A program made the position numbers and the translations under genes. 52,237 bases of DNA, taken from a virus. The stretch's first letter is position 1; each line of letters opens with the position of its first letter. The stretch covers positions 1 to 52,237 of the IMG/VR virus record IMGVR_UViG_3300025087_000090, one strand, 5' to 3'. The notes beneath the pieces were generated by a model. The model was not told the DNA's origin and did no database searches. It saw only the letters and a program-made list of their open reading frames with translations. This document shows, piece by piece, positions 1 through 52,237 of this stretch.

Positions 1-876
1 CACAGAGGTTGCAAGCGTGCTTATTTCTTCCGCCACCTCTGTGGCATCCGCAAGGTCACAGCCGACTCTCCAGGCTTTTCCTTTGGCTCGGCTTTCCATT
101 CCTCCTCCGAAGTACTCGACATGACCGGGGACATAAACCTCGCAATGGCTACCTTTTCGGATATGTTTAATTTCATAGACGACAAGGTGAGAACCCTCAA
201 TCGAGCGAGAGAGATTCTCATTGCTTATGAGAAATTCATCAAACAAAAAGGTTGGAAGTTTTCTCAAACCTCTGAAACCACCATGGAGATCGCCTTTAAT
301 GCCCCACTTACTTCAAGAATCAATTACGCTGGACGGTGTGATCGTCAATTTGAAAATGGAGATATCGGTGAATGGAAGACCACTTATTATCTCTATAATT
401 CCTCCGGAAATCCCATGCCGTATTTACAACAGTGGTGGGGACATAACTCTATCCGTGGATACGCATGGGCTCAAAAGGCTTCTCATGTGCATATCCTCGG
501 AATCGGGGTCTATCCTCAAAAGCAAGAACGGGGAGGTGATCCATATCCTGGGGTGGAGAGCTTAACCATTCCTATCCAAGAATGGGAGATTAAACAATTT
601 GCCTATGAGGCTGAGGTTATAGGTGAGGAGATAATTGCTTATGCTTCTAAGAATGGTCTCTCTATTGGCAAAGACTTCCAAGAGAATCTTGATAAGACCT
701 TTTATGACAAGCTCTGGCATGGGTTTCCTACAAATACGAGTAGGTGTTACTTCAACTTGAATAATGCCTGTCAATTCGTGGACCTGTGTACGAGGAATGT
801 TCCTAAAGGTTTGGTTCTTGGAAACTACGTGATTGATCCTTTCCTGCCGTGGCTTGAAGACAAGGAGGTAGAGTGA
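1..876 (+). CDS. PD-(D/E)XK nuclease, Cas4/RecB-like with Fe-S-type cysteines (3' part)
   Basis: This is the main body of a gene whose start lies at 52062. Joined across the circular overlap it encodes about 306 aa. The frame is open from base 1. It shows the Cas4/AddB-type signature: an N-terminal GCKRAYFF, a GRCD aspartate, GEWKT as the E-x-K element, and a C-terminal cluster of three cysteines (RCYF, NNAC, VDLC). With the N-terminal Cys these could hold a 4Fe-4S cluster. The family are DNA exonucleases or end-processing enzymes; in phages they usually sit with replication and recombination genes, as here. The next frame starts at TGATG overlapping its stop. The exact substrate is inference. 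Confidence 0.8.
   Translation, partial: HRGCKRAYFFRHLCGIRKVTADSPGFSFGSAFHSSSEVLDMTGDINLAMATFSDMFNFIDDKVRTLNRAREILIAYEKFIKQKGWKFSQTSETTMEIAFNAPLTSRINYAGRCDRQFENGDIGEWKTTYYLYNSSGNPMPYLQQWWGHNSIRGYAWAQKASHVHILGIGVYPQKQERGGDPYPGVESLTIPIQEWEIKQFAYEAEVIGEEIIAYASKNGLSIGKDFQENLDKTFYDKLWHGFPTNTSRCYFNLNNACQFVDLCTRNVPKGLVLGNYVIDPFLPWLEDKEVE
6..131. repeat. Left copy of terminal direct repeat (circular overlap)
   Basis: These 126 bases are identical to 52112-52237. The nuclease reading frame continues across the join without a shift, so this is most simply the overlap of a circular or circularly permuted assembly rather than a physical terminal repeat. Bases 1-5 do not match the sequence before the other copy. 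Bases 1-9 are complementary to 35-43, which suggests a fold-back read artefact at the contig tip. Confidence 0.9.
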
Positions 877-1091
877 TGAAACTCTCAATGTTTATCACAG
901 AAGGAGCGATATAAATCAACATACAACCTGAAAATAAGTATGAGAAGAAGTTTATAGAAGCTCTTGAAGAGTATGATGGGGTTGTTTCTATAAAGAAGGG
1001 TGTCAGTATCCAAGAATGTCGAGGTGGATACCTCAGAGATTTTGGTTATGAGCAAAGTACAGTGGCAATTTATATACCAAAAAAGGACTAA
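876..1091 (+). pseudogene. Small gene interrupted by an in-frame TAA
   Basis: An ATG at 876 overlaps the upstream stop (TGATG) and follows an AAGGAGG-type ribosome site. The frame reads 12 codons, meets TAA at 912-914, then stays open for 58 more codons to 1089-1091. The downstream part (beginning INIQPENKYEKK) has a normal coding look but no ATG, GTG or TTG near its beginning. A single change, TAA to CAA, would restore a 71-residue protein. It is either a nonsense mutation, a sequencing error or a read-through site. I do not recognise the product. Confidence 0.5.
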
Positions 1092-1127
1092 CCCATGTCC
1101 CACAAACAAGCTAAAAAGGAGCGTCGA

Positions 1128-1358
1128 ATGACAGACAACACCAAGCCTATCCATCCCATGAACCAACAGCTGCCTCCCATTCAAGCACAGATTACTATCA
1201 ACTTCCATGGGAACAACGTTGTAACCTCTAACTTTCCAACCAACATAGCCCTCACCCTCTTCATGATAGGACAGACTCTTGCTCTACTTGGTAGTAAGTG
1301 TGAGTTCAAAGAGGAAAGTCCCATTGTAACTTTACCGAAAGGAGCGAAGTTGATATGA
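1128..1358 (+). CDS. Hypothetical protein, 76 aa
   Basis: Not recognised. The start at 1128 is chosen because AAAAAGGAG lies about 7 nt upstream; an in-frame ATG at 1095 would add 11 basic residues that mostly translate that ribosome site. The product has a hydrophobic middle (NIALTLFMIGQTLALLG) and no cysteine pair. The stop overlaps the ATG of the next gene at 1355, so the two are probably translationally coupled. Confidence 0.6.
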   Translation: MTDNTKPIHPMNQQLPPIQAQITINFHGNNVVTSNFPTNIALTLFMIGQTLALLGSKCEFKEESPIVTLPKGAKLI

Positions 1359-1618
1359 TTACCAAACTCTCTCAGAGGTCTACAGTAGGAGAGACAACTT
1401 TGACAATCGAAGAGGCTGAGCACCCTTGCTTAATCATAACATCTAACAAACAAAAAGTTGGAGACTTTGATCTTTTTAGTGTGTGGAGTATGTTGGTTGA
1501 GTTTTTTGCCACCATAGATGCTTCAGAGCAGAACTTGAGTCTTTTAAGAAGAAAGCGTGAGGCTCTTGGAGCTTTGAAGGAAAGAGAGATTTACATACAG
1601 GAGCAAAGGAGGTTGTGA
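1355..1618 (+). CDS. Hypothetical protein, 87 aa
   Basis: Not recognised. It has an N-terminal beta-like half (GETTLTIEEAEHPCLIITS) and a C-terminal charged helical half (LSLLRRKREALGALKERE). It overlaps the previous gene by 4 nt, has GAAAGGAGCGAAG as ribosome site, and is followed after 1 nt by the next gene, so it belongs to the early rightward operon. Confidence 0.7.
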   Translation: MITKLSQRSTVGETTLTIEEAEHPCLIITSNKQKVGDFDLFSVWSMLVEFFATIDASEQNLSLLRRKREALGALKEREIYIQEQRRL

Positions 1619-1619
1619 A

Positions 1620-1952
1620 ATGAGCAAACGAAACCAATATAAATCTCTTAAAGACGTCCTCCACCTTGCCTACCTCCAAGCCTCTGAGGGCAAGGGCAAA
1701 GAGCGCCATGCCTCAGGTGAGCCTTTCGAGGACCAGCCCATATGCACCATAGCTCGAAAGGTAGGCATTGGGTTCTGCCTTGGTCAAGCTCTTAAGAAGA
1801 TAGAGGAGAGCCGAAGGCTCTCTCAGTATCCAGGGAGGGAAATCGGAGAGCTTCTTGGGGCAATTAATTACATCGCTGGAGCTATTATTGTGATTAATGA
1901 AAGAGCAAAGGAGCGTGCAAGTGCAAAGCCTACTCCGCCTCTCTCAAATTAA
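1620..1952 (+). CDS. Conserved phage protein, helical, possible NTP pyrophosphohydrolase-like
   Basis: A 110-aa helical protein with the conserved-looking string GKGKERH (about residues 25-31), then FEDQPI, a GxGFxLGQAxKKI helix and a C-terminal ELLGAINYIAGAI helix. Small phage proteins of this look often sit beside nucleotide and replication genes. A link to the all-alpha dATP/dGTP diphosphohydrolase or MazG-like families is only a guess, because I cannot see a full metal-binding E-x-x-E set. Strong ribosome site AGGAGG just upstream. Confidence 0.6.
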   Translation: MSKRNQYKSLKDVLHLAYLQASEGKGKERHASGEPFEDQPICTIARKVGIGFCLGQALKKIEESRRLSQYPGREIGELLGAINYIAGAIIVINERAKERASAKPTPPLSN

Positions 1953-3243
1953 AGTCGGCTTTAGGTTCAGAGAGGATCTTGGTGACCTCTCTGACCTTGC
2001 AGAGAAGATAAGGTCCACTAAAGGGTTGAAGTTTAACTTTGTAGTAGTTGAAGAGGTTGAAGAGGGTGGAGACAAAGTCTATCACCTCCTTGCCGGCGGA
2101 CGTCGGGTTAAAGTCTACGAGCTTCTTTCCACCGGACACTCAGATGTGTGGGGTTCTTATACTCCTACTCAAGAGGAGATGGACCACTACCTTTTCGTCC
2201 CATGTACTATCCTCAAAGACCTCACCCCTGAGGACAGACTCAAGGTCGAATTCATCGAGAACATGGGTCGAAAGGACTTCACTTGGCAAGAGGCTTGTAT
2301 GCTTGTGAGTGAGTTGCACAAGAGAAAGGTTGCAAACTTTGGAAACCCCTCTGGAGGTCGAGGCAAATCAGGTTGGTCCATTCGAGACACAGCAGAGTTC
2401 CTTGGTCTTTTACCCTCTCAAGTGGTTGACTACCTCAAACTTGCAGAGGGACTGACCTCATCTCCCAAACTGGCAGAGATTAAACAAAAATCCAAAGCCC
2501 TTTCCAATGTAAAACGTCAAAAGCAAGTGGACCTTGCTAACCTCTTGAATATTACAGACTATACTTTGGGCGATGTGAGAGTAGTCTGTGGCGACTCCAG
2601 TGAGGTTCTACTGGAGGTAGAGGATGAGTCTGTTGATCTCATTATAACTGACCCTCCATGGGGGATTAACTTTGAGGAGGTTACAACAGATGCTCGTACA
2701 GACGCTTATATCTCCTATGACGACAAGTTTGACCCTATGGAGAATCTTGAAATCTTAACTCTATGTTACCAAAAGCTCAAAGAGAACTCTCCCCTCTACA
2801 TGTTCTACTCAGCCATTCCAGAGAAGGTCGTAGAGGGTGTAGAGCTCCTCACCACTACCGGCTTTAAGGTGGAGAGAATTCCTCTTATCTGGTACAAAAA
2901 GCACGTCCTTTCCCATATGAGCGGAGAGACACGCCATATGATAAACTACGAATCCATTCTCTACGCCTGGAAAGGAGAACGTCCATTCCTTAACCACACC
3001 TCTCGAAACATCTTCGAGCATCAAGTGGCCTATCTCAATCGGATTCATTCTGCTGAAAAGAGTGAAGCTCTTTTGGCTGAATTGATTGAGCTTCATACGG
3101 AACAAGGAGCTATGGTCTTAGACCCATGGGGAGGTAGTTGTAAACTGGCTGATGTATGTCGTAAATTACTTCGCCGCTGTCTTGTGGTTGAAAGAGAGCC
3201 TGATTTGGTCAAGATGGCGAGCATGAGATTGGAGGGGGTGTAA
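1921..3243 (+). CDS. ParB-like domain fused to a DNA (N4/N6) methyltransferase
   Basis: The product has 440 aa. The GTG at 1921 has AAAGGAG 7 nt upstream; an in-frame ATG at 1897 has no good site. Residues about 10-120 form a ParB/Srx domain (LLAGGRR at 57-62, ENMGRKDF at 113-120). A helix-turn-helix-like stretch follows (about 152-172). The C-terminal half is an amino-methyltransferase with motif IV DPPW at 244-247 and then motif I VLDPWGG near 399-405, so the order is that of the beta class. The family transfers methyl from S-adenosylmethionine to adenine N6 or cytosine N4. No restriction partner is visible, so it is probably an orphan phage methylase protecting DNA or marking sites. The target sequence cannot be read from the protein. 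Confidence 0.85.
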   Translation: MQSLLRLSQIKVGFRFREDLGDLSDLAEKIRSTKGLKFNFVVVEEVEEGGDKVYHLLAGGRRVKVYELLSTGHSDVWGSYTPTQEEMDHYLFVPCTILKDLTPEDRLKVEFIENMGRKDFTWQEACMLVSELHKRKVANFGNPSGGRGKSGWSIRDTAEFLGLLPSQVVDYLKLAEGLTSSPKLAEIKQKSKALSNVKRQKQVDLANLLNITDYTLGDVRVVCGDSSEVLLEVEDESVDLIITDPPWGINFEEVTTDARTDAYISYDDKFDPMENLEILTLCYQKLKENSPLYMFYSAIPEKVVEGVELLTTTGFKVERIPLIWYKKHVLSHMSGETRHMINYESILYAWKGERPFLNHTSRNIFEHQVAYLNRIHSAEKSEALLAELIELHTEQGAMVLDPWGGSCKLADVCRKLLRRCLVVEREPDLVKMASMRLEGV

Positions 3244-3509
3244 TGAAAAGACTAATTTTAACCTGTGTGTTTATCCTCATCGCTTCAACCTCCTATGCCA
3301 GAGACAAATGGATAGGTCCAACTTCATCTATTGATCCAATGTGGGGAATGAAAGGTTCTTCCATTATGGTCGAAGCCTTGAGAGACAAACCAAAATCTAA
3401 CCCTCAAGATGACCCTTATTACATGGTCGACCAAATGAACAAAGAAAAAGAACTCAAGAACCTCAAGAGAGAAATCAACAGACTCAAGAGTGAAAGAGGA
3501 GAGTGGTAA
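3243..3509 (+). CDS. Small exported protein with signal peptide
   Basis: An 88-aa product. It has a clear N-terminal signal peptide (MKR, then a hydrophobic core LILTCVFILIAS, then a TSYA cleavage-like site near residue 19), a Gly/Pro-rich middle and a C-terminal charged coiled-coil-like helix (KEKELKNLKREINRLKSER). The start overlaps the methyltransferase stop (TAATG). An exported product inside a replication operon is unusual; alteration of the cell envelope or exclusion of other phages is possible but unproven. Confidence 0.7.
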   Translation: MKRLILTCVFILIASTSYARDKWIGPTSSIDPMWGMKGSSIMVEALRDKPKSNPQDDPYYMVDQMNKEKELKNLKREINRLKSERGEW

Positions 3510-3510
3510 T

Positions 3511-3702
3511 ATGATCAAACGACAATCTGATCCTATTTTACCAAAACGAAGAGCAAATAGTTCAAGAGTGCTTTCCGTCGATATTGGCATCTGTGTTAGC
3601 TGTAAGGAGATTGCCATGGTCAATATGGATGAGTTGTGTTTCTACTGTTGGAGAGAACGAGAAAATGCTAAGAAGACAAGTCTGGCTCATAAAACACCCT
3701 GA
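3511..3702 (+). CDS. Zinc-ribbon small protein, 63 aa
   Basis: Two cysteine pairs, CVSC and CFYC, about 15 residues apart, predict one structural zinc site. The basic N-terminus (MIKRQSDPILPKRRA) could touch nucleic acid. The ATG at 3511 follows AGAGGAGAG; an earlier in-frame ATG at 3490 overlaps the previous gene and is less likely. Function unknown. Confidence 0.6.
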   Translation: MIKRQSDPILPKRRANSSRVLSVDIGICVSCKEIAMVNMDELCFYCWRERENAKKTSLAHKTP

Positions 3703-3832
3703 GAGGGAAATAACTACAACATACAAAATCCATAACTGTAAAAGGCTCGTCAGCCAAAACGATTGGTTCATTGTATCTACAACCTATTGTCCATTCTGCA
3801 AGGAGATTCTTAATGCTCCGACGACAAGTTGA
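3665..3832 (+). CDS. Small CPFC protein, 55 aa
   Basis: The ATG at 3665 has GGAGAG upstream and overlaps the preceding gene. The product holds one Cys (NCKR) and a CPFC pair near the end, compatible with a small zinc site. It overlaps the start of the polymerase gene at 3813 by 20 nt, so coupling is likely. Unrecognised. Confidence 0.5.
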   Translation: MLRRQVWLIKHPEREITTTYKIHNCKRLVSQNDWFIVSTTYCPFCKEILNAPTTS

Positions 3833-5555
3833 AGGCTCAGGCCCACTTGACTCACCAGTACTCTTATTGGGGGAGGCTCCAGGCTCTACCGAAGTGGCAG
3901 GGATTCCTTCTAAGAATATCCTCCCCTCTCCATTCATAGGTTGGAGTGGTCAGTTTCTCCAAGAAATGTGTGAGAGGGCAGGCATAGACTTCTGGAACGG
4001 AATTAGACGAGACAATGTCGTCCAAGAACAGCCCTATAAAAACGACTTCTCTATCTACTACCGAGACAAAGCTCAAAGGGAGCCAACCCCTGAGCTCTTG
4101 GCTTGGTATGCTGACCTAAGGCGTCGTATTCTCCTCCAACGCCCAAAGGTTATAATTGCAGCAGGGGATCAACCTTTGTTTGCCTTGACAGGGAACAAGA
4201 GCTCTACCAAATGGCGAGGCTCAGTTGTTCCATACCAATCCCAAGACCTCAACTGTTGGATAGTGCCCATAGTCCATCCATCCTATGCTCGTCGATGTTT
4301 CAATATGACCTCCTCGAAAAGGAAGGAAGTTCGTCAGCCTTGGTTTCATATTACTGTCTTTGATTTGATCAAGGCTAAGAGGGTGTCTCAAGAGGGATGG
4401 AAGCCTTTGGAAAGGGTGGAGAAGATATTCCCATCTTACTATGAAGTTATGGAGTACCTCGACCAACTTCTCTCTATGCCCTCAGACACTTTAATCACCA
4501 CTGACGTTGAGACAATTCGACGAGAGCATATTAAATGTGTGGGCCTTACTCACTCCAAAGACTACGCCATGTGCATCCCCTTTGTAGCGAGTGGAGCAGG
4601 GAAGCCTTATTATTCCATCGTCCAAGAAGCTGAAATTTGGCTCATGCTTGAGAAGGTGTTCTCTACTCATCTACTCTGCGGCCAAACCATAGCCTTCGAC
4701 GCTGCTATGTTTTGGAGAGACATAAAAGGGTTTGAATTAGAAGAGTCTGTCCACATAGACACAGCGATCCTTCACTCTCTCTTATACCCCGAGCTCAAAC
4801 ACGATCTTGGTTTCCTCGCTTCTATCTACACCGATATGCCATACTTTAAGTACCTCGGTCGGCTCTCTGAGAGCAAGTCCAACATAGGCCAGACTTTTGA
4901 GTATAACTGCTTCGACGTCCAATCCACCCATGAGTGTGCGGAGGAGCTTATCAAAGAGGCCAAGCGAGAAGGTATGTGGGATTATTATCTCTCAAAGAGA
5001 TTGCCTCTTGCTAAATGGGCCATTCGACAGCATAGACATGGGCTAAGTATAGACGAAGGTCGAAGAGAGACCATCCTCAAGAGCCTTTGGTATGAGGAGA
5101 TCCTTCCTCTCCAAACCATGCTTGATGAGTGTCTATGTGAGGTAGGTTGGCTCGGAGCTTGTACTTTTACCAAGACCAAAGTTAATAAACTTCAAGCTCT
5201 TGGCCTTGATGTTGATGGTACTCAAGAGGGGTTGAATACAAGCTCCCCTCAGCAGGTGGTGGCTTTGCTTAGAGCTTTGGGGTATGTGGTCTCTGATTCA
5301 AGCGAGGAGACCTTAACCTCACTTGCTGAGAGTTCAGTAGTGGCAAAGGCCATCTTGCAACTAAGGTCAGGATTCTCTCTCCTCACCTCCGTTGCTAAAC
5401 CTACCGATAAAGATGGAAGGTTTAGAACCTCTATTAATCTCCATGTTACTGAAACCACTCGGTTGTCATCTACCAAATCCCACTATGGTGGAGGAGCAAA
5501 TATGCAAAATGTGACGAGAAAGGCACGGCCTTTGTTTTGTGGAGGTGTGGAATAA
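3813..5555 (+). CDS. polA: Family A DNA polymerase, N-terminal fragment: UDG-like domain + 3'-5' exonuclease + start of polymerase domain
   Basis: 580 aa; the ATG at 3813 has AAGGAGA 6 nt upstream. Residues about 10-165 resemble family 4/5 uracil-DNA glycosylase (GEAPG at 20-24, PFIGWSG at 40-46, HPS at 155-157). Residues about 225-385 are a DnaQ-type exonuclease with Exo I DVET (D231, E233), Exo II D296 and Exo III Y364-x3-D368. Then come thumb-like sequence and the polymerase entry motif TETTRLSS (546-553) with MQN (564-566). The protein stops at residue 580, just before motif A. Motifs A, B and C lie in the separate gene 5745-6521. Together they give a complete replicative polymerase, probably as a two-subunit enzyme. 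The glycosylase-like part may recognise uracil or merely hold a partner. Confidence 0.85.
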   Translation: MLRRQVEGSGPLDSPVLLLGEAPGSTEVAGIPSKNILPSPFIGWSGQFLQEMCERAGIDFWNGIRRDNVVQEQPYKNDFSIYYRDKAQREPTPELLAWYADLRRRILLQRPKVIIAAGDQPLFALTGNKSSTKWRGSVVPYQSQDLNCWIVPIVHPSYARRCFNMTSSKRKEVRQPWFHITVFDLIKAKRVSQEGWKPLERVEKIFPSYYEVMEYLDQLLSMPSDTLITTDVETIRREHIKCVGLTHSKDYAMCIPFVASGAGKPYYSIVQEAEIWLMLEKVFSTHLLCGQTIAFDAAMFWRDIKGFELEESVHIDTAILHSLLYPELKHDLGFLASIYTDMPYFKYLGRLSESKSNIGQTFEYNCFDVQSTHECAEELIKEAKREGMWDYYLSKRLPLAKWAIRQHRHGLSIDEGRRETILKSLWYEEILPLQTMLDECLCEVGWLGACTFTKTKVNKLQALGLDVDGTQEGLNTSSPQQVVALLRALGYVVSDSSEETLTSLAESSVVAKAILQLRSGFSLLTSVAKPTDKDGRFRTSINLHVTETTRLSSTKSHYGGGANMQNVTRKARPLFCGGVE

Positions 5556-5773
5556 TGTTGTCTAAAAAATATTTCATATCAGGTACGTACTTTACAAGAC
5601 AAGAGATAACTCAAGACGAATTTGTTAAAGCTGAGCGAGCTCATGGATTTTATCCAAAATATGGTCTTGGTCCTGAGGCAACAGGAGGCTTTTCATGCGG
5701 TTTGATTTGGTACTCTATTGAATACAATGATATGGAGGAGAAGGATGAAACGCAAGCTCCTAATCGAAGCTGA
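5555..5773 (+). CDS. Small protein lodged between the two polymerase fragments, 72 aa
   Basis: The ATG at 5555 overlaps the stop of the polymerase N-fragment (TAATG) and has GGAGG upstream. The frame runs 72 codons and overlaps the start of the C-fragment by 29 nt. It has no HNH, GIY-YIG, LAGLIDADG or intein splice motif that I can see. The sequence contains an aromatic, beta-like start (KKYFISGTYFTRQEI) and a Gly-rich middle. It could be the remnant of the element that split the gene, or a new gene that arose in the gap. Confidence 0.6.
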   Translation: MLSKKYFISGTYFTRQEITQDEFVKAERAHGFYPKYGLGPEATGGFSCGLIWYSIEYNDMEEKDETQAPNRS

Positions 5774-6521
5774 CCTCTCCCAAGCTGAGGCAAGAGCAGT
5801 AGCCTACTACTGTGGTGATGAAGGCATGAAAAACCTCTTCAAACAAAAGATCGACATCCATGTCGACAGAGCCTTGATGATCTTAGAGGTCGAGGAGAAA
5901 CATTATGAATATGAGGACTTTAAACAAATGTACGTTGATGGAAACAAACTTGCAAAACAATATCGACAAGGAGCTAAAGCTGTTGGTGTCCATGCTACCA
6001 ACTACGACGTCGGCCCTCGCACAGTTGTTAATTCTCTTAGACACCATGGGATCTTCCTTAGCACACGACAAGAAAAATGTCTCCGAGCTAATACACACAA
6101 CAGATTTCCTGGTATCCGATTATATCAATATGGTGTACAGCAAGCTCTCAAATCCTCTCGTACTCTCCATACCGCCAAAGGAATGAAACGCTACTTCTTT
6201 TCCAAACTTGACGACAACACCTTCCGTCGAGCCTATGCCTTCCTCCCTCAATGCACCGTGGCGGAGATAACCAATGATGCCATTGTAAAAATGGAGCCTT
6301 TGATTCGAACCTTGGATGGCTTTGTTCTCCTCCAGGTCCATGACTCTGTATTGGTTGAAGTGCCTGAGAGAAATGTCCAAGAGGCCTATGAGATCATAGT
6401 GTCCTCCATGACTCAACCCATAGATGTCTACCCCTTCTATGGAGACTCTGATGTTATGACCATACCTGTGGATGTCAAATGGGGCACTCATTGGGGGGAG
6501 CTAAGAGATTGGACAAACTAA
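5745..6521 (+). CDS. polA: Family A DNA polymerase, C-terminal fragment: palm and fingers
   Basis: 258 aa; the ATG at 5745 has GGAGGAGAAGG just upstream. It carries motif A (EADLSQAEAR, catalytic D10), motif B (R74, K78, then HATNYDVG) and motif C (QVHDS, catalytic D200). These are the dNTP-binding and metal-binding elements missing from 3813-5555. In intact family A enzymes motif A follows the QN motif of the N-fragment by about 20-25 residues, so the break falls exactly in that linker. The start is real because the ribosome site is strong and codons upstream belong to another frame's gene. The protein is likely to work only as a complex with the N-fragment. Confidence 0.85.
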   Translation: MKRKLLIEADLSQAEARAVAYYCGDEGMKNLFKQKIDIHVDRALMILEVEEKHYEYEDFKQMYVDGNKLAKQYRQGAKAVGVHATNYDVGPRTVVNSLRHHGIFLSTRQEKCLRANTHNRFPGIRLYQYGVQQALKSSRTLHTAKGMKRYFFSKLDDNTFRRAYAFLPQCTVAEITNDAIVKMEPLIRTLDGFVLLQVHDSVLVEVPERNVQEAYEIIVSSMTQPIDVYPFYGDSDVMTIPVDVKWGTHWGELRDWTN

Positions 6522-6694
6522 AAACCCACTCTCACCTTTGGAATAGACAAACAACCTATCCAAACATCAAGTCGCTTTGTGGGCTTTTGTTTAGAGACGT
6601 TGTTGCAGGAACACCATGGGGTTCTACCATCACAGGAGTCAAACAAGATATCACTTGTCCCATTTGTCTTTTGAGGCTTAAGTGGAGGAGATAA
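6509..6694 (+). CDS. Small Cys/His protein, 61 aa
   Basis: I favour the TTG at 6509 because GGGGGGAG lies about 8 nt upstream; an ATG at 6479 would overlap the polymerase by 43 nt. The pattern HSH, SLCG, ITCPICL suggests a zinc-binding site. Similar short proteins with a final TCPxCL are common in phage early regions. Function unknown. Confidence 0.55.
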   Translation: MDKLKTHSHLWNRQTTYPNIKSLCGLLFRDVVAGTPWGSTITGVKQDITCPICLLRLKWRR

Positions 6695-6695
6695 A

Positions 6696-6905
6696 ATGCA
6701 ATCACATAAAATTAACATAAGCACCCATACAAAAACAGAAACTGGATATTGCAGACGTTGCAAATCTTACAATTGTCGAATGATTATGTACATACCAAAG
6801 TATGATAGAATATGGACTTGGGAAGAGAGGTATAAAAGAATTATGATAGGTGCTACTTATAATCCAAACTACGATGAGAACTCTGAATGGAACCCTGGCT
6901 CCTAA
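6696..6905 (+). CDS. Small zinc-binding-like protein, 69 aa
   Basis: It contains CRRC followed by NC in the first third and an aromatic, charged C-terminal half. AGTGGAGGAG precedes the ATG. The stop overlaps the next ATG (TAATG). Not recognised. Confidence 0.55.
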   Translation: MQSHKINISTHTKTETGYCRRCKSYNCRMIMYIPKYDRIWTWEERYKRIMIGATYNPNYDENSEWNPGS

Positions 6906-7201
6906 TGCGGATGCTTGAGGACCACTCATGTCCAAGCTATAAACACTGTTTCAACAAAGCTGCCCATGACCCTATCAACGACAAATACGTACCCTGCTAT
7001 GAGTGCATGGGAGGTAAACTCATGGATCAAACATTCCACTGCTCCAACTGCAAAACAGTTTGGAAGCCTGACAATAACGACTGGACTCTTTCCAAGCTCA
7101 TCCAATGCCCTTTTTGCAACAAACGCTACCTCGTCGCTGTCTTTATAAAAGAAGGAAAATTGGCAGGAGAAATCCTTCATGCAACAGCGACTACTAAGTA
7201 A
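6905..7201 (+). CDS. Multi-CxxC zinc-ribbon protein, 98 aa
   Basis: It holds CYEC, CSNC and CPFC pairs plus two further cysteines (SCPS, HCFN), enough for two zinc sites. The later pairs, CSNC and CPFC, sit about 20-25 residues apart as in rubredoxin-like or TFIIS-like ribbons. The start at 6905 overlaps the previous stop; the end overlaps the DUF3987 gene by 23 nt. Possibly nucleic-acid or protein binding; specific role unknown. Confidence 0.65.
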   Translation: MRMLEDHSCPSYKHCFNKAAHDPINDKYVPCYECMGGKLMDQTFHCSNCKTVWKPDNNDWTLSKLIQCPFCNKRYLVAVFIKEGKLAGEILHATATTK

Positions 7202-8381
7202 CTGGATCGAATCATATTTACACTTCACTCGACACGATGAATCACCAGAGCAATTCCACAGGTGGACAGCTTACACCATCCTCGCTGCAGCTGTCAATCG
7301 AAACATATGGATGAGTACAAGAGGCTATTATAAACTCTTTCCAAACTTATATGTGCTCTTCATTGGTCCAAGTGGAGTGGGGAAGTCAAGTTCATCTGGT
7401 ATAGGGGTTGAGGTTCTGAGAGAGACAACGCTTAAGGTTAATATCTATAAGGACTTTATAACTCCTCCAGCTTTAATGGAGTTCATGAGTCGTTCTTCTG
7501 TCTCTACAGAGTTTCAATTTGGAGGCAAGACTGTTATTACACAGAAGACTCCATTACTCCTATACGCCAGTGAGCTTGGAAACCTTCTTTCTATTCGTTC
7601 GGGGATTAGAGAACTTACCCTTTTACTCACCGAGCTCTTCAATAAACAAGGAGACCATGAGGACACCACCAACAAAAGAGGCACTATTAAGATAAAAAAA
7701 CCAAGTGTCACCTTCTTTGCCTGTTGCTTTCCAGAGTGGATTGAGGAGGAATTAGTTTCAATCTCTCTCAGGTCTGGATTCTTAGGAAGGATGTTAGTAG
7801 TAACAGGAAACGCAAAGAGGCATAGATCGTCTAGTATCAAACTAACCCCTCAAGACATGACACTTCGAAAGGCTCTCATCCATGACCTTGAAATCATAGG
7901 AGCTCTCTACGGAGAATTCAAATGGAGTCCAGACGCAGAGACTATGTGGGACACTTGGTATAATGATCAGCCTATGGACATGTCTTCTGATGGCATGGAG
8001 ATAGCAGGGTTTGGTTCTCGACGAGAACAATTTGCCCAAAGGCTTGCTATGCTTACAGCGGTGGGGAGGGGGAACGATCCCATTATTGAAGTTTCCGACC
8101 TCAAAACTGGAATCGGTATGGTGTCCTACTGTGAGAGGAATATTAAAAAGATGGGGTCCTCAAGTGATGAATATAAAACAACGGCAAAGGTAAAAAAGAA
8201 CCTAACCACCTTTTGTAAACACGTACCTCATACTGAAATTGACTTAGGCTTGTTAATGAAACGGGTTTCTAAATGGGCTAATAAGAGAAAGTTGGAAGAG
8301 GTCTTAGATCAACTGTCCCTTGAAGGGTTCATCAATGTTCGAGGCAGGAAAATTATAATTGAAGGCCCATTTGAGGATTAA
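7179..8381 (+). CDS. DUF3987-type P-loop ATPase, probable replication helicase/primase-associated protein
   Basis: 400 aa. The N-terminus has the family pattern ESPEQFHRWTAYTILAAA, then LFPNLYVLFIGPSGVGKS with Walker A at 63-70 and a Walker B-like PLLLYASELG (about 125-134). The C-terminal part looks like a winged-helix region (ALMLKR-like helices and an EGFINVRGRK hairpin). DUF3987 proteins are RecA/DnaB-fold ATPases that occupy the place of a replicative helicase in many phages and mobile elements. The location right after the polymerase genes fits that. CAGGAG precedes the ATG. Confidence 0.75.
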   Translation: MQQRLLSNWIESYLHFTRHDESPEQFHRWTAYTILAAAVNRNIWMSTRGYYKLFPNLYVLFIGPSGVGKSSSSGIGVEVLRETTLKVNIYKDFITPPALMEFMSRSSVSTEFQFGGKTVITQKTPLLLYASELGNLLSIRSGIRELTLLLTELFNKQGDHEDTTNKRGTIKIKKPSVTFFACCFPEWIEEELVSISLRSGFLGRMLVVTGNAKRHRSSSIKLTPQDMTLRKALIHDLEIIGALYGEFKWSPDAETMWDTWYNDQPMDMSSDGMEIAGFGSRREQFAQRLAMLTAVGRGNDPIIEVSDLKTGIGMVSYCERNIKKMGSSSDEYKTTAKVKKNLTTFCKHVPHTEIDLGLLMKRVSKWANKRKLEEVLDQLSLEGFINVRGRKIIIEGPFED

Positions 8382-8385
8382 GGAA

Positions 8386-8406
8386 AGTGTTCATAATTTG
8401 AGCACT
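8386..8406. promoter_or_regulatory. Dispersed palindrome, copy a
   Basis: AGTGTTCA, 5-nt spacer TAATT, TGAGCACT. The two 8-base arms differ from perfect symmetry at one position. It lies between the DUF3987 stop and the next gene, with AAGGAG directly after it and 12 nt to the ATG. See the network finding. Confidence 0.75.
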
Positions 8407-8418
8407 AAGGAGAGCTAC

Positions 8419-8583
8419 ATGATAACAACCTTAGGCATGTCTAAACACAGAAAGAGTGGAACACCACCAACAAACACCCATTTTACAGGAAAGAGAAAAG
8501 GTCCTGGCGGCACTAAGAAAAGAGTAGTACGACCACAAAAACAAAAACACAAAAATAAGTATGAGCATAAAAGGGGGTTATAA
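8419..8583 (+). CDS. Basic small protein, 54 aa
   Basis: Highly basic, Gly/Pro-containing C-terminal region (KRKGPGGTKKR, then KQKHKNKYEHKR), a composition typical of nucleic-acid-binding tails. AAGGAG precedes the ATG at 8419; the palindrome copy lies just upstream, so this gene may begin a transcript. It overlaps the TSCPD gene by one base. Function unknown. Confidence 0.55.
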   Translation: MITTLGMSKHRKSGTPPTNTHFTGKRKGPGGTKKRVVRPQKQKHKNKYEHKRGL

Positions 8584-8924
8584 TGGAAAGACCACAAAGA
8601 GTTTTGGGTTCCACACCTCGTATCAGAACTGGCTGTGGATATTTATATATGACAGAGAGCAATCCCAATGAAGAATACCAAGAGATTTTTTGCAAGCTTG
8701 GGAAGTCAGGTTGCTGCGCTTGTGCTTTTCTTGATGGAATTGGAAGGCTTATAACATTTGCCCTCCATGCTGGTGTGACAAGAGAGACTATAGGAAGAGC
8801 ATTCAGAGGAATACAATGCCCATCCCCCATATTTGATGGCCCAACTCAGGTACTAAGCTGTCTCGATGGGATAGCTAAACTCATAGAAAGCTATAAGGAG
8901 GAAAAGAAAGATGTCAATCCGTAA
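8583..8924 (+). CDS. Free-standing TSCPD-domain protein
   Basis: 113 aa. It matches the TSCPD domain found at the C-terminus of B12-dependent ribonucleotide reductase: TGCGYLYMT near the start, a GKSGCCACAFLDGIGRLI helix (about 40-57), GIQCPSP (75-81) and SCLDGIAK (91-98). The catalytic reductase barrel is absent, so this is an isolated domain, as seen in some phages. It may modulate a host class II reductase or act in nucleotide metabolism; that role is inference. Confidence 0.75.
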   Translation: MERPQRVLGSTPRIRTGCGYLYMTESNPNEEYQEIFCKLGKSGCCACAFLDGIGRLITFALHAGVTRETIGRAFRGIQCPSPIFDGPTQVLSCLDGIAKLIESYKEEKKDVNP

Positions 8925-9231
8925 TCGTTGGCTGGCTTTTATAAACTCCATGGCAGAGAGGATGGAGCGGAGTGATCCTAAGTTTGCCGAGCATTTTCGT
9001 TCTATAAATGAATTTAATATACCACCTGATGAGAACTCTCTCCAATGGGGTATGGCCTATGTGAGATCCCAACAGGCTATGGGAGAATTCATTGAATTAC
9101 TCATGGAACAAGGTAGGCCACATGAGGCTTTACTTGTCTCAGAGGCTATGATAGAGTTAAATGACAAACTAAAAGGGGGGAAGGATATTGTCAGGATTCC
9201 AATGGAGTTTGTAAAAGAGGCGTATTTTTAA
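8911..9231 (+). CDS. Hypothetical protein, 106 aa, last gene of the rightward arm
   Basis: All-helical, acidic and basic mixed, no motif recognised. It overlaps the TSCPD gene by 14 nt and has AAGGAGG upstream. It ends immediately before a bidirectional terminator. Confidence 0.7.
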   Translation: MSIRNRWLAFINSMAERMERSDPKFAEHFRSINEFNIPPDENSLQWGMAYVRSQQAMGEFIELLMEQGRPHEALLVSEAMIELNDKLKGGKDIVRIPMEFVKEAYF

Positions 9232-9237
9232 GCCAAA

Positions 9238-9275
9238 AGAGGGCCTCTCTGAGAGTATCCAAAGAGGCCCTTTCT
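9238..9275. terminator. Bidirectional intrinsic terminator between convergent arms
   Basis: GGGCCTCT at 9241-9248 pairs with AGAGGCCC at 9263-9270. Going right the stem is followed by TTTCTTT; going left it is followed by TCTTTT. It lies exactly between the ends of the rightward early arm and the leftward late arm. Confidence 0.8.
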
Positions 9276-12200
9276 TTAATCAAGCAATTGCAACAACTCT
9301 TCAAGAGATGTATCAACAGGCTCTTTCAACCCTTGCATGAACCTCTTCTCAGGACTTGGGCCACCTCCTCTCTCACTCTCATACCTCTCCTGAGTTTTTC
9401 CTGCAAGAGCTGCTTTCCAGTTTTCAACATTAGACTCCTCGTCTCCTGCCATCATGGGCAGAAACTTTTGCAACTGATTAACCCCTGGCACCCCAAGCAA
9501 CTTTCCAGCAGCAATAGGCAAAGACTCCTGGCCTCTCATAGCTCTCTCTGCGAAGTTCATCATAGGCCCACCAAGACTTCCTCCAAATCTTGCAGCTCCT
9601 CCTATTACTGGAAGCTTCTGAGCAAGTTCAACGCCTCCAGCTTTGAGAATGTCAAGGCCCTCTTTGCCTTCCTCCCTTGCCCTTTTCATAGCCTTGATAG
9701 GACTTGGTATGGGAGTAGGAATCCCAGCCTCCTCAGCTATAGTATTAACCAAAGTGCCGGCCAAGACATAGTTAATCACCTTTCTTAACTGATCTCTCTT
9801 AGTAATATCAGGATTCTTAATACCAAGAAGCTCCTTTGCAATGTAATTAAAGTCATTGATTACAAAGGTTTGAAATTGTGTCATGAATTTACCAATAGCA
9901 TGGGTTTGAATATCAGAGATATCACTACTTGCTGCAGAGCCTTGGGTCTTTAACACCACCTCATCAGCGTATTTAGATGGATCATTGAAGTTTTTAGCAA
10001 TAGCTCTTCGATAAGCACCAAGTCGAGTTACTCTTGCAGCCCATGCATCCATCCACCGCAAGGGTAAATACGAAGCCGCAACAGCACCTCTCTTAACCCT
10101 CCCAGCTAAAGTGTCTCCAATCATCCTCTCCATAGCGTCCACAATGCTTACATCAAACTCACGAGTCTTTAGCACAGCACTATCAGAAAGTGCAAACCTA
10201 ACTTTGCTTGGCGACATAGAGTCTATAATACCTTGAATCAAGTACTTTGGTCCTATCTCTCCCACACTCCCCACTAAGGATGCTGGCTGAGCAAGAGCGG
10301 ATCTTACATACCCTCCAAGAGTAGACACAGACACATTATTAGTAAGCTTCCTCAATGGTCTGTCAAGCCTCCCAAGCTGTCTTGGAATATCAATCCCTTG
10401 AATATTATTAACCCACCGTCCAAGGGCAAAGGAGAGGTTAGGGTGAGTCTCTAACAACCCTCTCGATAGATCACTTACTTCTTTAAGGTGTGGAGCTTGG
10501 TGAATCCATGGAACTACACCACGAGCATAATTCCTAAACACTCTAAAAGCGTCAGTGACAAGAGCTAAATCGCTCCTTGTTCTTTTCTTAGCAAAGTCAA
10601 GATCATTTACCCGAGGGTTGAAAAAGTCCTTACTCTCTGTTAGTATATTTAAGTTCTCTTTTCTTGCTTCGTCCAGCCTTCTAAAGAATGTAAAATAATT
10701 CTCTACCTTATCAATAGGCTTCTTTCCAGCTGCAACTCTGGCCTCATTGAACCGTATGAATAGATCATCAAAGACATCTCTAAGCTGTCCAAGAGCAGCC
10801 TCTTGTTCTGGCATGAGCTTAGGAACATCTGCCACGCCCATGGCCTTTAATATCTCAGGTCCTCCCTTCTGTCGAGCAATGGCATTAAGCATAATAGCCT
10901 CACTCGACCCTTTAGGCAAAGCCTTTTCTATGGCTCGACTTTGTCCTTCAAGGAGGTGAACCTCTTCAAGACCCCTCTTCTCATTCATCTTATGGGGCCA
11001 ATAGATAGAGTCTTTAGCTCCTGGCAACACCCTGTCAATCCTGTCAAACATATAAGGCTTAGTCTCTGTACTAAAAGAACCAAGATTCCGAGCCTCAATA
11101 TCCTTAACTGGCTCTCCCAAATCCAATGGACTCTTAGGTACCCCTCCAATACTCCCCACTGGAGGTACAACCCCCTTTCCACTACCTCCTCCAACTCCTC
11201 CTCTCAAAGCAGAGTACGCAGCTTCTGGACTAATCTTAAACTTATTTGCCACCTGACCAACTACTGTCAACAAAGGAGCACCTTCCTCAAGAGCGTTCTT
11301 TGCAAAGGCTTTTATCTCCTCAGTGGATGGACCACCTCCATACATGAAGGTGCCTTTCTCTCTGTTCCATTTAGTAGGTGCTGCAGCTATAAGAGCTTCA
11401 TTCTCTCTATTAAGAGCACTTACATACTTCTCAGTAGCTAATGGGGTCAGTTTCTCTGAAAGTGGATATGTTGGATAAGACTTATCAGCATAGGCTTTAA
11501 TAACACCTTCTTTGAGTTGACTCTCTAAACTTGGTCCAACAGCTTCAACCTCAGGAGCTAATTCACTCAACCTCTTACCAGGAGTCAAAAGCTTCCCCAC
11601 CTTCGCCAACGCTCCATATACAGGAAGGTCAGCTGCAAGCCCAGCTCCAGTTACAGCAAGGTCTCTAAGAGGGGCTTGGATATTTCCTTCAATAGCAGGT
11701 CCACCCACTTGACCAAACTCACCAGGAGTCAACATAGCTTCTAATGGAGTCTCTTGTGTAGCCGGAACTCCAGCTTTTTGAAGAAGATAGTCTAAAGGCT
11801 TTTCGACTAAGGGTTTGGTAATATACTTATGAGGCAAGCCAAGGACTGTCACTGCTCCCTGAACACCTTTCAAAGCCCCAGCTCCAATGGCTGACTTAAT
11901 GGGGTCAGGCACTTGGGAAAAGGTCGCCTCAGGGAGACCAGCGTCTACAATAGGTTCCTCTGGAACACGAGCTTCAACCTTTGAAGGCATCTCTACGGGA
12001 CCTAAATCTTTAAACTCATCACTATTTACAGGTCCAAGGTCTTTAAAATCAGAAACCTTTGCAGCTATCTTTCCTACCTTCTCACCAGTTCTATCCAACT
12101 CAACATGCCAGTTCTCTCCTTTAGACAAAGCAGGAAGGGATAGCCCATGTTTGTTCAACATTCCTTGCCAAGCATCCAATCCAAGTTTGGCAACTTGCCC

Positions 12201-12455
12201 TTGGTCTACATCAAAAGCAGCCCCATGTTCGTGTCTTGACGTCCCAGGTGGCAGAGCCAACTTGGGTTTTCTCCTATGGGCATCTGCTTGTTCGTCATAG
12301 GTACGAAAGGTGTCTGTTATTTTAAGAGGCTCTCCAGTCTGATTATAATAATCCAATGCAAGAGCAGAAAGTTTCTCTCTCAATAGAGGCTCAATCCTTT
12401 CCTCTCTTGGAGCTTTATAGTGCAGTGGACCAAGGTCTTGAAAATCTTCTGTCAT
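9276..12455 (-). CDS. Large internal virion/injection protein with N-terminal M15 peptidase domain
   Basis: 1059 aa, the last gene of the late arm. Residues about 20-125 form a VanY/M15-type zinc peptidase: S73-x-H75-x2-G78-x-A80-x-D82 and E114-N-W-H117, giving the ligands H75, D82 and H117. The hexamer F(Q/K)DLGP occurs at residues 5-10 and twice more just after the peptidase. The remaining 850 residues are long helical sequence with hydrophobic patches, as in internal proteins that short-tailed phages eject with their DNA. The peptidase would cut peptidoglycan cross-links during entry. It overlaps the preceding gene by 4 nt. Confidence 0.8.
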   Translation of the reverse strand: MTEDFQDLGPLHYKAPREERIEPLLREKLSALALDYYNQTGEPLKITDTFRTYDEQADAHRRKPKLALPPGTSRHEHGAAFDVDQGQVAKLGLDAWQGMLNKHGLSLPALSKGENWHVELDRTGEKVGKIAAKVSDFKDLGPVNSDEFKDLGPVEMPSKVEARVPEEPIVDAGLPEATFSQVPDPIKSAIGAGALKGVQGAVTVLGLPHKYITKPLVEKPLDYLLQKAGVPATQETPLEAMLTPGEFGQVGGPAIEGNIQAPLRDLAVTGAGLAADLPVYGALAKVGKLLTPGKRLSELAPEVEAVGPSLESQLKEGVIKAYADKSYPTYPLSEKLTPLATEKYVSALNRENEALIAAAPTKWNREKGTFMYGGGPSTEEIKAFAKNALEEGAPLLTVVGQVANKFKISPEAAYSALRGGVGGGSGKGVVPPVGSIGGVPKSPLDLGEPVKDIEARNLGSFSTETKPYMFDRIDRVLPGAKDSIYWPHKMNEKRGLEEVHLLEGQSRAIEKALPKGSSEAIMLNAIARQKGGPEILKAMGVADVPKLMPEQEAALGQLRDVFDDLFIRFNEARVAAGKKPIDKVENYFTFFRRLDEARKENLNILTESKDFFNPRVNDLDFAKKRTRSDLALVTDAFRVFRNYARGVVPWIHQAPHLKEVSDLSRGLLETHPNLSFALGRWVNNIQGIDIPRQLGRLDRPLRKLTNNVSVSTLGGYVRSALAQPASLVGSVGEIGPKYLIQGIIDSMSPSKVRFALSDSAVLKTREFDVSIVDAMERMIGDTLAGRVKRGAVAASYLPLRWMDAWAARVTRLGAYRRAIAKNFNDPSKYADEVVLKTQGSAASSDISDIQTHAIGKFMTQFQTFVINDFNYIAKELLGIKNPDITKRDQLRKVINYVLAGTLVNTIAEEAGIPTPIPSPIKAMKRAREEGKEGLDILKAGGVELAQKLPVIGGAARFGGSLGGPMMNFAERAMRGQESLPIAAGKLLGVPGVNQLQKFLPMMAGDEESNVENWKAALAGKTQERYESERGGGPSPEKRFMQGLKEPVDTSLEELLQLLD

Positions 12456-13492
12456 TTTCCAAGTCCTCTCTTAAGAGCATCATACTCATCTTGAGTATTT
12501 ACAATAGTCTCAACACCTTTTACAAGAACTCTGCGAGGAAAGGTTAGAGGAGCGGGTGTGGAAGCTGTCTTTGGAGTCCTCTTTGACTTCTGTCCAACTG
12601 GAACTTTTTCTTTGGTCCCAAACCAATTTGACCCAAAGACTCCAGTCCCAGGAATGGTGACGTCCTCTTCCCACATGGGGTAGCCTTTAAGAGCTGGACT
12701 GTTCTTAATAAGCTCATTCGCTTGAGCCATGAACAGCTTCTTTTCTTCTGGCTTCTTAGCACTCACAATCTTAGCCTCAAGAGAAGTCAGCTTTCCAAGC
12801 TCACCCTCCATCTGACGCCTTTCATTTACATCCTTCAAGAGTCCCAGCTTTTCAGTATAATTCTGTTTAAGAAAGTCTCTCCACTGTTGAGTCTGCATCC
12901 GAGCCTGTTCCTGCCCTGCTTGGTGCATGCCAGTTATCATCTGTTGCATGGTGAGACGATCTTTTGACATGTCCTCTCGACTAGCTCTATTGAGAGCACC
13001 CTCTTGCTCTCTCAATGCTAAAGTAGCAAGAAGGTTTTCTCTCGACGCTTGTAGAGAGGCATCCTTTGGAAACGCAGCAATGGTACGTGCTTCTTGAGGT
13101 AGGCTTGTAAGAATCTTACTTTTAATAGCCTCCAAAGAAGGCACTGGAGCAACTACTCTCTCTAATGTAGCAGGAGTATAACCAGCCTCAGGGTATGTAA
13201 GACCTTTCCTCTGTCCAAGATTTTCCACCGTCGGGGTCTCTCCACGAGGAACCATACCACTCTCTTGTATAGCAGCTAAGTTCAAAGGTCCTTTGAGCTT
13301 CTGTAAAATTTGCTGTTGTACATTTGGATCAGATTCAACACTTGCAGTTTCAAGATTTGTTTTCAGTCCTAAGAGTTTCTCTTGAGCTCTTTCCTTTAAG
13401 TAGTCTCCAAGGAATTGTGCTCCTACATTACCAAGAGTACTAATCCCCCCATGGGCCAACATCCTAATAAGATCACCACCAAGAGTAGCCAT
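12452..13492 (-). CDS. Helical structural/internal virion protein, 346 aa
   Basis: Long helical and Gln/Glu-rich region in the middle (about 150-260), with a C-terminal part containing a Trp/Gly-rich segment and LTFPRRVLVKG. The N-terminus is hydrophobic (GGDLIRMLAHGG). The gene position, between other putative ejected proteins, suggests an internal virion component. No catalytic motif seen. Confidence 0.65.
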   Translation of the reverse strand: MATLGGDLIRMLAHGGISTLGNVGAQFLGDYLKERAQEKLLGLKTNLETASVESDPNVQQQILQKLKGPLNLAAIQESGMVPRGETPTVENLGQRKGLTYPEAGYTPATLERVVAPVPSLEAIKSKILTSLPQEARTIAAFPKDASLQASRENLLATLALREQEGALNRASREDMSKDRLTMQQMITGMHQAGQEQARMQTQQWRDFLKQNYTEKLGLLKDVNERRQMEGELGKLTSLEAKIVSAKKPEEKKLFMAQANELIKNSPALKGYPMWEEDVTIPGTGVFGSNWFGTKEKVPVGQKSKRTPKTASTPAPLTFPRRVLVKGVETIVNTQDEYDALKRGLGK

Positions 13493-13494
13493 AT

Positions 13495-13614
13495 CTATTT
13501 ACCTCTCTTCTTAGTCTTACTCTTACCCTTTTTCTTCTTACCAACCTTACCAATCTTTCGACTTTCCTTTGTCGAAATGGCCCATGTTGTTCGAGTTTGT
13601 TCTTTCTTTTTCAT
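13495..13614 (-). CDS. Lysine-rich mini-protein, 39 aa
   Basis: The ATG at 13614 overlaps the TGA of the upstream gene (ATGA), and the frame runs 39 codons to TAG. Nearly half of the residues are Lys or Arg, with runs such as GKKKKGKSKTKKR. It could be a DNA-binding virion peptide. It fills what would otherwise be a gap between two structural genes, which supports it being real. Confidence 0.55.
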   Translation of the reverse strand: MKKKEQTRTTWAISTKESRKIGKVGKKKKGKSKTKKRGK

Positions 13615-14444
13615 CTAAATAACCTACCAAACCACTTGCCAAGAAGTCCACCACCTGTACCTCCAAGCAACCCTCCAAGTGCAGTACCAACTCCCGGAAA
13701 GATCATAGACCCAAGTGCAGCACCACCAAGCATACCACCTGTACCTCCAATGCTCTCAGCAGGTCTTCGAAACATCTTACCAGTTAAAAGATCGCTTATT
13801 GTCTTCAATCCAGCTCCAGCATATGGAATAGAACCTGTTGCTTCTGCTCCTGTCTCTGCTCCAGCTCCAGTTATTGTAGATGCTAATTCATCTTGTGCTG
13901 GTTCCATCATATTACTAAGAAGCTTATCATACCCTCCCAGATCCATGCCAGAATCTACTGGAGTTATAGTCTTTCCTATATCTGAAACCCCCTCAGCATA
14001 TCCTTGCATCATGGGGCTAAGCTCACTATATTTATCAGGCCCTTGCAACCAATCTGCAATAGACCCTCCCAACAATTTTCCCCCATACCCTGCCAATGGT
14101 ATGCCAAGAGTGCCAAGAGCACTTTGGTCTCCGCCTGATGTCGTAGCAGACATGGGCATAATAGTTGGCTTAGAAGCCTCTGTACCTTTATTCAAGAGTT
14201 CAGGTAGCATAGACAACCCCTCACTCTGATTCATACCCCCCTGGTCCCCACCACCTTGATTGTTCCCTCCAAGGAAACCAAACTTAGCATTGCTCGAATC
14301 CCTACCTGCCCATGGATTAGTCCTCTCACTCCTCGCCACAGAGTTAGCCCCAAAGACATCATCAGGATTAAACTCCCTCTGAAACTCTGGCCTCTTCATC
14401 TTTTTTAAATAAGAGTTATAAAAGAGCTCCTTTGCAGTAGCCAT
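13611..14444 (-). CDS. Gly-rich virion protein with C-terminal glycine-zipper segment, 277 aa
   Basis: An N-terminal charged segment (ELFYNSYLKKMKRPEFQREF), a Gly/Asn/Ser-rich middle and a C-terminal hydrophobic, glycine-spaced region (GGAALGSMIFPGVGTALGG) that could insert in a membrane. Such proteins are often ejected virion components. Adjacent to other internal virion genes; start codon directly follows the upstream stop. Confidence 0.65.
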   Translation of the reverse strand: MATAKELFYNSYLKKMKRPEFQREFNPDDVFGANSVARSERTNPWAGRDSSNAKFGFLGGNNQGGGDQGGMNQSEGLSMLPELLNKGTEASKPTIMPMSATTSGGDQSALGTLGIPLAGYGGKLLGGSIADWLQGPDKYSELSPMMQGYAEGVSDIGKTITPVDSGMDLGGYDKLLSNMMEPAQDELASTITGAGAETGAEATGSIPYAGAGLKTISDLLTGKMFRRPAESIGGTGGMLGGAALGSMIFPGVGTALGGLLGGTGGGLLGKWFGRLFR

Positions 14445-14989
14445 TATTTACCTCCACCACCACTCGAACCAACGGTGGTGTTTTGACTTGCTCCATGTGC
14501 TTGTTGATAAGCATCAGTTGTATGTCCAATGGCAGAAGGCGATGGAGAATACAAAGCAGTCATCAACTGTCCCAACGCTGTATCCTTAGCTCCCATCTTC
14601 ATCTTAACAAAGTCTAAAGCGGCCTTGGAGGTAGTTGTCATCTTATCCCCAGCCAAGTCAGTATACCCACCTACAGCAGCAGGGCTATTAGCTCCTATCC
14701 CACTTGTGGCAAGCACTCTCGACAAAGCCTTATTAGCATCTTGACTTGACCCTTCAATAGTTTCCTTTGCTTGGCCCCATGTCTGTTGTTCCTCTTGAGG
14801 AGTCATACCAGTCTGAGCTCTATTCATAAGAAACGGCACGAGCTTCTCTTGGCTACTTGATACCCATGGAGGCAATATCTGTCTCCAATTATAAAGAGTT
14901 GGAGTTGTTCTTGTCCACCCTTCACTATCATTCCAGCTCCAACCCGACCCACTCTGAGATTGCGTTTGGCCTCCACCGCCCATACCCAT
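14444..14989 (-). CDS. Gly/Ser/Thr-rich virion protein, 181 aa
   Basis: Low-complexity ends (GGGGQTQSQSGSG at the N-terminus, SSGGGGK at the C-terminus) around a helical core. The start is ATG with GGTAATGGG context just after the GNAT gene. It shares its stop/start junction with the next gene. Probably structural; no specific match recognised. Confidence 0.6.
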   Translation of the reverse strand: MGMGGGGQTQSQSGSGWSWNDSEGWTRTTPTLYNWRQILPPWVSSSQEKLVPFLMNRAQTGMTPQEEQQTWGQAKETIEGSSQDANKALSRVLATSGIGANSPAAVGGYTDLAGDKMTTTSKAALDFVKMKMGAKDTALGQLMTALYSPSPSAIGHTTDAYQQAHGASQNTTVGSSGGGGK

Positions 14990-14991
14990 GA

Positions 14992-15492
14992 CTAAGCCTC
15001 CACTTCATCCATTATAACAGGACGATAAAATTGAGTATAATGATGATTAAACCCCATCTTTTTAACCGTTCTAATACTTGGTTGATTACCAGGATGGACA
15101 TTTGCATAGAAATGTCCAGCTCCCATATCCTTTGCCCAATTATGCAACATCTCCCACATCTTAGTTAATACCTTTGGTCCTGCAAAAGAGTCCTCATCTA
15201 AGAAACTTGCAGCGACACGGATGCATTTTAAGTTCTCTGCAATAGGAGAACAAAACTCTAAGATTCCAATCAAAAAAGCTATCACCTCTCCATCCTTCTC
15301 CGCAAGCACACAATACCAGTTTGGATTGGAGAATCCATTGCCTACCTCAATAGCTATACCTCCCCATAATACATCAGGGTCTTTATTAATATCCTTACAC
15401 CCCTTTCCAATTTGAATCTCGTAGAATTTAAAAAGTTTCTCTTGAAGCTGTCTTATGTCAGACACCTTAGCCCTTCTTACTTTGATCTTCAC
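14992..15492 (-). CDS. GNAT-family N-acetyltransferase
   Basis: 166 aa from GTG at 15492, which has AAAGGAG 5 nt upstream; an in-frame ATG at 15528 overlaps the fibre gene and lacks a site. The fold is visible: RRAKVSDI start, WYCVLAEKDGEVIAFLIG strand pair, then the acetyl-CoA motif GPKVLTKMWEMLHNWAKDMGA and HPGNQPSIRTVKKMGF at the end. GNAT genes placed among tail genes are known in several phages; the acceptor is unknown. Confidence 0.8.
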   Translation of the reverse strand: MKIKVRRAKVSDIRQLQEKLFKFYEIQIGKGCKDINKDPDVLWGGIAIEVGNGFSNPNWYCVLAEKDGEVIAFLIGILEFCSPIAENLKCIRVAASFLDEDSFAGPKVLTKMWEMLHNWAKDMGAGHFYANVHPGNQPSIRTVKKMGFNHHYTQFYRPVIMDEVEA

Positions 15493-15512
15493 GGTTGCTC
15501 CTTTACGGATGG

Positions 15513-16220
15513 TTAATGGACAATACAAACAGTATCTGGATCTCCATTAGTTCTATAAAGATCTCCAGCTGCTAAGCCTCCTACAATAGCAGCAGCATTA
15601 TTAGCATAGACTGGAAGGTCTAAGTTTATAATTCCAGAAAAGGTATGAGTATCACCTCCAGCATCATACCCATAGGCAACCCCAGCTGTCTCTTTAAAGA
15701 TGCTAAAATCACAATCCTCAGCGTCATAATTCCAAATGACATTACCTGCTGAATCCATGGACAATGCAACAGAGGCACCAAGAGTTCCATATTGAAGTTG
15801 AAAAGGGACGTTGACAATGGAGAATACTACTCCTCCAGCTCCTCCTATGACATAACAATAGGTTGTAGAATCACTTGCGTCTCTCCATCGGATATAATAA
15901 TTTCCAAGAATGTTAGAGTTTCCAGTAAGTTTCAACCCTGCAAACTCAGGCGTTGCTCCGGTGTGTATACTCTGAGGCAAGCTTAGGGTAACATCTTTAT
16001 TATTAGCTGTAACATTTGTCCCATTACTCACTACAACCTGATTTGCAGTTCCAACTATGTCTCCAGTTTCAGTCTTGAGCACAGTGATTTTATTAACATA
16101 AGTCTTAGTAGATGGATGAGTAACCACCCTATATAACTTCCTAAGCTCCGAGCTCAAAGCATTTATCTGAGCTTGAATTCTTTCAATCTTCTTATTAAGT
16201 CTTACCTCAGACTCATCCAC
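15513..16220 (-). CDS. Tail fibre-like protein, 235 aa
   Basis: N-terminal coiled coil (KKIERIQAQINALSSELRKL, residues about 9-28), then the fibre repeat GTANQVVVSNGTNVT with LSLPQSIHTGATPEFAGLKL, and the C-terminus AAAIVGGLAAGDLYRTNGDP, a tail typical of phage fibre and adhesin trimers. It overlaps the upstream gene by 8 nt. Confidence 0.7.
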   Translation of the reverse strand: MDESEVRLNKKIERIQAQINALSSELRKLYRVVTHPSTKTYVNKITVLKTETGDIVGTANQVVVSNGTNVTANNKDVTLSLPQSIHTGATPEFAGLKLTGNSNILGNYYIRWRDASDSTTYCYVIGGAGGVVFSIVNVPFQLQYGTLGASVALSMDSAGNVIWNYDAEDCDFSIFKETAGVAYGYDAGGDTHTFSGIINLDLPVYANNAAAIVGGLAAGDLYRTNGDPDTVCIVH

Positions 16221-19032
16221 TGTGGTAAACTCCTATGGGGAAGTAAATCTTTGCAAAGGATTTATAATCTCCAGTTATTACAAACTGGAAGTCATAGCCA
16301 GAATGGGGGCCAAAGCGAAGATTAGCTCTTGTCCTTGAGGTGGACATAAAGGGAAAGCTATTCCTTAGTTCTCCATCAATATAAACCTCAAACCTAAACC
16401 AAGTGCCTCCAGTATTGTGATGAAATTGAACCCTCGTCCATGCTACACAACCTCCTGGTCTGTAGACCTTGGACTTCAAATAGGCAAATAGCTCCTCACT
16501 TGGCTCAGAGGAATTAACATATCCTGAATCTATAATATAAACCTCTCCATTATAGATTCCATAGACGAGATTATTAATCTTATCATAAAACAAACACTCA
16601 AACAAAATATCATTCAAGTTAGAAAACCTTGGTTGACCTCTATATAAATCAACCTTTGCCGTTCTTGTACCTACCAAACTACTTGAATATGTAAAGTAAC
16701 TCAACAACCCCGCATTAACCCCTATAGCCTTCTCCATTCCCACATCAATCAACGGCTCTATCTCCGGCAGAATATACCCAACCTGCTGTCCATTAGACTG
16801 AACAAAGCCTCCATTTGTAGGATAGATATGAGCATCTGGCAACTCTACCACTGCATCCTGTCCTATCAACCCTTTGTCAGAAATCCTCTTAGCAGAGACT
16901 TGGAGATAGTCTGTAGGGTCATTAATCACCACAAGCCACTCTCCAAACTTTCCTTTAACTGACAAAGCTTGATTCAACACTCTAATACTGTTCAACACCC
17001 CATGATTCCCATCCAGCTCATACCCATTCCTTGGAGGCCAACTCTCAGGAGACACCGTTCCATCGTCTAAGATATCAGAGCTCCTTAAAAGCGTCGGATA
17101 CCTATCATCCCCCACCATCCAAATCTTATTATACAACATAACAATATCAGTACCTGGAGGGGCAGGCTCGCTTCTCTTGCTCACTAACTTCCTTTGAGCT
17201 GTGGACTCTCCTAAACCATAGAGTGTGTCTGTAATAGTTGTGTTGTCAAAGATCTCAGCTATAGCCCAAAAGTCCACCAACCCACCACCAAGTCCATATA
17301 AGACTCCACAATCAACTTGAGGGTCAGAAGAGAGTGGTCTATTTGAATACACGATGGGATGCCTATCAAAGCTCACAGGACCGATTATGTTCATCTGTTT
17401 GGTTGTAGTATTTCTGGAGGGTGCAGATTCATGGACTACCGTACTCCCATCACTCCTCCCCCATGTATAAACAAACCAATAATCTCCCATCAAATCACTA
17501 CCACCAACCAACTTCAATCCATCTATATAAACATTCACAGCTCCTACAGAGGTAGCCAACACCTCAATCTTAGTAGCTACTACATCACTCCAAAGAAGTC
17601 CCTCATCTCCGGTTTGGAGGAAAAGGCTCTTAGGAATCTTCATAGCAATCCAAGTATCATCCTTTAGTCTAAAAACCTGACTCCTTCTCCAGAAGGCTAA
17701 AGTTTGGTCTGTTAAGACAGGATCAATATGAGTACTCACAGGATTCTTTGTAATTACATTAGTAAAATGCTCAACAGTCTTCTCCTTTCCTTCATAAATA
17801 AGATTTCCAAATTGGTCCTTTTCAAAATAGGTAGACACCTGCTCAGTTATACTTGAAGACGTAGTCTCCTCAGCCAGAGTCTCCGCCGTGCTCCCCATGC
17901 CTAACATCTGGAGACCTTCGGTTCCATTTATAGTATAAGAGAAAAGATTGGTCTCAAAAGTCCCATCACCTGCATCGAAGATAAGAGTCATGGATTGAAG
18001 ATTAAGAACATTATCCACCCTCAACCAAAATCTAATATAATCCTTCTCCGAGGAAACCTCTCCAGTGGTAAACTCTGTAAGGTCCAAACTTCCTTCTATG
18101 TAGGTAGACCCAAGAGTGCTCGCTGCTACATTGATTGCCATGCCATTAGAAGCCTCTGCTTCTTTACTCAAAGACTCATAAACAGTAACTGTATCTATGG
18201 TAAACCTTGAATGCTCTGTCGGGGTAAAGGTCAAAGCCCCTGTCGTGGTCGGAATTATAATCTGATTATAAGTCCCATTCGCACCAACATAAACTCCATC
18301 CTCCCCACCAAGAGAAACCAAAACCCCTCCAGAGGATAGATTTGATATTGTAAAAGTTACTCTATACTTCCTTCCAATAGTATGTCCAATGGTTTGATAT
18401 AAAGGATCAACTCCATCAGCATCTTTGTCCATAGCGTTGGCGTTGTACGTCCATGGGTCAGTATCAAATGTCCAACTTGCACCACTACCAGTAAACGTTC
18501 CATTGGTGACTAAATTGCTTCCTGTTGTTGGAACAGAAACAGTGCAATCAGATTGGTTCGCAATCCACTCAGTCAAAGCAGTCAAAGGGTCTATAGCCTT
18601 TTCAAGATAACTTCCAGCAGCTATCGTGGGCACACTGGTTGGAGCCTGTATGCCCCATCTAAAAGCAGCAGTCCCATCAAACCTACGAGCTAAAGACCCA
18701 TTCACCAAAAATATATTATTCAAAAAAGGCAGAGCCTTAAATCTCCCCCTAAAATCAGCATCTACCAAAACGCCATTTGCATACAACCCATCAGCTGTAG
18801 TTACTAAGACATACAAATCAGTCCCGAGATAAACCTTAGCCATCCATTGCTTCTCACCACTTGGAACTAAAGCTGCAACATCATTAGCTGCAAGACCTTG
18901 GCAAACTTCTAATACTCCCTCCTTAGAGAGGTCAAAGCCAACAGCGTCAACCACTCCACCCTCTGGAAGAGCGGATGGATCATTTTTAACATTAATTCCA
19001 TCGTTTAGATTATTAATCACAATAGTTTTCAT
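16213..19032 (-). CDS. Large tail protein with carbohydrate-binding-like insert, 939 aa
   Basis: A beta-rich protein. Residues about 175-290 resemble a jelly-roll carbohydrate-binding module (LVTNGTFTGSGASWTFD at its start, a final TIDTVTVYE strand). The middle carries propeller-like repeats (YNKIWMVGDDRYPTLLRSSD). Positioned directly after the adaptor gene, so it may form the tail tube/hub region of a short tail, as large proteins in that place do in other podoviruses. This role is inferred from position. Confidence 0.65.
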   Translation of the reverse strand: MKTIVINNLNDGINVKNDPSALPEGGVVDAVGFDLSKEGVLEVCQGLAANDVAALVPSGEKQWMAKVYLGTDLYVLVTTADGLYANGVLVDADFRGRFKALPFLNNIFLVNGSLARRFDGTAAFRWGIQAPTSVPTIAAGSYLEKAIDPLTALTEWIANQSDCTVSVPTTGSNLVTNGTFTGSGASWTFDTDPWTYNANAMDKDADGVDPLYQTIGHTIGRKYRVTFTISNLSSGGVLVSLGGEDGVYVGANGTYNQIIIPTTTGALTFTPTEHSRFTIDTVTVYESLSKEAEASNGMAINVAASTLGSTYIEGSLDLTEFTTGEVSSEKDYIRFWLRVDNVLNLQSMTLIFDAGDGTFETNLFSYTINGTEGLQMLGMGSTAETLAEETTSSSITEQVSTYFEKDQFGNLIYEGKEKTVEHFTNVITKNPVSTHIDPVLTDQTLAFWRRSQVFRLKDDTWIAMKIPKSLFLQTGDEGLLWSDVVATKIEVLATSVGAVNVYIDGLKLVGGSDLMGDYWFVYTWGRSDGSTVVHESAPSRNTTTKQMNIIGPVSFDRHPIVYSNRPLSSDPQVDCGVLYGLGGGLVDFWAIAEIFDNTTITDTLYGLGESTAQRKLVSKRSEPAPPGTDIVMLYNKIWMVGDDRYPTLLRSSDILDDGTVSPESWPPRNGYELDGNHGVLNSIRVLNQALSVKGKFGEWLVVINDPTDYLQVSAKRISDKGLIGQDAVVELPDAHIYPTNGGFVQSNGQQVGYILPEIEPLIDVGMEKAIGVNAGLLSYFTYSSSLVGTRTAKVDLYRGQPRFSNLNDILFECLFYDKINNLVYGIYNGEVYIIDSGYVNSSEPSEELFAYLKSKVYRPGGCVAWTRVQFHHNTGGTWFRFEVYIDGELRNSFPFMSTSRTRANLRFGPHSGYDFQFVITGDYKSFAKIYFPIGVYHSG

Positions 19033-20159
19033 TACTTAACCCTGCTCTGGAGAGCATAGTCTCCTCTGTATTGAGAGCTCACAAACCCAGCAAGGAGAAC
19101 AGTTTGGCCTATATACTCCTTCTCATATTCCAAAGCTTGAGTATATTCTGCTGAATCCACTGGCTCTTCTTTTCCCAAAAGAGAGGCTGCGCCGAGGGCT
19201 ATATATGGATGGAACATGGGAGGCAGTTCGGGATATTGATTCTTATCTACCATCAAGGCGGGATAAAAAATCCCTTGTACTAAAAGGTTCCCTGCTGCCA
19301 TGGTAATTCCAGGACTCGGAGTCTGTCCTGCATTGGGGGACAATAAGAACTCTGCTTCTATATCTCCGATCTCTACAAAGCCCCCATACTCCCCACCAAC
19401 AATTCTCATTTCATCCCCTGGAGTCCATATATTAGTAGACCCTCCAGAGAGATTAGCAGAGCAAGTGAGTGTGTCATTGGTTGAGTTGGTAGTAGAGATC
19501 GAAGTAATAACCCCCTTTGACCCATCTGTTATGTTTAAAATAGTAAGCCCAACAATTACACCCAACTCGTCAAAATTCTGCCCATGGGCGTCTACATAAA
19601 TATTAGTCCCCGAGTCTGGATTAGCAGAGCCCGAAACGCCCTCCACCACCCCATACGGTTGAGTCTTCGAGTACAACCCACTTCCCAAAGTTATCGCTGT
19701 TCCATCTGCATTGGGAGCAGGAGCCACACCCAATTTAACCACCATCTTATTCCTATCTGCCGAGTAGGCATACTGAGGAGTTCCTGGAACAGTTCTCCAC
19801 CCTGAAATGAGCTCCTCAATATACTCCTCATCATTCACTTCAAGCTCTGTATAAACAGTGGCAGAGGTGAAATAGTAAACAGAGTTTATATCAAAACAAT
19901 TCAAAGGAATAGGATATTGAAAATACCCATTCTTAAGAGTAACTATAAACCAAGACCTTAGAGCTTTACTCTGTGCTACCATATACCCATATGCTTGGTT
20001 GATTTTCTTCCTCACTCTATACCTTGAATACTTATTAACAAACGCCGCATCAGCAGCAAAGCCGTTTGAATCCTCTTGAACATCAATCCAGAGTTTTCTC
20101 AAAACCTCTGTCTCAAGCTCTCCAAGATTCATAGCAAAAACATTTATGTTCTCTGGCAT
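19032..20159 (-). CDS. Head-tail adaptor/connector-like protein, 375 aa
   Basis: N-terminal helices (ELETEVLRKLWIDVQEDS, YRVRKKINQAYGYMVAQS), YPIPLNCFDINSVYYF, and near the end PPMFHPYIALGAASLLGKEEP followed by a helix: the arrangement seen in podovirus adaptor proteins. An insertion of beta structure lies at about 180-270. AGAGGAAAA precedes the ATG, and palindrome copy b lies 14 nt upstream, so a transcript may start here. Confidence 0.6.
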   Translation of the reverse strand: MPENINVFAMNLGELETEVLRKLWIDVQEDSNGFAADAAFVNKYSRYRVRKKINQAYGYMVAQSKALRSWFIVTLKNGYFQYPIPLNCFDINSVYYFTSATVYTELEVNDEEYIEELISGWRTVPGTPQYAYSADRNKMVVKLGVAPAPNADGTAITLGSGLYSKTQPYGVVEGVSGSANPDSGTNIYVDAHGQNFDELGVIVGLTILNITDGSKGVITSISTTNSTNDTLTCSANLSGGSTNIWTPGDEMRIVGGEYGGFVEIGDIEAEFLLSPNAGQTPSPGITMAAGNLLVQGIFYPALMVDKNQYPELPPMFHPYIALGAASLLGKEEPVDSAEYTQALEYEKEYIGQTVLLAGFVSSQYRGDYALQSRVK

Positions 20160-20173
20160 GGAAGTTTTCCTCT

Positions 20174-20198
20174 AAAGTGTTCATAATTTGAACACTTT
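20174..20198. promoter_or_regulatory. Dispersed palindrome, copy b (perfect)
   Basis: AAAGTGTTCA, spacer TAATT, TGAACACTTT. Both 10-base arms match exactly. It stands 14 nt before the adaptor ATG on the minus strand and touches the stop codon of the gene upstream. Confidence 0.85.
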
Positions 20199-20568
20199 AT
20201 GACCTCTGAGATTTATCAATACACACACAACAAAGACCCCGTGTGAGCTCTTTACTTGGATATGAGAATCCACACCGATTGCACTCAACCTCTATAAGAG
20301 GCCCATCACTATTCTGCATAGTCCAGTCTGCATTGAGACTAACCACGTATGGATCTCCCCTCTTAAACCCAACTCCCGTCGCATCAATTCGATCCTCTGT
20401 TACATCAGTAACAAGACCAGAGGCATTTGTTTCCTTATTATAAAGAGTGGAAACTCCAACTACAACCCCCTTGGTAACAAACTCTCTGTTAGCATCCTCA
20501 ATAAAGTCTCCATTACTTTGAGCTCTATTGTACCCACTAAGTTGGTCTATGGTCCAAGTATGCTTCAC
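20197..20568 (-). CDS. Protein with C-terminal zinc ribbon, 123 aa
   Basis: The C-terminal third carries CNRCGF and LCCVC, about 13 residues apart, a zinc ribbon. The first two thirds look like a small beta domain (GVVVGVSTLYNK, GVGFKRGDPYVVSL). It lies between the lysis cassette and the adaptor gene. Probably a minor virion or assembly protein. Confidence 0.65.
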   Translation of the reverse strand: MKHTWTIDQLSGYNRAQSNGDFIEDANREFVTKGVVVGVSTLYNKETNASGLVTDVTEDRIDATGVGFKRGDPYVVSLNADWTMQNSDGPLIEVECNRCGFSYPSKELTRGLCCVCIDKSQRS

Positions 20569-20574
20569 TTTTGA

Positions 20575-20829
20575 TTATCTCCAATGGTCTCGAATCGCTT
20601 CAACTCCTTCCCATGCCTTAATGAGTCCCCTCATATCAGGATCATTCATCCACCACCCTGGTTCATTCGTCTTCGGGTGTTCTATCTTTTCTAAACTTGA
20701 CAGGTGGGGTTTCGGGGGCAGAGGCGGCTTTACGATCACGGTCTTTGTCCCGCAACCGAGAGCCCCAATAGTTAAGAATGTCATCAGTAGACTTGTCATC
20801 AACAGCATCCTGACGCTTTTTAATTTCAT
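20575..20829 (-). CDS. Rz1: Outer-membrane spanin subunit, Rz1-like lipoprotein
   Basis: 84 aa with a lipoprotein signal: hydrophobic MLLMTSLLMTFLTIGALGC with C26 as the lipidation site, followed by the Pro-rich stretch KPPLPPKP typical of Rz1. It overlaps the Rz-like gene by 167 nt in a different frame, a classic spanin arrangement. The pair fuses inner and outer membranes at the end of lysis and implies a Gram-negative host. Confidence 0.8.
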   Translation of the reverse strand: MKLKSVRMLLMTSLLMTFLTIGALGCGTKTVIVKPPLPPKPHLSSLEKIEHPKTNEPGWWMNDPDMRGLIKAWEGVEAIRDHWR

Positions 20830-20980
20830 CTTTTACCTCCGCAACAGTCTCAGCCGCATATAGTTTCTCTTCGGCTTCGACTCGTTTAGCTTTTTGGTGT
20901 TTCCCATAAAACCAGAGTGCCAGGACTCCGAGAATCCCAGCTCCGATTGCGCCGAGTTTGGAAAGTAGAAATTCAATCAT
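20663..20980 (-). CDS. Rz: Inner-membrane spanin subunit, Rz-like
   Basis: 105 aa with one N-terminal membrane segment (LGAIGAGILGVLALWFYG) and a periplasmic charged helix (KAKRVEAEEKLYAAETVAEVKDEIKKR), as in i-spanins. Starts 3 nt inside the holin gene and hosts most of the Rz1-like frame. Base composition is clearly more GC-rich than the structural genes on the right side of the late arm. Confidence 0.8.
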   Translation of the reverse strand: MIEFLLSKLGAIGAGILGVLALWFYGKHQKAKRVEAEEKLYAAETVAEVKDEIKKRQDAVDDKSTDDILNYWGSRLRDKDRDRKAASAPETPPVKFRKDRTPEDE

Positions 20981-21222
20981 CCTTTCGCCTCCTCATCAGG
21001 CTTACAACAGTGATTGTGCTCTACCGGGGGCAGATTAGCAATAATCTGATCCTTGTCCTGACTGCCCTTGCTGGAACCAAAGTAGAACATGAGCACAACG
21101 GTTATCATCCCAGCAATTTCAGTTTTCTGCTCCGGTCTAAGATACATCATGACAAAACCACCAACTACCACCAGGATCGCCAGGAGAGGGGCCACGCTGT
21201 CTTTAAGCCAAGGGGGAATCAT
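20977..21222 (-). CDS. Holin-like protein, two membrane segments
   Basis: 81 aa. Two hydrophobic segments (VAPLLAILVVVGGFVMMYL, about 10-28, and IAGMITVVLMFYFGSS, about 36-51) with a charged Cys/His tail. It sits between the endolysin and the spanins, overlapping both by a few bases, so it fits a class II holin that releases or activates the endolysin. Confidence 0.7.
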   Translation of the reverse strand: MIPPWLKDSVAPLLAILVVVGGFVMMYLRPEQKTEIAGMITVVLMFYFGSSKGSQDKDQIIANLPPVEHNHCCKPDEEAKG

Positions 21223-21845
21223 GCTGGCCTCCGTAGCCCTCTAAACCGCTCTAAGCTGAATGTAGCGATGTTAACCTCGTCGCTTTGATTGCCCCCCAGG
21301 ATTTTAATAGAGGCATTGTCGTGGCTTAGATGAAACCCTACATGGTTTCCCCCGGTTCTGGAAAATACCGCAATATCGCCCGGCTTGCCCTGGCTAAGGG
21401 GCACCGCCACTCCCCATGACATCCAGGAGATTGCCGCTGCTGAGTTGGTTCCCTTGAGGCCCGCTTGTTTGATACACCAGTTTACGAAGGAGCTACACCA
21501 TGGAGTGTCGTCATCGGTCGCTTTAAAAGTAGTGGTCTGGTGGTATTCTACTACCCTGGGGTTATCCCTATCCCCGGTGATCTCCTTAACCCCTAATTCC
21601 TTGCGGGCGACAATCAGCCAGGGCGGTTCCTTGGTAGAGGGCAAGACAACAATAGGAGCCTCAACCTCACCAGAGTACGCCTGGAGGTATTTTCCAGAGG
21701 CCAGGCCATATTCCCCACCCTCAAGCTCAACCTCATGCCAGACGACACCTGAGACGGTTAAAAGCGTACCTTTAGGCACCGTCTCGATGATATCTCCCCG
21801 CTCCCGGACGTTCAGGTTAGCGGTTGTTTCCATGTATTTATTCAT
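21219..21845 (-). CDS. Endolysin: SH3-like domain + CHAP/NlpC-type peptidase (TIGR02594-like)
   Basis: 208 aa from the ATG at 21845, which overlaps the stop of the previous gene (ATGA). An earlier in-frame start at 21947 would read through that gene in another frame. Residues 8-58 resemble a bacterial SH3 domain (ANLNVRERGDIIETVPKGT). The catalytic part has ELGVKEITG, DNPRVVEYH, WCSSFVNWC with catalytic C117 and NHVGFHL with H168, then LGGNQSDEVNI. Such enzymes cut cell-wall peptide bonds. Confidence 0.8.
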   Translation of the reverse strand: MNKYMETTANLNVRERGDIIETVPKGTLLTVSGVVWHEVELEGGEYGLASGKYLQAYSGEVEAPIVVLPSTKEPPWLIVARKELGVKEITGDRDNPRVVEYHQTTTFKATDDDTPWCSSFVNWCIKQAGLKGTNSAAAISWMSWGVAVPLSQGKPGDIAVFSRTGGNHVGFHLSHDNASIKILGGNQSDEVNIATFSLERFRGLRRPA

Positions 21846-22105
21846 TTTTTCAACCAAGCTCCTATGATAGAACCTAAAAACGCAAGCACTCCCGCCCCTC
21901 CAGCGCCCATAGCCACAACCCAACGCAGCTTGTTGATTGCGGTCCATTGTTCTCTATTATCTAATTTGACCTCACCCATATCTTCCCTCAGATGAAATAT
22001 ATCAGATTCATGTAGAACACATCTCCTTCCATCTTGCTTTGTTTTAATCTCTCCGATGTCCTCTTGCATCCGTCCATGGATGGGACAAAATAGCTCCTCT
22101 GACAT
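21842..22105 (-). CDS. Small membrane protein of the lysis cassette, XhlA-like
   Basis: 87 aa: an N-terminal part with CPIH and CVLH pairs (possible metal site), a central charged helix, and a C-terminal membrane segment (VVAMGAGGAGVLAFLGSIIGAW). The layout matches hemolysin XhlA-type accessory holins. It is coupled to the endolysin by an ATGA overlap. Confidence 0.6.
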   Translation of the reverse strand: MSEELFCPIHGRMQEDIGEIKTKQDGRRCVLHESDIFHLREDMGEVKLDNREQWTAINKLRWVVAMGAGGAGVLAFLGSIIGAWLKK

Positions 22106-22142
22106 CTCATAAATCCCCCTTATTGTGCTGCTTGGCTGTAGG

Positions 22143-24311
22143 TTAAATCACACACCCTGCCACATTCCCCACTCTTGCCCCAGCTACACTCGCTGCATTG
22201 ACACCCCCGCCGATGCTGCCCAGGTGAGGCATTTCCGGTCCAGGATCGGGGTTCGCCGTCGCTGGAGTGTAAAACATCTCCGGCACATAGTAGAGATTCT
22301 TCCCGTTGCCATAAAGCATCAGGTCGTAAACTGACTGATCCCCGGCAGTGTCCAAGAACTTGAGCATGTAATAGGTGTCGAATGATTTCACCAGCATCGG
22401 GGCCAGTGTGGTGGGATGAATCTTGTAAAGTCGGCTCCCGAAGAACATCCAGGCATAACCATCCGGCCCAATTTCCATTTTGTACTTCATCCTGGGATAG
22501 GTGGAGTTGACGAACCCAAACGGAGTATAGGCTGCCAATCCAATAGACGCCGGAGCCGTAATCATGGTCTGGTCGCTGGGCTTGAACAGAAAGACATTTC
22601 CGCCTGGAGTCACTCCCAGGACCGCATCGTTGGCCACTTCCACCATGTAGGCGTTCTCGCCCAGGTTATAAGACCCATCAATGGTAGCATCGGCGCAGTT
22701 CACGACGTAGAGGTAACCGTTGTTGCCTGAAACCACCATCTTGGTACGGCTCAAGGCAGGGCACAGGGACCGGAAATAGACCTCCAAATCATCCCAATCC
22801 GGTTTGCCGCCGGTCCCATCGAAGACGTAGCCGGAAGAGCCGTCTGAGGGGTCATACCAGTAGACGTTGCCTGCTCCCGGATTAGCCAAAGATCTGGTGG
22901 CGTTACCTCCACCCCAGACCTTACCATCGGCGTCATAGTCCATGCCGAAGCGATAATGATGCACAATCCCTGATCTGGCAATATTGAGGAAATAGGGATT
23001 CGGAGCGTCCGGGTCTCCGTAGTCAAACGGCGTAGAATTACCACTGTGTAAGGTCCACGCCTCTGCCGGGTTCCAAAGTAGCGTCCCGCCGGAATAGCCC
23101 GAAAACAAAGTCATTCCGGAGGGCAGCTTAAGCCCTCCGTAGGGCGATACTTGGCTGAAACCCAGAGCCGCAATGATTGACGATGCATAACTAACCGATG
23201 CAACCGGCCCATAATCGTCATCGGTAGGAATATAAACGCCGCGGCCTGTGTTATGCACCAGATGGCCGACGTCGAAACTTTGCCAAGGCCCCGTGTAATC
23301 TTTTTGTGAGTAAGACCAATCACCTTCCCCACCCTCCCGATAGCCGATCTTGCTGTATTCCTGGGAAGAGGGGAGTGGGGCCATTTTTGAGGCATCAACT
23401 TCCCAATTCAGAACGCCGGTGGCAGGTGGGGAACTCGTGGCATAACAAAAAGGAGTATAGTCAAAGATGGTGACTCCATAGTTGCCAGTTATAGAAGTCC
23501 CGGCCTCATTCCACGCATACTCGGGATTCAGTGCCTTGGTAACTTCAATAAGCACACCAGCGGCAAGGGAGTAATATTTGTAAGTAACCTGATCTACTAA
23601 GGTGCGTCTCAGCAAAAGCTCTTTTGTATTGTAATCTCGTTGAAAAGCCACCCTGAAGTCATGCTCGGCAGTAAAATCGTAAGAAACAAAGTCCTCTTTT
23701 GCAGCACCGATCAAACCAATCTTCAAGTCAAACCAAATGGCACCTTCGTAAGTCTCTTGCTTGACAATACCAAAATATATGTGGGTAGCATCCACCCAAA
23801 GAGAGTTGTAATTGGTTTCAGATGCACTGGGAGAGAAGTCGCCGTACTCCATCAGACCGTCGGCGTCGTTGTAACTGTAGAGCTTAAAAGGCTGTTCAAT
23901 AAAATAAATCTTGCCATCATCGCCTTTCAACAACCCGCCGATCAGACTGTATTGGAAATCGTTTTTGATGCTGGTAATAGCGCCAGTAGTCGGATTAAGG
24001 TAACCAAAGCTGCCAGAATAAGACCCGCCCATGTAGAAGCGGTCAGTGGCCGGATCATAAAGCTGTTTGCCCAAATAGCCTTTTAACCCCGTGGTCAGAT
24101 GACTTACTCCGGCAGTCATGTTGACATGGTGAACAACGTAGCTTTTGGTGGAATAATTACTGGCCTCACCATTAAACGAAGCCACCAAGTGAATATTATC
24201 AGACCCGTCCCGCCATTCCGTAAAACCGTGCTGCCCGCCGACCGATACCGCTTGACAAACCTCACCCGCCGAAACTGCGTTAGGGACCGGATTTCTTAAT
24301 TGGACAGCCAC
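22143..24311 (-). CDS. Large beta-propeller-like receptor-binding/tail protein, 722 aa
   Basis: Repeated blades of the type LLKGDDGKIYFIEQP, YDPATDRFYMGGSY and NPTTGAITSI suggest a propeller of about seven blades. It lies between lysis genes and other receptor-binding genes. The DNA here is clearly GC-richer than most of the phage. It probably binds a host surface polysaccharide or protein; I see no catalytic motif. Confidence 0.65.
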   Translation of the reverse strand: MAVQLRNPVPNAVSAGEVCQAVSVGGQHGFTEWRDGSDNIHLVASFNGEASNYSTKSYVVHHVNMTAGVSHLTTGLKGYLGKQLYDPATDRFYMGGSYSGSFGYLNPTTGAITSIKNDFQYSLIGGLLKGDDGKIYFIEQPFKLYSYNDADGLMEYGDFSPSASETNYNSLWVDATHIYFGIVKQETYEGAIWFDLKIGLIGAAKEDFVSYDFTAEHDFRVAFQRDYNTKELLLRRTLVDQVTYKYYSLAAGVLIEVTKALNPEYAWNEAGTSITGNYGVTIFDYTPFCYATSSPPATGVLNWEVDASKMAPLPSSQEYSKIGYREGGEGDWSYSQKDYTGPWQSFDVGHLVHNTGRGVYIPTDDDYGPVASVSYASSIIAALGFSQVSPYGGLKLPSGMTLFSGYSGGTLLWNPAEAWTLHSGNSTPFDYGDPDAPNPYFLNIARSGIVHHYRFGMDYDADGKVWGGGNATRSLANPGAGNVYWYDPSDGSSGYVFDGTGGKPDWDDLEVYFRSLCPALSRTKMVVSGNNGYLYVVNCADATIDGSYNLGENAYMVEVANDAVLGVTPGGNVFLFKPSDQTMITAPASIGLAAYTPFGFVNSTYPRMKYKMEIGPDGYAWMFFGSRLYKIHPTTLAPMLVKSFDTYYMLKFLDTAGDQSVYDLMLYGNGKNLYYVPEMFYTPATANPDPGPEMPHLGSIGGGVNAASVAGARVGNVAGCVI

Positions 24312-25430
24312 TTACCACCTCCGGGGGAAAAACAGGGCCTGGGGAGCTTCAACGGTCAAATCCAGAGCGTCCCAATACTGCTCATTATCGGTATCATTAA
24401 ACCAGACAAAATCCATGAGATTGCTGTTATAGCTGGGGTTATTCCTCATCCCCCAGCGCACAATGGGGGAATATTGGGAAGCAGCGGTGACTACCTGAGC
24501 ACTAACCCAGCTTCCAGTTGCATTTGTCCAGTACCAGATACCGGCATCGGCAGAGGTCTTCTCGCAAAAGATATAGATGTTGTTGCCATTGACGGCGATT
24601 GAGGGTTGTTGGTTTTCGTTGTTCGCATTGATCGTCTCTTCCACCTGCCAGGTAGAAGAGACGATCAATGCCAAGTGGCGCAGGAGGGTGAGGGGACGGG
24701 GGTCTATATCAGTTGCATTATTAGCCCTGGCAATAACAATATCTCCGTTAGCACATTGAGCCATACTGGGCATACGATAACGAGGATTTGTGCCTGCATT
24801 TGAGACAGCAGTTTGGGTGAAAGTCGTGGGATTGTTTGCATCCCCAAGACAAGCCATTATATAGCCATTGTTCGGATCAGCATAAGGCAGATAAGCAACG
24901 ACTGGTATGTTGTTGCTATTAATAATTAAATCCGGCCAGCGCCCATAAGTATGCAGCGTAATAACCCCAGGCTGCGCTGTTGTCCAGGAAGCCCCGACCT
25001 TGTTGGCGTAGAACAAATCAGAACTGGTCTCATCAATCCAACAACAATGCGGCTTGTTGTTGGAATCAAATGCAAAAGCAAGACCACGTGTACCACTCGT
25101 TGTTACCGTCGCTACTGTCTCCGGCGAACCCCAAGTGTCAGTAGCTGTATCAAAGGGAACGTAGCTCAGGGTCGTGTCATTAGACCAATACACCACTCCA
25201 ATCAGGCCGTTGCTGTCAATGTCGGCGGCAATGAAGGGTTGCCCTGTAGAAGCAGGCTCTCCCGCCGAATCCTGCCGGGCGAAGGAGGTCAGGGGGTCGG
25301 TGGCTTTCCAGATAGCAAGTGTAGCGCCAGCAGTTCTAACAACCACATAAACCGCTGATGCCGTTCTAAACACCGTCCTGCCACCCCGGTTACGTAGGCC
25401 CCCATCGAGAGTAGTAATTACTGTAGACAT
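24312..25430 (-). CDS. Sialidase-like propeller protein, 372 aa
   Basis: Repeats such as SSDLFYANKVGASWTTAQP, NPTTFTQTAVS and TWQVEETIN, with W-containing blades, resemble the six-bladed sialidase or BNR propeller used by phage tail proteins. A 47-bp near-perfect inverted repeat (24625-24671) lies inside it and encodes ALIVSSTWQVEETINA. The stop/start junction with the next upstream gene is TAATG. Confidence 0.6.
   Translation of the reverse strand: MSTVITTLDGGLRNRGGRTVFRTASAVYVVVRTAGATLAIWKATDPLTSFARQDSAGEPASTGQPFIAADIDSNGLIGVVYWSNDTTLSYVPFDTATDTWGSPETVATVTTSGTRGLAFAFDSNNKPHCCWIDETSSDLFYANKVGASWTTAQPGVITLHTYGRWPDLIINSNNIPVVAYLPYADPNNGYIMACLGDANNPTTFTQTAVSNAGTNPRYRMPSMAQCANGDIVIARANNATDIDPRPLTLLRHLALIVSSTWQVEETINANNENQQPSIAVNGNNIYIFCEKTSADAGIWYWTNATGSWVSAQVVTAASQYSPIVRWGMRNNPSYNSNLMDFVWFNDTDNEQYWDALDLTVEAPQALFFPRRW
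24625..24671. repeat. 47-bp near-perfect inverted repeat inside a receptor-binding gene
   Basis: GCATTGATCGTCTCTTC (17 nt) is followed by a mismatched base, ACCT, GCC, AGGT, a mismatched base and the exact complement GAAGAGACGATCAATGC. Apart from one mismatch pair it is a complete cruciform-capable palindrome, and both strands stay open over it. Confidence 0.9.
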
Positions 25431-26665
25431 TAGAAGCCCCCAGGTGCGCCGGTATAATTGAACAGCGCAGTGGAGAGTTTGTAGGTAAACTGGTGGTAAG
25501 CCGTCTCGGAAGCCACGGTTATAACCGGCAGGACATTAACCGCCGAGCCGTTGTAAGCAGCGTCCCAGGTTATGGCTCGGGGAGTACCGTCATCGGTGAA
25601 GATTGCTATAAAACTGGCACCATTTACCGGAGTGCCAATCGGCTCATTGACGGTCAAATCCTCATCCAGGGCTGTGAGTTCAAAAGCCGTGTAGTAATCC
25701 AGGTTCGGCGTGATCGCCAGGACACAATCCGCCGTGGCCTCCTGGTGCTGACTCCCGGCATCATGGGCCGTTGCGTCAGCGTCATGGGCGTTAAACTTCG
25801 CCTTGAGGTCCAGGAGCCGGGTGACACACTCCCCCGCCGTGGTGGGCGCAACCGCAGAGGCCAAGCTATGGTCTTCCGCCTCAGTTGCGTCATGGTAGGT
25901 CGGAGCCACTTCCTCCGCATCAGCGTCATGGCCGTCATAGGCAGTCAACAAGGCCGAAGTCAGGGCAATCAGAGTCGTAAGGTCGCTGGCGGCAGCCGTG
26001 GCTACCGGGAAGTTCACGTCATCGGCAGCGGCGTGCTCCACACCGTCGGCAGCATGGGCGTTCATGACCGTCTTGAGGCTGTTCGCCAAAGCAATGGGTG
26101 TAGTCAGGTCATAATCATCAACTGCGGCGGTCGTGTACCGGCCCACCTGCACCTTGATTTCCGGGGCGAACTTGCAAATCTTGGCTGTGCCCGTGACCAC
26201 CCCCAGGATCTTCATCTGGTATCCGGGGATGGTAGGCTGAGTAACGGTCAAGCCCCCAGGGGTTGCAGGATCGGCGTAGAAAGTGGTATGGGCACTGAAC
26301 CCGGCAGCCAGAGCATCATCCCGGAAATAGCCCCTGGTCATTACCGTGTGCTGCTCATCGGCGTCGCCTGCCGTCAAGACCAAGAAGCCGCCAGCGTCCG
26401 GGGTCTTTTCAGTGTCGGTAGAGTCGATTTTATAGAGCTTCCCGTTGGTGGCCCGATAGCAGGTACTGAACTTGGCGACCGTCTCGCCGTAGGTCGCGAC
26501 TTCGCCCTCGGTGATTTGGTATTCGCCGTCATCAAGAGTAGTGGGGTCGAAGATCGGCAGGGCATAATCCGTCCCTGCCGCACCAGTTGACGGTGTAGCC
26601 ACCCCAGCCGCTACAGTAATCTTCAACAACCCTGTAGTCAACGCCCCAATATTAGTTTCGCCCAT
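25430..26665 (-). CDS. Tail/virion protein with repeated NAHxAD motif, 411 aa
   Basis: Start at 26665 because TAGGAG lies 7 nt upstream; an earlier frame start at 26731 overlaps the tailspike gene. The N-terminal half is beta-rich; residues about 195-330 carry repeated helical units with MNAHAADGVEHAAAD, AYDGHDADAEE and FNAHDADATAH. Such His/Asp repeats are common in trimeric phage tail proteins. It lies between the tailspike and the propellers, so it may be a base or linker for them. Confidence 0.6.
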   Translation of the reverse strand: MGETNIGALTTGLLKITVAAGVATPSTGAAGTDYALPIFDPTTLDDGEYQITEGEVATYGETVAKFSTCYRATNGKLYKIDSTDTEKTPDAGGFLVLTAGDADEQHTVMTRGYFRDDALAAGFSAHTTFYADPATPGGLTVTQPTIPGYQMKILGVVTGTAKICKFAPEIKVQVGRYTTAAVDDYDLTTPIALANSLKTVMNAHAADGVEHAAADDVNFPVATAAASDLTTLIALTSALLTAYDGHDADAEEVAPTYHDATEAEDHSLASAVAPTTAGECVTRLLDLKAKFNAHDADATAHDAGSQHQEATADCVLAITPNLDYYTAFELTALDEDLTVNEPIGTPVNGASFIAIFTDDGTPRAITWDAAYNGSAVNVLPVITVASETAYHQFTYKLSTALFNYTGAPGGF

Positions 26666-26675
26666 GACTTTTCTC

Positions 26676-28796
26676 CTATTCTTCTTTAACTGACCACAGA
26701 TATTGCAAAATAGTATCACCAGCATTTGCACACTCGCCAGTGAGTTTAATGGTTACGTCAGCGGTTGTGTCCTCTAAGGGATATACAACTCCACTATTTA
26801 CTGTTGCTGGTGCGCCGTCTACTGTAAGTCTCCAAAAGAGAGCTTGGGCTCCGGTAGTAATGTTCCAAACTTTTACCTCAAGCTGCCAAGAGGTGGTAAG
26901 TGCCCCAGCAGGAAAAACGGATACAACTTCTGAGCCAAAATAGAACTTAATCGTTTTATCCCCAGCAGCTCCTGTAACAGTGCCAGAGGCATAGACGCTT
27001 ATACCACCATGGGTAGACAACAGGCTCGCCGGCAAAGTAACAGAGTTTAAATCATCCTCTCCAGTACCACTGGTTTCTACCTCTTCACCAACAGAGGCAA
27101 GGACAAACCGTCTCCGATCTAAGACCAAATCTGTATTTATGTTGATCCGAGAGTCTGTATCAAGATAATAGCTATTACTATTCATATCTGTCCATACTCT
27201 GTTCCGTGGACAAGTGGCAGTATCAATAGTAATCTCTTGGGCAACAAGAGAGAAGTTATTGTTGGTAATCAAATGAGTATGAGGCCCAAGAACCGGACCC
27301 TCTATTTCAATTCCAGTTCCTCCATCGGTATTATTGGTAAAAATACAATCATTAACAGTCATAAACCCATGACCAGCAAAGTGAATACCAATATCACCAG
27401 CCACCATGTACTCAGCGATCATTACGTTTTGAATCGTAATATCCTGGTTTGGAAATCCATCAGCTCCATCAAATCCACTAATCTTAAATGCTTTAGTGGA
27501 ATAAGTCCCAGCCTCTTGACTCTTCTCACACTTGCCACCTATAAAGAGGATGTTGTGATTCCCACCAGTGTCCGTCCCGGCTGCACTTGAGTCGATCCAA
27601 ACATCATCACCATAGTTGATCTCACCGTGGAAGGAGTAGAATCTTAAATTATTACAATTCCCTACCGTTCCGTTATAAATATGGAGCCCAACTTTCCCTG
27701 TTCCTTGAGCGCCACAACTTTCAACTTCAAGATCATAAAAGGAGCTATCCCATACTTGCTCCATATAGACCCCATCATCATAGCACTCATTAACCCAAAC
27801 ATTTCGAGAGCGAAAATTAGAGACCCACTTCAGAGACAATCCTATAACTGTCTCTTGTTGACCATCTAAAGCAATGTCATTTATCTGACAACTATCAACA
27901 GGCGTCGCAGCAGCCACACCCTCAAAGGCTATGAGCGCACCAGTTCCAGCAGCAGACTTGATTGAAGTTCCAAGAATGGTTCCTAAACCATCAGTTGCTT
28001 CTGCTTTGCCATTGAGGAGCACACCAGCGTCGGAGACTACAACCTCTCCAGGGGTTACAAGATAAGCTCCAAAGTCGAAATCTACTATACCACCAATGGT
28101 CGACATTGAGGCGATGGCTGCTTTAATGGGGTCGGTGCAATCAGTAGTCCCATCACCTACAGCACCAAACCACTCTGGATAAGCTTTATCTAACCCTGCA
28201 ACAGCTCCGGTTCCAGTCAGAGTAAAACACTGATACCTACCAGCCTCGAAGTTATTTCCAGCAAAGGTGAGAGTCTTTGTGTTGGCTATTTGAATATCTG
28301 CACCAAATTGTGCAAAAACATAACAAGTGCTCGGCACACTCAAATCTGCTGCAACTGGCCAAGCACCTCGGGGGATTACGAGAAAATGTTCATTCGTACT
28401 CGCAGCAGCTACAGCAGCGGTGAGAGAGGCAAACCAATGAGGCTTTATTTCTTGTTTAAAAGTAGATTGAAAGATTACAGAACCATTTCCTGTGAAGAAC
28501 TGAGATTGAGGACCGTTGATAGGACAGCCTATTGTCAGAGTAACACCAAGGTCTATAGAGATCATAGAGCCGGCTTCTCTTTCAATGCTCATTCCAGTTG
28601 GGATAGTGAGGTTGGTGGAGAGCTTGTAAGTCCCATGGGGGAAGTAGATGGTTCCTGTATTACTCTGGTTAGCCTTTATCAACTCTATCGAGGCTGCAAT
28701 ATCCACAACCCCTGTGTTATCACAAGAGTATGGACTTGCCATGACACTGGTGTAGGGGTATAATTTATGATGCTCTGTAGTGGTAGGATAGGCCAT
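26676..28796 (-). CDS. Tailspike with pectate-lyase-like right-handed beta-helix
   Basis: 706 aa. The pectate-lyase-3 entry motif YPEWFGAVGDGTTDCTDPIKAAI is at 206-228. Many short beta turns with Asn ladders (NNLRFYSF, ITNNNFSLV) follow up to about residue 540, then a C-terminal jelly-roll-like part. The family binds and often cuts host surface polysaccharide. An isolated first repeat (GTIYFPHGTYKL) at 49-60 suggests a second helix start. The DNA is less GC-rich than the genes beside it on the left. Confidence 0.8.
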   Translation of the reverse strand: MAYPTTTEHHKLYPYTSVMASPYSCDNTGVVDIAASIELIKANQSNTGTIYFPHGTYKLSTNLTIPTGMSIEREAGSMISIDLGVTLTIGCPINGPQSQFFTGNGSVIFQSTFKQEIKPHWFASLTAAVAAASTNEHFLVIPRGAWPVAADLSVPSTCYVFAQFGADIQIANTKTLTFAGNNFEAGRYQCFTLTGTGAVAGLDKAYPEWFGAVGDGTTDCTDPIKAAIASMSTIGGIVDFDFGAYLVTPGEVVVSDAGVLLNGKAEATDGLGTILGTSIKSAAGTGALIAFEGVAAATPVDSCQINDIALDGQQETVIGLSLKWVSNFRSRNVWVNECYDDGVYMEQVWDSSFYDLEVESCGAQGTGKVGLHIYNGTVGNCNNLRFYSFHGEINYGDDVWIDSSAAGTDTGGNHNILFIGGKCEKSQEAGTYSTKAFKISGFDGADGFPNQDITIQNVMIAEYMVAGDIGIHFAGHGFMTVNDCIFTNNTDGGTGIEIEGPVLGPHTHLITNNNFSLVAQEITIDTATCPRNRVWTDMNSNSYYLDTDSRININTDLVLDRRRFVLASVGEEVETSGTGEDDLNSVTLPASLLSTHGGISVYASGTVTGAAGDKTIKFYFGSEVVSVFPAGALTTSWQLEVKVWNITTGAQALFWRLTVDGAPATVNSGVVYPLEDTTADVTIKLTGECANAGDTILQYLWSVKEE

Positions 28797-28805
28797 TTTG
28801 ATCTC

Positions 28806-28967
28806 CTAAGTCGTACTTACCCAATAGTCTCCGCCTGCACTTGAGACCCAATAATCTCCACCAGCTGAGGAGACCCAAATGGTGTCAGGGAGTGCACTTG
28901 ATTCTTCGAGAGTGAGTTCTACTTTGCCACTAATAGGTCTCAGCTTTTTACCTTTCCTCTTTTCCAT
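28806..28967 (-). CDS. Mini-protein with a duplicated WVSSAGGDY motif, 53 aa
   Basis: Not in the usual size range of annotated genes. Basic start (MEKRKGKKLRPISG), then IWVSSAGGDYWVSSAGG and DYWVSTT: the nine-residue unit WVSSAGGDY occurs twice in tandem and begins again. It starts just after the stop of the upstream gene and ends 10 nt before the tailspike ATG. A small virion decoration is possible. Confidence 0.5.
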   Translation of the reverse strand: MEKRKGKKLRPISGKVELTLEESSALPDTIWVSSAGGDYWVSSAGGDYWVSTT

Positions 28968-28979
28968 CACACACCACCA

Positions 28980-29306
28980 TTAATCATATTCAAAAATAAT
29001 CCTAACATTTGCAGCGGTGTCCCACACATTCTCACCAGCAGCAGGGGCTTTGATATAGGGCTTGTAGGTGAGACCAGTTTGGATGTACTCCTTTACTACC
29101 CCACCAGTGGTAGAATTCAACTTAGTAATAACCGTCCCTGTAGCTGAGCCATCCCTAACCTCAAGTACATCATTTGCAGCAGAGGGATAGAATAGAATTC
29201 CAGTAAGCCTCACTCCGTTGGTGAAAACAGAAGTGATGTCATAAGCAGTGGCCCCATCAGGTACAATATGAATCTTTCCAGGAGCATAGGTTATTGTATT
29301 AGCCAT
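28980..29306 (-). CDS. Beta-rich small virion protein, 108 aa
   Basis: Mostly beta strands (TYAPGKIHIVPDG, GILFYPSAANDVLEVRDGSATG, NVRIIFEYD at the end). Its small size and place after capsid genes suggest a head decoration or tail-attachment protein. Unrecognised at family level. Confidence 0.6.
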   Translation of the reverse strand: MANTITYAPGKIHIVPDGATAYDITSVFTNGVRLTGILFYPSAANDVLEVRDGSATGTVITKLNSTTGGVVKEYIQTGLTYKPYIKAPAAGENVWDTAANVRIIFEYD

Positions 29307-29315
29307 ATCATCCTC

Positions 29316-29669
29316 CTACATGTTGTCAAGCTGTGCTTTTGATTCAAGAGCTCTTCGCTCTTGGTGACCAAAGTCAGTTTCATAGACTTTAATGTCTTTA
29401 CCACAGTCAGAGGGTAGAGGTGGTAGGTTCTTATATTTCCTCCTCACCATAGCATCATGGGCCTCTGCCCGAGCCATCCTTTGTTTCCAATCAGGAAGCC
29501 TGTGAGTGGCTCGTTCGTCAAAGATTTCGTAGATAATGGCTGGAGCAGAGATCACTCTTGTCCCCACTCCAGCACAGAGTGGACATTGAGAGGTTGGAAT
29601 GTCTTGGATAGAGAGTTCCAACCTCTCAAAGAGGTTTCCACAATTACATTGGTACTCGTAGATTGGCAC
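29316..29669 (-). CDS. FmdB-like zinc-ribbon protein, 117 aa
   Basis: Begins MPIYEYQCNCG, with CPLC about 23 residues later: the FmdB-type putative regulatory zinc ribbon. A charged helical region (DWKQRMARAEAHDAMVRRKYK) follows. Phages often carry it among structural genes; the role there is unknown. Confidence 0.75.
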   Translation of the reverse strand: MPIYEYQCNCGNLFERLELSIQDIPTSQCPLCAGVGTRVISAPAIIYEIFDERATHRLPDWKQRMARAEAHDAMVRRKYKNLPPLPSDCGKDIKVYETDFGHQERRALESKAQLDNM

Positions 29670-29678
29670 AAAAACTCC

Positions 29679-30659
29679 TTATGCAGCAATTTCTACAGAC
29701 TTGCCAGTGGTAGCCGCAGTCGGTACAGCACCTTGGACATAGATGTTCAGGTTGGCACCACCAACAGCGGTGACGTTGATCGAAGCGTGGTCGATGATCA
29801 AAACATCACCATCAGTCTGAGCTGCTGCAAAATTAACAGCATCAGCAGGATCTGCGGTGGCTAAGACACAGTTCCAGAAGATGGGACGAATGAAGAGCAA
29901 ACGCCGTTCAACATCAGTGGCGTTTGGGCCATAGACAAAACAAACGTCCACATGAGCCGCTTTCCGCAAGAAAGTGCAGTCAACAAAGGAGCAATCTCGA
30001 GCTACCTTACCAGAAATTATCTCTCTGGTGAGCAGAACATTAGGCAGCTCTATACCAGCTGCGCCCTTTTCGTTTACTAAATCCCCAAAGGTGCAACCAT
30101 AGAACTGACTGGAATCACCATTGAGGAGAACTTCCGCAGTGAGGTCGGTGGTGAGCAAGGCAGACTTATAGAACTCACAGTTGTTGTACCGAGTATACTC
30201 ACCAGCCTCGGCCACGGTAAAAAGGTTTGTAGCTAAGGTGTTAGAGTTGCTAAACTTAATACCCGTGAAGGTGTTCCTAACACCTGTGTTCTTCAACGTA
30301 GCAATATCCGTAGCTGCTGTAGTAACACCAAGACTAACTCTTGCACCAGCCCCATAACCCAACCCAGGAGGCGGTCCATTACAACCAAATACATGGACAC
30401 GGCTCTTGGAGAAGTCGATCATGGCTGTTTCGACAACCTCAGCATAGCCATTGATGAAGATATAGTCGTTGTTGTTAGTGGTACAAGCATCATGGGCAGC
30501 GCTGAGGGTTTTAAACGGAGTCTCAGGAGACTTACCATCCCATGCATCACTACCAGCACCATAATCAACAAACCAAATGTTGCCAAAGGTCGGAGGAATC
30601 CCACCAAATGCAGGCATCCCAAACGAGGTAATTCCATTAGGAAAGTTAGTGTAGCCCAT
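29679..30659 (-). CDS. Beta-helix virion protein next to the capsid gene, 326 aa
   Basis: An N-terminal FPNGITSFGMP tag-like segment, then a short beta-helix with Asn and aromatic turns (TFTGIKFSNSNT, YNNCEFYKSALL, FYGCTFGDL). It follows the major capsid gene. Possibly a head fibre or adhesin. Confidence 0.6.
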   Translation of the reverse strand: MGYTNFPNGITSFGMPAFGGIPPTFGNIWFVDYGAGSDAWDGKSPETPFKTLSAAHDACTTNNNDYIFINGYAEVVETAMIDFSKSRVHVFGCNGPPPGLGYGAGARVSLGVTTAATDIATLKNTGVRNTFTGIKFSNSNTLATNLFTVAEAGEYTRYNNCEFYKSALLTTDLTAEVLLNGDSSQFYGCTFGDLVNEKGAAGIELPNVLLTREIISGKVARDCSFVDCTFLRKAAHVDVCFVYGPNATDVERRLLFIRPIFWNCVLATADPADAVNFAAAQTDGDVLIIDHASINVTAVGGANLNIYVQGAVPTAATTGKSVEIAA

Positions 30660-30670
30660 AACGATACCCC

Positions 30671-31585
30671 CTATGCTCCAGCATTGCCATACAGGCCGAT
30701 GGGGTAATTAATCTCCGTCGAGATACGAAAACGAGTTTTAAACTTAGCATCGCCCGTGTCGAAGTCGCCCTCTTTGCCAAAGGTTACGCCGACACGCTCG
30801 AAGTGGATGAGCCCAGTGGACATACGAGCATTATCCCCAATGAGGAACCATGCGGTGGAGGAGGTCAGATACGGCCAAACCACCAAGCGCAGGGAGGGAC
30901 GAGCCCGTTTAGTAGCGTTAATAACGTTGTTGGCATTTTCAGGATTGCCAACAGATTCGAGGAGCTCAAGGGCCTTGTACTCAAGAGCCGGCGGGACGAG
31001 AAGGGTCATGGGAGTCTGCATAATCTTCTTCCCACGGTTGTCAACCTGAGATTCAAAGGCCAAGATAGCGTTCTGGAGGGTGGAGTAAGAGAGAGCAGAG
31101 GCAGTAGCGAGGTTGCTCCAAGTACCTCCGTCGAGGCGGACATGGGTGCCATAGAAAATAGCAAGACCACCGCCAGTGGTGTGGTAAGTCGTCACAAAGC
31201 CAGTGTTGAAAATCTCAGCAACGGCAATATGACGAGTCTCACGAGCGGAAACTCCAAGCTCCCGAGCACCGTCTTTCATCACGTTGTAGAGATCGTCTTC
31301 AATGGCCTCCTCAGTGATCCGCATCCCAAGAGCATAAGTATCATGCACCCAGGTTTTCTTCGGACCTTGAATACGAGCGTCGAAGGTAACAGGATCACCC
31401 TCACCCTTCTTAGGAACAGTCCCAAGACCGGAGAGATATGAACACTCTTCCTTGGCCTTTTCAGACCGTTCGACCTTAACCAAATCCCGCCATACCTCCG
31501 GGTAGCGTTTGTACTCTTCGGTCATAAGAGCAAACAGCCCCGGGACATATGCCTGGGAGAACATGGACCGATTTTCACGAGACAT
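30671..31585 (-). CDS. Major capsid protein, HK97 fold
   Basis: 304 aa. Typical pattern: an N-terminal arm, the spine-helix region (GMRITEEAIEDDLYNVMKDGARELG), MTLLVPPALEYKALELL, and the C-terminal RISTEINYPIGLYGNAGA loop. Located after scaffold and decoration genes in the usual order. The codon use looks adapted, with more C-ending codons than flanking genes, in keeping with high expression. Confidence 0.85.
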   Translation of the reverse strand: MSRENRSMFSQAYVPGLFALMTEEYKRYPEVWRDLVKVERSEKAKEECSYLSGLGTVPKKGEGDPVTFDARIQGPKKTWVHDTYALGMRITEEAIEDDLYNVMKDGARELGVSARETRHIAVAEIFNTGFVTTYHTTGGGLAIFYGTHVRLDGGTWSNLATASALSYSTLQNAILAFESQVDNRGKKIMQTPMTLLVPPALEYKALELLESVGNPENANNVINATKRARPSLRLVVWPYLTSSTAWFLIGDNARMSTGLIHFERVGVTFGKEGDFDTGDAKFKTRFRISTEINYPIGLYGNAGA

Positions 31586-31603
31586 AGTTTAATCCTCCCT
31601 CGC

Positions 31604-32233
31604 CTACGCTAATGCCACGGCCAGAGAGCCGGACCCAAGTTGAGAGTTGAAAATACGAACAATCCATTTGCCATAGTTCGAGGCTGCGCCAGCGGCAGAG
31701 ACTGCCATATAAGCACCGGCGTCGATGTCATAGTGGTTCACAGCGGGGAAGATGAGCTGGATGGGACGAGTAGCAGTGTTATCTGCCGAGTCGGAGTCGA
31801 TTTGACAATTGCCAATACCAGTGGTGGTGTTGGCGGTGCCAAAGGCTACGTCACAAGCACCCCAGTTGTCGGTGATCATCAAGCTCGAAGTGTCTCCATC
31901 CTCCATCATGATGAAGAAGAGGTTGGGGTCCATGGTGACAAGAGCGAAGTATTCATACGTAGCCCCAGGAGAAGCGCCCATGTACTGAACAGGAAAAAGC
32001 CGTTCAGACCGCAGACTCTTGGGAGTCTCTTGACGATAAAGTCCCAAAATAACACCCAACCAAGCACCAGTGGTACCACCACGCTCAATCCGACCTGCGG
32101 TTACGCCAATAGCAGGGTCGAAATGGTAGAGAGCAGTGCCATAGTTATTGGTAATGGGCAGAATCATTGCCGTTTTTTGGGCCTCTGCCATATACAGAGG
32201 CTTGATCCCAATAGGGATATTGGTGTTGGCCAC
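31604..32233 (-). CDS. Head decoration/structural protein, 209 aa
   Basis: A beta-rich protein (YEYFALVTMDPNLFFIMMEDGD, IQLIFPAVNHYDIDAGAYMAVS) just upstream of the capsid gene. Palindrome copy c stands 17 nt before its ATG, so it may be the first gene of a capsid transcript. Possibly a decoration or capsid-stabilising protein. Confidence 0.65.
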   Translation of the reverse strand: MANTNIPIGIKPLYMAEAQKTAMILPITNNYGTALYHFDPAIGVTAGRIERGGTTGAWLGVILGLYRQETPKSLRSERLFPVQYMGASPGATYEYFALVTMDPNLFFIMMEDGDTSSLMITDNWGACDVAFGTANTTTGIGNCQIDSDSADNTATRPIQLIFPAVNHYDIDAGAYMAVSAAGAASNYGKWIVRIFNSQLGSGSLAVALA

Positions 32234-32250
32234 TTTTAGTACCTCTCTTT

Positions 32251-32271
32251 AGTGTTCAAAATCTGAACACT
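32251..32271. promoter_or_regulatory. Dispersed palindrome, copy c
   Basis: AGTGTTCA, spacer AAATC, TGAACACT; both 8-base arms are exact. Located 17 nt before the ATG of the decoration gene (minus strand), with an AGAGAGG ribosome site between. Confidence 0.85.
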
Positions 32272-32272
32272 T

Positions 32273-32848
32273 TTATTTTCCTTGAAGATTTCCAGGTTTT
32301 AAGTCTTTAGCTTCTGGAGCATGGACGCCAGCTTCTTCATAGGCATAGACATCAATGCCAGAGCCTCCACGGTCCTCTTCGGATTTAGTGTAAGTAATCT
32401 CATAGCCCCTATCTTGCTTTCCAGCAGAGATAGAAGAAACGTTCTCTGCATGCCTTTGTACTGGATAGGTTCTGAGCTTATCATCTAAATCCTTAGGACG
32501 AAACATTAAAAACATTCCTTGCCGTTCTACAGCTCCATGGTCTCTGAAATCACGATCGTTGATTTTGCCCTTTGTACAAGAGCTGGTCCGAGTAACGATC
32601 TTGAAATGACCAACCTCCATAGCTCTGTAGCGTCCGATGTCGTCTCTAAGATCGACCCATGCGAATCCATACTCCTTTTGGTTGCACCAGCTGGGAAACT
32701 CATGGGGGTCTCTGTGTCTGTATTCAACCTCAATCTCTGAGGCTGTAGGAAAATCCTCATCATCTTGATCCATGACCATGCGGTTGATAAAATCCTTATC
32801 ATTCGGCTTGGTCAACGCTTTATCCAGAACTTCTCTCTCTTTAGCCAT
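32273..32848 (-). CDS. Hypothetical head-associated protein, 191 aa
   Basis: Acidic, with mixed alpha and beta character (DFPTASEIEVEYRHRDP, EYGFAWVDLRDDIG, GMFLMFRPKDLDD). It lies between the scaffold-like and decoration genes. No family recognised. Confidence 0.65.
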   Translation of the reverse strand: MAKEREVLDKALTKPNDKDFINRMVMDQDDEDFPTASEIEVEYRHRDPHEFPSWCNQKEYGFAWVDLRDDIGRYRAMEVGHFKIVTRTSSCTKGKINDRDFRDHGAVERQGMFLMFRPKDLDDKLRTYPVQRHAENVSSISAGKQDRGYEITYTKSEEDRGGSGIDVYAYEEAGVHAPEAKDLKPGNLQGK

Positions 32849-32849
32849 T

Positions 32850-33650
32850 TTAAGACCTCCTTACAAACTTAGCATAGGTTTCGGGTTTTACTCCAAACTT
32901 CCGTGCTGCATCTAATTGGACCTGAGTAAGCCCATGCCCTTTGCCAACCTTCTCAGAGGTCCGAGTTCTATCAAGAACTCTCTTGTTAACGACATCCTTC
33001 GTCCCTTTGGGTTTGTCACCCTCTTTAGACTTAGCCTTAGCTGCGTTGGTGAGTCGATATATTGCATAAGCTGCAAGTTTGCCAATGGGATGGTCTCTGA
33101 GGCCTAAGTTCCCTGCCATCTCCTCAAGGCCAACTCCAATCTTTGGATTTGCAGCAAGGTAGCCATCTTCGTCATCAGCGAGGACTCTATTAGCAACTCC
33201 AGAGAGCTCAGAAGACCAACGCTGATGGTTCATGTCCTTTACAGTGGAGTCCTTAATCTCCAAAGCCTTTTGTTCGGAGAGGTATTCTATTACATTAAGG
33301 AGCACCTCAGGGTCATCTTTATGCTCTGTGAGAATCTTGGCAATTTGACTCCGAGTGAGCTTTTCAGATTTTTCCTCAGTTGCTTTCTTAGGCTCTTCTC
33401 TCCGAGTGGAAAGTTTAATAATTTGATCTTTGAGTTCACCAATCTCTCTTCTAAGTTGATCAGCCTCTTTTACATCTGATTCAACCTCTTTGTCCTCCCC
33501 TTCGACTTCAACCTCAAAGTCCTCCTCAGTTGTTTCAGGTGTAGTCTCAGCCTCAGTTTTCTCCTCAGTTTCAACCTCAATTTCATCTACAGAGAAACTT
33601 TGAGGCTCATAAATCTCTTCCTTTCTTGCAGCTTCGGTCTCGCCGGGCAT
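32850..33650 (-). CDS. Probable scaffolding protein, 266 aa
   Basis: The N-terminal 90 residues are very acidic (runs such as EVETEEKTEAETTPETTEE), then a coiled coil (ADQLRREIGELKDQIIKLS), and a basic C-terminus (RKFGVKPETYAKFVRRS). This layout and the place between portal and capsid genes are those of phage scaffolding proteins. Start spacing to the previous gene is 3 nt. Confidence 0.7.
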   Translation of the reverse strand: MPGETEAARKEEIYEPQSFSVDEIEVETEEKTEAETTPETTEEDFEVEVEGEDKEVESDVKEADQLRREIGELKDQIIKLSTRREEPKKATEEKSEKLTRSQIAKILTEHKDDPEVLLNVIEYLSEQKALEIKDSTVKDMNHQRWSSELSGVANRVLADDEDGYLAANPKIGVGLEEMAGNLGLRDHPIGKLAAYAIYRLTNAAKAKSKEGDKPKGTKDVVNKRVLDRTRTSEKVGKGHGLTQVQLDAARKFGVKPETYAKFVRRS

Positions 33651-33653
33651 GGA

Positions 33654-33962
33654 TTAGCTCCTTTTAAAGATTCTATCAAGAAGGCGTTTGAAGCGAGAGG
33701 AGTATTGTTTGTCAACAACGTCTACCTCCTCCGGCTTTACAGCCATCTGATGCTCGTAGTCATAAGTTATGTTGCGAAGTTGGTCTATACGACCTTTCAG
33801 TTCCACGAATTTGATAAAGGACTCAGGCTTTGAGCTATCGAGGAAGAACATTTGTTGAAAAGATTTAAGCATCTCATCCTCAATGAGATCCAAATAAACC
33901 TGCCATCCTGGATGGTTGAGGAGTTCTTGAAATTCCTCAAACCGCTCTTGGTTAGGTTCCAC
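33654..33962 (-). CDS. Small helical protein between portal and scaffold, 102 aa
   Basis: The GTG at 33962 has AAAGGAGG 6 nt upstream; a longer frame to 34013 would run 62 nt into the portal gene. Product is helical and charged (EEFQELLNHPGWQVYLDLIEDEM, then KFVELKGRIDQLRN). It overlaps the portal stop by 11 nt. Possibly a portal accessory or scaffold helper; not recognised. Confidence 0.65.
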   Translation of the reverse strand: MEPNQERFEEFQELLNHPGWQVYLDLIEDEMLKSFQQMFFLDSSKPESFIKFVELKGRIDQLRNITYDYEHQMAVKPEEVDVVDKQYSSRFKRLLDRIFKRS

Positions 33963-35925
33963 TCTTTTCCTCCTTTGGCGGGTTAAATTGCGCCTCTCCA
34001 GCTTGAGCACCAAGCTGAGAGATAAAAGTTTCAGCGTTTTTAGCGGTGAAGCCTTGGGCGACGGCTTGCTTGGCCATGTCCTCAGGGATGCCCATTTGGA
34101 CCATGGCTTTGATCTCTGCTTGTTGCATCATCCATTGCTGGACGATTTGAGCCAATTCGGGGTTGATGTACTCTTGAGCCTCTTTGCCATAAGAATGGAG
34201 GAGGTCCTTGACCACTTGCATGGGATTGAGGATGTCCATGAAGGGTTGCATAGTGGCGACGAGGGACTCTGTTTCTTGCCTGTCTACAAAGCGGTTGGAG
34301 GTGATGTCGGAGCCTACGAGTTCAAAGAGGAACTCGTCGGTAGAGGAGTACTTTAGAATAGGAGCCCCTGTGATTTTAATCTGATCCTCTATAGACATGT
34401 TAGAGACACAGAGGTCATGGATGTCTTTGAATAGTTCGACGAATTCTAAGTGAGTAAGCCCACCTCTGTACTCAAACTTAATCTTTCCCTCTTGGAGAAT
34501 AGCCAAAGTGCCAGTGGCAGTGGAGCCCTTCTTTCCAGCGACTTGAGACTCTCGACCTTGCATATAGTCAGTGACGTTGAGAGTACGCTCGAAGAAGGAT
34601 ATGAATTGCATGATGAGAGGGATGAATTGAGTTGGTTGGAACATGGAGAGGTTGGGGAAGTTAATGGCTTCGGGGTTGTCTATTTCGATGAGATTACCAG
34701 GGAAGACTTGGACTTTGTTTCTCTTGAGGCCAGACATGCCCCTCTTAATAAACCCCCATGGAGTCATGGTAATATCAGCCGAGTTGACACACCGATTCCA
34801 CATGGCGTCAACGCCAATTTGAATTCCACAGATGAGAGTATAGAGGGGATAGCCCCATGATATACCACGGCGTTTGAGGAATCTCATCCGTCGAATGGGC
34901 TTCTTGTTTTCGTCTATAACCTCTATTTGTTCTCGAATGCGGAAAATCTTAAAGGTGGTCCGCTCGACAAGAACTATGAGGTTCTCATCAATTTGATCGT
35001 CCCCAAAGAAGTCGTATTTGATATAAGCTTCGAGGAATTCAATGGGTTTTTGACGCTCGGTGTAGGATTGAAAGTAGTCTTGAACACCTTCGGTTTCTTG
35101 CTGAGTAGTCTTAAGCGTCTCAGTGGCGACGTACCGAGAGAGGTTCTCAGGAAGAACCCAACCTTCCTCGGTCTGAGCCCTCTGTTCCAACTCACCTATC
35201 GTGAGGTTGCCTATGTAGCGAATGACAGGAGCAGACTCCCAATCTTCATCATTGACGTCATCGGCCATCCAGACATACTCTACGGGGACCATCTGGATAT
35301 CAGGGCCTTGGGAAGTAAGCTCTTGGATTTGTTTGGAGTAACCGTTGGAGGCTGAAGGGTCTGGAACGTTGCGACGGATCTTTTTGCTCTCAACCTTCCA
35401 TCCGAGGACGACGAAGACGGTGCCGTCGATGAGCTTCTCATGGACTAAGTCGGGGACAAGACCCTTGACTTTCACTTTGTGCTCAAGGATGAAGTTGTCA
35501 AAGAGGTCTATCTGATGAGCCTCATCGTCAGTAGAAGCACCCAATAAACGTTTGGCCTTTATGTAAGGCTCTTTGCCTATGACAGCTGCAACGAGGCGAG
35601 GTTCAACTTCGTCGACTCCCATGGTGGTGAGGGGAGCTATCATGTTAGAAGCGTTGGGCCATGGGAAATCTGTCTTCTCTGTTTCTTGGTAGTAGGCCCT
35701 TCGACTCTCTTTAATAGTAGCAAGCATCTTGGCCCGGACGGGAGAGCCATCGAACTCATCGAAGAGAGAACGAATGTATAGAGAGAGCTTATTGAGCTTA
35801 TCCTCAAGCTCTCTTTGGGCCTCTGCTTGGAGTTGAGCCTCTTGCTCAGGATCAAGCATGGGGTCCATGGAAGGTTCAAGCTCTGAACCAAAGATGTTAC
35901 CTACTGGAGAAATTAAATCAGGCAT
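33952..35925 (-). CDS. Portal protein, 657 aa
   Basis: Large portal of the podovirus type: FPWPNASNMIAPLTTMGVDEVEPRLVAAV near residue 88, long helical crown (GIQIGVDAMWNRCVNSADI), the tunnel region and a C-terminal helix-rich wing with Gln-rich AQIVQQWMMQQAEIKAM. It is followed by the scaffold and capsid genes and preceded by packaging genes. Forms the DNA gate at the capsid vertex. Confidence 0.8.
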   Translation of the reverse strand: MPDLISPVGNIFGSELEPSMDPMLDPEQEAQLQAEAQRELEDKLNKLSLYIRSLFDEFDGSPVRAKMLATIKESRRAYYQETEKTDFPWPNASNMIAPLTTMGVDEVEPRLVAAVIGKEPYIKAKRLLGASTDDEAHQIDLFDNFILEHKVKVKGLVPDLVHEKLIDGTVFVVLGWKVESKKIRRNVPDPSASNGYSKQIQELTSQGPDIQMVPVEYVWMADDVNDEDWESAPVIRYIGNLTIGELEQRAQTEEGWVLPENLSRYVATETLKTTQQETEGVQDYFQSYTERQKPIEFLEAYIKYDFFGDDQIDENLIVLVERTTFKIFRIREQIEVIDENKKPIRRMRFLKRRGISWGYPLYTLICGIQIGVDAMWNRCVNSADITMTPWGFIKRGMSGLKRNKVQVFPGNLIEIDNPEAINFPNLSMFQPTQFIPLIMQFISFFERTLNVTDYMQGRESQVAGKKGSTATGTLAILQEGKIKFEYRGGLTHLEFVELFKDIHDLCVSNMSIEDQIKITGAPILKYSSTDEFLFELVGSDITSNRFVDRQETESLVATMQPFMDILNPMQVVKDLLHSYGKEAQEYINPELAQIVQQWMMQQAEIKAMVQMGIPEDMAKQAVAQGFTAKNAETFISQLGAQAGEAQFNPPKEEKSGT

Positions 35926-36783
35926 TTAGTACCTCGATAGGATGTTCATAAGCTCTTGTATAGCATCTCGTTGGTCTGGAATGTTACCACCTTTTATACT
36001 ATTAGCAACATCCACTCCATGATAGCCAGAGGCGGTGTAGACATCCTTAAACCCTGGCTTGGCACGATACTCCCACCAGTATGGAGCAAGTACATCTTTG
36101 TTGAACTTGTTTAAAAGGGCGTGGCTAAAACCCTCGGCAAAGCCTTCTACAGAGGGCCTTGCAAACTCATCAAGATCACTTGTCCATCCTGCTAAGTTTC
36201 CAGAGCCACCAGTAAAAGCATGGGCTCCTTCATGGGCGTAAGAGATGGCAGGACTGGAGAGCTTCTTTTCAAGGGGGTGGGTATAATATTTTGGATACGT
36301 TAGAGTGATCTCTCCTGGCTTAGCTCCTATCAACTGTTCAGGGAGGTTTTTATACTGATCTCTGAAAGCGTCTTCGAGACCCGTGATCAAAGATGAGTTT
36401 CTCACAGACGGATAGCTCTCAGTGAGAGTCTCAAGAGCCCTTTTGTCAGACTTAGACAAACTTGCAAAATGTTCAGGGCTTAGTTTTTTAAGAAAAGGCT
36501 CTGTCCGTTTCCAAAGAGCTGCTATGGGGATTCCATAATCAGCTCCGGTTTCTGTCATGGCCTGAACCCCTTGAGCAACAGCCTTACCCACTTTACTCTC
36601 ATTCACCCATGTGGTGAAGTCTTGAGCTTGAATGTTCAACCCCTCCTGCCCTGGAATGGCAGTAGCCTCTGACAAAGCACCAAGAGCCCCCATGCCCTTT
36701 TGTTTCAAGACCTCAAGGCCCTTTTTGAAAAGCTCCATATCGGGCTTTTGGGTGAGGACTTCTGAGAGGTAGTCAAATGGCAT
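35926..36783 (-). CDS. HExxH zinc metallopeptidase-like protein, 285 aa
   Basis: It contains SYAHEGAHAF with HEGAH at 184-188, followed by FAEGF (E213/E217 region) as a likely third zinc ligand, giving a gluzincin-like set. The N-terminal half is helical. It sits between terminase and portal genes, a place where phages can carry a maturation protease, but its sequence does not match the usual ClpP/U35 prohead proteases. It may instead travel in the virion. AGAGGA precedes the ATG; palindrome copy d lies 13-15 nt upstream. Confidence 0.6.
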   Translation of the reverse strand: MPFDYLSEVLTQKPDMELFKKGLEVLKQKGMGALGALSEATAIPGQEGLNIQAQDFTTWVNESKVGKAVAQGVQAMTETGADYGIPIAALWKRTEPFLKKLSPEHFASLSKSDKRALETLTESYPSVRNSSLITGLEDAFRDQYKNLPEQLIGAKPGEITLTYPKYYTHPLEKKLSSPAISYAHEGAHAFTGGSGNLAGWTSDLDEFARPSVEGFAEGFSHALLNKFNKDVLAPYWWEYRAKPGFKDVYTASGYHGVDVANSIKGGNIPDQRDAIQELMNILSRY

Positions 36784-36794
36784 GGGACAGTCCT

Positions 36795-37013
36795 CTAAAG
36801 TGTTCGAAATATGAACACTTTTGTTTTCACTTGTGGCTTTATATCCTCAAGAGCCTCAAGAGCATCTTGGAGTCCCCAATAGGCGTCTTCGAGGGCGGAG
36901 ACGTTGAAGCGCTCTTTCTCGGAGGGAATCTCTTTAGAATAAACTGTCGCTGTCAACCCATCAATGAGCCATTGGAGAATGTGTTTGTATAGCCTAAGTT
37001 TCCAGTTAGACAT
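36795..37013 (-). CDS. Small helical protein, 72 aa
   Basis: The ATG at 37013 overlaps the stop of the upstream gene (ATGTCTAA). Helical with two conserved-looking stretches (LRLYKHILQWLIDGL, EDAYWGLQDALEALED). Its end overlaps palindrome copy d. Unrecognised; late packaging region. Confidence 0.55.
   Translation of the reverse strand: MSNWKLRLYKHILQWLIDGLTATVYSKEIPSEKERFNVSALEDAYWGLQDALEALEDIKPQVKTKVFIFRTL
36797..36821. promoter_or_regulatory. Dispersed palindrome, copy d
   Basis: AAAGTGTTCG, spacer AAATA, TGAACACTTT; the 10-base arms differ at one position. On the minus strand it lies 13 nt before the ATG of the metallopeptidase gene with AGAGGA between. Confidence 0.8.
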
Positions 37014-37272
37014 GAGTATGCTCAAAGGCCCAATCCATCATGTACTCATCCTTTGCTCGAGACAACAAGCCAAGGTGTTCTCTCCTTGTAGTTCCTACCA
37101 CGTGCCAAAGGATTTGTTTGGTATACTCAGCCGTTTCATCAAAAAGTATGACAACGGCTTTTTTGATTTGAGGGTTTTCTTGAACCCTCTCTTTAACCTC
37201 ATCAAGCATATCTTCGATGGTATACAAACGAGCATCATTGTATTTGTCTGAAAGCTTAATTAGGTTAGACAT
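37006..37272 (-). CDS. Small helical protein after terminase, 88 aa
   Basis: The ATG at 37272 overlaps the terminase stop with the same 8-nt junction ATGTCTAA found at the next gene. An upstream frame to 37314 is a shadow of terminase. The product has strand-helix character (KKAVVILFDETAEYTKQILWH). Unrecognised. Confidence 0.6.
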   Translation of the reverse strand: MSNLIKLSDKYNDARLYTIEDMLDEVKERVQENPQIKKAVVILFDETAEYTKQILWHVVGTTRREHLGLLSRAKDEYMMDWAFEHTHV

Positions 37273-38836
37273 TAGCAAACCTACTCTTCGCCTTAAGTTG
37301 ACTCCAATTTCCAAAATTCACCACGTTGTCATACTCTTCATCCTCTTCAAGAGGAAAGCCCATGGGAGCATAGCACTCACACTTCTCATCCCTTATTCGA
37401 CTTGCAGCGTCTAAACAGTCATCGTGGGAGGCGTATGGGAACAAAAGATACTCCTCCTCAAGGAACTCTTTGATAAGGTCTCGTCCATCAGTTTCAGAAG
37501 GGAGGACTTCAGGGAGGTAGACCTTATCATCTTCGAATAAGCCGATGAGCTTCCTAATACGATCTTCTTTTTTAAGAGTGCCTCCCATGGGCTCAATAGA
37601 GAAATAGATGCCATCAGAACGCATCTTAGATTCAAAGTATTGGATGTCAACTTGCATTCCATATTGCTCATAGTAGACCTTGATGATATGGGGGTATTTC
37701 ATCATAAAGCGTTTGAGAGTTCTCCACCTATCATAGATATTCAAACGCTCTCTGATAAGGTCTATAAGGAAGTAATTTCCAAGAGGATCAAGGCCCCATA
37801 GCCACATGACAGTAAAGTCCGACCCCTTTTTCTTAGCATTAGCAGGATCAACAAAGAGATAATAATTCATAGCCTGATTAGGCAACTGTCGATAGTACCT
37901 CAGCCAACCTCTTTTAAACTCCTGGGCCTCCTCTGCGACTGGGTCCAAAAGCATCTGGCAGTTGTAGATGTAAGTATTCCCATCACACACTACCTTCTTA
38001 AATTCATCCAATTCTCCTTGCGTCAAAAAAACACTGATTCCATTCTCTACCCCTTTTCTCACCCGTACTTCCCATGCCCCTGAGGAGATCATCTTAGCAT
38101 ATTGATCTGCAAAGTGGTAACGTGTGCCCACGGCCCATACTATACCACCTCTTGCACCCAAGAACTGAGAGAGTTTGAAAGCATCGTCTGTCTTTTTGAT
38201 CTGTTCGGGAGTGGTTACTGAGTCCTTGGTGACTACATCATCATAGTCCCGGATGGTGTAATGGCGGGAGGTGGGCATGCCGTCGACCAAGCCCCAGGCT
38301 TCAATAGAGGATTCGTTGTAAACCCCCTTCCTTTTGATAATAATCCCATCATCAAGAGACCATTTAGGAGATTGATTCTTAGGGTCTGAATAAAGAGCAT
38401 CAGGGAATAGGAGCTTTAAGAGCTCGTTGGTTTCAAAGGTGAGCTTAATGCGGTGAAGAAAAGCTTTGGCTATGCCGCGAGTATGGGAGAAGATGCAGAT
38501 CCGTTCCTCGGAGTTGAGGAGAAGCTTTTGGATGATTAGACCATAGGTGAGGATAGTGGACTTGAAATGCTCCCGAGACCAGAGGTCTAAGGTTCTATCA
38601 TGATTCTCTTCAACCTCTCTAATCCGAGCTACAATCCATGGATGATTAATGGCCTCTACGCCTAAGACAAAGTAGAGGAGAAAAAAGAGATCAGTTTGAC
38701 AAAGCCTTCGAGCCTCAGTGGCTATCTTATCGGGTTGATTATAGAGCGAATAGGCCATGAATTGATCACAGATAGAGCTATAGTCATTCTTGTAATCGGC
38801 TCCTTCTTGAGGACTAAATGAGAGTGTGAAGGTCAT
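37265..38836 (-). CDS. terL: Terminase large subunit
   Basis: 523 aa from ATG at 38836 (a longer frame to 38869 overlaps the preceding gene). ATPase domain: SREHFKST (87-94) as a deviant Walker A, then RICIFSHTRGIAKAF and RDYDDVVTKDSV as Walker B-region. Nuclease domain: YYLFVDPANAKKKGSDFTVM, a further acidic EQYG strand and HDDCLDAASR. It pumps DNA into the head and cuts it. Headful or site-specific cutting cannot be told here. Confidence 0.85.
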   Translation of the reverse strand: MTFTLSFSPQEGADYKNDYSSICDQFMAYSLYNQPDKIATEARRLCQTDLFFLLYFVLGVEAINHPWIVARIREVEENHDRTLDLWSREHFKSTILTYGLIIQKLLLNSEERICIFSHTRGIAKAFLHRIKLTFETNELLKLLFPDALYSDPKNQSPKWSLDDGIIIKRKGVYNESSIEAWGLVDGMPTSRHYTIRDYDDVVTKDSVTTPEQIKKTDDAFKLSQFLGARGGIVWAVGTRYHFADQYAKMISSGAWEVRVRKGVENGISVFLTQGELDEFKKVVCDGNTYIYNCQMLLDPVAEEAQEFKRGWLRYYRQLPNQAMNYYLFVDPANAKKKGSDFTVMWLWGLDPLGNYFLIDLIRERLNIYDRWRTLKRFMMKYPHIIKVYYEQYGMQVDIQYFESKMRSDGIYFSIEPMGGTLKKEDRIRKLIGLFEDDKVYLPEVLPSETDGRDLIKEFLEEEYLLFPYASHDDCLDAASRIRDEKCECYAPMGFPLEEDEEYDNVVNFGNWSQLKAKSRFANV

Positions 38837-38837
38837 A

Positions 38838-39440
38838 TCACAATCCGAACTTCTTCTTAAGATCTTCAATCACCATAACAGGCATATCTCTAAGACCCAA
38901 TTTTTCAGCAACCATAGCTCTATGCCTACCTTCTTGTTCCCCATACATTCTATCAAGTACAGGCATGGGCATCTTTTCACCAGCTTGAGCCCTTTGAGTA
39001 TACTTACCTACTGTGGTTGTGTCTACTGCTCTCAGCTCCTGCTCTATACTTTTAGTACCACGACCTTCAAGTTTGAGTAGGTTCCTAATATAATCCATAG
39101 GTCCCATGATTTCAATGCTGACATTACGACCCTTCTTACTTGCATGGTATCCAGCATTTGTGAGCATATTATCATACATGGGCATATCGGTCGTTTCAGT
39201 ATTAAAATAGTTCTTCCATTTCATCTTTGGATCACTACCAAGAAATCCACTTAAGAAGAGTCCCATACCACTACCCATGCCTCCTACCAAATCTGTCCCA
39301 CTCGGAGCAGCTTCTCTCCAATCAAACTCCTGAGCATTAGTCCTCCCTGGCCATGGGCCTACATCCCCAAGAGTCTGTTTCCTATCCTCATAAACCCCTG
39401 GGTCCATAAGAGCCAACATTTTTTCCAGACCAGAGAGCAT
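38838..39440 (-). CDS. ParB/Srx-like fold protein beside terminase, 200 aa
   Basis: The C-terminal third carries EGRGTKSIEQELR, then GEQEGRHRAMVAEKLGLRDMPVMVIED, the EGRHRA-and-PV signature of small ParB-like (sulfiredoxin-fold) domains (EGRHRA at 170-175). The N-terminal part is unrecognised. It lies between the terS candidate and terL. It may take part in packaging or be an ATP-using modifier. GGTGGAG precedes the ATG. Confidence 0.55.
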   Translation of the reverse strand: MLSGLEKMLALMDPGVYEDRKQTLGDVGPWPGRTNAQEFDWREAAPSGTDLVGGMGSGMGLFLSGFLGSDPKMKWKNYFNTETTDMPMYDNMLTNAGYHASKKGRNVSIEIMGPMDYIRNLLKLEGRGTKSIEQELRAVDTTTVGKYTQRAQAGEKMPMPVLDRMYGEQEGRHRAMVAEKLGLRDMPVMVIEDLKKKFGL

Positions 39441-39444
39441 CTCT

Positions 39445-39771
39445 CTACTCCACCTCTTTCGCCACCGGAAACATCCCTATCAAGGCCATGGCAGTGATAG
39501 AGTGGTCTATCTTTACATCTCTTGAGTTATCCAACGAAGATATAACCTTCGCCGCCCTCTCTAACCCCAACCCTGCCGCTTCACTCTCCACATCCGTAGC
39601 CTCCACCCCATCAAGCACCCGATGTAACAACCTCTCCCTTCTCTGCTTGACACTCTTTTGGGTGACTACTATTGGCCCCGATGGGCTCCCACACGCTTCC
39701 AGGAACTCATCCTCTGTTTGGACCACTATACACTCTTGGACTTGAGGTTCTTCTTCCTGTTGCATGGGCAT
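39445..39771 (-). CDS. First late gene, candidate terminase small subunit
   Basis: 108 aa from ATG 39771, with GGGGAGGGG upstream; a GTG at 39804 in the same frame is less likely. The product is helical and acidic (ESEAAGLGLERAAKVISSLDNSR), with a KQRRERLLHRVLDG helix. The position right before terL suggests the DNA-recognising small subunit, but I see no clear helix-turn-helix. It stands 59 nt from palindrome copy e. Confidence 0.5.
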   Translation of the reverse strand: MPMQQEEEPQVQECIVVQTEDEFLEACGSPSGPIVVTQKSVKQRRERLLHRVLDGVEATDVESEAAGLGLERAAKVISSLDNSRDVKIDHSITAMALIGMFPVAKEVE

Positions 39772-39830
39772 CTCTCTACCCCTCCCCATAACTAAGGATA
39801 ACACATTTGAATTCCAATGGGGAGGGACTT

Positions 39831-39853
39831 AATGTTCAAAAAATATAAACACT
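39831..39853. promoter_or_regulatory. Palindrome copy e, spacer-7 variant, at the head of the late arm
   Basis: AATGTTCA, 7-nt spacer, TAAACACT, followed by TTAT. It is the looser version of the dispersed palindrome and differs from the others in spacer length. On the minus strand a TATATT-like -10 overlaps it. It lies 59 nt before the first late gene. Confidence 0.6.
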
Positions 39854-40038
39854 TTATAAAGCTATATTGCAAGATGAATGGGCCTTTTCCTCTCCCCACC
39901 CCCGGTCCTATCCTGGGGGTCATGGGGTGGGGTAGAGTACTATGGTTCATTAGAGTACTCTTGCTTGTAAACTTTGGTCTTTATGTTTTTATAGTTATAT
40001 ATAAAACACTCTATGTTATGAGGACTATAAGGCAGTAG
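39832..40038 (+). CDS. Doubtful small membrane protein, 68 aa
   Basis: GGGAGG lies before the ATG at 39832 and a strong hydrophobic segment follows (VLWFIRVLLLVNFGLYVFIVIYK). However it begins inside palindrome copy e, faces away from the late arm and lies in an AT-rich control region. It could be chance. Confidence 0.25.
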   Translation: MFKKYKHFIKLYCKMNGPFPLPTPGPILGVMGWGRVLWFIRVLLLVNFGLYVFIVIYKTLYVMRTIRQ

Positions 40039-40992
40039 GATGTGGTTGGAATTAATGGGGAATTAATTCCTACCATGCTGGTATGGATTGCTTAACCCAC
40101 TTAGCCCATGGGTTCCCTATGTAACCCCTTTATATCATTACCTTTTTAGCGTAATAAAAACGGATAATTGGTAAGCTATGGACTTTACTCACCTTTCTCC
40201 TTTTTTTCTCAAAAAATATCCAGCGTAATAAAAAATTAATACAAGAGCCCCATGGGGTCTAAGTGTCTAATATCACTCCCCTTTACCCCAAATAAAATTT
40301 AAAATTAATAAAATATCCAGTTTTAGGTCGGATATGCCCCTTTTTCGAACACTTTCTTCGAATCTGAACACTTTAAGGCCGCTCTACCCATAGCGCTCTA
40401 CTGTTCACGCAGAGCACTCTTAGTGTTTAAAATATAAAAAAAAATAAACAAAGAGTAATATATACCTGGATAATAGCCCTCTTTAGTGTTCAAAAAAAGG
40501 CCCTTTTCGGAGAGTGGAGATATTTTATTATTCTTAGTGATATTAAGGGGTTAGTGTGTTATTGCATTGGATATTTTTTACTACACCGATAAAATGAAGG
40601 ATTTCAGGGGGTTAGGGAGGGAGGATTTTGGAGAATTGTGGACTTTGGTGCGATATGATGAACCTATGTTCATAAAACGACTTTTCAGAAAAAATTAGTT
40701 TACTAAATAAAGTGTTTACAATGGGGTAAGTAAGTGGTTTCACTAACCTTTTCACCCATTTTTGCCGTAGAAAATGGGGCTTTGAGGTCTAACTGTTTTA
40801 TTTTTTTGAACAGGATTTAAAATGACGTAAAATGTTCTTAAGATATCATAGCAATTTGATATGAATTGATTTAAGCCCCATGACAAGCCTGTAAGGACCG
40901 GCCTGGAGATTTGCCCGCCTTGCGCCCCATGCGCCCAGCCACGCCAGCCAAACGAAGGATTCTGACCCATTTAATAGCCCATTATAGGCAAT
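40039..40992. other. AT-rich intergenic control region with repeats; candidate origin
   Basis: I see no convincing gene here. It contains AGCGTAATAAAAA twice (40148-40160, 40222-40234), AAATATCCAG twice (40214-40223, 40311-40320) with its inverse GGATATTTTTT at 40569-40579, the perfect palindrome GGAATTAATTCC at 40059-40070, and a cluster of AGTGTT(C/T)A half-sites (40346-40372, 40422-40429, 40485-40492, 40711-40718). Long A and T runs make it easily melted. An origin of replication and regulator-loading region is plausible. Confidence 0.5.
40345..40374. repeat. Tandem half-sites of the dispersed palindrome
   Basis: CGAACACTTT and TGAACACTTT occur as direct repeats 19 nt apart. Each equals the right half of the palindrome, but the left halves are not preserved. 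Confidence 0.6.
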
Positions 40993-41020
40993 AAAAAAGG
41001 GCCGCCCGATTAGCGGCCCT
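40993..41020 (-). terminator. Intrinsic terminator of the leftward three-gene operon
   Basis: Read on the minus strand, AGGGCCGC pairs with GCGGCCCT around a 7-nt loop (arms at 40998-41005 and 41013-41020) and is followed by TTTTTT. It lies 35 nt after the last gene of the operon. Confidence 0.9.
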
Positions 41021-41054
41021 GGAACGGATAACACTTCCTATATAGTAACAATTA

Positions 41055-41294
41055 TCAAATAGCCTGTAGCACTCTGGCCGTTTCATACAGCCTATCCCTA
41101 ATAGCTCTCAGCTTAGGAATAGCTACCTTGTCATATTCACTCTTTTTCATTCTCCCATTCTGCCACAAGGTCTTATAGTACTCTGTTTCAGCGTGATAGC
41201 TCTCCCATAGGTAGGCGAATTGTTTACTCAAAATCTCTTTATCAGAGAGTGGTAAGTTTTCCATGGCCTTTTGAAGCCGTTTAGCGGATAGCAT
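41055..41294 (-). CDS. Small helical protein, 79 aa
   Basis: Charged helical protein with aromatic heptads (SKQFAYLWESYHAETEYYKTLW). CAGGAGG precedes the ATG. It is last of three leftward genes that end in a strong terminator. Not recognised. Confidence 0.65.
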   Translation of the reverse strand: MLSAKRLQKAMENLPLSDKEILSKQFAYLWESYHAETEYYKTLWQNGRMKKSEYDKVAIPKLRAIRDRLYETARVLQAI

Positions 41295-41297
41295 CTT

Positions 41298-41447
41298 TCA
41301 ATCCTCCTGTTTAGGTTGGGGCCAAATGATAATAAACCTACTTCCAGGAATACCGTTTATACAATAGGAAAGTAAAATACCATTCCTATCATAATGGGTA
41401 TCAAAAAACCAAAACTTTCCAATTTTAACCTTTTTAAAACCTCTCAT
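41298..41447 (-). CDS. Small basic protein, 49 aa
   Basis: GGGAGG precedes the ATG at 41447. The product begins MRGFKKVKIGKFWFFDTHYD, has one Cys and ends in IIIWPQPKQED. It overlaps the ribosome site of the next gene. Too short for a family call; the strong ribosome site and spacing support it. Confidence 0.5.
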   Translation of the reverse strand: MRGFKKVKIGKFWFFDTHYDRNGILLSYCINGIPGSRFIIIWPQPKQED

Positions 41448-41501
41448 ATTTCCTCCCATGTAAAAGGGGAGAGTGCTATAAAAGCCACTCTCCCTATTGG
41501 A

Positions 41502-41891
41502 TTACACCTGGGCCAGCAAGTCCTTTGCACTCTGTTCCGTGGTGGCGCACATAGCCGTGATTTTGTCGGTGGTCAGCTCATGGCTCGGGTTCTTAATCAT
41601 ATAAGCCTTGAGAACCCTATCGACATCACCCTTTGCTAACTTAAACAAGGTTTGAATCAAAGCCTTGTCTATGGTCTTACCCGCCGGTGCAGCAGCACCC
41701 AGGGGCTTCACATCATAGAGCTTACAATACTCCCGAATCCTCTCACTTCGGAATTTGTTCGTAAGCTTGATATCCCCTTTGCTCTCATCGGGAACCGGGA
41801 AGCGGAAAGAGACCGCTTCAAAATTCCCGTCAGACTCCATGCCGGGTTTATAATTCTCCACTTTGAAAGAAACATAATCGCCTTTAGCCAT
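41502..41891 (-). CDS. Hypothetical protein, 129 aa, first gene of the leftward control operon
   Basis: AAAAGGAG lies 9 nt before the ATG. N-terminal part is beta-like (GDYVSFKVENYKPG, FEAVSFRFPVPDE), C-terminal part helical (IDKALIQTLFKLAKGDVDRVLKAYMIKN). GC content is higher than the flanking AT-rich DNA. It lies opposite the early arm in the control region, where a regulator would be expected, but I see no clear helix-turn-helix. Confidence 0.7.
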   Translation of the reverse strand: MAKGDYVSFKVENYKPGMESDGNFEAVSFRFPVPDESKGDIKLTNKFRSERIREYCKLYDVKPLGAAAPAGKTIDKALIQTLFKLAKGDVDRVLKAYMIKNPSHELTTDKITAMCATTEQSAKDLLAQV

Positions 41892-42371
41892 AAATAGAAC
41901 TCCTTTTAGAGAAATTAGGTTTTTGAATCTGATATATAACTATGCACACACCATGCCATAGGACTATGGAGAGAGGGAAATAATTCTTTCATAAGTGCCT
42001 AATATCATTACAGAAAACAAACCACTTTTGCCAAACTGCTCAAAATTTAATCTAAATGTTTCAAAATCTTAACATTCATTTTCAAGAAAGTTTACAAATT
42101 AACCCATTTCAGCCAAAATCCCCAATAAAATCAATCACTTACCTCAGTATTACTTTTTGAACCAAAATCACCCCCTTTGTTCACCTATTAAAACATAGAG
42201 CACTATTTTGCCCATACTCTCCTGGATAACTCGGTTTAGAGTGGTAAACTATTGAAATCATTAAAGAAATTGAATTTTGCCTAATTTTGCCCATTTTGGC
42301 ATAACCCTTGCAATTAAGATTATCCATTATATGTGCGCCCCATGGCCGGGTTCAGCCATGGCAGGGAATCA
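41892..42371. other. AT-rich divergent intergenic region with TTTTGCC repeats
   Basis: No gene seen. It contains four copies of TTTTGCC, at about 42026, 42206-42212, 42275-42281 and 42285-42291, two of them within ATTTTGCCCAT-like strings (42205-42215 and 42284-42294), and an inverted repeat with two CCATGG hexamers (42340-42362). Promoters for both directions must lie here. These repeats may bind a regulator or replication initiator. Confidence 0.5.
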
Positions 42372-42394
42372 AATGTTCATAAAAGATAAACACT
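42372..42394. promoter_or_regulatory. Palindrome copy k, spacer-7 variant, at the head of the early arm
   Basis: AATGTTCA, 7-nt spacer, TAAACACT, then TTAAG. Almost the same as copy e at the late arm, and 57 nt before the first early gene. It overlaps the -35 region of the promoter at 42402-42410, so a bound protein would block or help RNA polymerase. Confidence 0.7.
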
Positions 42395-42401
42395 TTAAGA
42401 G

Positions 42402-42410
42402 TGTTATAAT
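42402..42410 (+). promoter_or_regulatory. Extended -10 promoter of the rightward early arm
   Basis: TGTTATAAT, a consensus -10 with the TG extension, lies 42 nt before the ATG at 42452. No clear -35 is seen; the operator-like palindrome occupies that place. Confidence 0.6.
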
Positions 42411-42451
42411 ATTGGAAAGAGCACAAGGTAAGCTAAAAGGAGCCCTTTAAA

Positions 42452-42649
42452 ATGAACTCTTCAAATCCGACTCGCTTTGTCAGACTCTCCAAAGCGACAA
42501 GAGAGGAGGTGCATTTCTCAAAGAGTACTTTGTACAAGTGGCATAGTAAAGGAATTTTTCCAGGGCTGTTTAGTTTGGTGAAAGGCACTCTATTTGTGGA
42601 TAAGATGGCTTTGGAGGAGTTAATTTTAAGCGGGGTTAAACCAAGGTAA
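42452..42649 (+). CDS. AlpA/excisionase-like helix-turn-helix protein, 65 aa
   Basis: Reads FSKSTLYKWHSKGIFPGLFSLVKGTLFVDKMALEELI: the winged-helix excisionase fold with the typical S-x-S-T-L-Y-x-W recognition helix and a beta wing. AAAGGAG precedes the ATG. As first gene behind the early promoter it may regulate this region or bind the dispersed palindromes. Confidence 0.75.
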   Translation: MNSSNPTRFVRLSKATREEVHFSKSTLYKWHSKGIFPGLFSLVKGTLFVDKMALEELILSGVKPR

Positions 42650-42662
42650 GAAGAGGCAATAG

Positions 42663-42995
42663 ATGAATAAAGAACTCATAATCTGCGAGTGTCTCCGCGA
42701 GCTCCAAATCTCCGAAAAGTCAACCTGCCCAAAGTGCAGCAGAGAAATCCTCACCTCCAAGGAATTAAGAGAGTTGCAGAGAGGGCTTGACACTCAAATC
42801 TGTAACCTCAAGATTCAATCCCAAAAGATAACTATAGAGTTATCTCTCCGCTCCATGAGAAAACCTTCAAGACCATATCTGGTCGAGAGCGACTTCTATG
42901 ACAAACTCCGAGGAAAGAATAATCCAGTGACTAAGAAAGAAAGAACAAGACAGGAATTAAGTGCCGAGGCCAGGACGTTGTTGGAAATGGTGTAA
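42663..42995 (+). CDS. Zinc-binding and helical protein, 110 aa
   Basis: CECLREL and CPKC form a likely zinc site in the first 25 residues, followed by long charged helices (KELRELQRGLDTQI and ERTRQELSAEARTLLEMV). AAGAGGC lies before the ATG, 13 nt after the previous gene. Not recognised. Confidence 0.65.
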   Translation: MNKELIICECLRELQISEKSTCPKCSREILTSKELRELQRGLDTQICNLKIQSQKITIELSLRSMRKPSRPYLVESDFYDKLRGKNNPVTKKERTRQELSAEARTLLEMV

Positions 42996-43015
42996 AAGAG
43001 AAAAGGAGAAATAAG

Positions 43016-43282
43016 ATGAGTTCTAATCTGCCTCCTGGAATCACAAACTCCATGATAGAAGATCAAGTTCCCTCTATCGAGGATGATAATAAGTTCGAAA
43101 ACCTTTGCAATGAGCTCGAGGCCATAGTAGACAAACATTGTCTCTATGAAGTTGTTCAAGCCTTGTCCTATATAGCATGGACAAAGTCGGACCATGTGTT
43201 AACTACTTGGCAAGACACCCTCTCGTCAGAGCTTTGGAAAAGTGCTGCCTTTAAACTTGATGGTCTTAATATTCAAGTCTAA
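43016..43282 (+). CDS. Small acidic phage protein, 88 aa
   Basis: N-terminus SSNLPPGITNSMIED is a form seen in many small phage proteins, followed by acidic helices. AAAAGGAG precedes the ATG. The stop is immediately before palindrome copy l. Function unknown. Confidence 0.65.
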   Translation: MSSNLPPGITNSMIEDQVPSIEDDNKFENLCNELEAIVDKHCLYEVVQALSYIAWTKSDHVLTTWQDTLSSELWKSAAFKLDGLNIQV

Positions 43283-43303
43283 AGTGTTCATATTATGAAC
43301 ATT
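43283..43303. promoter_or_regulatory. Dispersed palindrome, copy l
   Basis: AGTGTTCA, spacer TATTA, TGAACATT; one mismatch between arms. AAAGGAG follows directly and the next gene starts 15 nt later. The centre reads TATTAT, a possible -10. Confidence 0.75.
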
Positions 43304-43318
43304 AAAGGAGCCTATATA

Positions 43319-43708
43319 ATGGGAAGAATAATCTCTAGAGAGGATTTAAAAAACTTGGATGATAAGTATCCAGGTTGGCCTACTGAGCATGATGACTTTT
43401 TTCGCACAACTTGTTACCCAAATATTAAACCCTCTATAAAACCAGAACTTACAAACATTCTTATAGTTTGGCACCATGGCCCATGTGAAGAGGCAGAGCA
43501 AGTTTTTTGTACCTGTGAAATGAAAGATCGCACTTTAGTACAACATGATTCCCATCTGTTGGTAAATGCCCATTTTGTGACTATGAAGATTAAAGGAGAT
43601 TCTTATGCCCACCCGCACCATCCCCTCAAAGGACCAAGTCCTCAAAGCGGCCGCCTCTTGTCCTCAAACCAAAGAGGCATTGAAGATTTTGTTTCCTCAG
43701 GATTTTGA
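43319..43708 (+). CDS. Hypothetical protein with Cys/His residues, 129 aa
   Basis: AAAGGAG precedes ATG 43319. The first 95 residues look coding (WHHGPCEEAEQVFCTCEMKDR); the last 35 overlap the next gene by 104 nt in another frame and look non-native (SPQSGRLLSSNQRG). The true end may be earlier, with a lost stop or a small frameshift. Unrecognised. Confidence 0.5.
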   Translation: MGRIISREDLKNLDDKYPGWPTEHDDFFRTTCYPNIKPSIKPELTNILIVWHHGPCEEAEQVFCTCEMKDRTLVQHDSHLLVNAHFVTMKIKGDSYAHPHHPLKGPSPQSGRLLSSNQRGIEDFVSSGF

Positions 43709-43925
43709 GGAAGAGAAGATTGTCTTTGGCCTGTACAGAGACCAAGATGGCGTTCCTTATATGTTAGCTCCTGCCGGCGACTCTGGATTCGACATCGCTC
43801 GATTAGTGACTCCGGAAGGGTCTATAAGGTGTCCCCACGATGCGACATTTGTGTTCAATCTGAGATCTCCTAAAGACCTCACCACTCTAAAAACCATCCT
43901 CAAAGATTTAAGAAGGGTGGACTAA
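43605..43925 (+). CDS. Hypothetical protein, 106 aa
   Basis: AAAGGAG precedes the ATG. A helical start (KDQVLKAAASCPQTKEALKILFP) precedes a beta core (VFGLYRDQDGVPYMLAP). It lies 4 nt before the Sak4-like gene and may work with it. No family assigned. Confidence 0.65.
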   Translation: MPTRTIPSKDQVLKAAASCPQTKEALKILFPQDFEEEKIVFGLYRDQDGVPYMLAPAGDSGFDIARLVTPEGSIRCPHDATFVFNLRSPKDLTTLKTILKDLRRVD

Positions 43926-43929
43926 TTCT

Positions 43930-44745
43930 ATGAAACTCCCCACCTCTCCTCAATCGCCCAACCTCTCTCCGCACGCCTTCAACTGGCTCTTCATGGGAGC
44001 CACAGATGGTATAGGGAAGAGCTCCATGTTGGCCTCTGTAAATTACTCACTCTCAGATAATGAGCCCAAACCACTCTTAATCCTTGATCCCGACCAATCC
44101 TGCAAAGCTCTCCCTGGTTATATCCTCGACATCTTAACTTGGAGAGACGCCTTAGAAGTCCTCCGCATGGTTAAAAGTGGAAAGGAGGATTTGTCTCTTT
44201 ATTCAGGAATTGGAATAGATAACCTCAATATATTCCATGATAAGCTCTTTGAGGACTTCGTTCGTCGTGAGAAGCACCCTGGTGACGCTAATGACATGGG
44301 GAAAACTTGGAATAAGCTTACAAGAGAGTGGACCTCATGGCTCAGGGACATACGCATAGCCTCCCCTGGACTCTTCATGGCCACTTGCCACTCTAATATC
44401 ATAGAGCTCAAGATCAAAAACACTCCCTTCAACCGCTACGTCCCTGCCATTCCTGGAGGTGGGCCAAGGGGTGCCTACCGGCAAACCATGGAAATGTTTG
44501 ACATCATTGGGTTCCTCACCAAAGAGGGTAGTGAAGAAGCAACCAAACCACCCAAAGACGCCAGAGCAGATACACTTGCCATCGTAGCTAAGGAGCAGGT
44601 AGTTATCCACTTCCTCCCATGTCAATATTGGGAGGCAAAGGATAACTCTCGTCAACTGCCCCATAAGATAGTGCTCTCAGAGGATTGGAAAGAGGATTGG
44701 AATGCTATTCTTGGTAAATGGGGACCAGAGAATTGGGAGAAGTAA
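43930..44745 (+). CDS. Sak4-like RecA-fold recombination ATPase
   Basis: 271 aa. Walker A GATDGIGKSS at 23-32, a second strand ending LLILDPD, and a Walker B-like SGIGIDNLN (D97). RPDxI-like basic segments and a CHSN strand follow. This is the AAA_24/Sak4 group, single-strand annealing or RecA-like ATPases used in phage recombination, normally encoded near an SSB-like protein; here a DUF669-like gene lies 1.8 kb downstream. The large putative RNA follows immediately. Confidence 0.75.
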   Translation: MKLPTSPQSPNLSPHAFNWLFMGATDGIGKSSMLASVNYSLSDNEPKPLLILDPDQSCKALPGYILDILTWRDALEVLRMVKSGKEDLSLYSGIGIDNLNIFHDKLFEDFVRREKHPGDANDMGKTWNKLTREWTSWLRDIRIASPGLFMATCHSNIIELKIKNTPFNRYVPAIPGGGPRGAYRQTMEMFDIIGFLTKEGSEEATKPPKDARADTLAIVAKEQVVIHFLPCQYWEAKDNSRQLPHKIVLSEDWKEDWNAILGKWGPENWEK

Positions 44746-45476
44746 GCTCTTTGAAAACCGAATAAGAATTGCGCTGAGGGGTGGATGGGAAAGCCCATGG
44801 GAGTTGCGCCTGACAGCAACACACCCCAAGGTGCATACGATTTTGCGCTAATGAAGCGGCGGGCGTGGACGTGCCACGCTGAATAACGGCTAACCCTGGA
44901 TACTGGCTCGGGTCTTGAGGATGTGCTTGAATGCCAGGCCCGCTTCGGAGGCGCATACGATTTCCTGGACCTGGCTCTTTTTCTACCCCTGAAACCGGGA
45001 AGTCCGAGCCGTAAGAGACATGCAGCCCGTAAGTGAGGGTAGCCCCCGGGGGACGCCCTGGGCAGGCAGAGGCTGAAAACGGGGAAATGTGCCGGTGAAC
45101 TATTCCAGGTCCAGGGATTCATTTCAAAGTTTCCTATCGTCTGGCGGCGTGGCAGGCATGTTCACGCTGGGTAAGGGTAGGGCAAATATGCCTTATTAAA
45201 CTGTGGATGGTGGTGCCAGAGTGGGGAATCCTGGCCTAAACGATAGGGAAGTTTTAACGAAGTACCCCGTTATGATTTGTGGGGTGGATAGTAGAAATCT
45301 ATTGCAAGCATGGACGAGGTGCACCAAATCCATGCCCAGAGACTCTGGGTTAATGACCCGAACACCCCAGACCCTTTAACGAAGTGCCCCAACGGGCAAG
45401 TGGCTTATTTTATTAACTCCTAAGAGGAGCCCATGAGGACGTGCCAGAGCTCATGAGCTCCAAGGAGGAAAAGAAG
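44746..45476 (+). ncRNA. Candidate large structured RNA, about 0.7 kb
   Basis: No coding frame fits and the DNA is clearly GC-richer than around it. Many strong helices can be drawn by eye. GGGGTG (44778-44783) with CACCCC (44822-44827) encloses two hairpins (ATGGG/CCCAT at 44785-44798, GTTGC/GCAAC at 44803-44820). Others are GCGTGG/CCACGC (44863-44879), a C-UUCG-G loop near 44944, GCATGGA/TCCATGC (45308-45335), CCCAGA/TCTGGG (45335-45349), GCCC/GGGC (45386-45397), and long-range CCTATCGT (about 45132) with ACGATAGG (about 45238). Repeats: GCATACGATTT twice, TTTAACGAAGTRCCCC twice. Size and phage setting recall GOLLD/ROOL-class RNAs, but I cannot assign it to a known class. Exact ends are unknown. 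Confidence 0.7.
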
Positions 45477-45524
45477 ATGAGATATGTTTATGGACAGAGT
45501 GGAGGCATTGAAAGCGAATACTAA
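45477..45524 (+). CDS. Very short reading frame after the RNA block, 15 aa
   Basis: AAGGAGGAAAAGAAG leads to an ATG at 45477 and 15 codons (MRYVYGQSGGIESEY). The ribosome site is excellent, but so short a product cannot be judged. A second frame (22 codons from 45484) overlaps it and reaches the next gene. Confidence 0.25.
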   Translation: MRYVYGQSGGIESEY

Positions 45525-45542
45525 AGCCAAAAGGAGAAACCC

Positions 45543-45770
45543 ATGTCCCTAACCAACGAACAACTCCAAGACATTCAATCCCTACTCGACGACGGTAACG
45601 AACTTACCATGTGGAAAACCTCAAAGGACGCAACCGGAGATTTAAAGGACAAATATGGTTGTGCTTTCTTCAACCCATCCTTTGAAGACCCCCCTCAGAC
45701 CTCTGATGATGCTGAGTATGGGTTTACTGTTCAAAGTGCTATTGAAAGAGCTTTAAGGAGGTGGAGGTAA
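45543..45770 (+). CDS. Hypothetical protein, 75 aa
   Basis: AAAAGGAG precedes the ATG. An N-terminal helix (TNEQLQDIQSLLDDG) and a C-terminal helix ending RALRRWR. Acidic except for the end. First gene after the large putative RNA. Not recognised. Confidence 0.65.
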   Translation: MSLTNEQLQDIQSLLDDGNELTMWKTSKDATGDLKDKYGCAFFNPSFEDPPQTSDDAEYGFTVQSAIERALRRWR

Positions 45771-45772
45771 AA

Positions 45773-45988
45773 ATGGAAAGAAACACTACTACATCAGCTC
45801 ATATCCATGCCGAGGGCGACTCTCACTTTTGTTGTTTTCAATCAAGTGACAGAGCTACTATACACCTTGGAGAAGGCTACAGTGCAGCACTTACTATGAA
45901 CATAAGAGACTTTTTGCAACTTGCTTCACTTTGTGAACGCACAGCAAAACTAATTGCAAATAGACCAACAGAAGAGGAGGCCCTATAA
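45773..45988 (+). CDS. Hypothetical protein, 71 aa
   Basis: GGAGG precedes the ATG at 45773 (a GTG at 45761 is a possible alternative). Contains HIHAEGDSHFCCF and a C-terminal helix (FLQLASLCERTAKLI). Overlaps the next gene by one base. Unrecognised. Confidence 0.6.
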   Translation: MERNTTTSAHIHAEGDSHFCCFQSSDRATIHLGEGYSAALTMNIRDFLQLASLCERTAKLIANRPTEEEAL

Positions 45989-46206
45989 TGAAAATAACTG
46001 TTTACTCTCCAGAGCGTGTTGAAAGCTCACGCACTCACGAACGTATTATAGACATTAACGTGTATGGCATGGTAGACGTTAACGTGCATGGTATAGGTCA
46101 TGTAAGAATTTGCCTCTTCGAAGAACTGGCCATAGAACTCATCCACAAGATGCTTACTGCATTATCAACTCCATTTAAAGAAGAGGAGGCCACAACCGTG
46201 AAATGA
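45988..46206 (+). CDS. Hypothetical protein, 72 aa
   Basis: N-terminal strands (DINVYGMVDVNVHGIGHV, with a repeated V-N-V-x-G unit) and a C-terminal helix. Start overlaps the previous stop. Unrecognised. Confidence 0.6.
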   Translation: MKITVYSPERVESSRTHERIIDINVYGMVDVNVHGIGHVRICLFEELAIELIHKMLTALSTPFKEEEATTVK

Positions 46207-46361
46207 TCAATCGAGAATCTCTACTCGAAGAGCTTCAAAAGCTCCGGCAAAGTCGTGAAAGACCATTCACACCTAAACAAACCAAACTTAAACAGTCCAA
46301 AAAGGACAAGCTGTTGGAAGAAGCTGCGGCTCTTTTGGACAGCGTGGAGGAGGAGACTTAA
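46203..46361 (+). CDS. Helical mini-protein, 52 aa
   Basis: ATG at 46203 overlaps the previous stop by 4 nt. Highly charged helix (LLEELQKLRQSRERPF and KKDKLLEEAAALLDSVEE). It may be a protein-binding peptide. No family. Confidence 0.5.
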   Translation: MINRESLLEELQKLRQSRERPFTPKQTKLKQSKKDKLLEEAAALLDSVEEET

Positions 46362-46363
46362 AA

Positions 46364-46540
46364 GTGGACGTACGAGGAGCCATACTTAAACTCATCGAGA
46401 ACATTACATATCTCGAAAGTTTAGGAGCGTCAGGAAAAGTTGTCAAAGAAGAGGCTAAGACAGCTAAAGATGGATTAAATAAGTTATTACAAACGCTCTC
46501 AGAAGAAGAGTTAAACAAAGAGTTAAAGGAGATCAACTAA
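46364..46540 (+). CDS. Helical mini-protein, 58 aa, GTG start
   Basis: GGAGGAGGA precedes the GTG at 46364. A two-helix acidic/basic protein (ILKLIENITYLESLGA, EEELNKELKEIN). It is followed after 2 nt by the DUF669-like gene. No family. Confidence 0.5.
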   Translation: MDVRGAILKLIENITYLESLGASGKVVKEEAKTAKDGLNKLLQTLSEEELNKELKEIN

Positions 46541-46542
46541 AG

Positions 46543-47019
46543 ATGGCAATTTTGGAAGGTCTTGGACCGAAAAGAAAGGTGTTTGAGGACTTGGAACCTG
46601 GAGACTATCTCTTCGAGATTGCAGAGCCTGGGGAGAAGGGGTGGACAAATACATACGCCGATGAGGAGGTCCCTGAGGCCACCATCTCCTATATCAATTG
46701 GAGGCTGAGAGTCCTCCGCCCTGACCAATTCGAGGGTAAACCCTTTTTCCATTCCACCATGTATGACGCCTCTCCAGAGAAAATCGCCATGGCCAAGAAG
46801 CCCTATGACCCTGCTGGGTTTACCTACCAATTCTTTGCAGGGATTGGAGTTGGGTTGATGGAGAATGGGGAGGTTACCATCCTCGATGACTACCTCACCG
46901 ATGGTGAGGTTGACCTTGACAAGATGATTGGGGTTACTTTTTGGGGCTCCATTCGGAAGGGAATTAATAAGAAGCAACCCGATCGAGTGGGGTTGGATAA
47001 GGTTTGGATGGATAATTAG
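46543..47019 (+). CDS. DUF669/SSB-like DNA-binding protein, 158 aa
   Basis: LEPGDYLFEIAEPGEKGW near the N-terminus and GFTYQFFAGIGV and VTFWGSIRKGI strands give the look of the OB-fold DUF669 group, which are phage single-strand-binding or recombination-partner proteins often next to Sak4/AAA_24 ATPases. The ATPase gene at 43930-44745 supports this. The assignment is from pattern and context. Confidence 0.55.
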   Translation: MAILEGLGPKRKVFEDLEPGDYLFEIAEPGEKGWTNTYADEEVPEATISYINWRLRVLRPDQFEGKPFFHSTMYDASPEKIAMAKKPYDPAGFTYQFFAGIGVGLMENGEVTILDDYLTDGEVDLDKMIGVTFWGSIRKGINKKQPDRVGLDKVWMDN

Positions 47020-47027
47020 AGATTTAG

Positions 47028-47119
47028 CTGCGGCGGCGTGGAACGGGAGCACACGCAAATGATGGTGGGTCACCGACCGATAATCTGGTGGTTGTGGGGT
47101 TCGACTCCCCACCTGTAGC
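47028..47119 (+). tRNA. tRNA-like element with a disrupted anticodon arm
   Basis: Clear T arm: TGGGG (47095-47099), loop TTCGACT, CCCCA (47107-47111). Clear D arm: CGTG (47037-47040), loop GAACGGGAGCA, CACG (47052-47055). The acceptor ends pair (CTGCGG with CCTGTAG region, two wobble pairs). The anticodon arm is abnormal: CACCGA/TC-T-GGTG (47071-47090) carries a bulged T and a loop CCGATAA, which would expose GAT (Ile), and 14 extra bases precede it. A dead or specialised tRNA is likely. No CCA follows in proper place. Confidence 0.4.
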
Positions 47120-47130
47120 CAAAACGCCCG

Positions 47131-47158
47131 ACGCCCCAGCGGGTAATCTGGGGCACTT
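47131..47158 (+). repeat. Intercistronic element, copy 1
   Basis: GCCCCAG (47133-47139), loop CGGGTAAT, CTGGGGC (47148-47154): a perfect 7-bp hairpin followed by ACTT and then an AAAAGGAGG ribosome site. Compare copy 2, 25 of 28 bases identical. Confidence 0.75.
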
Positions 47159-47179
47159 ACTTTAAAAGGAGGATAGATA

Positions 47180-47389
47180 ATGTTTACTTGTGATCACTGT
47201 GGCGACAGATTTATTACCTTTCGTGATTATAATCACCACGACACGACTGATTGTTTAAGAAGCCAAGTTGATACATTACAAACCAATTTACAAAAGGCAG
47301 AAGGCTTCATTGCCCTTTTTCTCCACGGTGACATAGATGAAGAATCATATAAAGATGCTCTCAATTTTATACAACGCCCCACCGGGTAA
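47180..47389 (+). CDS. C2H2-type zinc-finger-like protein, 69 aa
   Basis: CDHCGDRF, then YNHHDTTDC: a C2H2/C2HC finger, followed by a helical tail. AAAAGGAGG precedes the ATG. Its stop codon TAA lies inside intercistronic element copy 2. DNA- or protein-binding is likely. Confidence 0.65.
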   Translation: MFTCDHCGDRFITFRDYNHHDTTDCLRSQVDTLQTNLQKAEGFIALFLHGDIDEESYKDALNFIQRPTG

Positions 47390-47401
47390 TCCGGAGCACT
47401 T
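47374..47401 (+). repeat. Intercistronic element, copy 2
   Basis: Differs from copy 1 at three of 28 positions: ACGCCCCA, then C, CGGGTAATC, C, GG, A, GCACTT. It contains CCGG-GTAAT-CCGG. The TAA within GGTAAT is the stop codon of the preceding gene; AAAAGGAG follows. Confidence 0.75.
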
Positions 47402-47418
47402 TTAAAAGGAGTCGCTAT

Positions 47419-47604
47419 ATGATGACTACAAATCAATCGGTGATCATCAGAACCAAAACCTTTGACGATGGAACTACTTGCGGAAAAACCGTGCACCAAA
47501 CAGCAGATGGTAGGTGGTGGACAGAATCCCCTTATCTAAATCCTGATACTCTCGGTACTGGCGAATCAATGGCCTACAAAATAGGCAATATTGTCAGGTG
47601 GTAA
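47419..47604 (+). CDS. Hypothetical protein, 61 aa
   Basis: Small beta-rich protein (SVIIRTKTFDDGTT, ADGRWWTESPY). AAAAGGAG precedes the ATG. Its stop lies inside GGTAATCC of element copy 3. Not recognised. Confidence 0.6.
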   Translation: MMTTNQSVIIRTKTFDDGTTCGKTVHQTADGRWWTESPYLNPDTLGTGESMAYKIGNIVRW

Positions 47605-47616
47605 TCCGGGACACTT
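47595..47616 (+). repeat. Intercistronic element, copy 3 (diverged)
   Basis: CAGGTGGTAATCCGGG-ACACTT resembles the second half of copies 1 and 2, again with the upstream gene's TAA inside GGTAATC. Confidence 0.55.
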
Positions 47617-47629
47617 CGCTACTGCGAGA
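47613..47629 (+). repeat. ACTTCGCTACTGCGAGA repeat, copy 1
   Basis: A 17-nt sequence repeated exactly at 47821-47837. TCGC and GCGA can pair around TACT. It lies just before the ATG at 47639. Confidence 0.8.
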
Positions 47630-47638
47630 AGACAAAAG

Positions 47639-47818
47639 ATGAAAAGATTTTTTGAGTGGCTATGGTTTCGAAAATATCCTGCATATAAGAGAAAATACCT
47701 GTCTTTGAAAATTGTCAAGATACTCAACTGGCGCACCTTCTTAGTTGATAACCATGATGGAGCGGGAAGAATGACCGTTCAAAAATTAATGCCTTGGGAA
47801 AGACAGTTTTGGGTGTAG
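47639..47818 (+). CDS. Small basic aromatic protein, 59 aa
   Basis: MKRFFEWLWFRKYPAYKRKY start, rich in aromatic and basic residues. The ATG has only a weak ribosome site. Flanked by the two 17-nt repeats. Not recognised. Confidence 0.5.
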   Translation: MKRFFEWLWFRKYPAYKRKYLSLKIVKILNWRTFLVDNHDGAGRMTVQKLMPWERQFWV

Positions 47819-47820
47819 AG

Positions 47821-47837
47821 ACTTCGCTACTGCGAGA
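47821..47837 (+). repeat. ACTTCGCTACTGCGAGA repeat, copy 2
   Basis: Exact copy of 47613-47629, placed 7 nt before a GTG-started mini gene with GAGGAGGGG between. Confidence 0.8.
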
Positions 47838-47844
47838 GGAGGGG

Positions 47845-47919
47845 GTGATCAACCTGAAACGGGTTCCTCAATGTGAAAAGTGTTTACTTCCTCATTATCC
47901 AGAGCAACCTTGTCAGTAA
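47845..47919 (+). CDS. Tiny Cys-containing protein, 24 aa
   Basis: GAGGAGGGG leads to a GTG at 47845 and 24 codons with QCEKCLLPHYPEQPCQ. The CxxC and third Cys resemble the neighbouring zinc-binding mini proteins. Short but well placed. Confidence 0.4.
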   Translation: MINLKRVPQCEKCLLPHYPEQPCQ

Positions 47920-47920
47920 C

Positions 47921-47963
47921 CTCCGCCACCCCTGCGGCGGCGTTATAAATAGCAGGGGGAGGA
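47921..47963 (+). promoter_or_regulatory. Strong hairpin before a ribosome site
   Basis: CCCCTGC (about 47929-47935) pairs with GCAGGGG (about 47952-47958) around a 16-nt loop, with CCTCC and GGAGG continuing the stem past a bulge. The second arm contains the GGAGG ribosome site of the next gene, so the fold would hide it. Confidence 0.55.
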
Positions 47964-47972
47964 AATAATATT

Positions 47973-48116
47973 ATGTGGTCAATATCCTTATCATACACCT
48001 GCTGGAGTTGGGTTGAAAAAAGCCTTCAATACGACTTTGCTTGGTTCATGCTTCAATACGACGACGTGTGGTCATATTTTGATGATTCTGCTTATGGAGA
48101 CATTTTAGGTGTTTGA
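47973..48116 (+). CDS. Small aromatic protein, 47 aa
   Basis: GGGGAGG lies before the ATG at 47973. The product is rich in Trp, Tyr and Asp, with a repeated LQYD unit (SLQYDFAWFMLQYDDVW). It overlaps the next frame by 8 nt. No family. Confidence 0.45.
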   Translation: MWSISLSYTCWSWVEKSLQYDFAWFMLQYDDVWSYFDDSAYGDILGV

Positions 48117-48261
48117 AACCATCCTCATCCTAATCGCCGTCCGCCTGCTCCTGGACCTGATCAGTGTCCTGTGTGGGGCGTTCCGGGCCAGCGAGCCGCC
48201 GGACGTGCGGTTGGTGAAGTGGATGGTTAGAGAATTTGGGAGGCGAGATGATAGAAGTTAA
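48109..48261 (+). CDS. Small single-pass membrane protein, 50 aa
   Basis: GTG at 48109 overlapping the previous stop. N-terminal membrane helix (TILILIAVRLLLDLISVLCG), then a charged tail. Base composition is GC-rich compared with neighbours, which may point to a different origin. Confidence 0.45.
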   Translation: MFETILILIAVRLLLDLISVLCGAFRASEPPDVRLVKWMVREFGRRDDRS

Positions 48262-48424
48262 GAGACCGTTGCTTTTAAACATATTCTGTCCTTATTGTGG
48301 GCATGAAATCATTCGCCCTAATATTATCAAGAGAGCGATTATTTTAAGCCGCATAAGGAATTTATCTACCAGTTTTCTCAACTCGGTTATATTATGCTGC
48401 AAAACTTGTGCGGATTTAAGATGA
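48248..48424 (+). CDS. Zinc-ribbon small protein, 58 aa
   Basis: CPYCG and CCKTC pairs about 30 residues apart form a zinc ribbon. GGGAGG precedes ATG 48248; an in-frame start at 48236 is less likely. Function unknown. Confidence 0.6.
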   Translation: MIEVKRPLLLNIFCPYCGHEIIRPNIIKRAIILSRIRNLSTSFLNSVILCCKTCADLR

Positions 48425-48476
48425 ATTTATTAATCAACCTCCAGGTCAAGCGGCCTGAAGCGTGGGAGGGGAAGTG

Positions 48477-48800
48477 ATGGTAGATTATAGCTTACCAGAT
48501 GGTGAATGTCCATTTAATGAATGTCTTGTGAGTGGATTGGAAACCCAGATTGCCGCCCTCAAGGAACTGATGGGGGAGATGATAAATATCGTTAAAGACC
48601 CGATGCTCAACTTTGAAAAAGCCTATGTAAATGAAGGCAGCGAAATTGACGAAGTTTTTCCTGTTTGTGATTATTGCAAAGGGATCGGCGTAGATCAAGG
48701 CGGTCCTAAAACCATAATACACATGGGTAGTTGTATCGTTGGGAGGATTAATAAAATCCTCAACCGCCCCGAAGTCAAGGCAATTGTGGAGGAGAAGTGA
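48477..48800 (+). CDS. Member of the xIVEEK paralogue family, 107 aa
   Basis: GGGAGGGG precedes ATG 48477. It has a helix LETQIAALKELMGEMINIV, a CDYC site, and ends NRPEVKAIVEEK. Related ends occur in the genes at 50453 (NPTVLAIVEEK) and 50704 (HPKIKTIVEGK). Function unknown. Confidence 0.65.
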   Translation: MVDYSLPDGECPFNECLVSGLETQIAALKELMGEMINIVKDPMLNFEKAYVNEGSEIDEVFPVCDYCKGIGVDQGGPKTIIHMGSCIVGRINKILNRPEVKAIVEEK

Positions 48801-49240
48801 TAGAAAATTTAGGAGATGATGAACTCATGACCGAGAACCGATGCAAATACAGCCTGACATGCCTAAGAGACGACCCATGTATTTATTGTGAGCGGGATAA
48901 GTTGCTTGTGTTGCTGCGAGAGGCGTTGGAGATTATAGAAGCAACAGCCAACGCTAAAACCTTGATTCCAGAAGAGTATAATCAAATTTATGTATTCATG
49001 CTGAAAGAGTGGAAGGCAAAAGCCCAAGCCCTCCTCCCCAAACTGGAGGCGGTCAGAGAGGAGCAGAAAAATGAATTGCATGATTATGTTTTGATACGGA
49101 AAGTTATTGCTAAGGATGCTCTTAGTGCCTTCATAAAAATAAAAGAAATTTCGATAAAAATGCCCATACAATACCCAGAGTTAATAAAAAAGTTAGATAT
49201 TGAAATTGCAGAGCTTAAAGGTGCATTAAAGGAGAAATGA
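48797..49240 (+). CDS. Cys-rich N-terminus plus long helices, 147 aa
   Basis: GTG at 48797 with GGAGGAGAA upstream overlaps the previous stop (GTGA); an ATG at 48827 is an alternative. NRCKYSLTC and PCIYC give a zinc site, then coiled-coil-like helices (LLVLLREALEIIEA; PELIKKLDIEIAELKGALKEK). Unrecognised. Confidence 0.65.
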   Translation: MIENLGDDELMTENRCKYSLTCLRDDPCIYCERDKLLVLLREALEIIEATANAKTLIPEEYNQIYVFMLKEWKAKAQALLPKLEAVREEQKNELHDYVLIRKVIAKDALSAFIKIKEISIKMPIQYPELIKKLDIEIAELKGALKEK

Positions 49241-49401
49241 TGCACATCACCCTTGAATATCACCCGGACTGTAAATGTAAGCCGTTTAAACCTATAGTCT
49301 TATATACGCAGGTAGTAATTTGTGCAAACTGTGGGACAAGGTATTTACCTCAAATCGCCTATCACAATGTTAACTGTGCGGTTGAGGAGCAAAGGTCATG
49401 A
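49240..49401 (+). CDS. Zinc-binding mini-protein, 53 aa
   Basis: AAAGGAG precedes ATG 49240. DCKCK and CANCG, with a further VNC near the end, give a likely zinc site. It overlaps both neighbours by one to four bases, which supports translation. Unrecognised. Confidence 0.5.
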   Translation: MHITLEYHPDCKCKPFKPIVLYTQVVICANCGTRYLPQIAYHNVNCAVEEQRS

Positions 49402-49628
49402 CCCCGGAAGAATACATGAAACGGCCCTATCATTTCATCTTGGTTTGGGATGAAGAAAGCCATACTTGGAGCGGGAAGATCAAAGAGTTTCCAGGGTGTT
49501 TTGCTCAGGGTGATGGTTGGAGTATAGTTTTCAAACTACGCCATGCCGCCCTGGACTGGATCGCCGCCGCTTTGGACCTGGGGCAGGAGATACCGGAACC
49601 TCTGGAGAGTGTTTGGAGAGAGCCATGA
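49398..49628 (+). CDS. HicB-like antitoxin-fold protein, 76 aa
   Basis: Matches the HicB pattern: FILVWDEESHTWSGKIKEFPGCFAQGD, then a helix HAALDWIAAAL and IPEPLE. HicB proteins neutralise HicA RNases. No HicA-like dsRNA-binding toxin is seen next to it, so it may act as an anti-toxin decoy or be a regulator. Confidence 0.7.
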   Translation: MTPEEYMKRPYHFILVWDEESHTWSGKIKEFPGCFAQGDGWSIVFKLRHAALDWIAAALDLGQEIPEPLESVWREP

Positions 49629-49786
49629 TACACCGTTTAATGCATTTTATAGGATGGAATACAGGGACCATAGAAACCTGGTGGGAAAATAGAAGGCTTT
49701 ATGTGGGATTTAAATGTGCAACATGCGGTAAAGTCTCAGGCGTAGAAGATATTACGGATAATATGAGAAGGAGCTTTAAGCAATGA
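49625..49786 (+). CDS. Small CATC protein, 53 aa
   Basis: ATG at 49625 overlaps the HicB stop (ATGA). FKCATCGK may bind zinc with upstream His residues. Unrecognised. Confidence 0.5.
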   Translation: MIHRLMHFIGWNTGTIETWWENRRLYVGFKCATCGKVSGVEDITDNMRRSFKQ

Positions 49787-50250
49787 CTCCAACACCGGAA
49801 GAGTTGAGAGATTGGAGCGCCGAAAAGGTAATGGGATGGTGGTTAAAAGAATCCATTGATGAATATGGAAATAAAACAGGTGAGTGGTATAGTGGAGATG
49901 AATATACCGGATACGATAAATATTACATTCACTCCGATGGTGAAGATGTTAGTAATGATTTAACTTGGCTGTGGCGCCCCGACACCGACCTGAACCAAGT
50001 CTTCATGGTGGTGGAGAGGATGAGGGAGTTGGGGTGGTATTTATACTGTGAACCTGAACCCAATATGACTTTTCCAAACTATAAAAAAGCAGCTATTATT
50101 TACGAGATCGGCTTTTATCATCCAGAAAACATGAAATTGGAATTAAAGCCATCCAGAGGATTTGTTATGTACGATAGAATAAACGCCCACGCCATCCTCC
50201 TCGCCGCCCATGCGACCGGAGAGGGACAAGGAGAAAAATCATGCAAGTAA
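49783..50250 (+). CDS. Phage ABA-sandwich domain protein, 155 aa
   Basis: WRPDTDLNQVFMVVERMRELGW and NAHAILLAAHATGEG match the phage ABA-sandwich (BC1872) domain, a small phage fold of unknown function that usually ends in an Ala-rich helix. AAGGAG upstream; overlap of 4 nt with the previous gene. Confidence 0.65.
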   Translation: MTPTPEELRDWSAEKVMGWWLKESIDEYGNKTGEWYSGDEYTGYDKYYIHSDGEDVSNDLTWLWRPDTDLNQVFMVVERMRELGWYLYCEPEPNMTFPNYKKAAIIYEIGFYHPENMKLELKPSRGFVMYDRINAHAILLAAHATGEGQGEKSCK

Positions 50251-50453
50251 TTAAAAATGGAGATCATTTTTATAAATGCCGCGGTTGCTTTGCTACTCAA
50301 ACACCAGGAGTGAATTTCTCTGGCATAGAAATAAACTTTGATGGAATAGTATTTACGCAGTCTTATTTTTTGTGTAAACGCTGCTTAGTTGAGGCAGTAG
50401 GTTATCTGATGACTATGACGGGAGAGGGACGAGAAACTAAGGAGGTAGAGTGA
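50241..50453 (+). CDS. Zinc-ribbon protein, 70 aa
   Basis: CRGC near residue 14 and CKRC about 31 residues later. A hydrophobic beta core (FDGIVFTQSYFL) lies between. It overlaps the previous gene by 10 nt. Unrecognised. Confidence 0.6.
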   Translation: MQVIKNGDHFYKCRGCFATQTPGVNFSGIEINFDGIVFTQSYFLCKRCLVEAVGYLMTMTGEGRETKEVE

Positions 50454-50707
50454 TGCTTGAAATTGACAAATCCGGCAACTGGTGGCTTGATGGTTCAATA
50501 ATTGAACCATGGGAAATTACCGAAAGATGGACAGTGCTGGTAAATGCAATGGAGTCCATGGGTGACAGACAAGAAGAACTTCATGACCTCATCTGTGAAC
50601 TCTACGCCGTAGCCAACCTGGGCTTCTACGGCACCATGGCGAACGCTGAGAGAAAAACCAGGATCGTTACTAACCCAACGGTGCTGGCGATTGTGGAGGA
50701 GAAGTGA
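50453..50707 (+). CDS. xIVEEK family protein, 84 aa
   Basis: ATG 50453 overlaps the previous stop (TGATG), GGAGG upstream. Helical core (GDRQEELHDLICELYAVA), C-terminus NPTVLAIVEEK shared with the protein at 48477. Probably arose by duplication; function unknown. Confidence 0.65.
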   Translation: MLEIDKSGNWWLDGSIIEPWEITERWTVLVNAMESMGDRQEELHDLICELYAVANLGFYGTMANAERKTRIVTNPTVLAIVEEK

Positions 50708-51060
50708 AAACTACCTATAAATGGAAAGCAGACTCAATCCGCAACCCAAGACAACATAAAATAAAGAGGTTTAATCACATGGATAAGGTCCCACCCAAAG
50801 GCTCTATTGACTATCCGGCTGTTATCAAACAATATAATAAAGCTCTTGCCGACCTCAAAGCTGGGAAGGTTGACACATGGATAAGTGTTTCTGATGATTT
50901 AAAGACCGAACTCGCCGCCCTCAAGAAGCTGATAAAGGAGATGGCCGAAATGTTGGACAACGAACTCGAATACGGCTACCAAATGCCAAGGTGGGAGGCT
51001 TTAAAAAATCACCCTAAAATCAAAACGATTGTGGAGGGAAAAGATGATAACACCACTTAA
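50704..51060 (+). CDS. xIVEEK family protein, 118 aa
   Basis: GTG 50704 with GGAGGAGAA upstream, overlapping the previous stop. Basic N-terminus, helix LKTELAALKKLIKEMAEML that closely resembles LETQIAALKELMGEM of the 48477 protein, and HPKIKTIVEGK near the end. Function unknown. Confidence 0.65.
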   Translation: MKTTYKWKADSIRNPRQHKIKRFNHMDKVPPKGSIDYPAVIKQYNKALADLKAGKVDTWISVSDDLKTELAALKKLIKEMAEMLDNELEYGYQMPRWEALKNHPKIKTIVEGKDDNTT

Positions 51061-51241
51061 TTTTGCTGCAATACTAACATGGGAAGAGGCAAGAACCTTA
51101 GTTTTATTTATACAAAAAACTTTAAACGTTCGTAGAGCCTTCATAAAGGAGGATATTAAAAAACTACAAGATCATAATCTCTTGGAGATATACAATTCAT
51201 TAAGTTCCTTTATAAATTTCATGGAAGAAAAAGATGACTGA
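51044..51241 (+). CDS. Helical protein, 65 aa
   Basis: GAGGGAA precedes ATG 51044, which overlaps the previous gene by 17 nt. WEEARTLVLFIQKTL and IYNSLSSFINFMEE helices. Unrecognised. Confidence 0.55.
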   Translation: MITPLNFAAILTWEEARTLVLFIQKTLNVRRAFIKEDIKKLQDHNLLEIYNSLSSFINFMEEKDD

Positions 51242-51509
51242 CGATCTCCTCTATCTCCTCGAAGAAGCTGACAGCATTCTCAAAGAGAAGAACCCATATA
51301 CCCATGAGCTTAAGATGACCATCTTTTGCAACAACTGTCGCACGAGCTTCATTGGTCATATCGAAGGAGCTAAAAAATGGTACAATGCAAAGGAGAAGTT
51401 TAATTACATTACATACTTTTGTCCTCAATGCCCTCCTGATGTGGGAAATAAATGGCTTGAAAGATCCTTTGGGATGGTACTTGAAGAGGTCAAACCTTCA
51501 AAATACTAA
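51234..51509 (+). CDS. Zinc-ribbon protein, 91 aa
   Basis: CNNCR and CPQC about 30 residues apart make a ribbon; the N-terminal helix (LLYLLEEADSILKEK) and C-terminal helix flank it. Overlaps the previous gene by 8 nt. Unrecognised. Confidence 0.65.
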   Translation: MTDDLLYLLEEADSILKEKNPYTHELKMTIFCNNCRTSFIGHIEGAKKWYNAKEKFNYITYFCPQCPPDVGNKWLERSFGMVLEEVKPSKY

Positions 51510-51515
51510 ATGAAA

Positions 51516-51536
51516 AGTGTTCATAATATGAACACT
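51516..51536. promoter_or_regulatory. Dispersed palindrome, copy m
   Basis: AGTGTTCA, spacer TAATA, TGAACACT; both arms exact. AAGGAGG follows directly, with the ATG 14 nt after the palindrome. Confidence 0.85.
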
Positions 51537-51550
51537 AAGGAGGCAATAAA

Positions 51551-51757
51551 ATGAAAAAAGAGCACCTATCTCAAATTGTCAATTGGATAAACCGCCTTGA
51601 GCTTGCAAGCATGGACGCATTCAATGCTATCAAAGAGTTTCTAATTACTGACAACAAAGAACCTCTCGTATCTTATTTTGGAGCCTTTCAAATACTACAT
51701 GGAAGACCTGATGAGGCAATAAAAGCGATGTATAAAGAGCTCAAAGAGGAACACTAA
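51551..51757 (+). CDS. Hypothetical protein, 68 aa
   Basis: Two-helix protein (QIVNWINRLELASMDAFNAIKEFL; PDEAIKAMYKELKEEH). AAGGAGG upstream, first gene after palindrome copy m. Not recognised. Confidence 0.65.
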   Translation: MKKEHLSQIVNWINRLELASMDAFNAIKEFLITDNKEPLVSYFGAFQILHGRPDEAIKAMYKELKEEH

Positions 51758-51769
51758 GGAGCTCTACTA

Positions 51770-51878
51770 ATGTCCAAAGCCTTCATCGAGACCCGAGGTC
51801 TTTAAGAAGGTTTCAAATTTGCTCACTGATTATAGGTCAGGAGCTATTAAACAAATAACCTTTGAAGGGAGGAGATGA
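51770..51878 (+). pseudogene. Small frame-shifted gene
   Basis: AAGGAG leads to ATG 51770, but the frame stops after 11 codons. The next frame is open from the same place to a TGA at 51876-51878 and reads PEVFKKVSNLLTDYRSGA. Removing one A from AAA at 51775-51777 would join them as a 35-residue product. It may be a mutation, an error or a frameshift site. Confidence 0.35.
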
Positions 51879-51879
51879 G

Positions 51880-52062
51880 ATGATAAATGATGAGAAGGTT
51901 TTAAAGTTACAAACTCAGGAAGAATGCTTCACAGAGATGTGTAAAGCCCATCACCACATTTATGGATACATATTGAATACTAATCCAATTCAAAAGGAGT
52001 TGGCCGATATGATCTTAGTATTATCGAGACAGATGTTTCTTATGGTTAAAGGAGGCTCCTAA
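51880..52062 (+). CDS. Hypothetical protein, 60 aa
   Basis: GGGAGGAG precedes ATG 51880. Helical with Cys/His (FTEMCKAHHHIYGYI) and a final LVLSRQMFLMVKGGS. The stop overlaps the nuclease ATG (TAATG). Unrecognised. Confidence 0.6.
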   Translation: MINDEKVLKLQTQEECFTEMCKAHHHIYGYILNTNPIQKELADMILVLSRQMFLMVKGGS

Positions 52063-52237
52063 TGACAAATCCCATTCTCACATTTGACCACACCCAACGT
52101 AGCTCCTGGCAAGGTTGCAAGCGTGCTTATTTCTTCCGCCACCTCTGTGGCATCCGCAAGGTCACAGCCGACTCTCCAGGCTTTTCCTTTGGCTCGGCTT
52201 TCCATTCCTCCTCCGAAGTACTCGACATGACCGGGGA
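52062..52237 (+). CDS. PD-(D/E)XK nuclease, Cas4/RecB-like (5' part)
   Basis: Start of the gene that continues at 1-876. ATG 52062 overlaps the preceding stop (TAATG) with AGGAGG upstream. The peptide MTNPILTFDHTQRSSWQGC continues into the KRAYFF motif. The window ends inside codon 59. See the entry at 1-876 for the domain description. Confidence 0.8.
   Translation, partial: MTNPILTFDHTQRSSWQGCKRAYFFRHLCGIRKVTADSPGFSFGSAFHSSSEVLDMTG
52112..52237. repeat. Right copy of terminal direct repeat (circular overlap)
   Basis: Identical to 6-131 over 126 bases; marks closure of the circular assembly. Genome length without it is about 52,106 bp. Confidence 0.9.

What the first reader, a model, noticed from the sequence alone, without database searches (positions are those of the whole stretch)
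3813..6521. Family A DNA polymerase split into two genes with a small gene between, N-part fused to a UDG-like domain
The N-fragment has exonuclease motifs and TETTRLSS/MQN but stops just before motif A. The C-fragment starts with its own strong ribosome site 7 residues before motif A and carries motifs A, B and C with both catalytic Asp. A 72-aa gene overlaps both ends. Split polymerases are known in T4-like phages (family B) where a homing endonuclease entered; here the intervening gene has no endonuclease motif. All catalytic residues are kept, so a two-subunit enzyme is likely. The glycosylase-like domain at the front is a further oddity.
Basis: partly seen in the sequence, partly recalled or inferred. 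Interest (0 to 1): 0.75.

Follow-up and report, generated by a model that had tools for sequence, protein, structure and literature searches.

The report
Phage DNA polymerase split in two
This phage makes its own DNA-copying enzyme from two separate genes with a swappable small gene wedged between them; the cut lies just before the active site, where related phages have split the same enzyme many times, so the gene is real and probably works as a two-part enzyme.

Summary
The split is real. N part 3813-5555 (580 aa: uracil-glycosylase-like, 3'-5' exonuclease, thumb, TTRLSS/MQN), small gene 5555-5773 (72 aa), C part 5745-6521 (258 aa: motifs A, B, C). The cut falls in a 4-residue turn just before the motif-A strand. 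It is not an assembly error: an independent contig (L173, 60-64% identical) has the same cut, the same TAATG junction and the same C-gene start, but a different gene in the gap (DUF1937). A sister phage (L089, 49%) has one intact gene. Both fragments are under purifying selection and keep every catalytic residue. In a sample of 118 related polymerases, 36 are split in this region, with at least 7-9 label changes on trees. Gaps hold HNH endonucleases (4 loci), ThyX, dUTPase, DnaQ-type exonucleases, orphan genes or nothing. Rfam finds no group I intron. Most likely this is a two-subunit PolA made by gene fission, with the gap used as a replaceable cargo slot. The UDG-PolA fusion is normal for this family. 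Published precedent: OM43 phage MEP401 has a family A polymerase cut at the same turn by a 77-aa gene. Function, and a homing-endonuclease origin in this lineage, are inferred.

The parts
3813..5555 (+). PolA N-subunit, 580 aa: UDG-like domain (aa 8-169), 3'-5' exonuclease (D231, E233, D296, Y364, D368), thumb/palm start with TTRLSS (R550) and MQN (Q565, N566), ending ARPLFCGGVE
   Evidence: Pfam; PHROG phrog_17 3.9e-35; motif table; AlphaFold2 model pLDDT 87, fold matches to Klenow and Tth UDG 1ui0
3834..4319 (+). family-4/UdgX-like UDG domain; keeps GE(A)PG Glu21 and HPS His155; no Fe-S cysteines seen at its start
   Evidence: PF03167 1.2e-10; phmmer to TM0511 1.3e-6; Foldseek 1ui0 TM 0.71
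5553..5557 (+). TAATG stop/start overlap at the fission point (identical in L173)
5541..5545 (+). GGAGG Shine-Dalgarno-like site of the small gene
   Evidence: direct reading
5555..5773 (+). 72-aa cargo gene of unknown function; related to Streptomyces phage Annadreamy gp188; lower GC3 (0.29) than the polymerase genes (0.47-0.48)
   Evidence: no Pfam/PHROG endonuclease match
5734..5744 (+). GGAGGAGAAGG Shine-Dalgarno-like site of the C gene
   Evidence: direct reading
5745..6521 (+). PolA C-subunit, 258 aa, starting at the motif-A strand: motif A D10, motif B R74/K78/Y87 (one extra residue), motif C H199/D200
   Evidence: DNA_pol_A 3.5e-23
1897..3243 (+). ParB-like/DNA methyltransferase fusion upstream (conserved neighbour, also in L173 and L089)
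   Evidence: synteny
6887..7201 (+). small Cys-rich protein downstream, conserved in L173
7179..8381 (+). phrog_14296 primase-like gene downstream (conserved neighbour)

Best explanation
The phage's family A replicative polymerase has undergone gene fission. SHOWN: an ancestral single-chain UDG-exo-PolA (as in sister L089) was cut in the turn between the segment after the QN motif and the motif-A strand. The cut arose before the window and L173 lineages separated. Each half has its own start and ribosome site and stays under purifying selection with all catalytic residues. The gap is a slot whose gene differs between the two phages. INFERRED: the two polypeptides are made from one mRNA by overlapping, coupled translation and assemble non-covalently into one proofreading polymerase. 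The N subunit brings the UDG-like domain, exonuclease, thumb and part of the palm; the C subunit brings the catalytic palm and fingers. The intervening 72-aa protein is cargo, not part of catalysis. INFERRED and less sure (about 0.4 for this lineage): the original invader was a free-standing homing endonuclease, later lost and replaced; such genes still sit in this gap in four relatives.
For: Frames, starts and motifs. L173 shares the same split, junction and C start with a different insert, DUF1937. L089 is intact with the same gene order. Tree: window and L173 are sisters (98), then L089 intact (100). Codon-position divergence window/L173 is 0.33/0.22/0.66 in N and 0.36/0.26/0.60 in C, i.e. 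purifying selection on both halves. Catalytic residues are kept in the split forms to the same degree as in intact ones. Many split relatives with varied inserts. MEP401 is cut at the same turn (PMC10580990). T4-like gp43A/B halves co-purify and are active (PMC2988022). In the L089 model the cut lies in a turn (588-591) between a helix and the motif-A strand.
Against: No biochemistry exists. The window alone carries one extra residue in the motif B helix (K to Y spacing 9; 8 in the other 115 polymerases without an intein there), which could weaken activity. The insert here is not an endonuclease, and no endonuclease remnant was recognised. Purifying selection was measured between two split forms only and at near-saturating synonymous divergence. 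The structure jobs modelled single chains, not the complex.
Confidence: 0.8

Rival explanations
1. Rival on origin only: plain gene insertion. A small non-mobile gene (or recombination of a gene cassette) landed in the turn directly, with no homing endonuclease ever involved in this lineage.
For: Both known inserts of this lineage are non-endonuclease genes (72-aa protein, DUF1937). The MEP401 insert is an orphan. Several relatives are split with no insert at all.
Against: HNH endonucleases are present in the gap of four relatives, and homing endonucleases are the documented cause of comparable splits in T4-like phages.
Confidence: 0.45
2. One chain is restored after all: group I intron, intein, trans-splicing split intein or translational bypass joins the halves.
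For: Introns and inteins are common in phage polymerase genes, and an in-frame intein lies in motif B of relatives L063-L067. MEP401's authors suggested an intron.
Against: Rfam finds nothing in the window and no intron in 12 split relatives. The insert is about 190 nt with its own ORF and ribosome site, the halves are in different frames, there are no intein end motifs, and L173's insert is a coding DUF1937 gene.
Confidence: 0.05
3. Sequencing/assembly error or decaying pseudogene.
For: Metagenomic contig, no reads available; one-residue insertion in motif B.
Against: L173, from another metagenome, has the same split. Third-position divergence dominates, all catalytic residues are kept, and the record holds no other family A polymerase.
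Confidence: 0.03
4. The 72-aa protein is a third, functional subunit or assembly factor of the split polymerase rather than cargo.
For: Overlapping, probably coupled genes in the same operon.
Against: L173 has an unrelated protein in the same slot, many split relatives have no or unrelated inserts, and a relative of the 72-aa protein occurs in a Streptomyces phage with no polymerase gene annotated beside it.
Confidence: 0.07

Closest known systems
Split family A DNA polymerase of OM43 phages MEP401/MEP402 (Zobellviridae; PMC10580990)
   Same: Family A, cut in the same turn (N ends ..IKTLFLSRYGE, C starts MILNADAKALEW), small 77-aa unknown gene in between
   Different: No UDG domain (N part starts at exo motif I); very distant sequence; insert unrelated; other gene order
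[quoted passage not shown]
   Same: UDG-exo-PolA split in two with a gene (184 aa) in between; methyltransferase gene upstream as here
   Different: Cut about 12 residues upstream, right after LQN; insert is of another family (phrog_8380); annotated in the record but not discussed as a split in the one paper found that names the phage
Split family B polymerase gp43A/gp43B of T4-like Aeromonas phages 25 and 44RR (Petrov et al. 2010, via PMC2988022)
   Same: Polymerase gene broken into two ORFs; halves co-purify and are active; homing endonuclease in the gap of phage 25
   Different: Family B, unrelated enzyme; gap holds a seg endonuclease or untranslated spacer
UDG-fused DNA polymerase I of jumbo phage PaBG (and SPO1-type polymerases)
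   Same: Family-4-like UDG domain fused to PolA
   Different: Single chain

Membership tests
Family A DNA polymerase (PF00476) | motifs A, B, C with two catalytic Asp | tested here: met
   DNA_pol_A 3.5e-23 on C; D10, R74/K78/Y87, H199/D200 conserved; motif B spacing +1 residue
Family A DNA polymerase (PF00476) | single polypeptide carrying thumb, palm and fingers | tested here: not met
   two genes, different frames
Proofreading 3'-5' exonuclease domain (DEDDy) | D-x-E, D, Y-x3-D | tested here: met
   D231, E233, D296, Y364, D368; conserved across the 117 aligned (D296 is E in three); Pfam match itself sub-threshold
UDG superfamily family 4 / UdgX | PF03167 fold, GE-x-PG Glu and H-P-S His | tested here: met
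   PF03167 1.2e-10 over cut-off; Foldseek 1ui0 TM 0.71; E21 and H155 present
UDG superfamily family 4 / UdgX | 4Fe-4S cysteines | tested here: not met
   not seen at the start of P0001 (C-x2-C missing), though cysteines are present in relative MW202554 (direct reading)
UDG superfamily family 4 / UdgX | uracil excision activity | not testable with these tools
   needs enzyme assay
Split phage polymerase by homing endonuclease (T4 gp43A/B type) | two ORFs together covering one polymerase, all motifs present | tested here: met
Split phage polymerase by homing endonuclease (T4 gp43A/B type) | endonuclease gene in the gap | tested here: not met
   72-aa ORF has no endonuclease match; HNH present in gaps of relatives L043, L051, L062, L132
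Split phage polymerase by homing endonuclease (T4 gp43A/B type) | halves associate and polymerise | not testable with these tools
   needs co-expression
Group I intron-interrupted polymerase (SPO1 type) | intron RNA structure in the gap | tested here: not met
   no Rfam match, E-value search of 5000-6600 and gathering search
Intein | in-frame insertion with splice motifs | tested here: not met
   gap has its own start and stop, halves are in different frames, no intein end motifs (direct reading)

The most novel reading that the evidence does not exclude
The segment just before motif A of phage family A polymerases is a recurrent, tolerated and possibly selected fission site. Once split, the gap becomes a co-translated cargo slot filled with homing endonucleases, nucleotide-metabolism genes (ThyX, dUTPase, DUF1937) or extra exonucleases. 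Splitting may also protect against re-invasion by homing endonucleases or allow control of subunit supply.
Probability: 0.35. Interest if true: 0.65.

Novelty: new variant of a known kind. Interest (0 to 1): 0.5.

Why it matters
A replicative polymerase cut beside its catalytic strand many times over, with halves kept under selection, would be a natural series for studying how an enzyme core tolerates fission and how gene splits become cargo sites. It also gives a testable two-part, UDG-fused proofreading polymerase. It warns annotators that family A polymerase genes in phage contigs are often two genes, which affects polA-based surveys of viral diversity.

Tried and rejected
Searching viral contigs with the C fragment alone gave nothing; alignments were needed. 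Bacterial and archaeal genomes: no relative. The viral-contig hit for the 72-aa ORF (L169) is a chance match inside a dehydrogenase-like gene, and upstream hits in L015, L164, L020 and others look like translations of a wrong frame. Rfam intron search: nothing. Terminase search in the L173 and L089 records: no match, so their packaging genes differ or are missing. Phylogenetic placement of MEP401 and L003 is unreliable (long branches). No endonuclease remnant was recognised in the window's insert.

Full report
1. What is in the window. Searches confirm three overlapping genes. N runs 3813-5555 (580 aa), a small ORF 5555-5773 (72 aa), C 5745-6521 (258 aa). The N stop and the small ORF's start share TAATG; the small ORF and C overlap by 29 nt. 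GGAGG and GGAGGAGAAGG lie upstream of the small gene and of C. Pfam places UDG and the start of DNA_pol_A in N, and the rest of DNA_pol_A in C; PHROG phrog_17 (DNA polymerase) covers both. The two DNA_pol_A matches in the record are these two halves. Exact 126-bp repeats at both ends of the record suggest a complete, circularised genome of about 52.1 kb.

2. It is a split of one gene, and it is inherited. The closest relative by the first scans, L089 (49% identical), has one intact 842-aa gene in the same gene order. There the sequence reads ..LRPIFRARPGYMLIEADLS..; the window reads ..ARPLFCGGVE* and MKRKLLIEADLS... A later scan found L173 (IMGVR_UViG_3300049484_000143), 64% identical in N and 60% in C. 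It has the same cut, the same TAATG junction and a C gene starting MKRKTLLEFDLSQAE, but its gap holds a different gene, a DUF1937 protein (7.9e-20). So the cut is not a sequencing error, predates the separation of these two phages, and the gene in the gap is replaceable. Codon-position divergence between window and L173 (N 0.33/0.22/0.66; C 0.36/0.26/0.60) shows both halves are coding and under purifying selection.

3. The small gene. It matches no Pfam or PHROG family. A 33-aa core (EITQDEFVKAERAHGFYPKYG..ATGGFSC) is 58% identical to gp188 of Streptomyces phage Annadreamy: E=6e-10 pairwise but only 0.1 in the database search, so this is suggestive rather than proven. Its GC3 (0.29) is well below that of the polymerase genes (0.47-0.48), which fits late acquisition. 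A shuffled 189-nt gap stays open in this frame in 0.65% of trials.

4. Domains. The predicted N model (pLDDT 87) matches Klenow-type polymerases and, in its front domain, family 4 UDG (1ui0, TM 0.71) and UdgX. The front domain keeps the motif Glu and the HPS His but lacks the Fe-S cysteines seen in relative MW202554. UDG-PolA fusion is the standard form in this family: all relatives checked by Pfam carry it, the N profile matches from the UDG end onward in nearly all others, and it is reported for PaBG. In the L089 model (pLDDT 91) the cut maps to the turn 588-591, between a helix and the motif-A strand; the model matches Pol theta, Klenow and Bacillus Pol I structures. The last 40 residues of N alone have lower confidence (63-73) than the equivalent part of L089, weakly consistent with needing C to fold; the two alignments differ.

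5. How common it is. Two alignment-based scans gave 160 loci. With the phage records, and after removing near-copies, 118 polymerases remained: 79 intact, 36 split between the QN motif and motif A, 3 split in the exonuclease-thumb region. The split label needs 11 changes on the first tree (at least 9 forced by starred branches) and 12 (at least 7 forced) on a second tree of 70 with a mixture model, where window and L173 are sisters with L089 outside them. So splits arose, or were reversed, repeatedly. The sample was taken by similarity, so 36/118 is not a frequency in nature. Most splits lie right after LQN, about 12 residues upstream of the window's; the window, L173 and MEP401 share the turn just before motif A. 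The exonuclease and polymerase catalytic acids are as conserved in split as in intact forms.

6. What sits in the gap elsewhere: HNH endonucleases (L043, L062: phrog_374; L051, L132: HNH_3), ThyX (L122), dUTPase (L135), DnaQ-type exonuclease (L101, L142), Mom-like (L101, weak), DUF7768 (L137), HTH proteins, orphans, or nothing (L039, L055, L083, L111, L120, L121, L131, L145). In L043 the endonuclease begins with the C gene's own first residues (MPMPNI), as if it had entered an already split gene like that of close relative L060. Rfam finds no group I intron in the window or in 12 split loci.

7. Interpretation. The simplest account is gene fission with both halves kept as subunits of one enzyme. 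The T4-like gp43A/B case shows such halves can co-purify and work (PMC2988022). The origin by a homing endonuclease is plausible because such genes occupy the same gap in relatives, but in this lineage it is inferred, and plain insertion is about as likely. One caution: the window alone has an extra residue in the motif B helix; L173 has normal spacing.

8. Prior knowledge. MEP401/402 were described with a family A polymerase in two ORFs around a small unknown ORF, and most related metagenomic genomes share it (PMC10580990). I checked that the cut is at the same turn. VS-ABTNL-3 has a similar annotated arrangement; the one paper in the held library that names it does not mention the split. I found no paper on split UDG-PolA or on recurrent fission at this site in the held library; subscription literature was not searchable.

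Noticed in passing
window 6-131 and 52112-52237: Exact 126-bp direct repeat at the two ends: the record is probably a complete circularised or terminally redundant genome.
   Followed up: partly
L063, L064, L066, L067 (about L063:4081-7356): In-frame intein-like insertion of roughly 290 aa in the motif B helix of an intact UDG-PolA (VHG|C...VTGN|SNYGG).
   Followed up: partly
L043:7837-8322 and L060:7764-7859: HNH endonuclease ORF begins with the first residues of the polymerase C fragment, suggesting it entered an already split gene.
   Followed up: partly
L112:4435-5934: 499-aa ORF resembling a di-haem cytochrome peroxidase (by eye) lies between the two polymerase halves; possibly host-derived or a chimaeric contig.
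   Followed up: no
window 5964-6005 (C residues 74-87): One extra codon in the motif B helix (K to Y spacing 9, against 8 in all other aligned polymerases without an intein there).
   Followed up: partly
L003, L006, L139, L140, L157: A different split site in the same family, between exonuclease and thumb; Caulobacter phage Kuura has two small genes in that gap.
   Followed up: partly
L111:3413-5932: About 250 extra residues between exonuclease and thumb in a polymerase that is also split before motif A.
   Followed up: no
window 1897-3243: ParB-like domain fused to a DNA methyltransferase, conserved just upstream of polA across this phage group.
   Followed up: no
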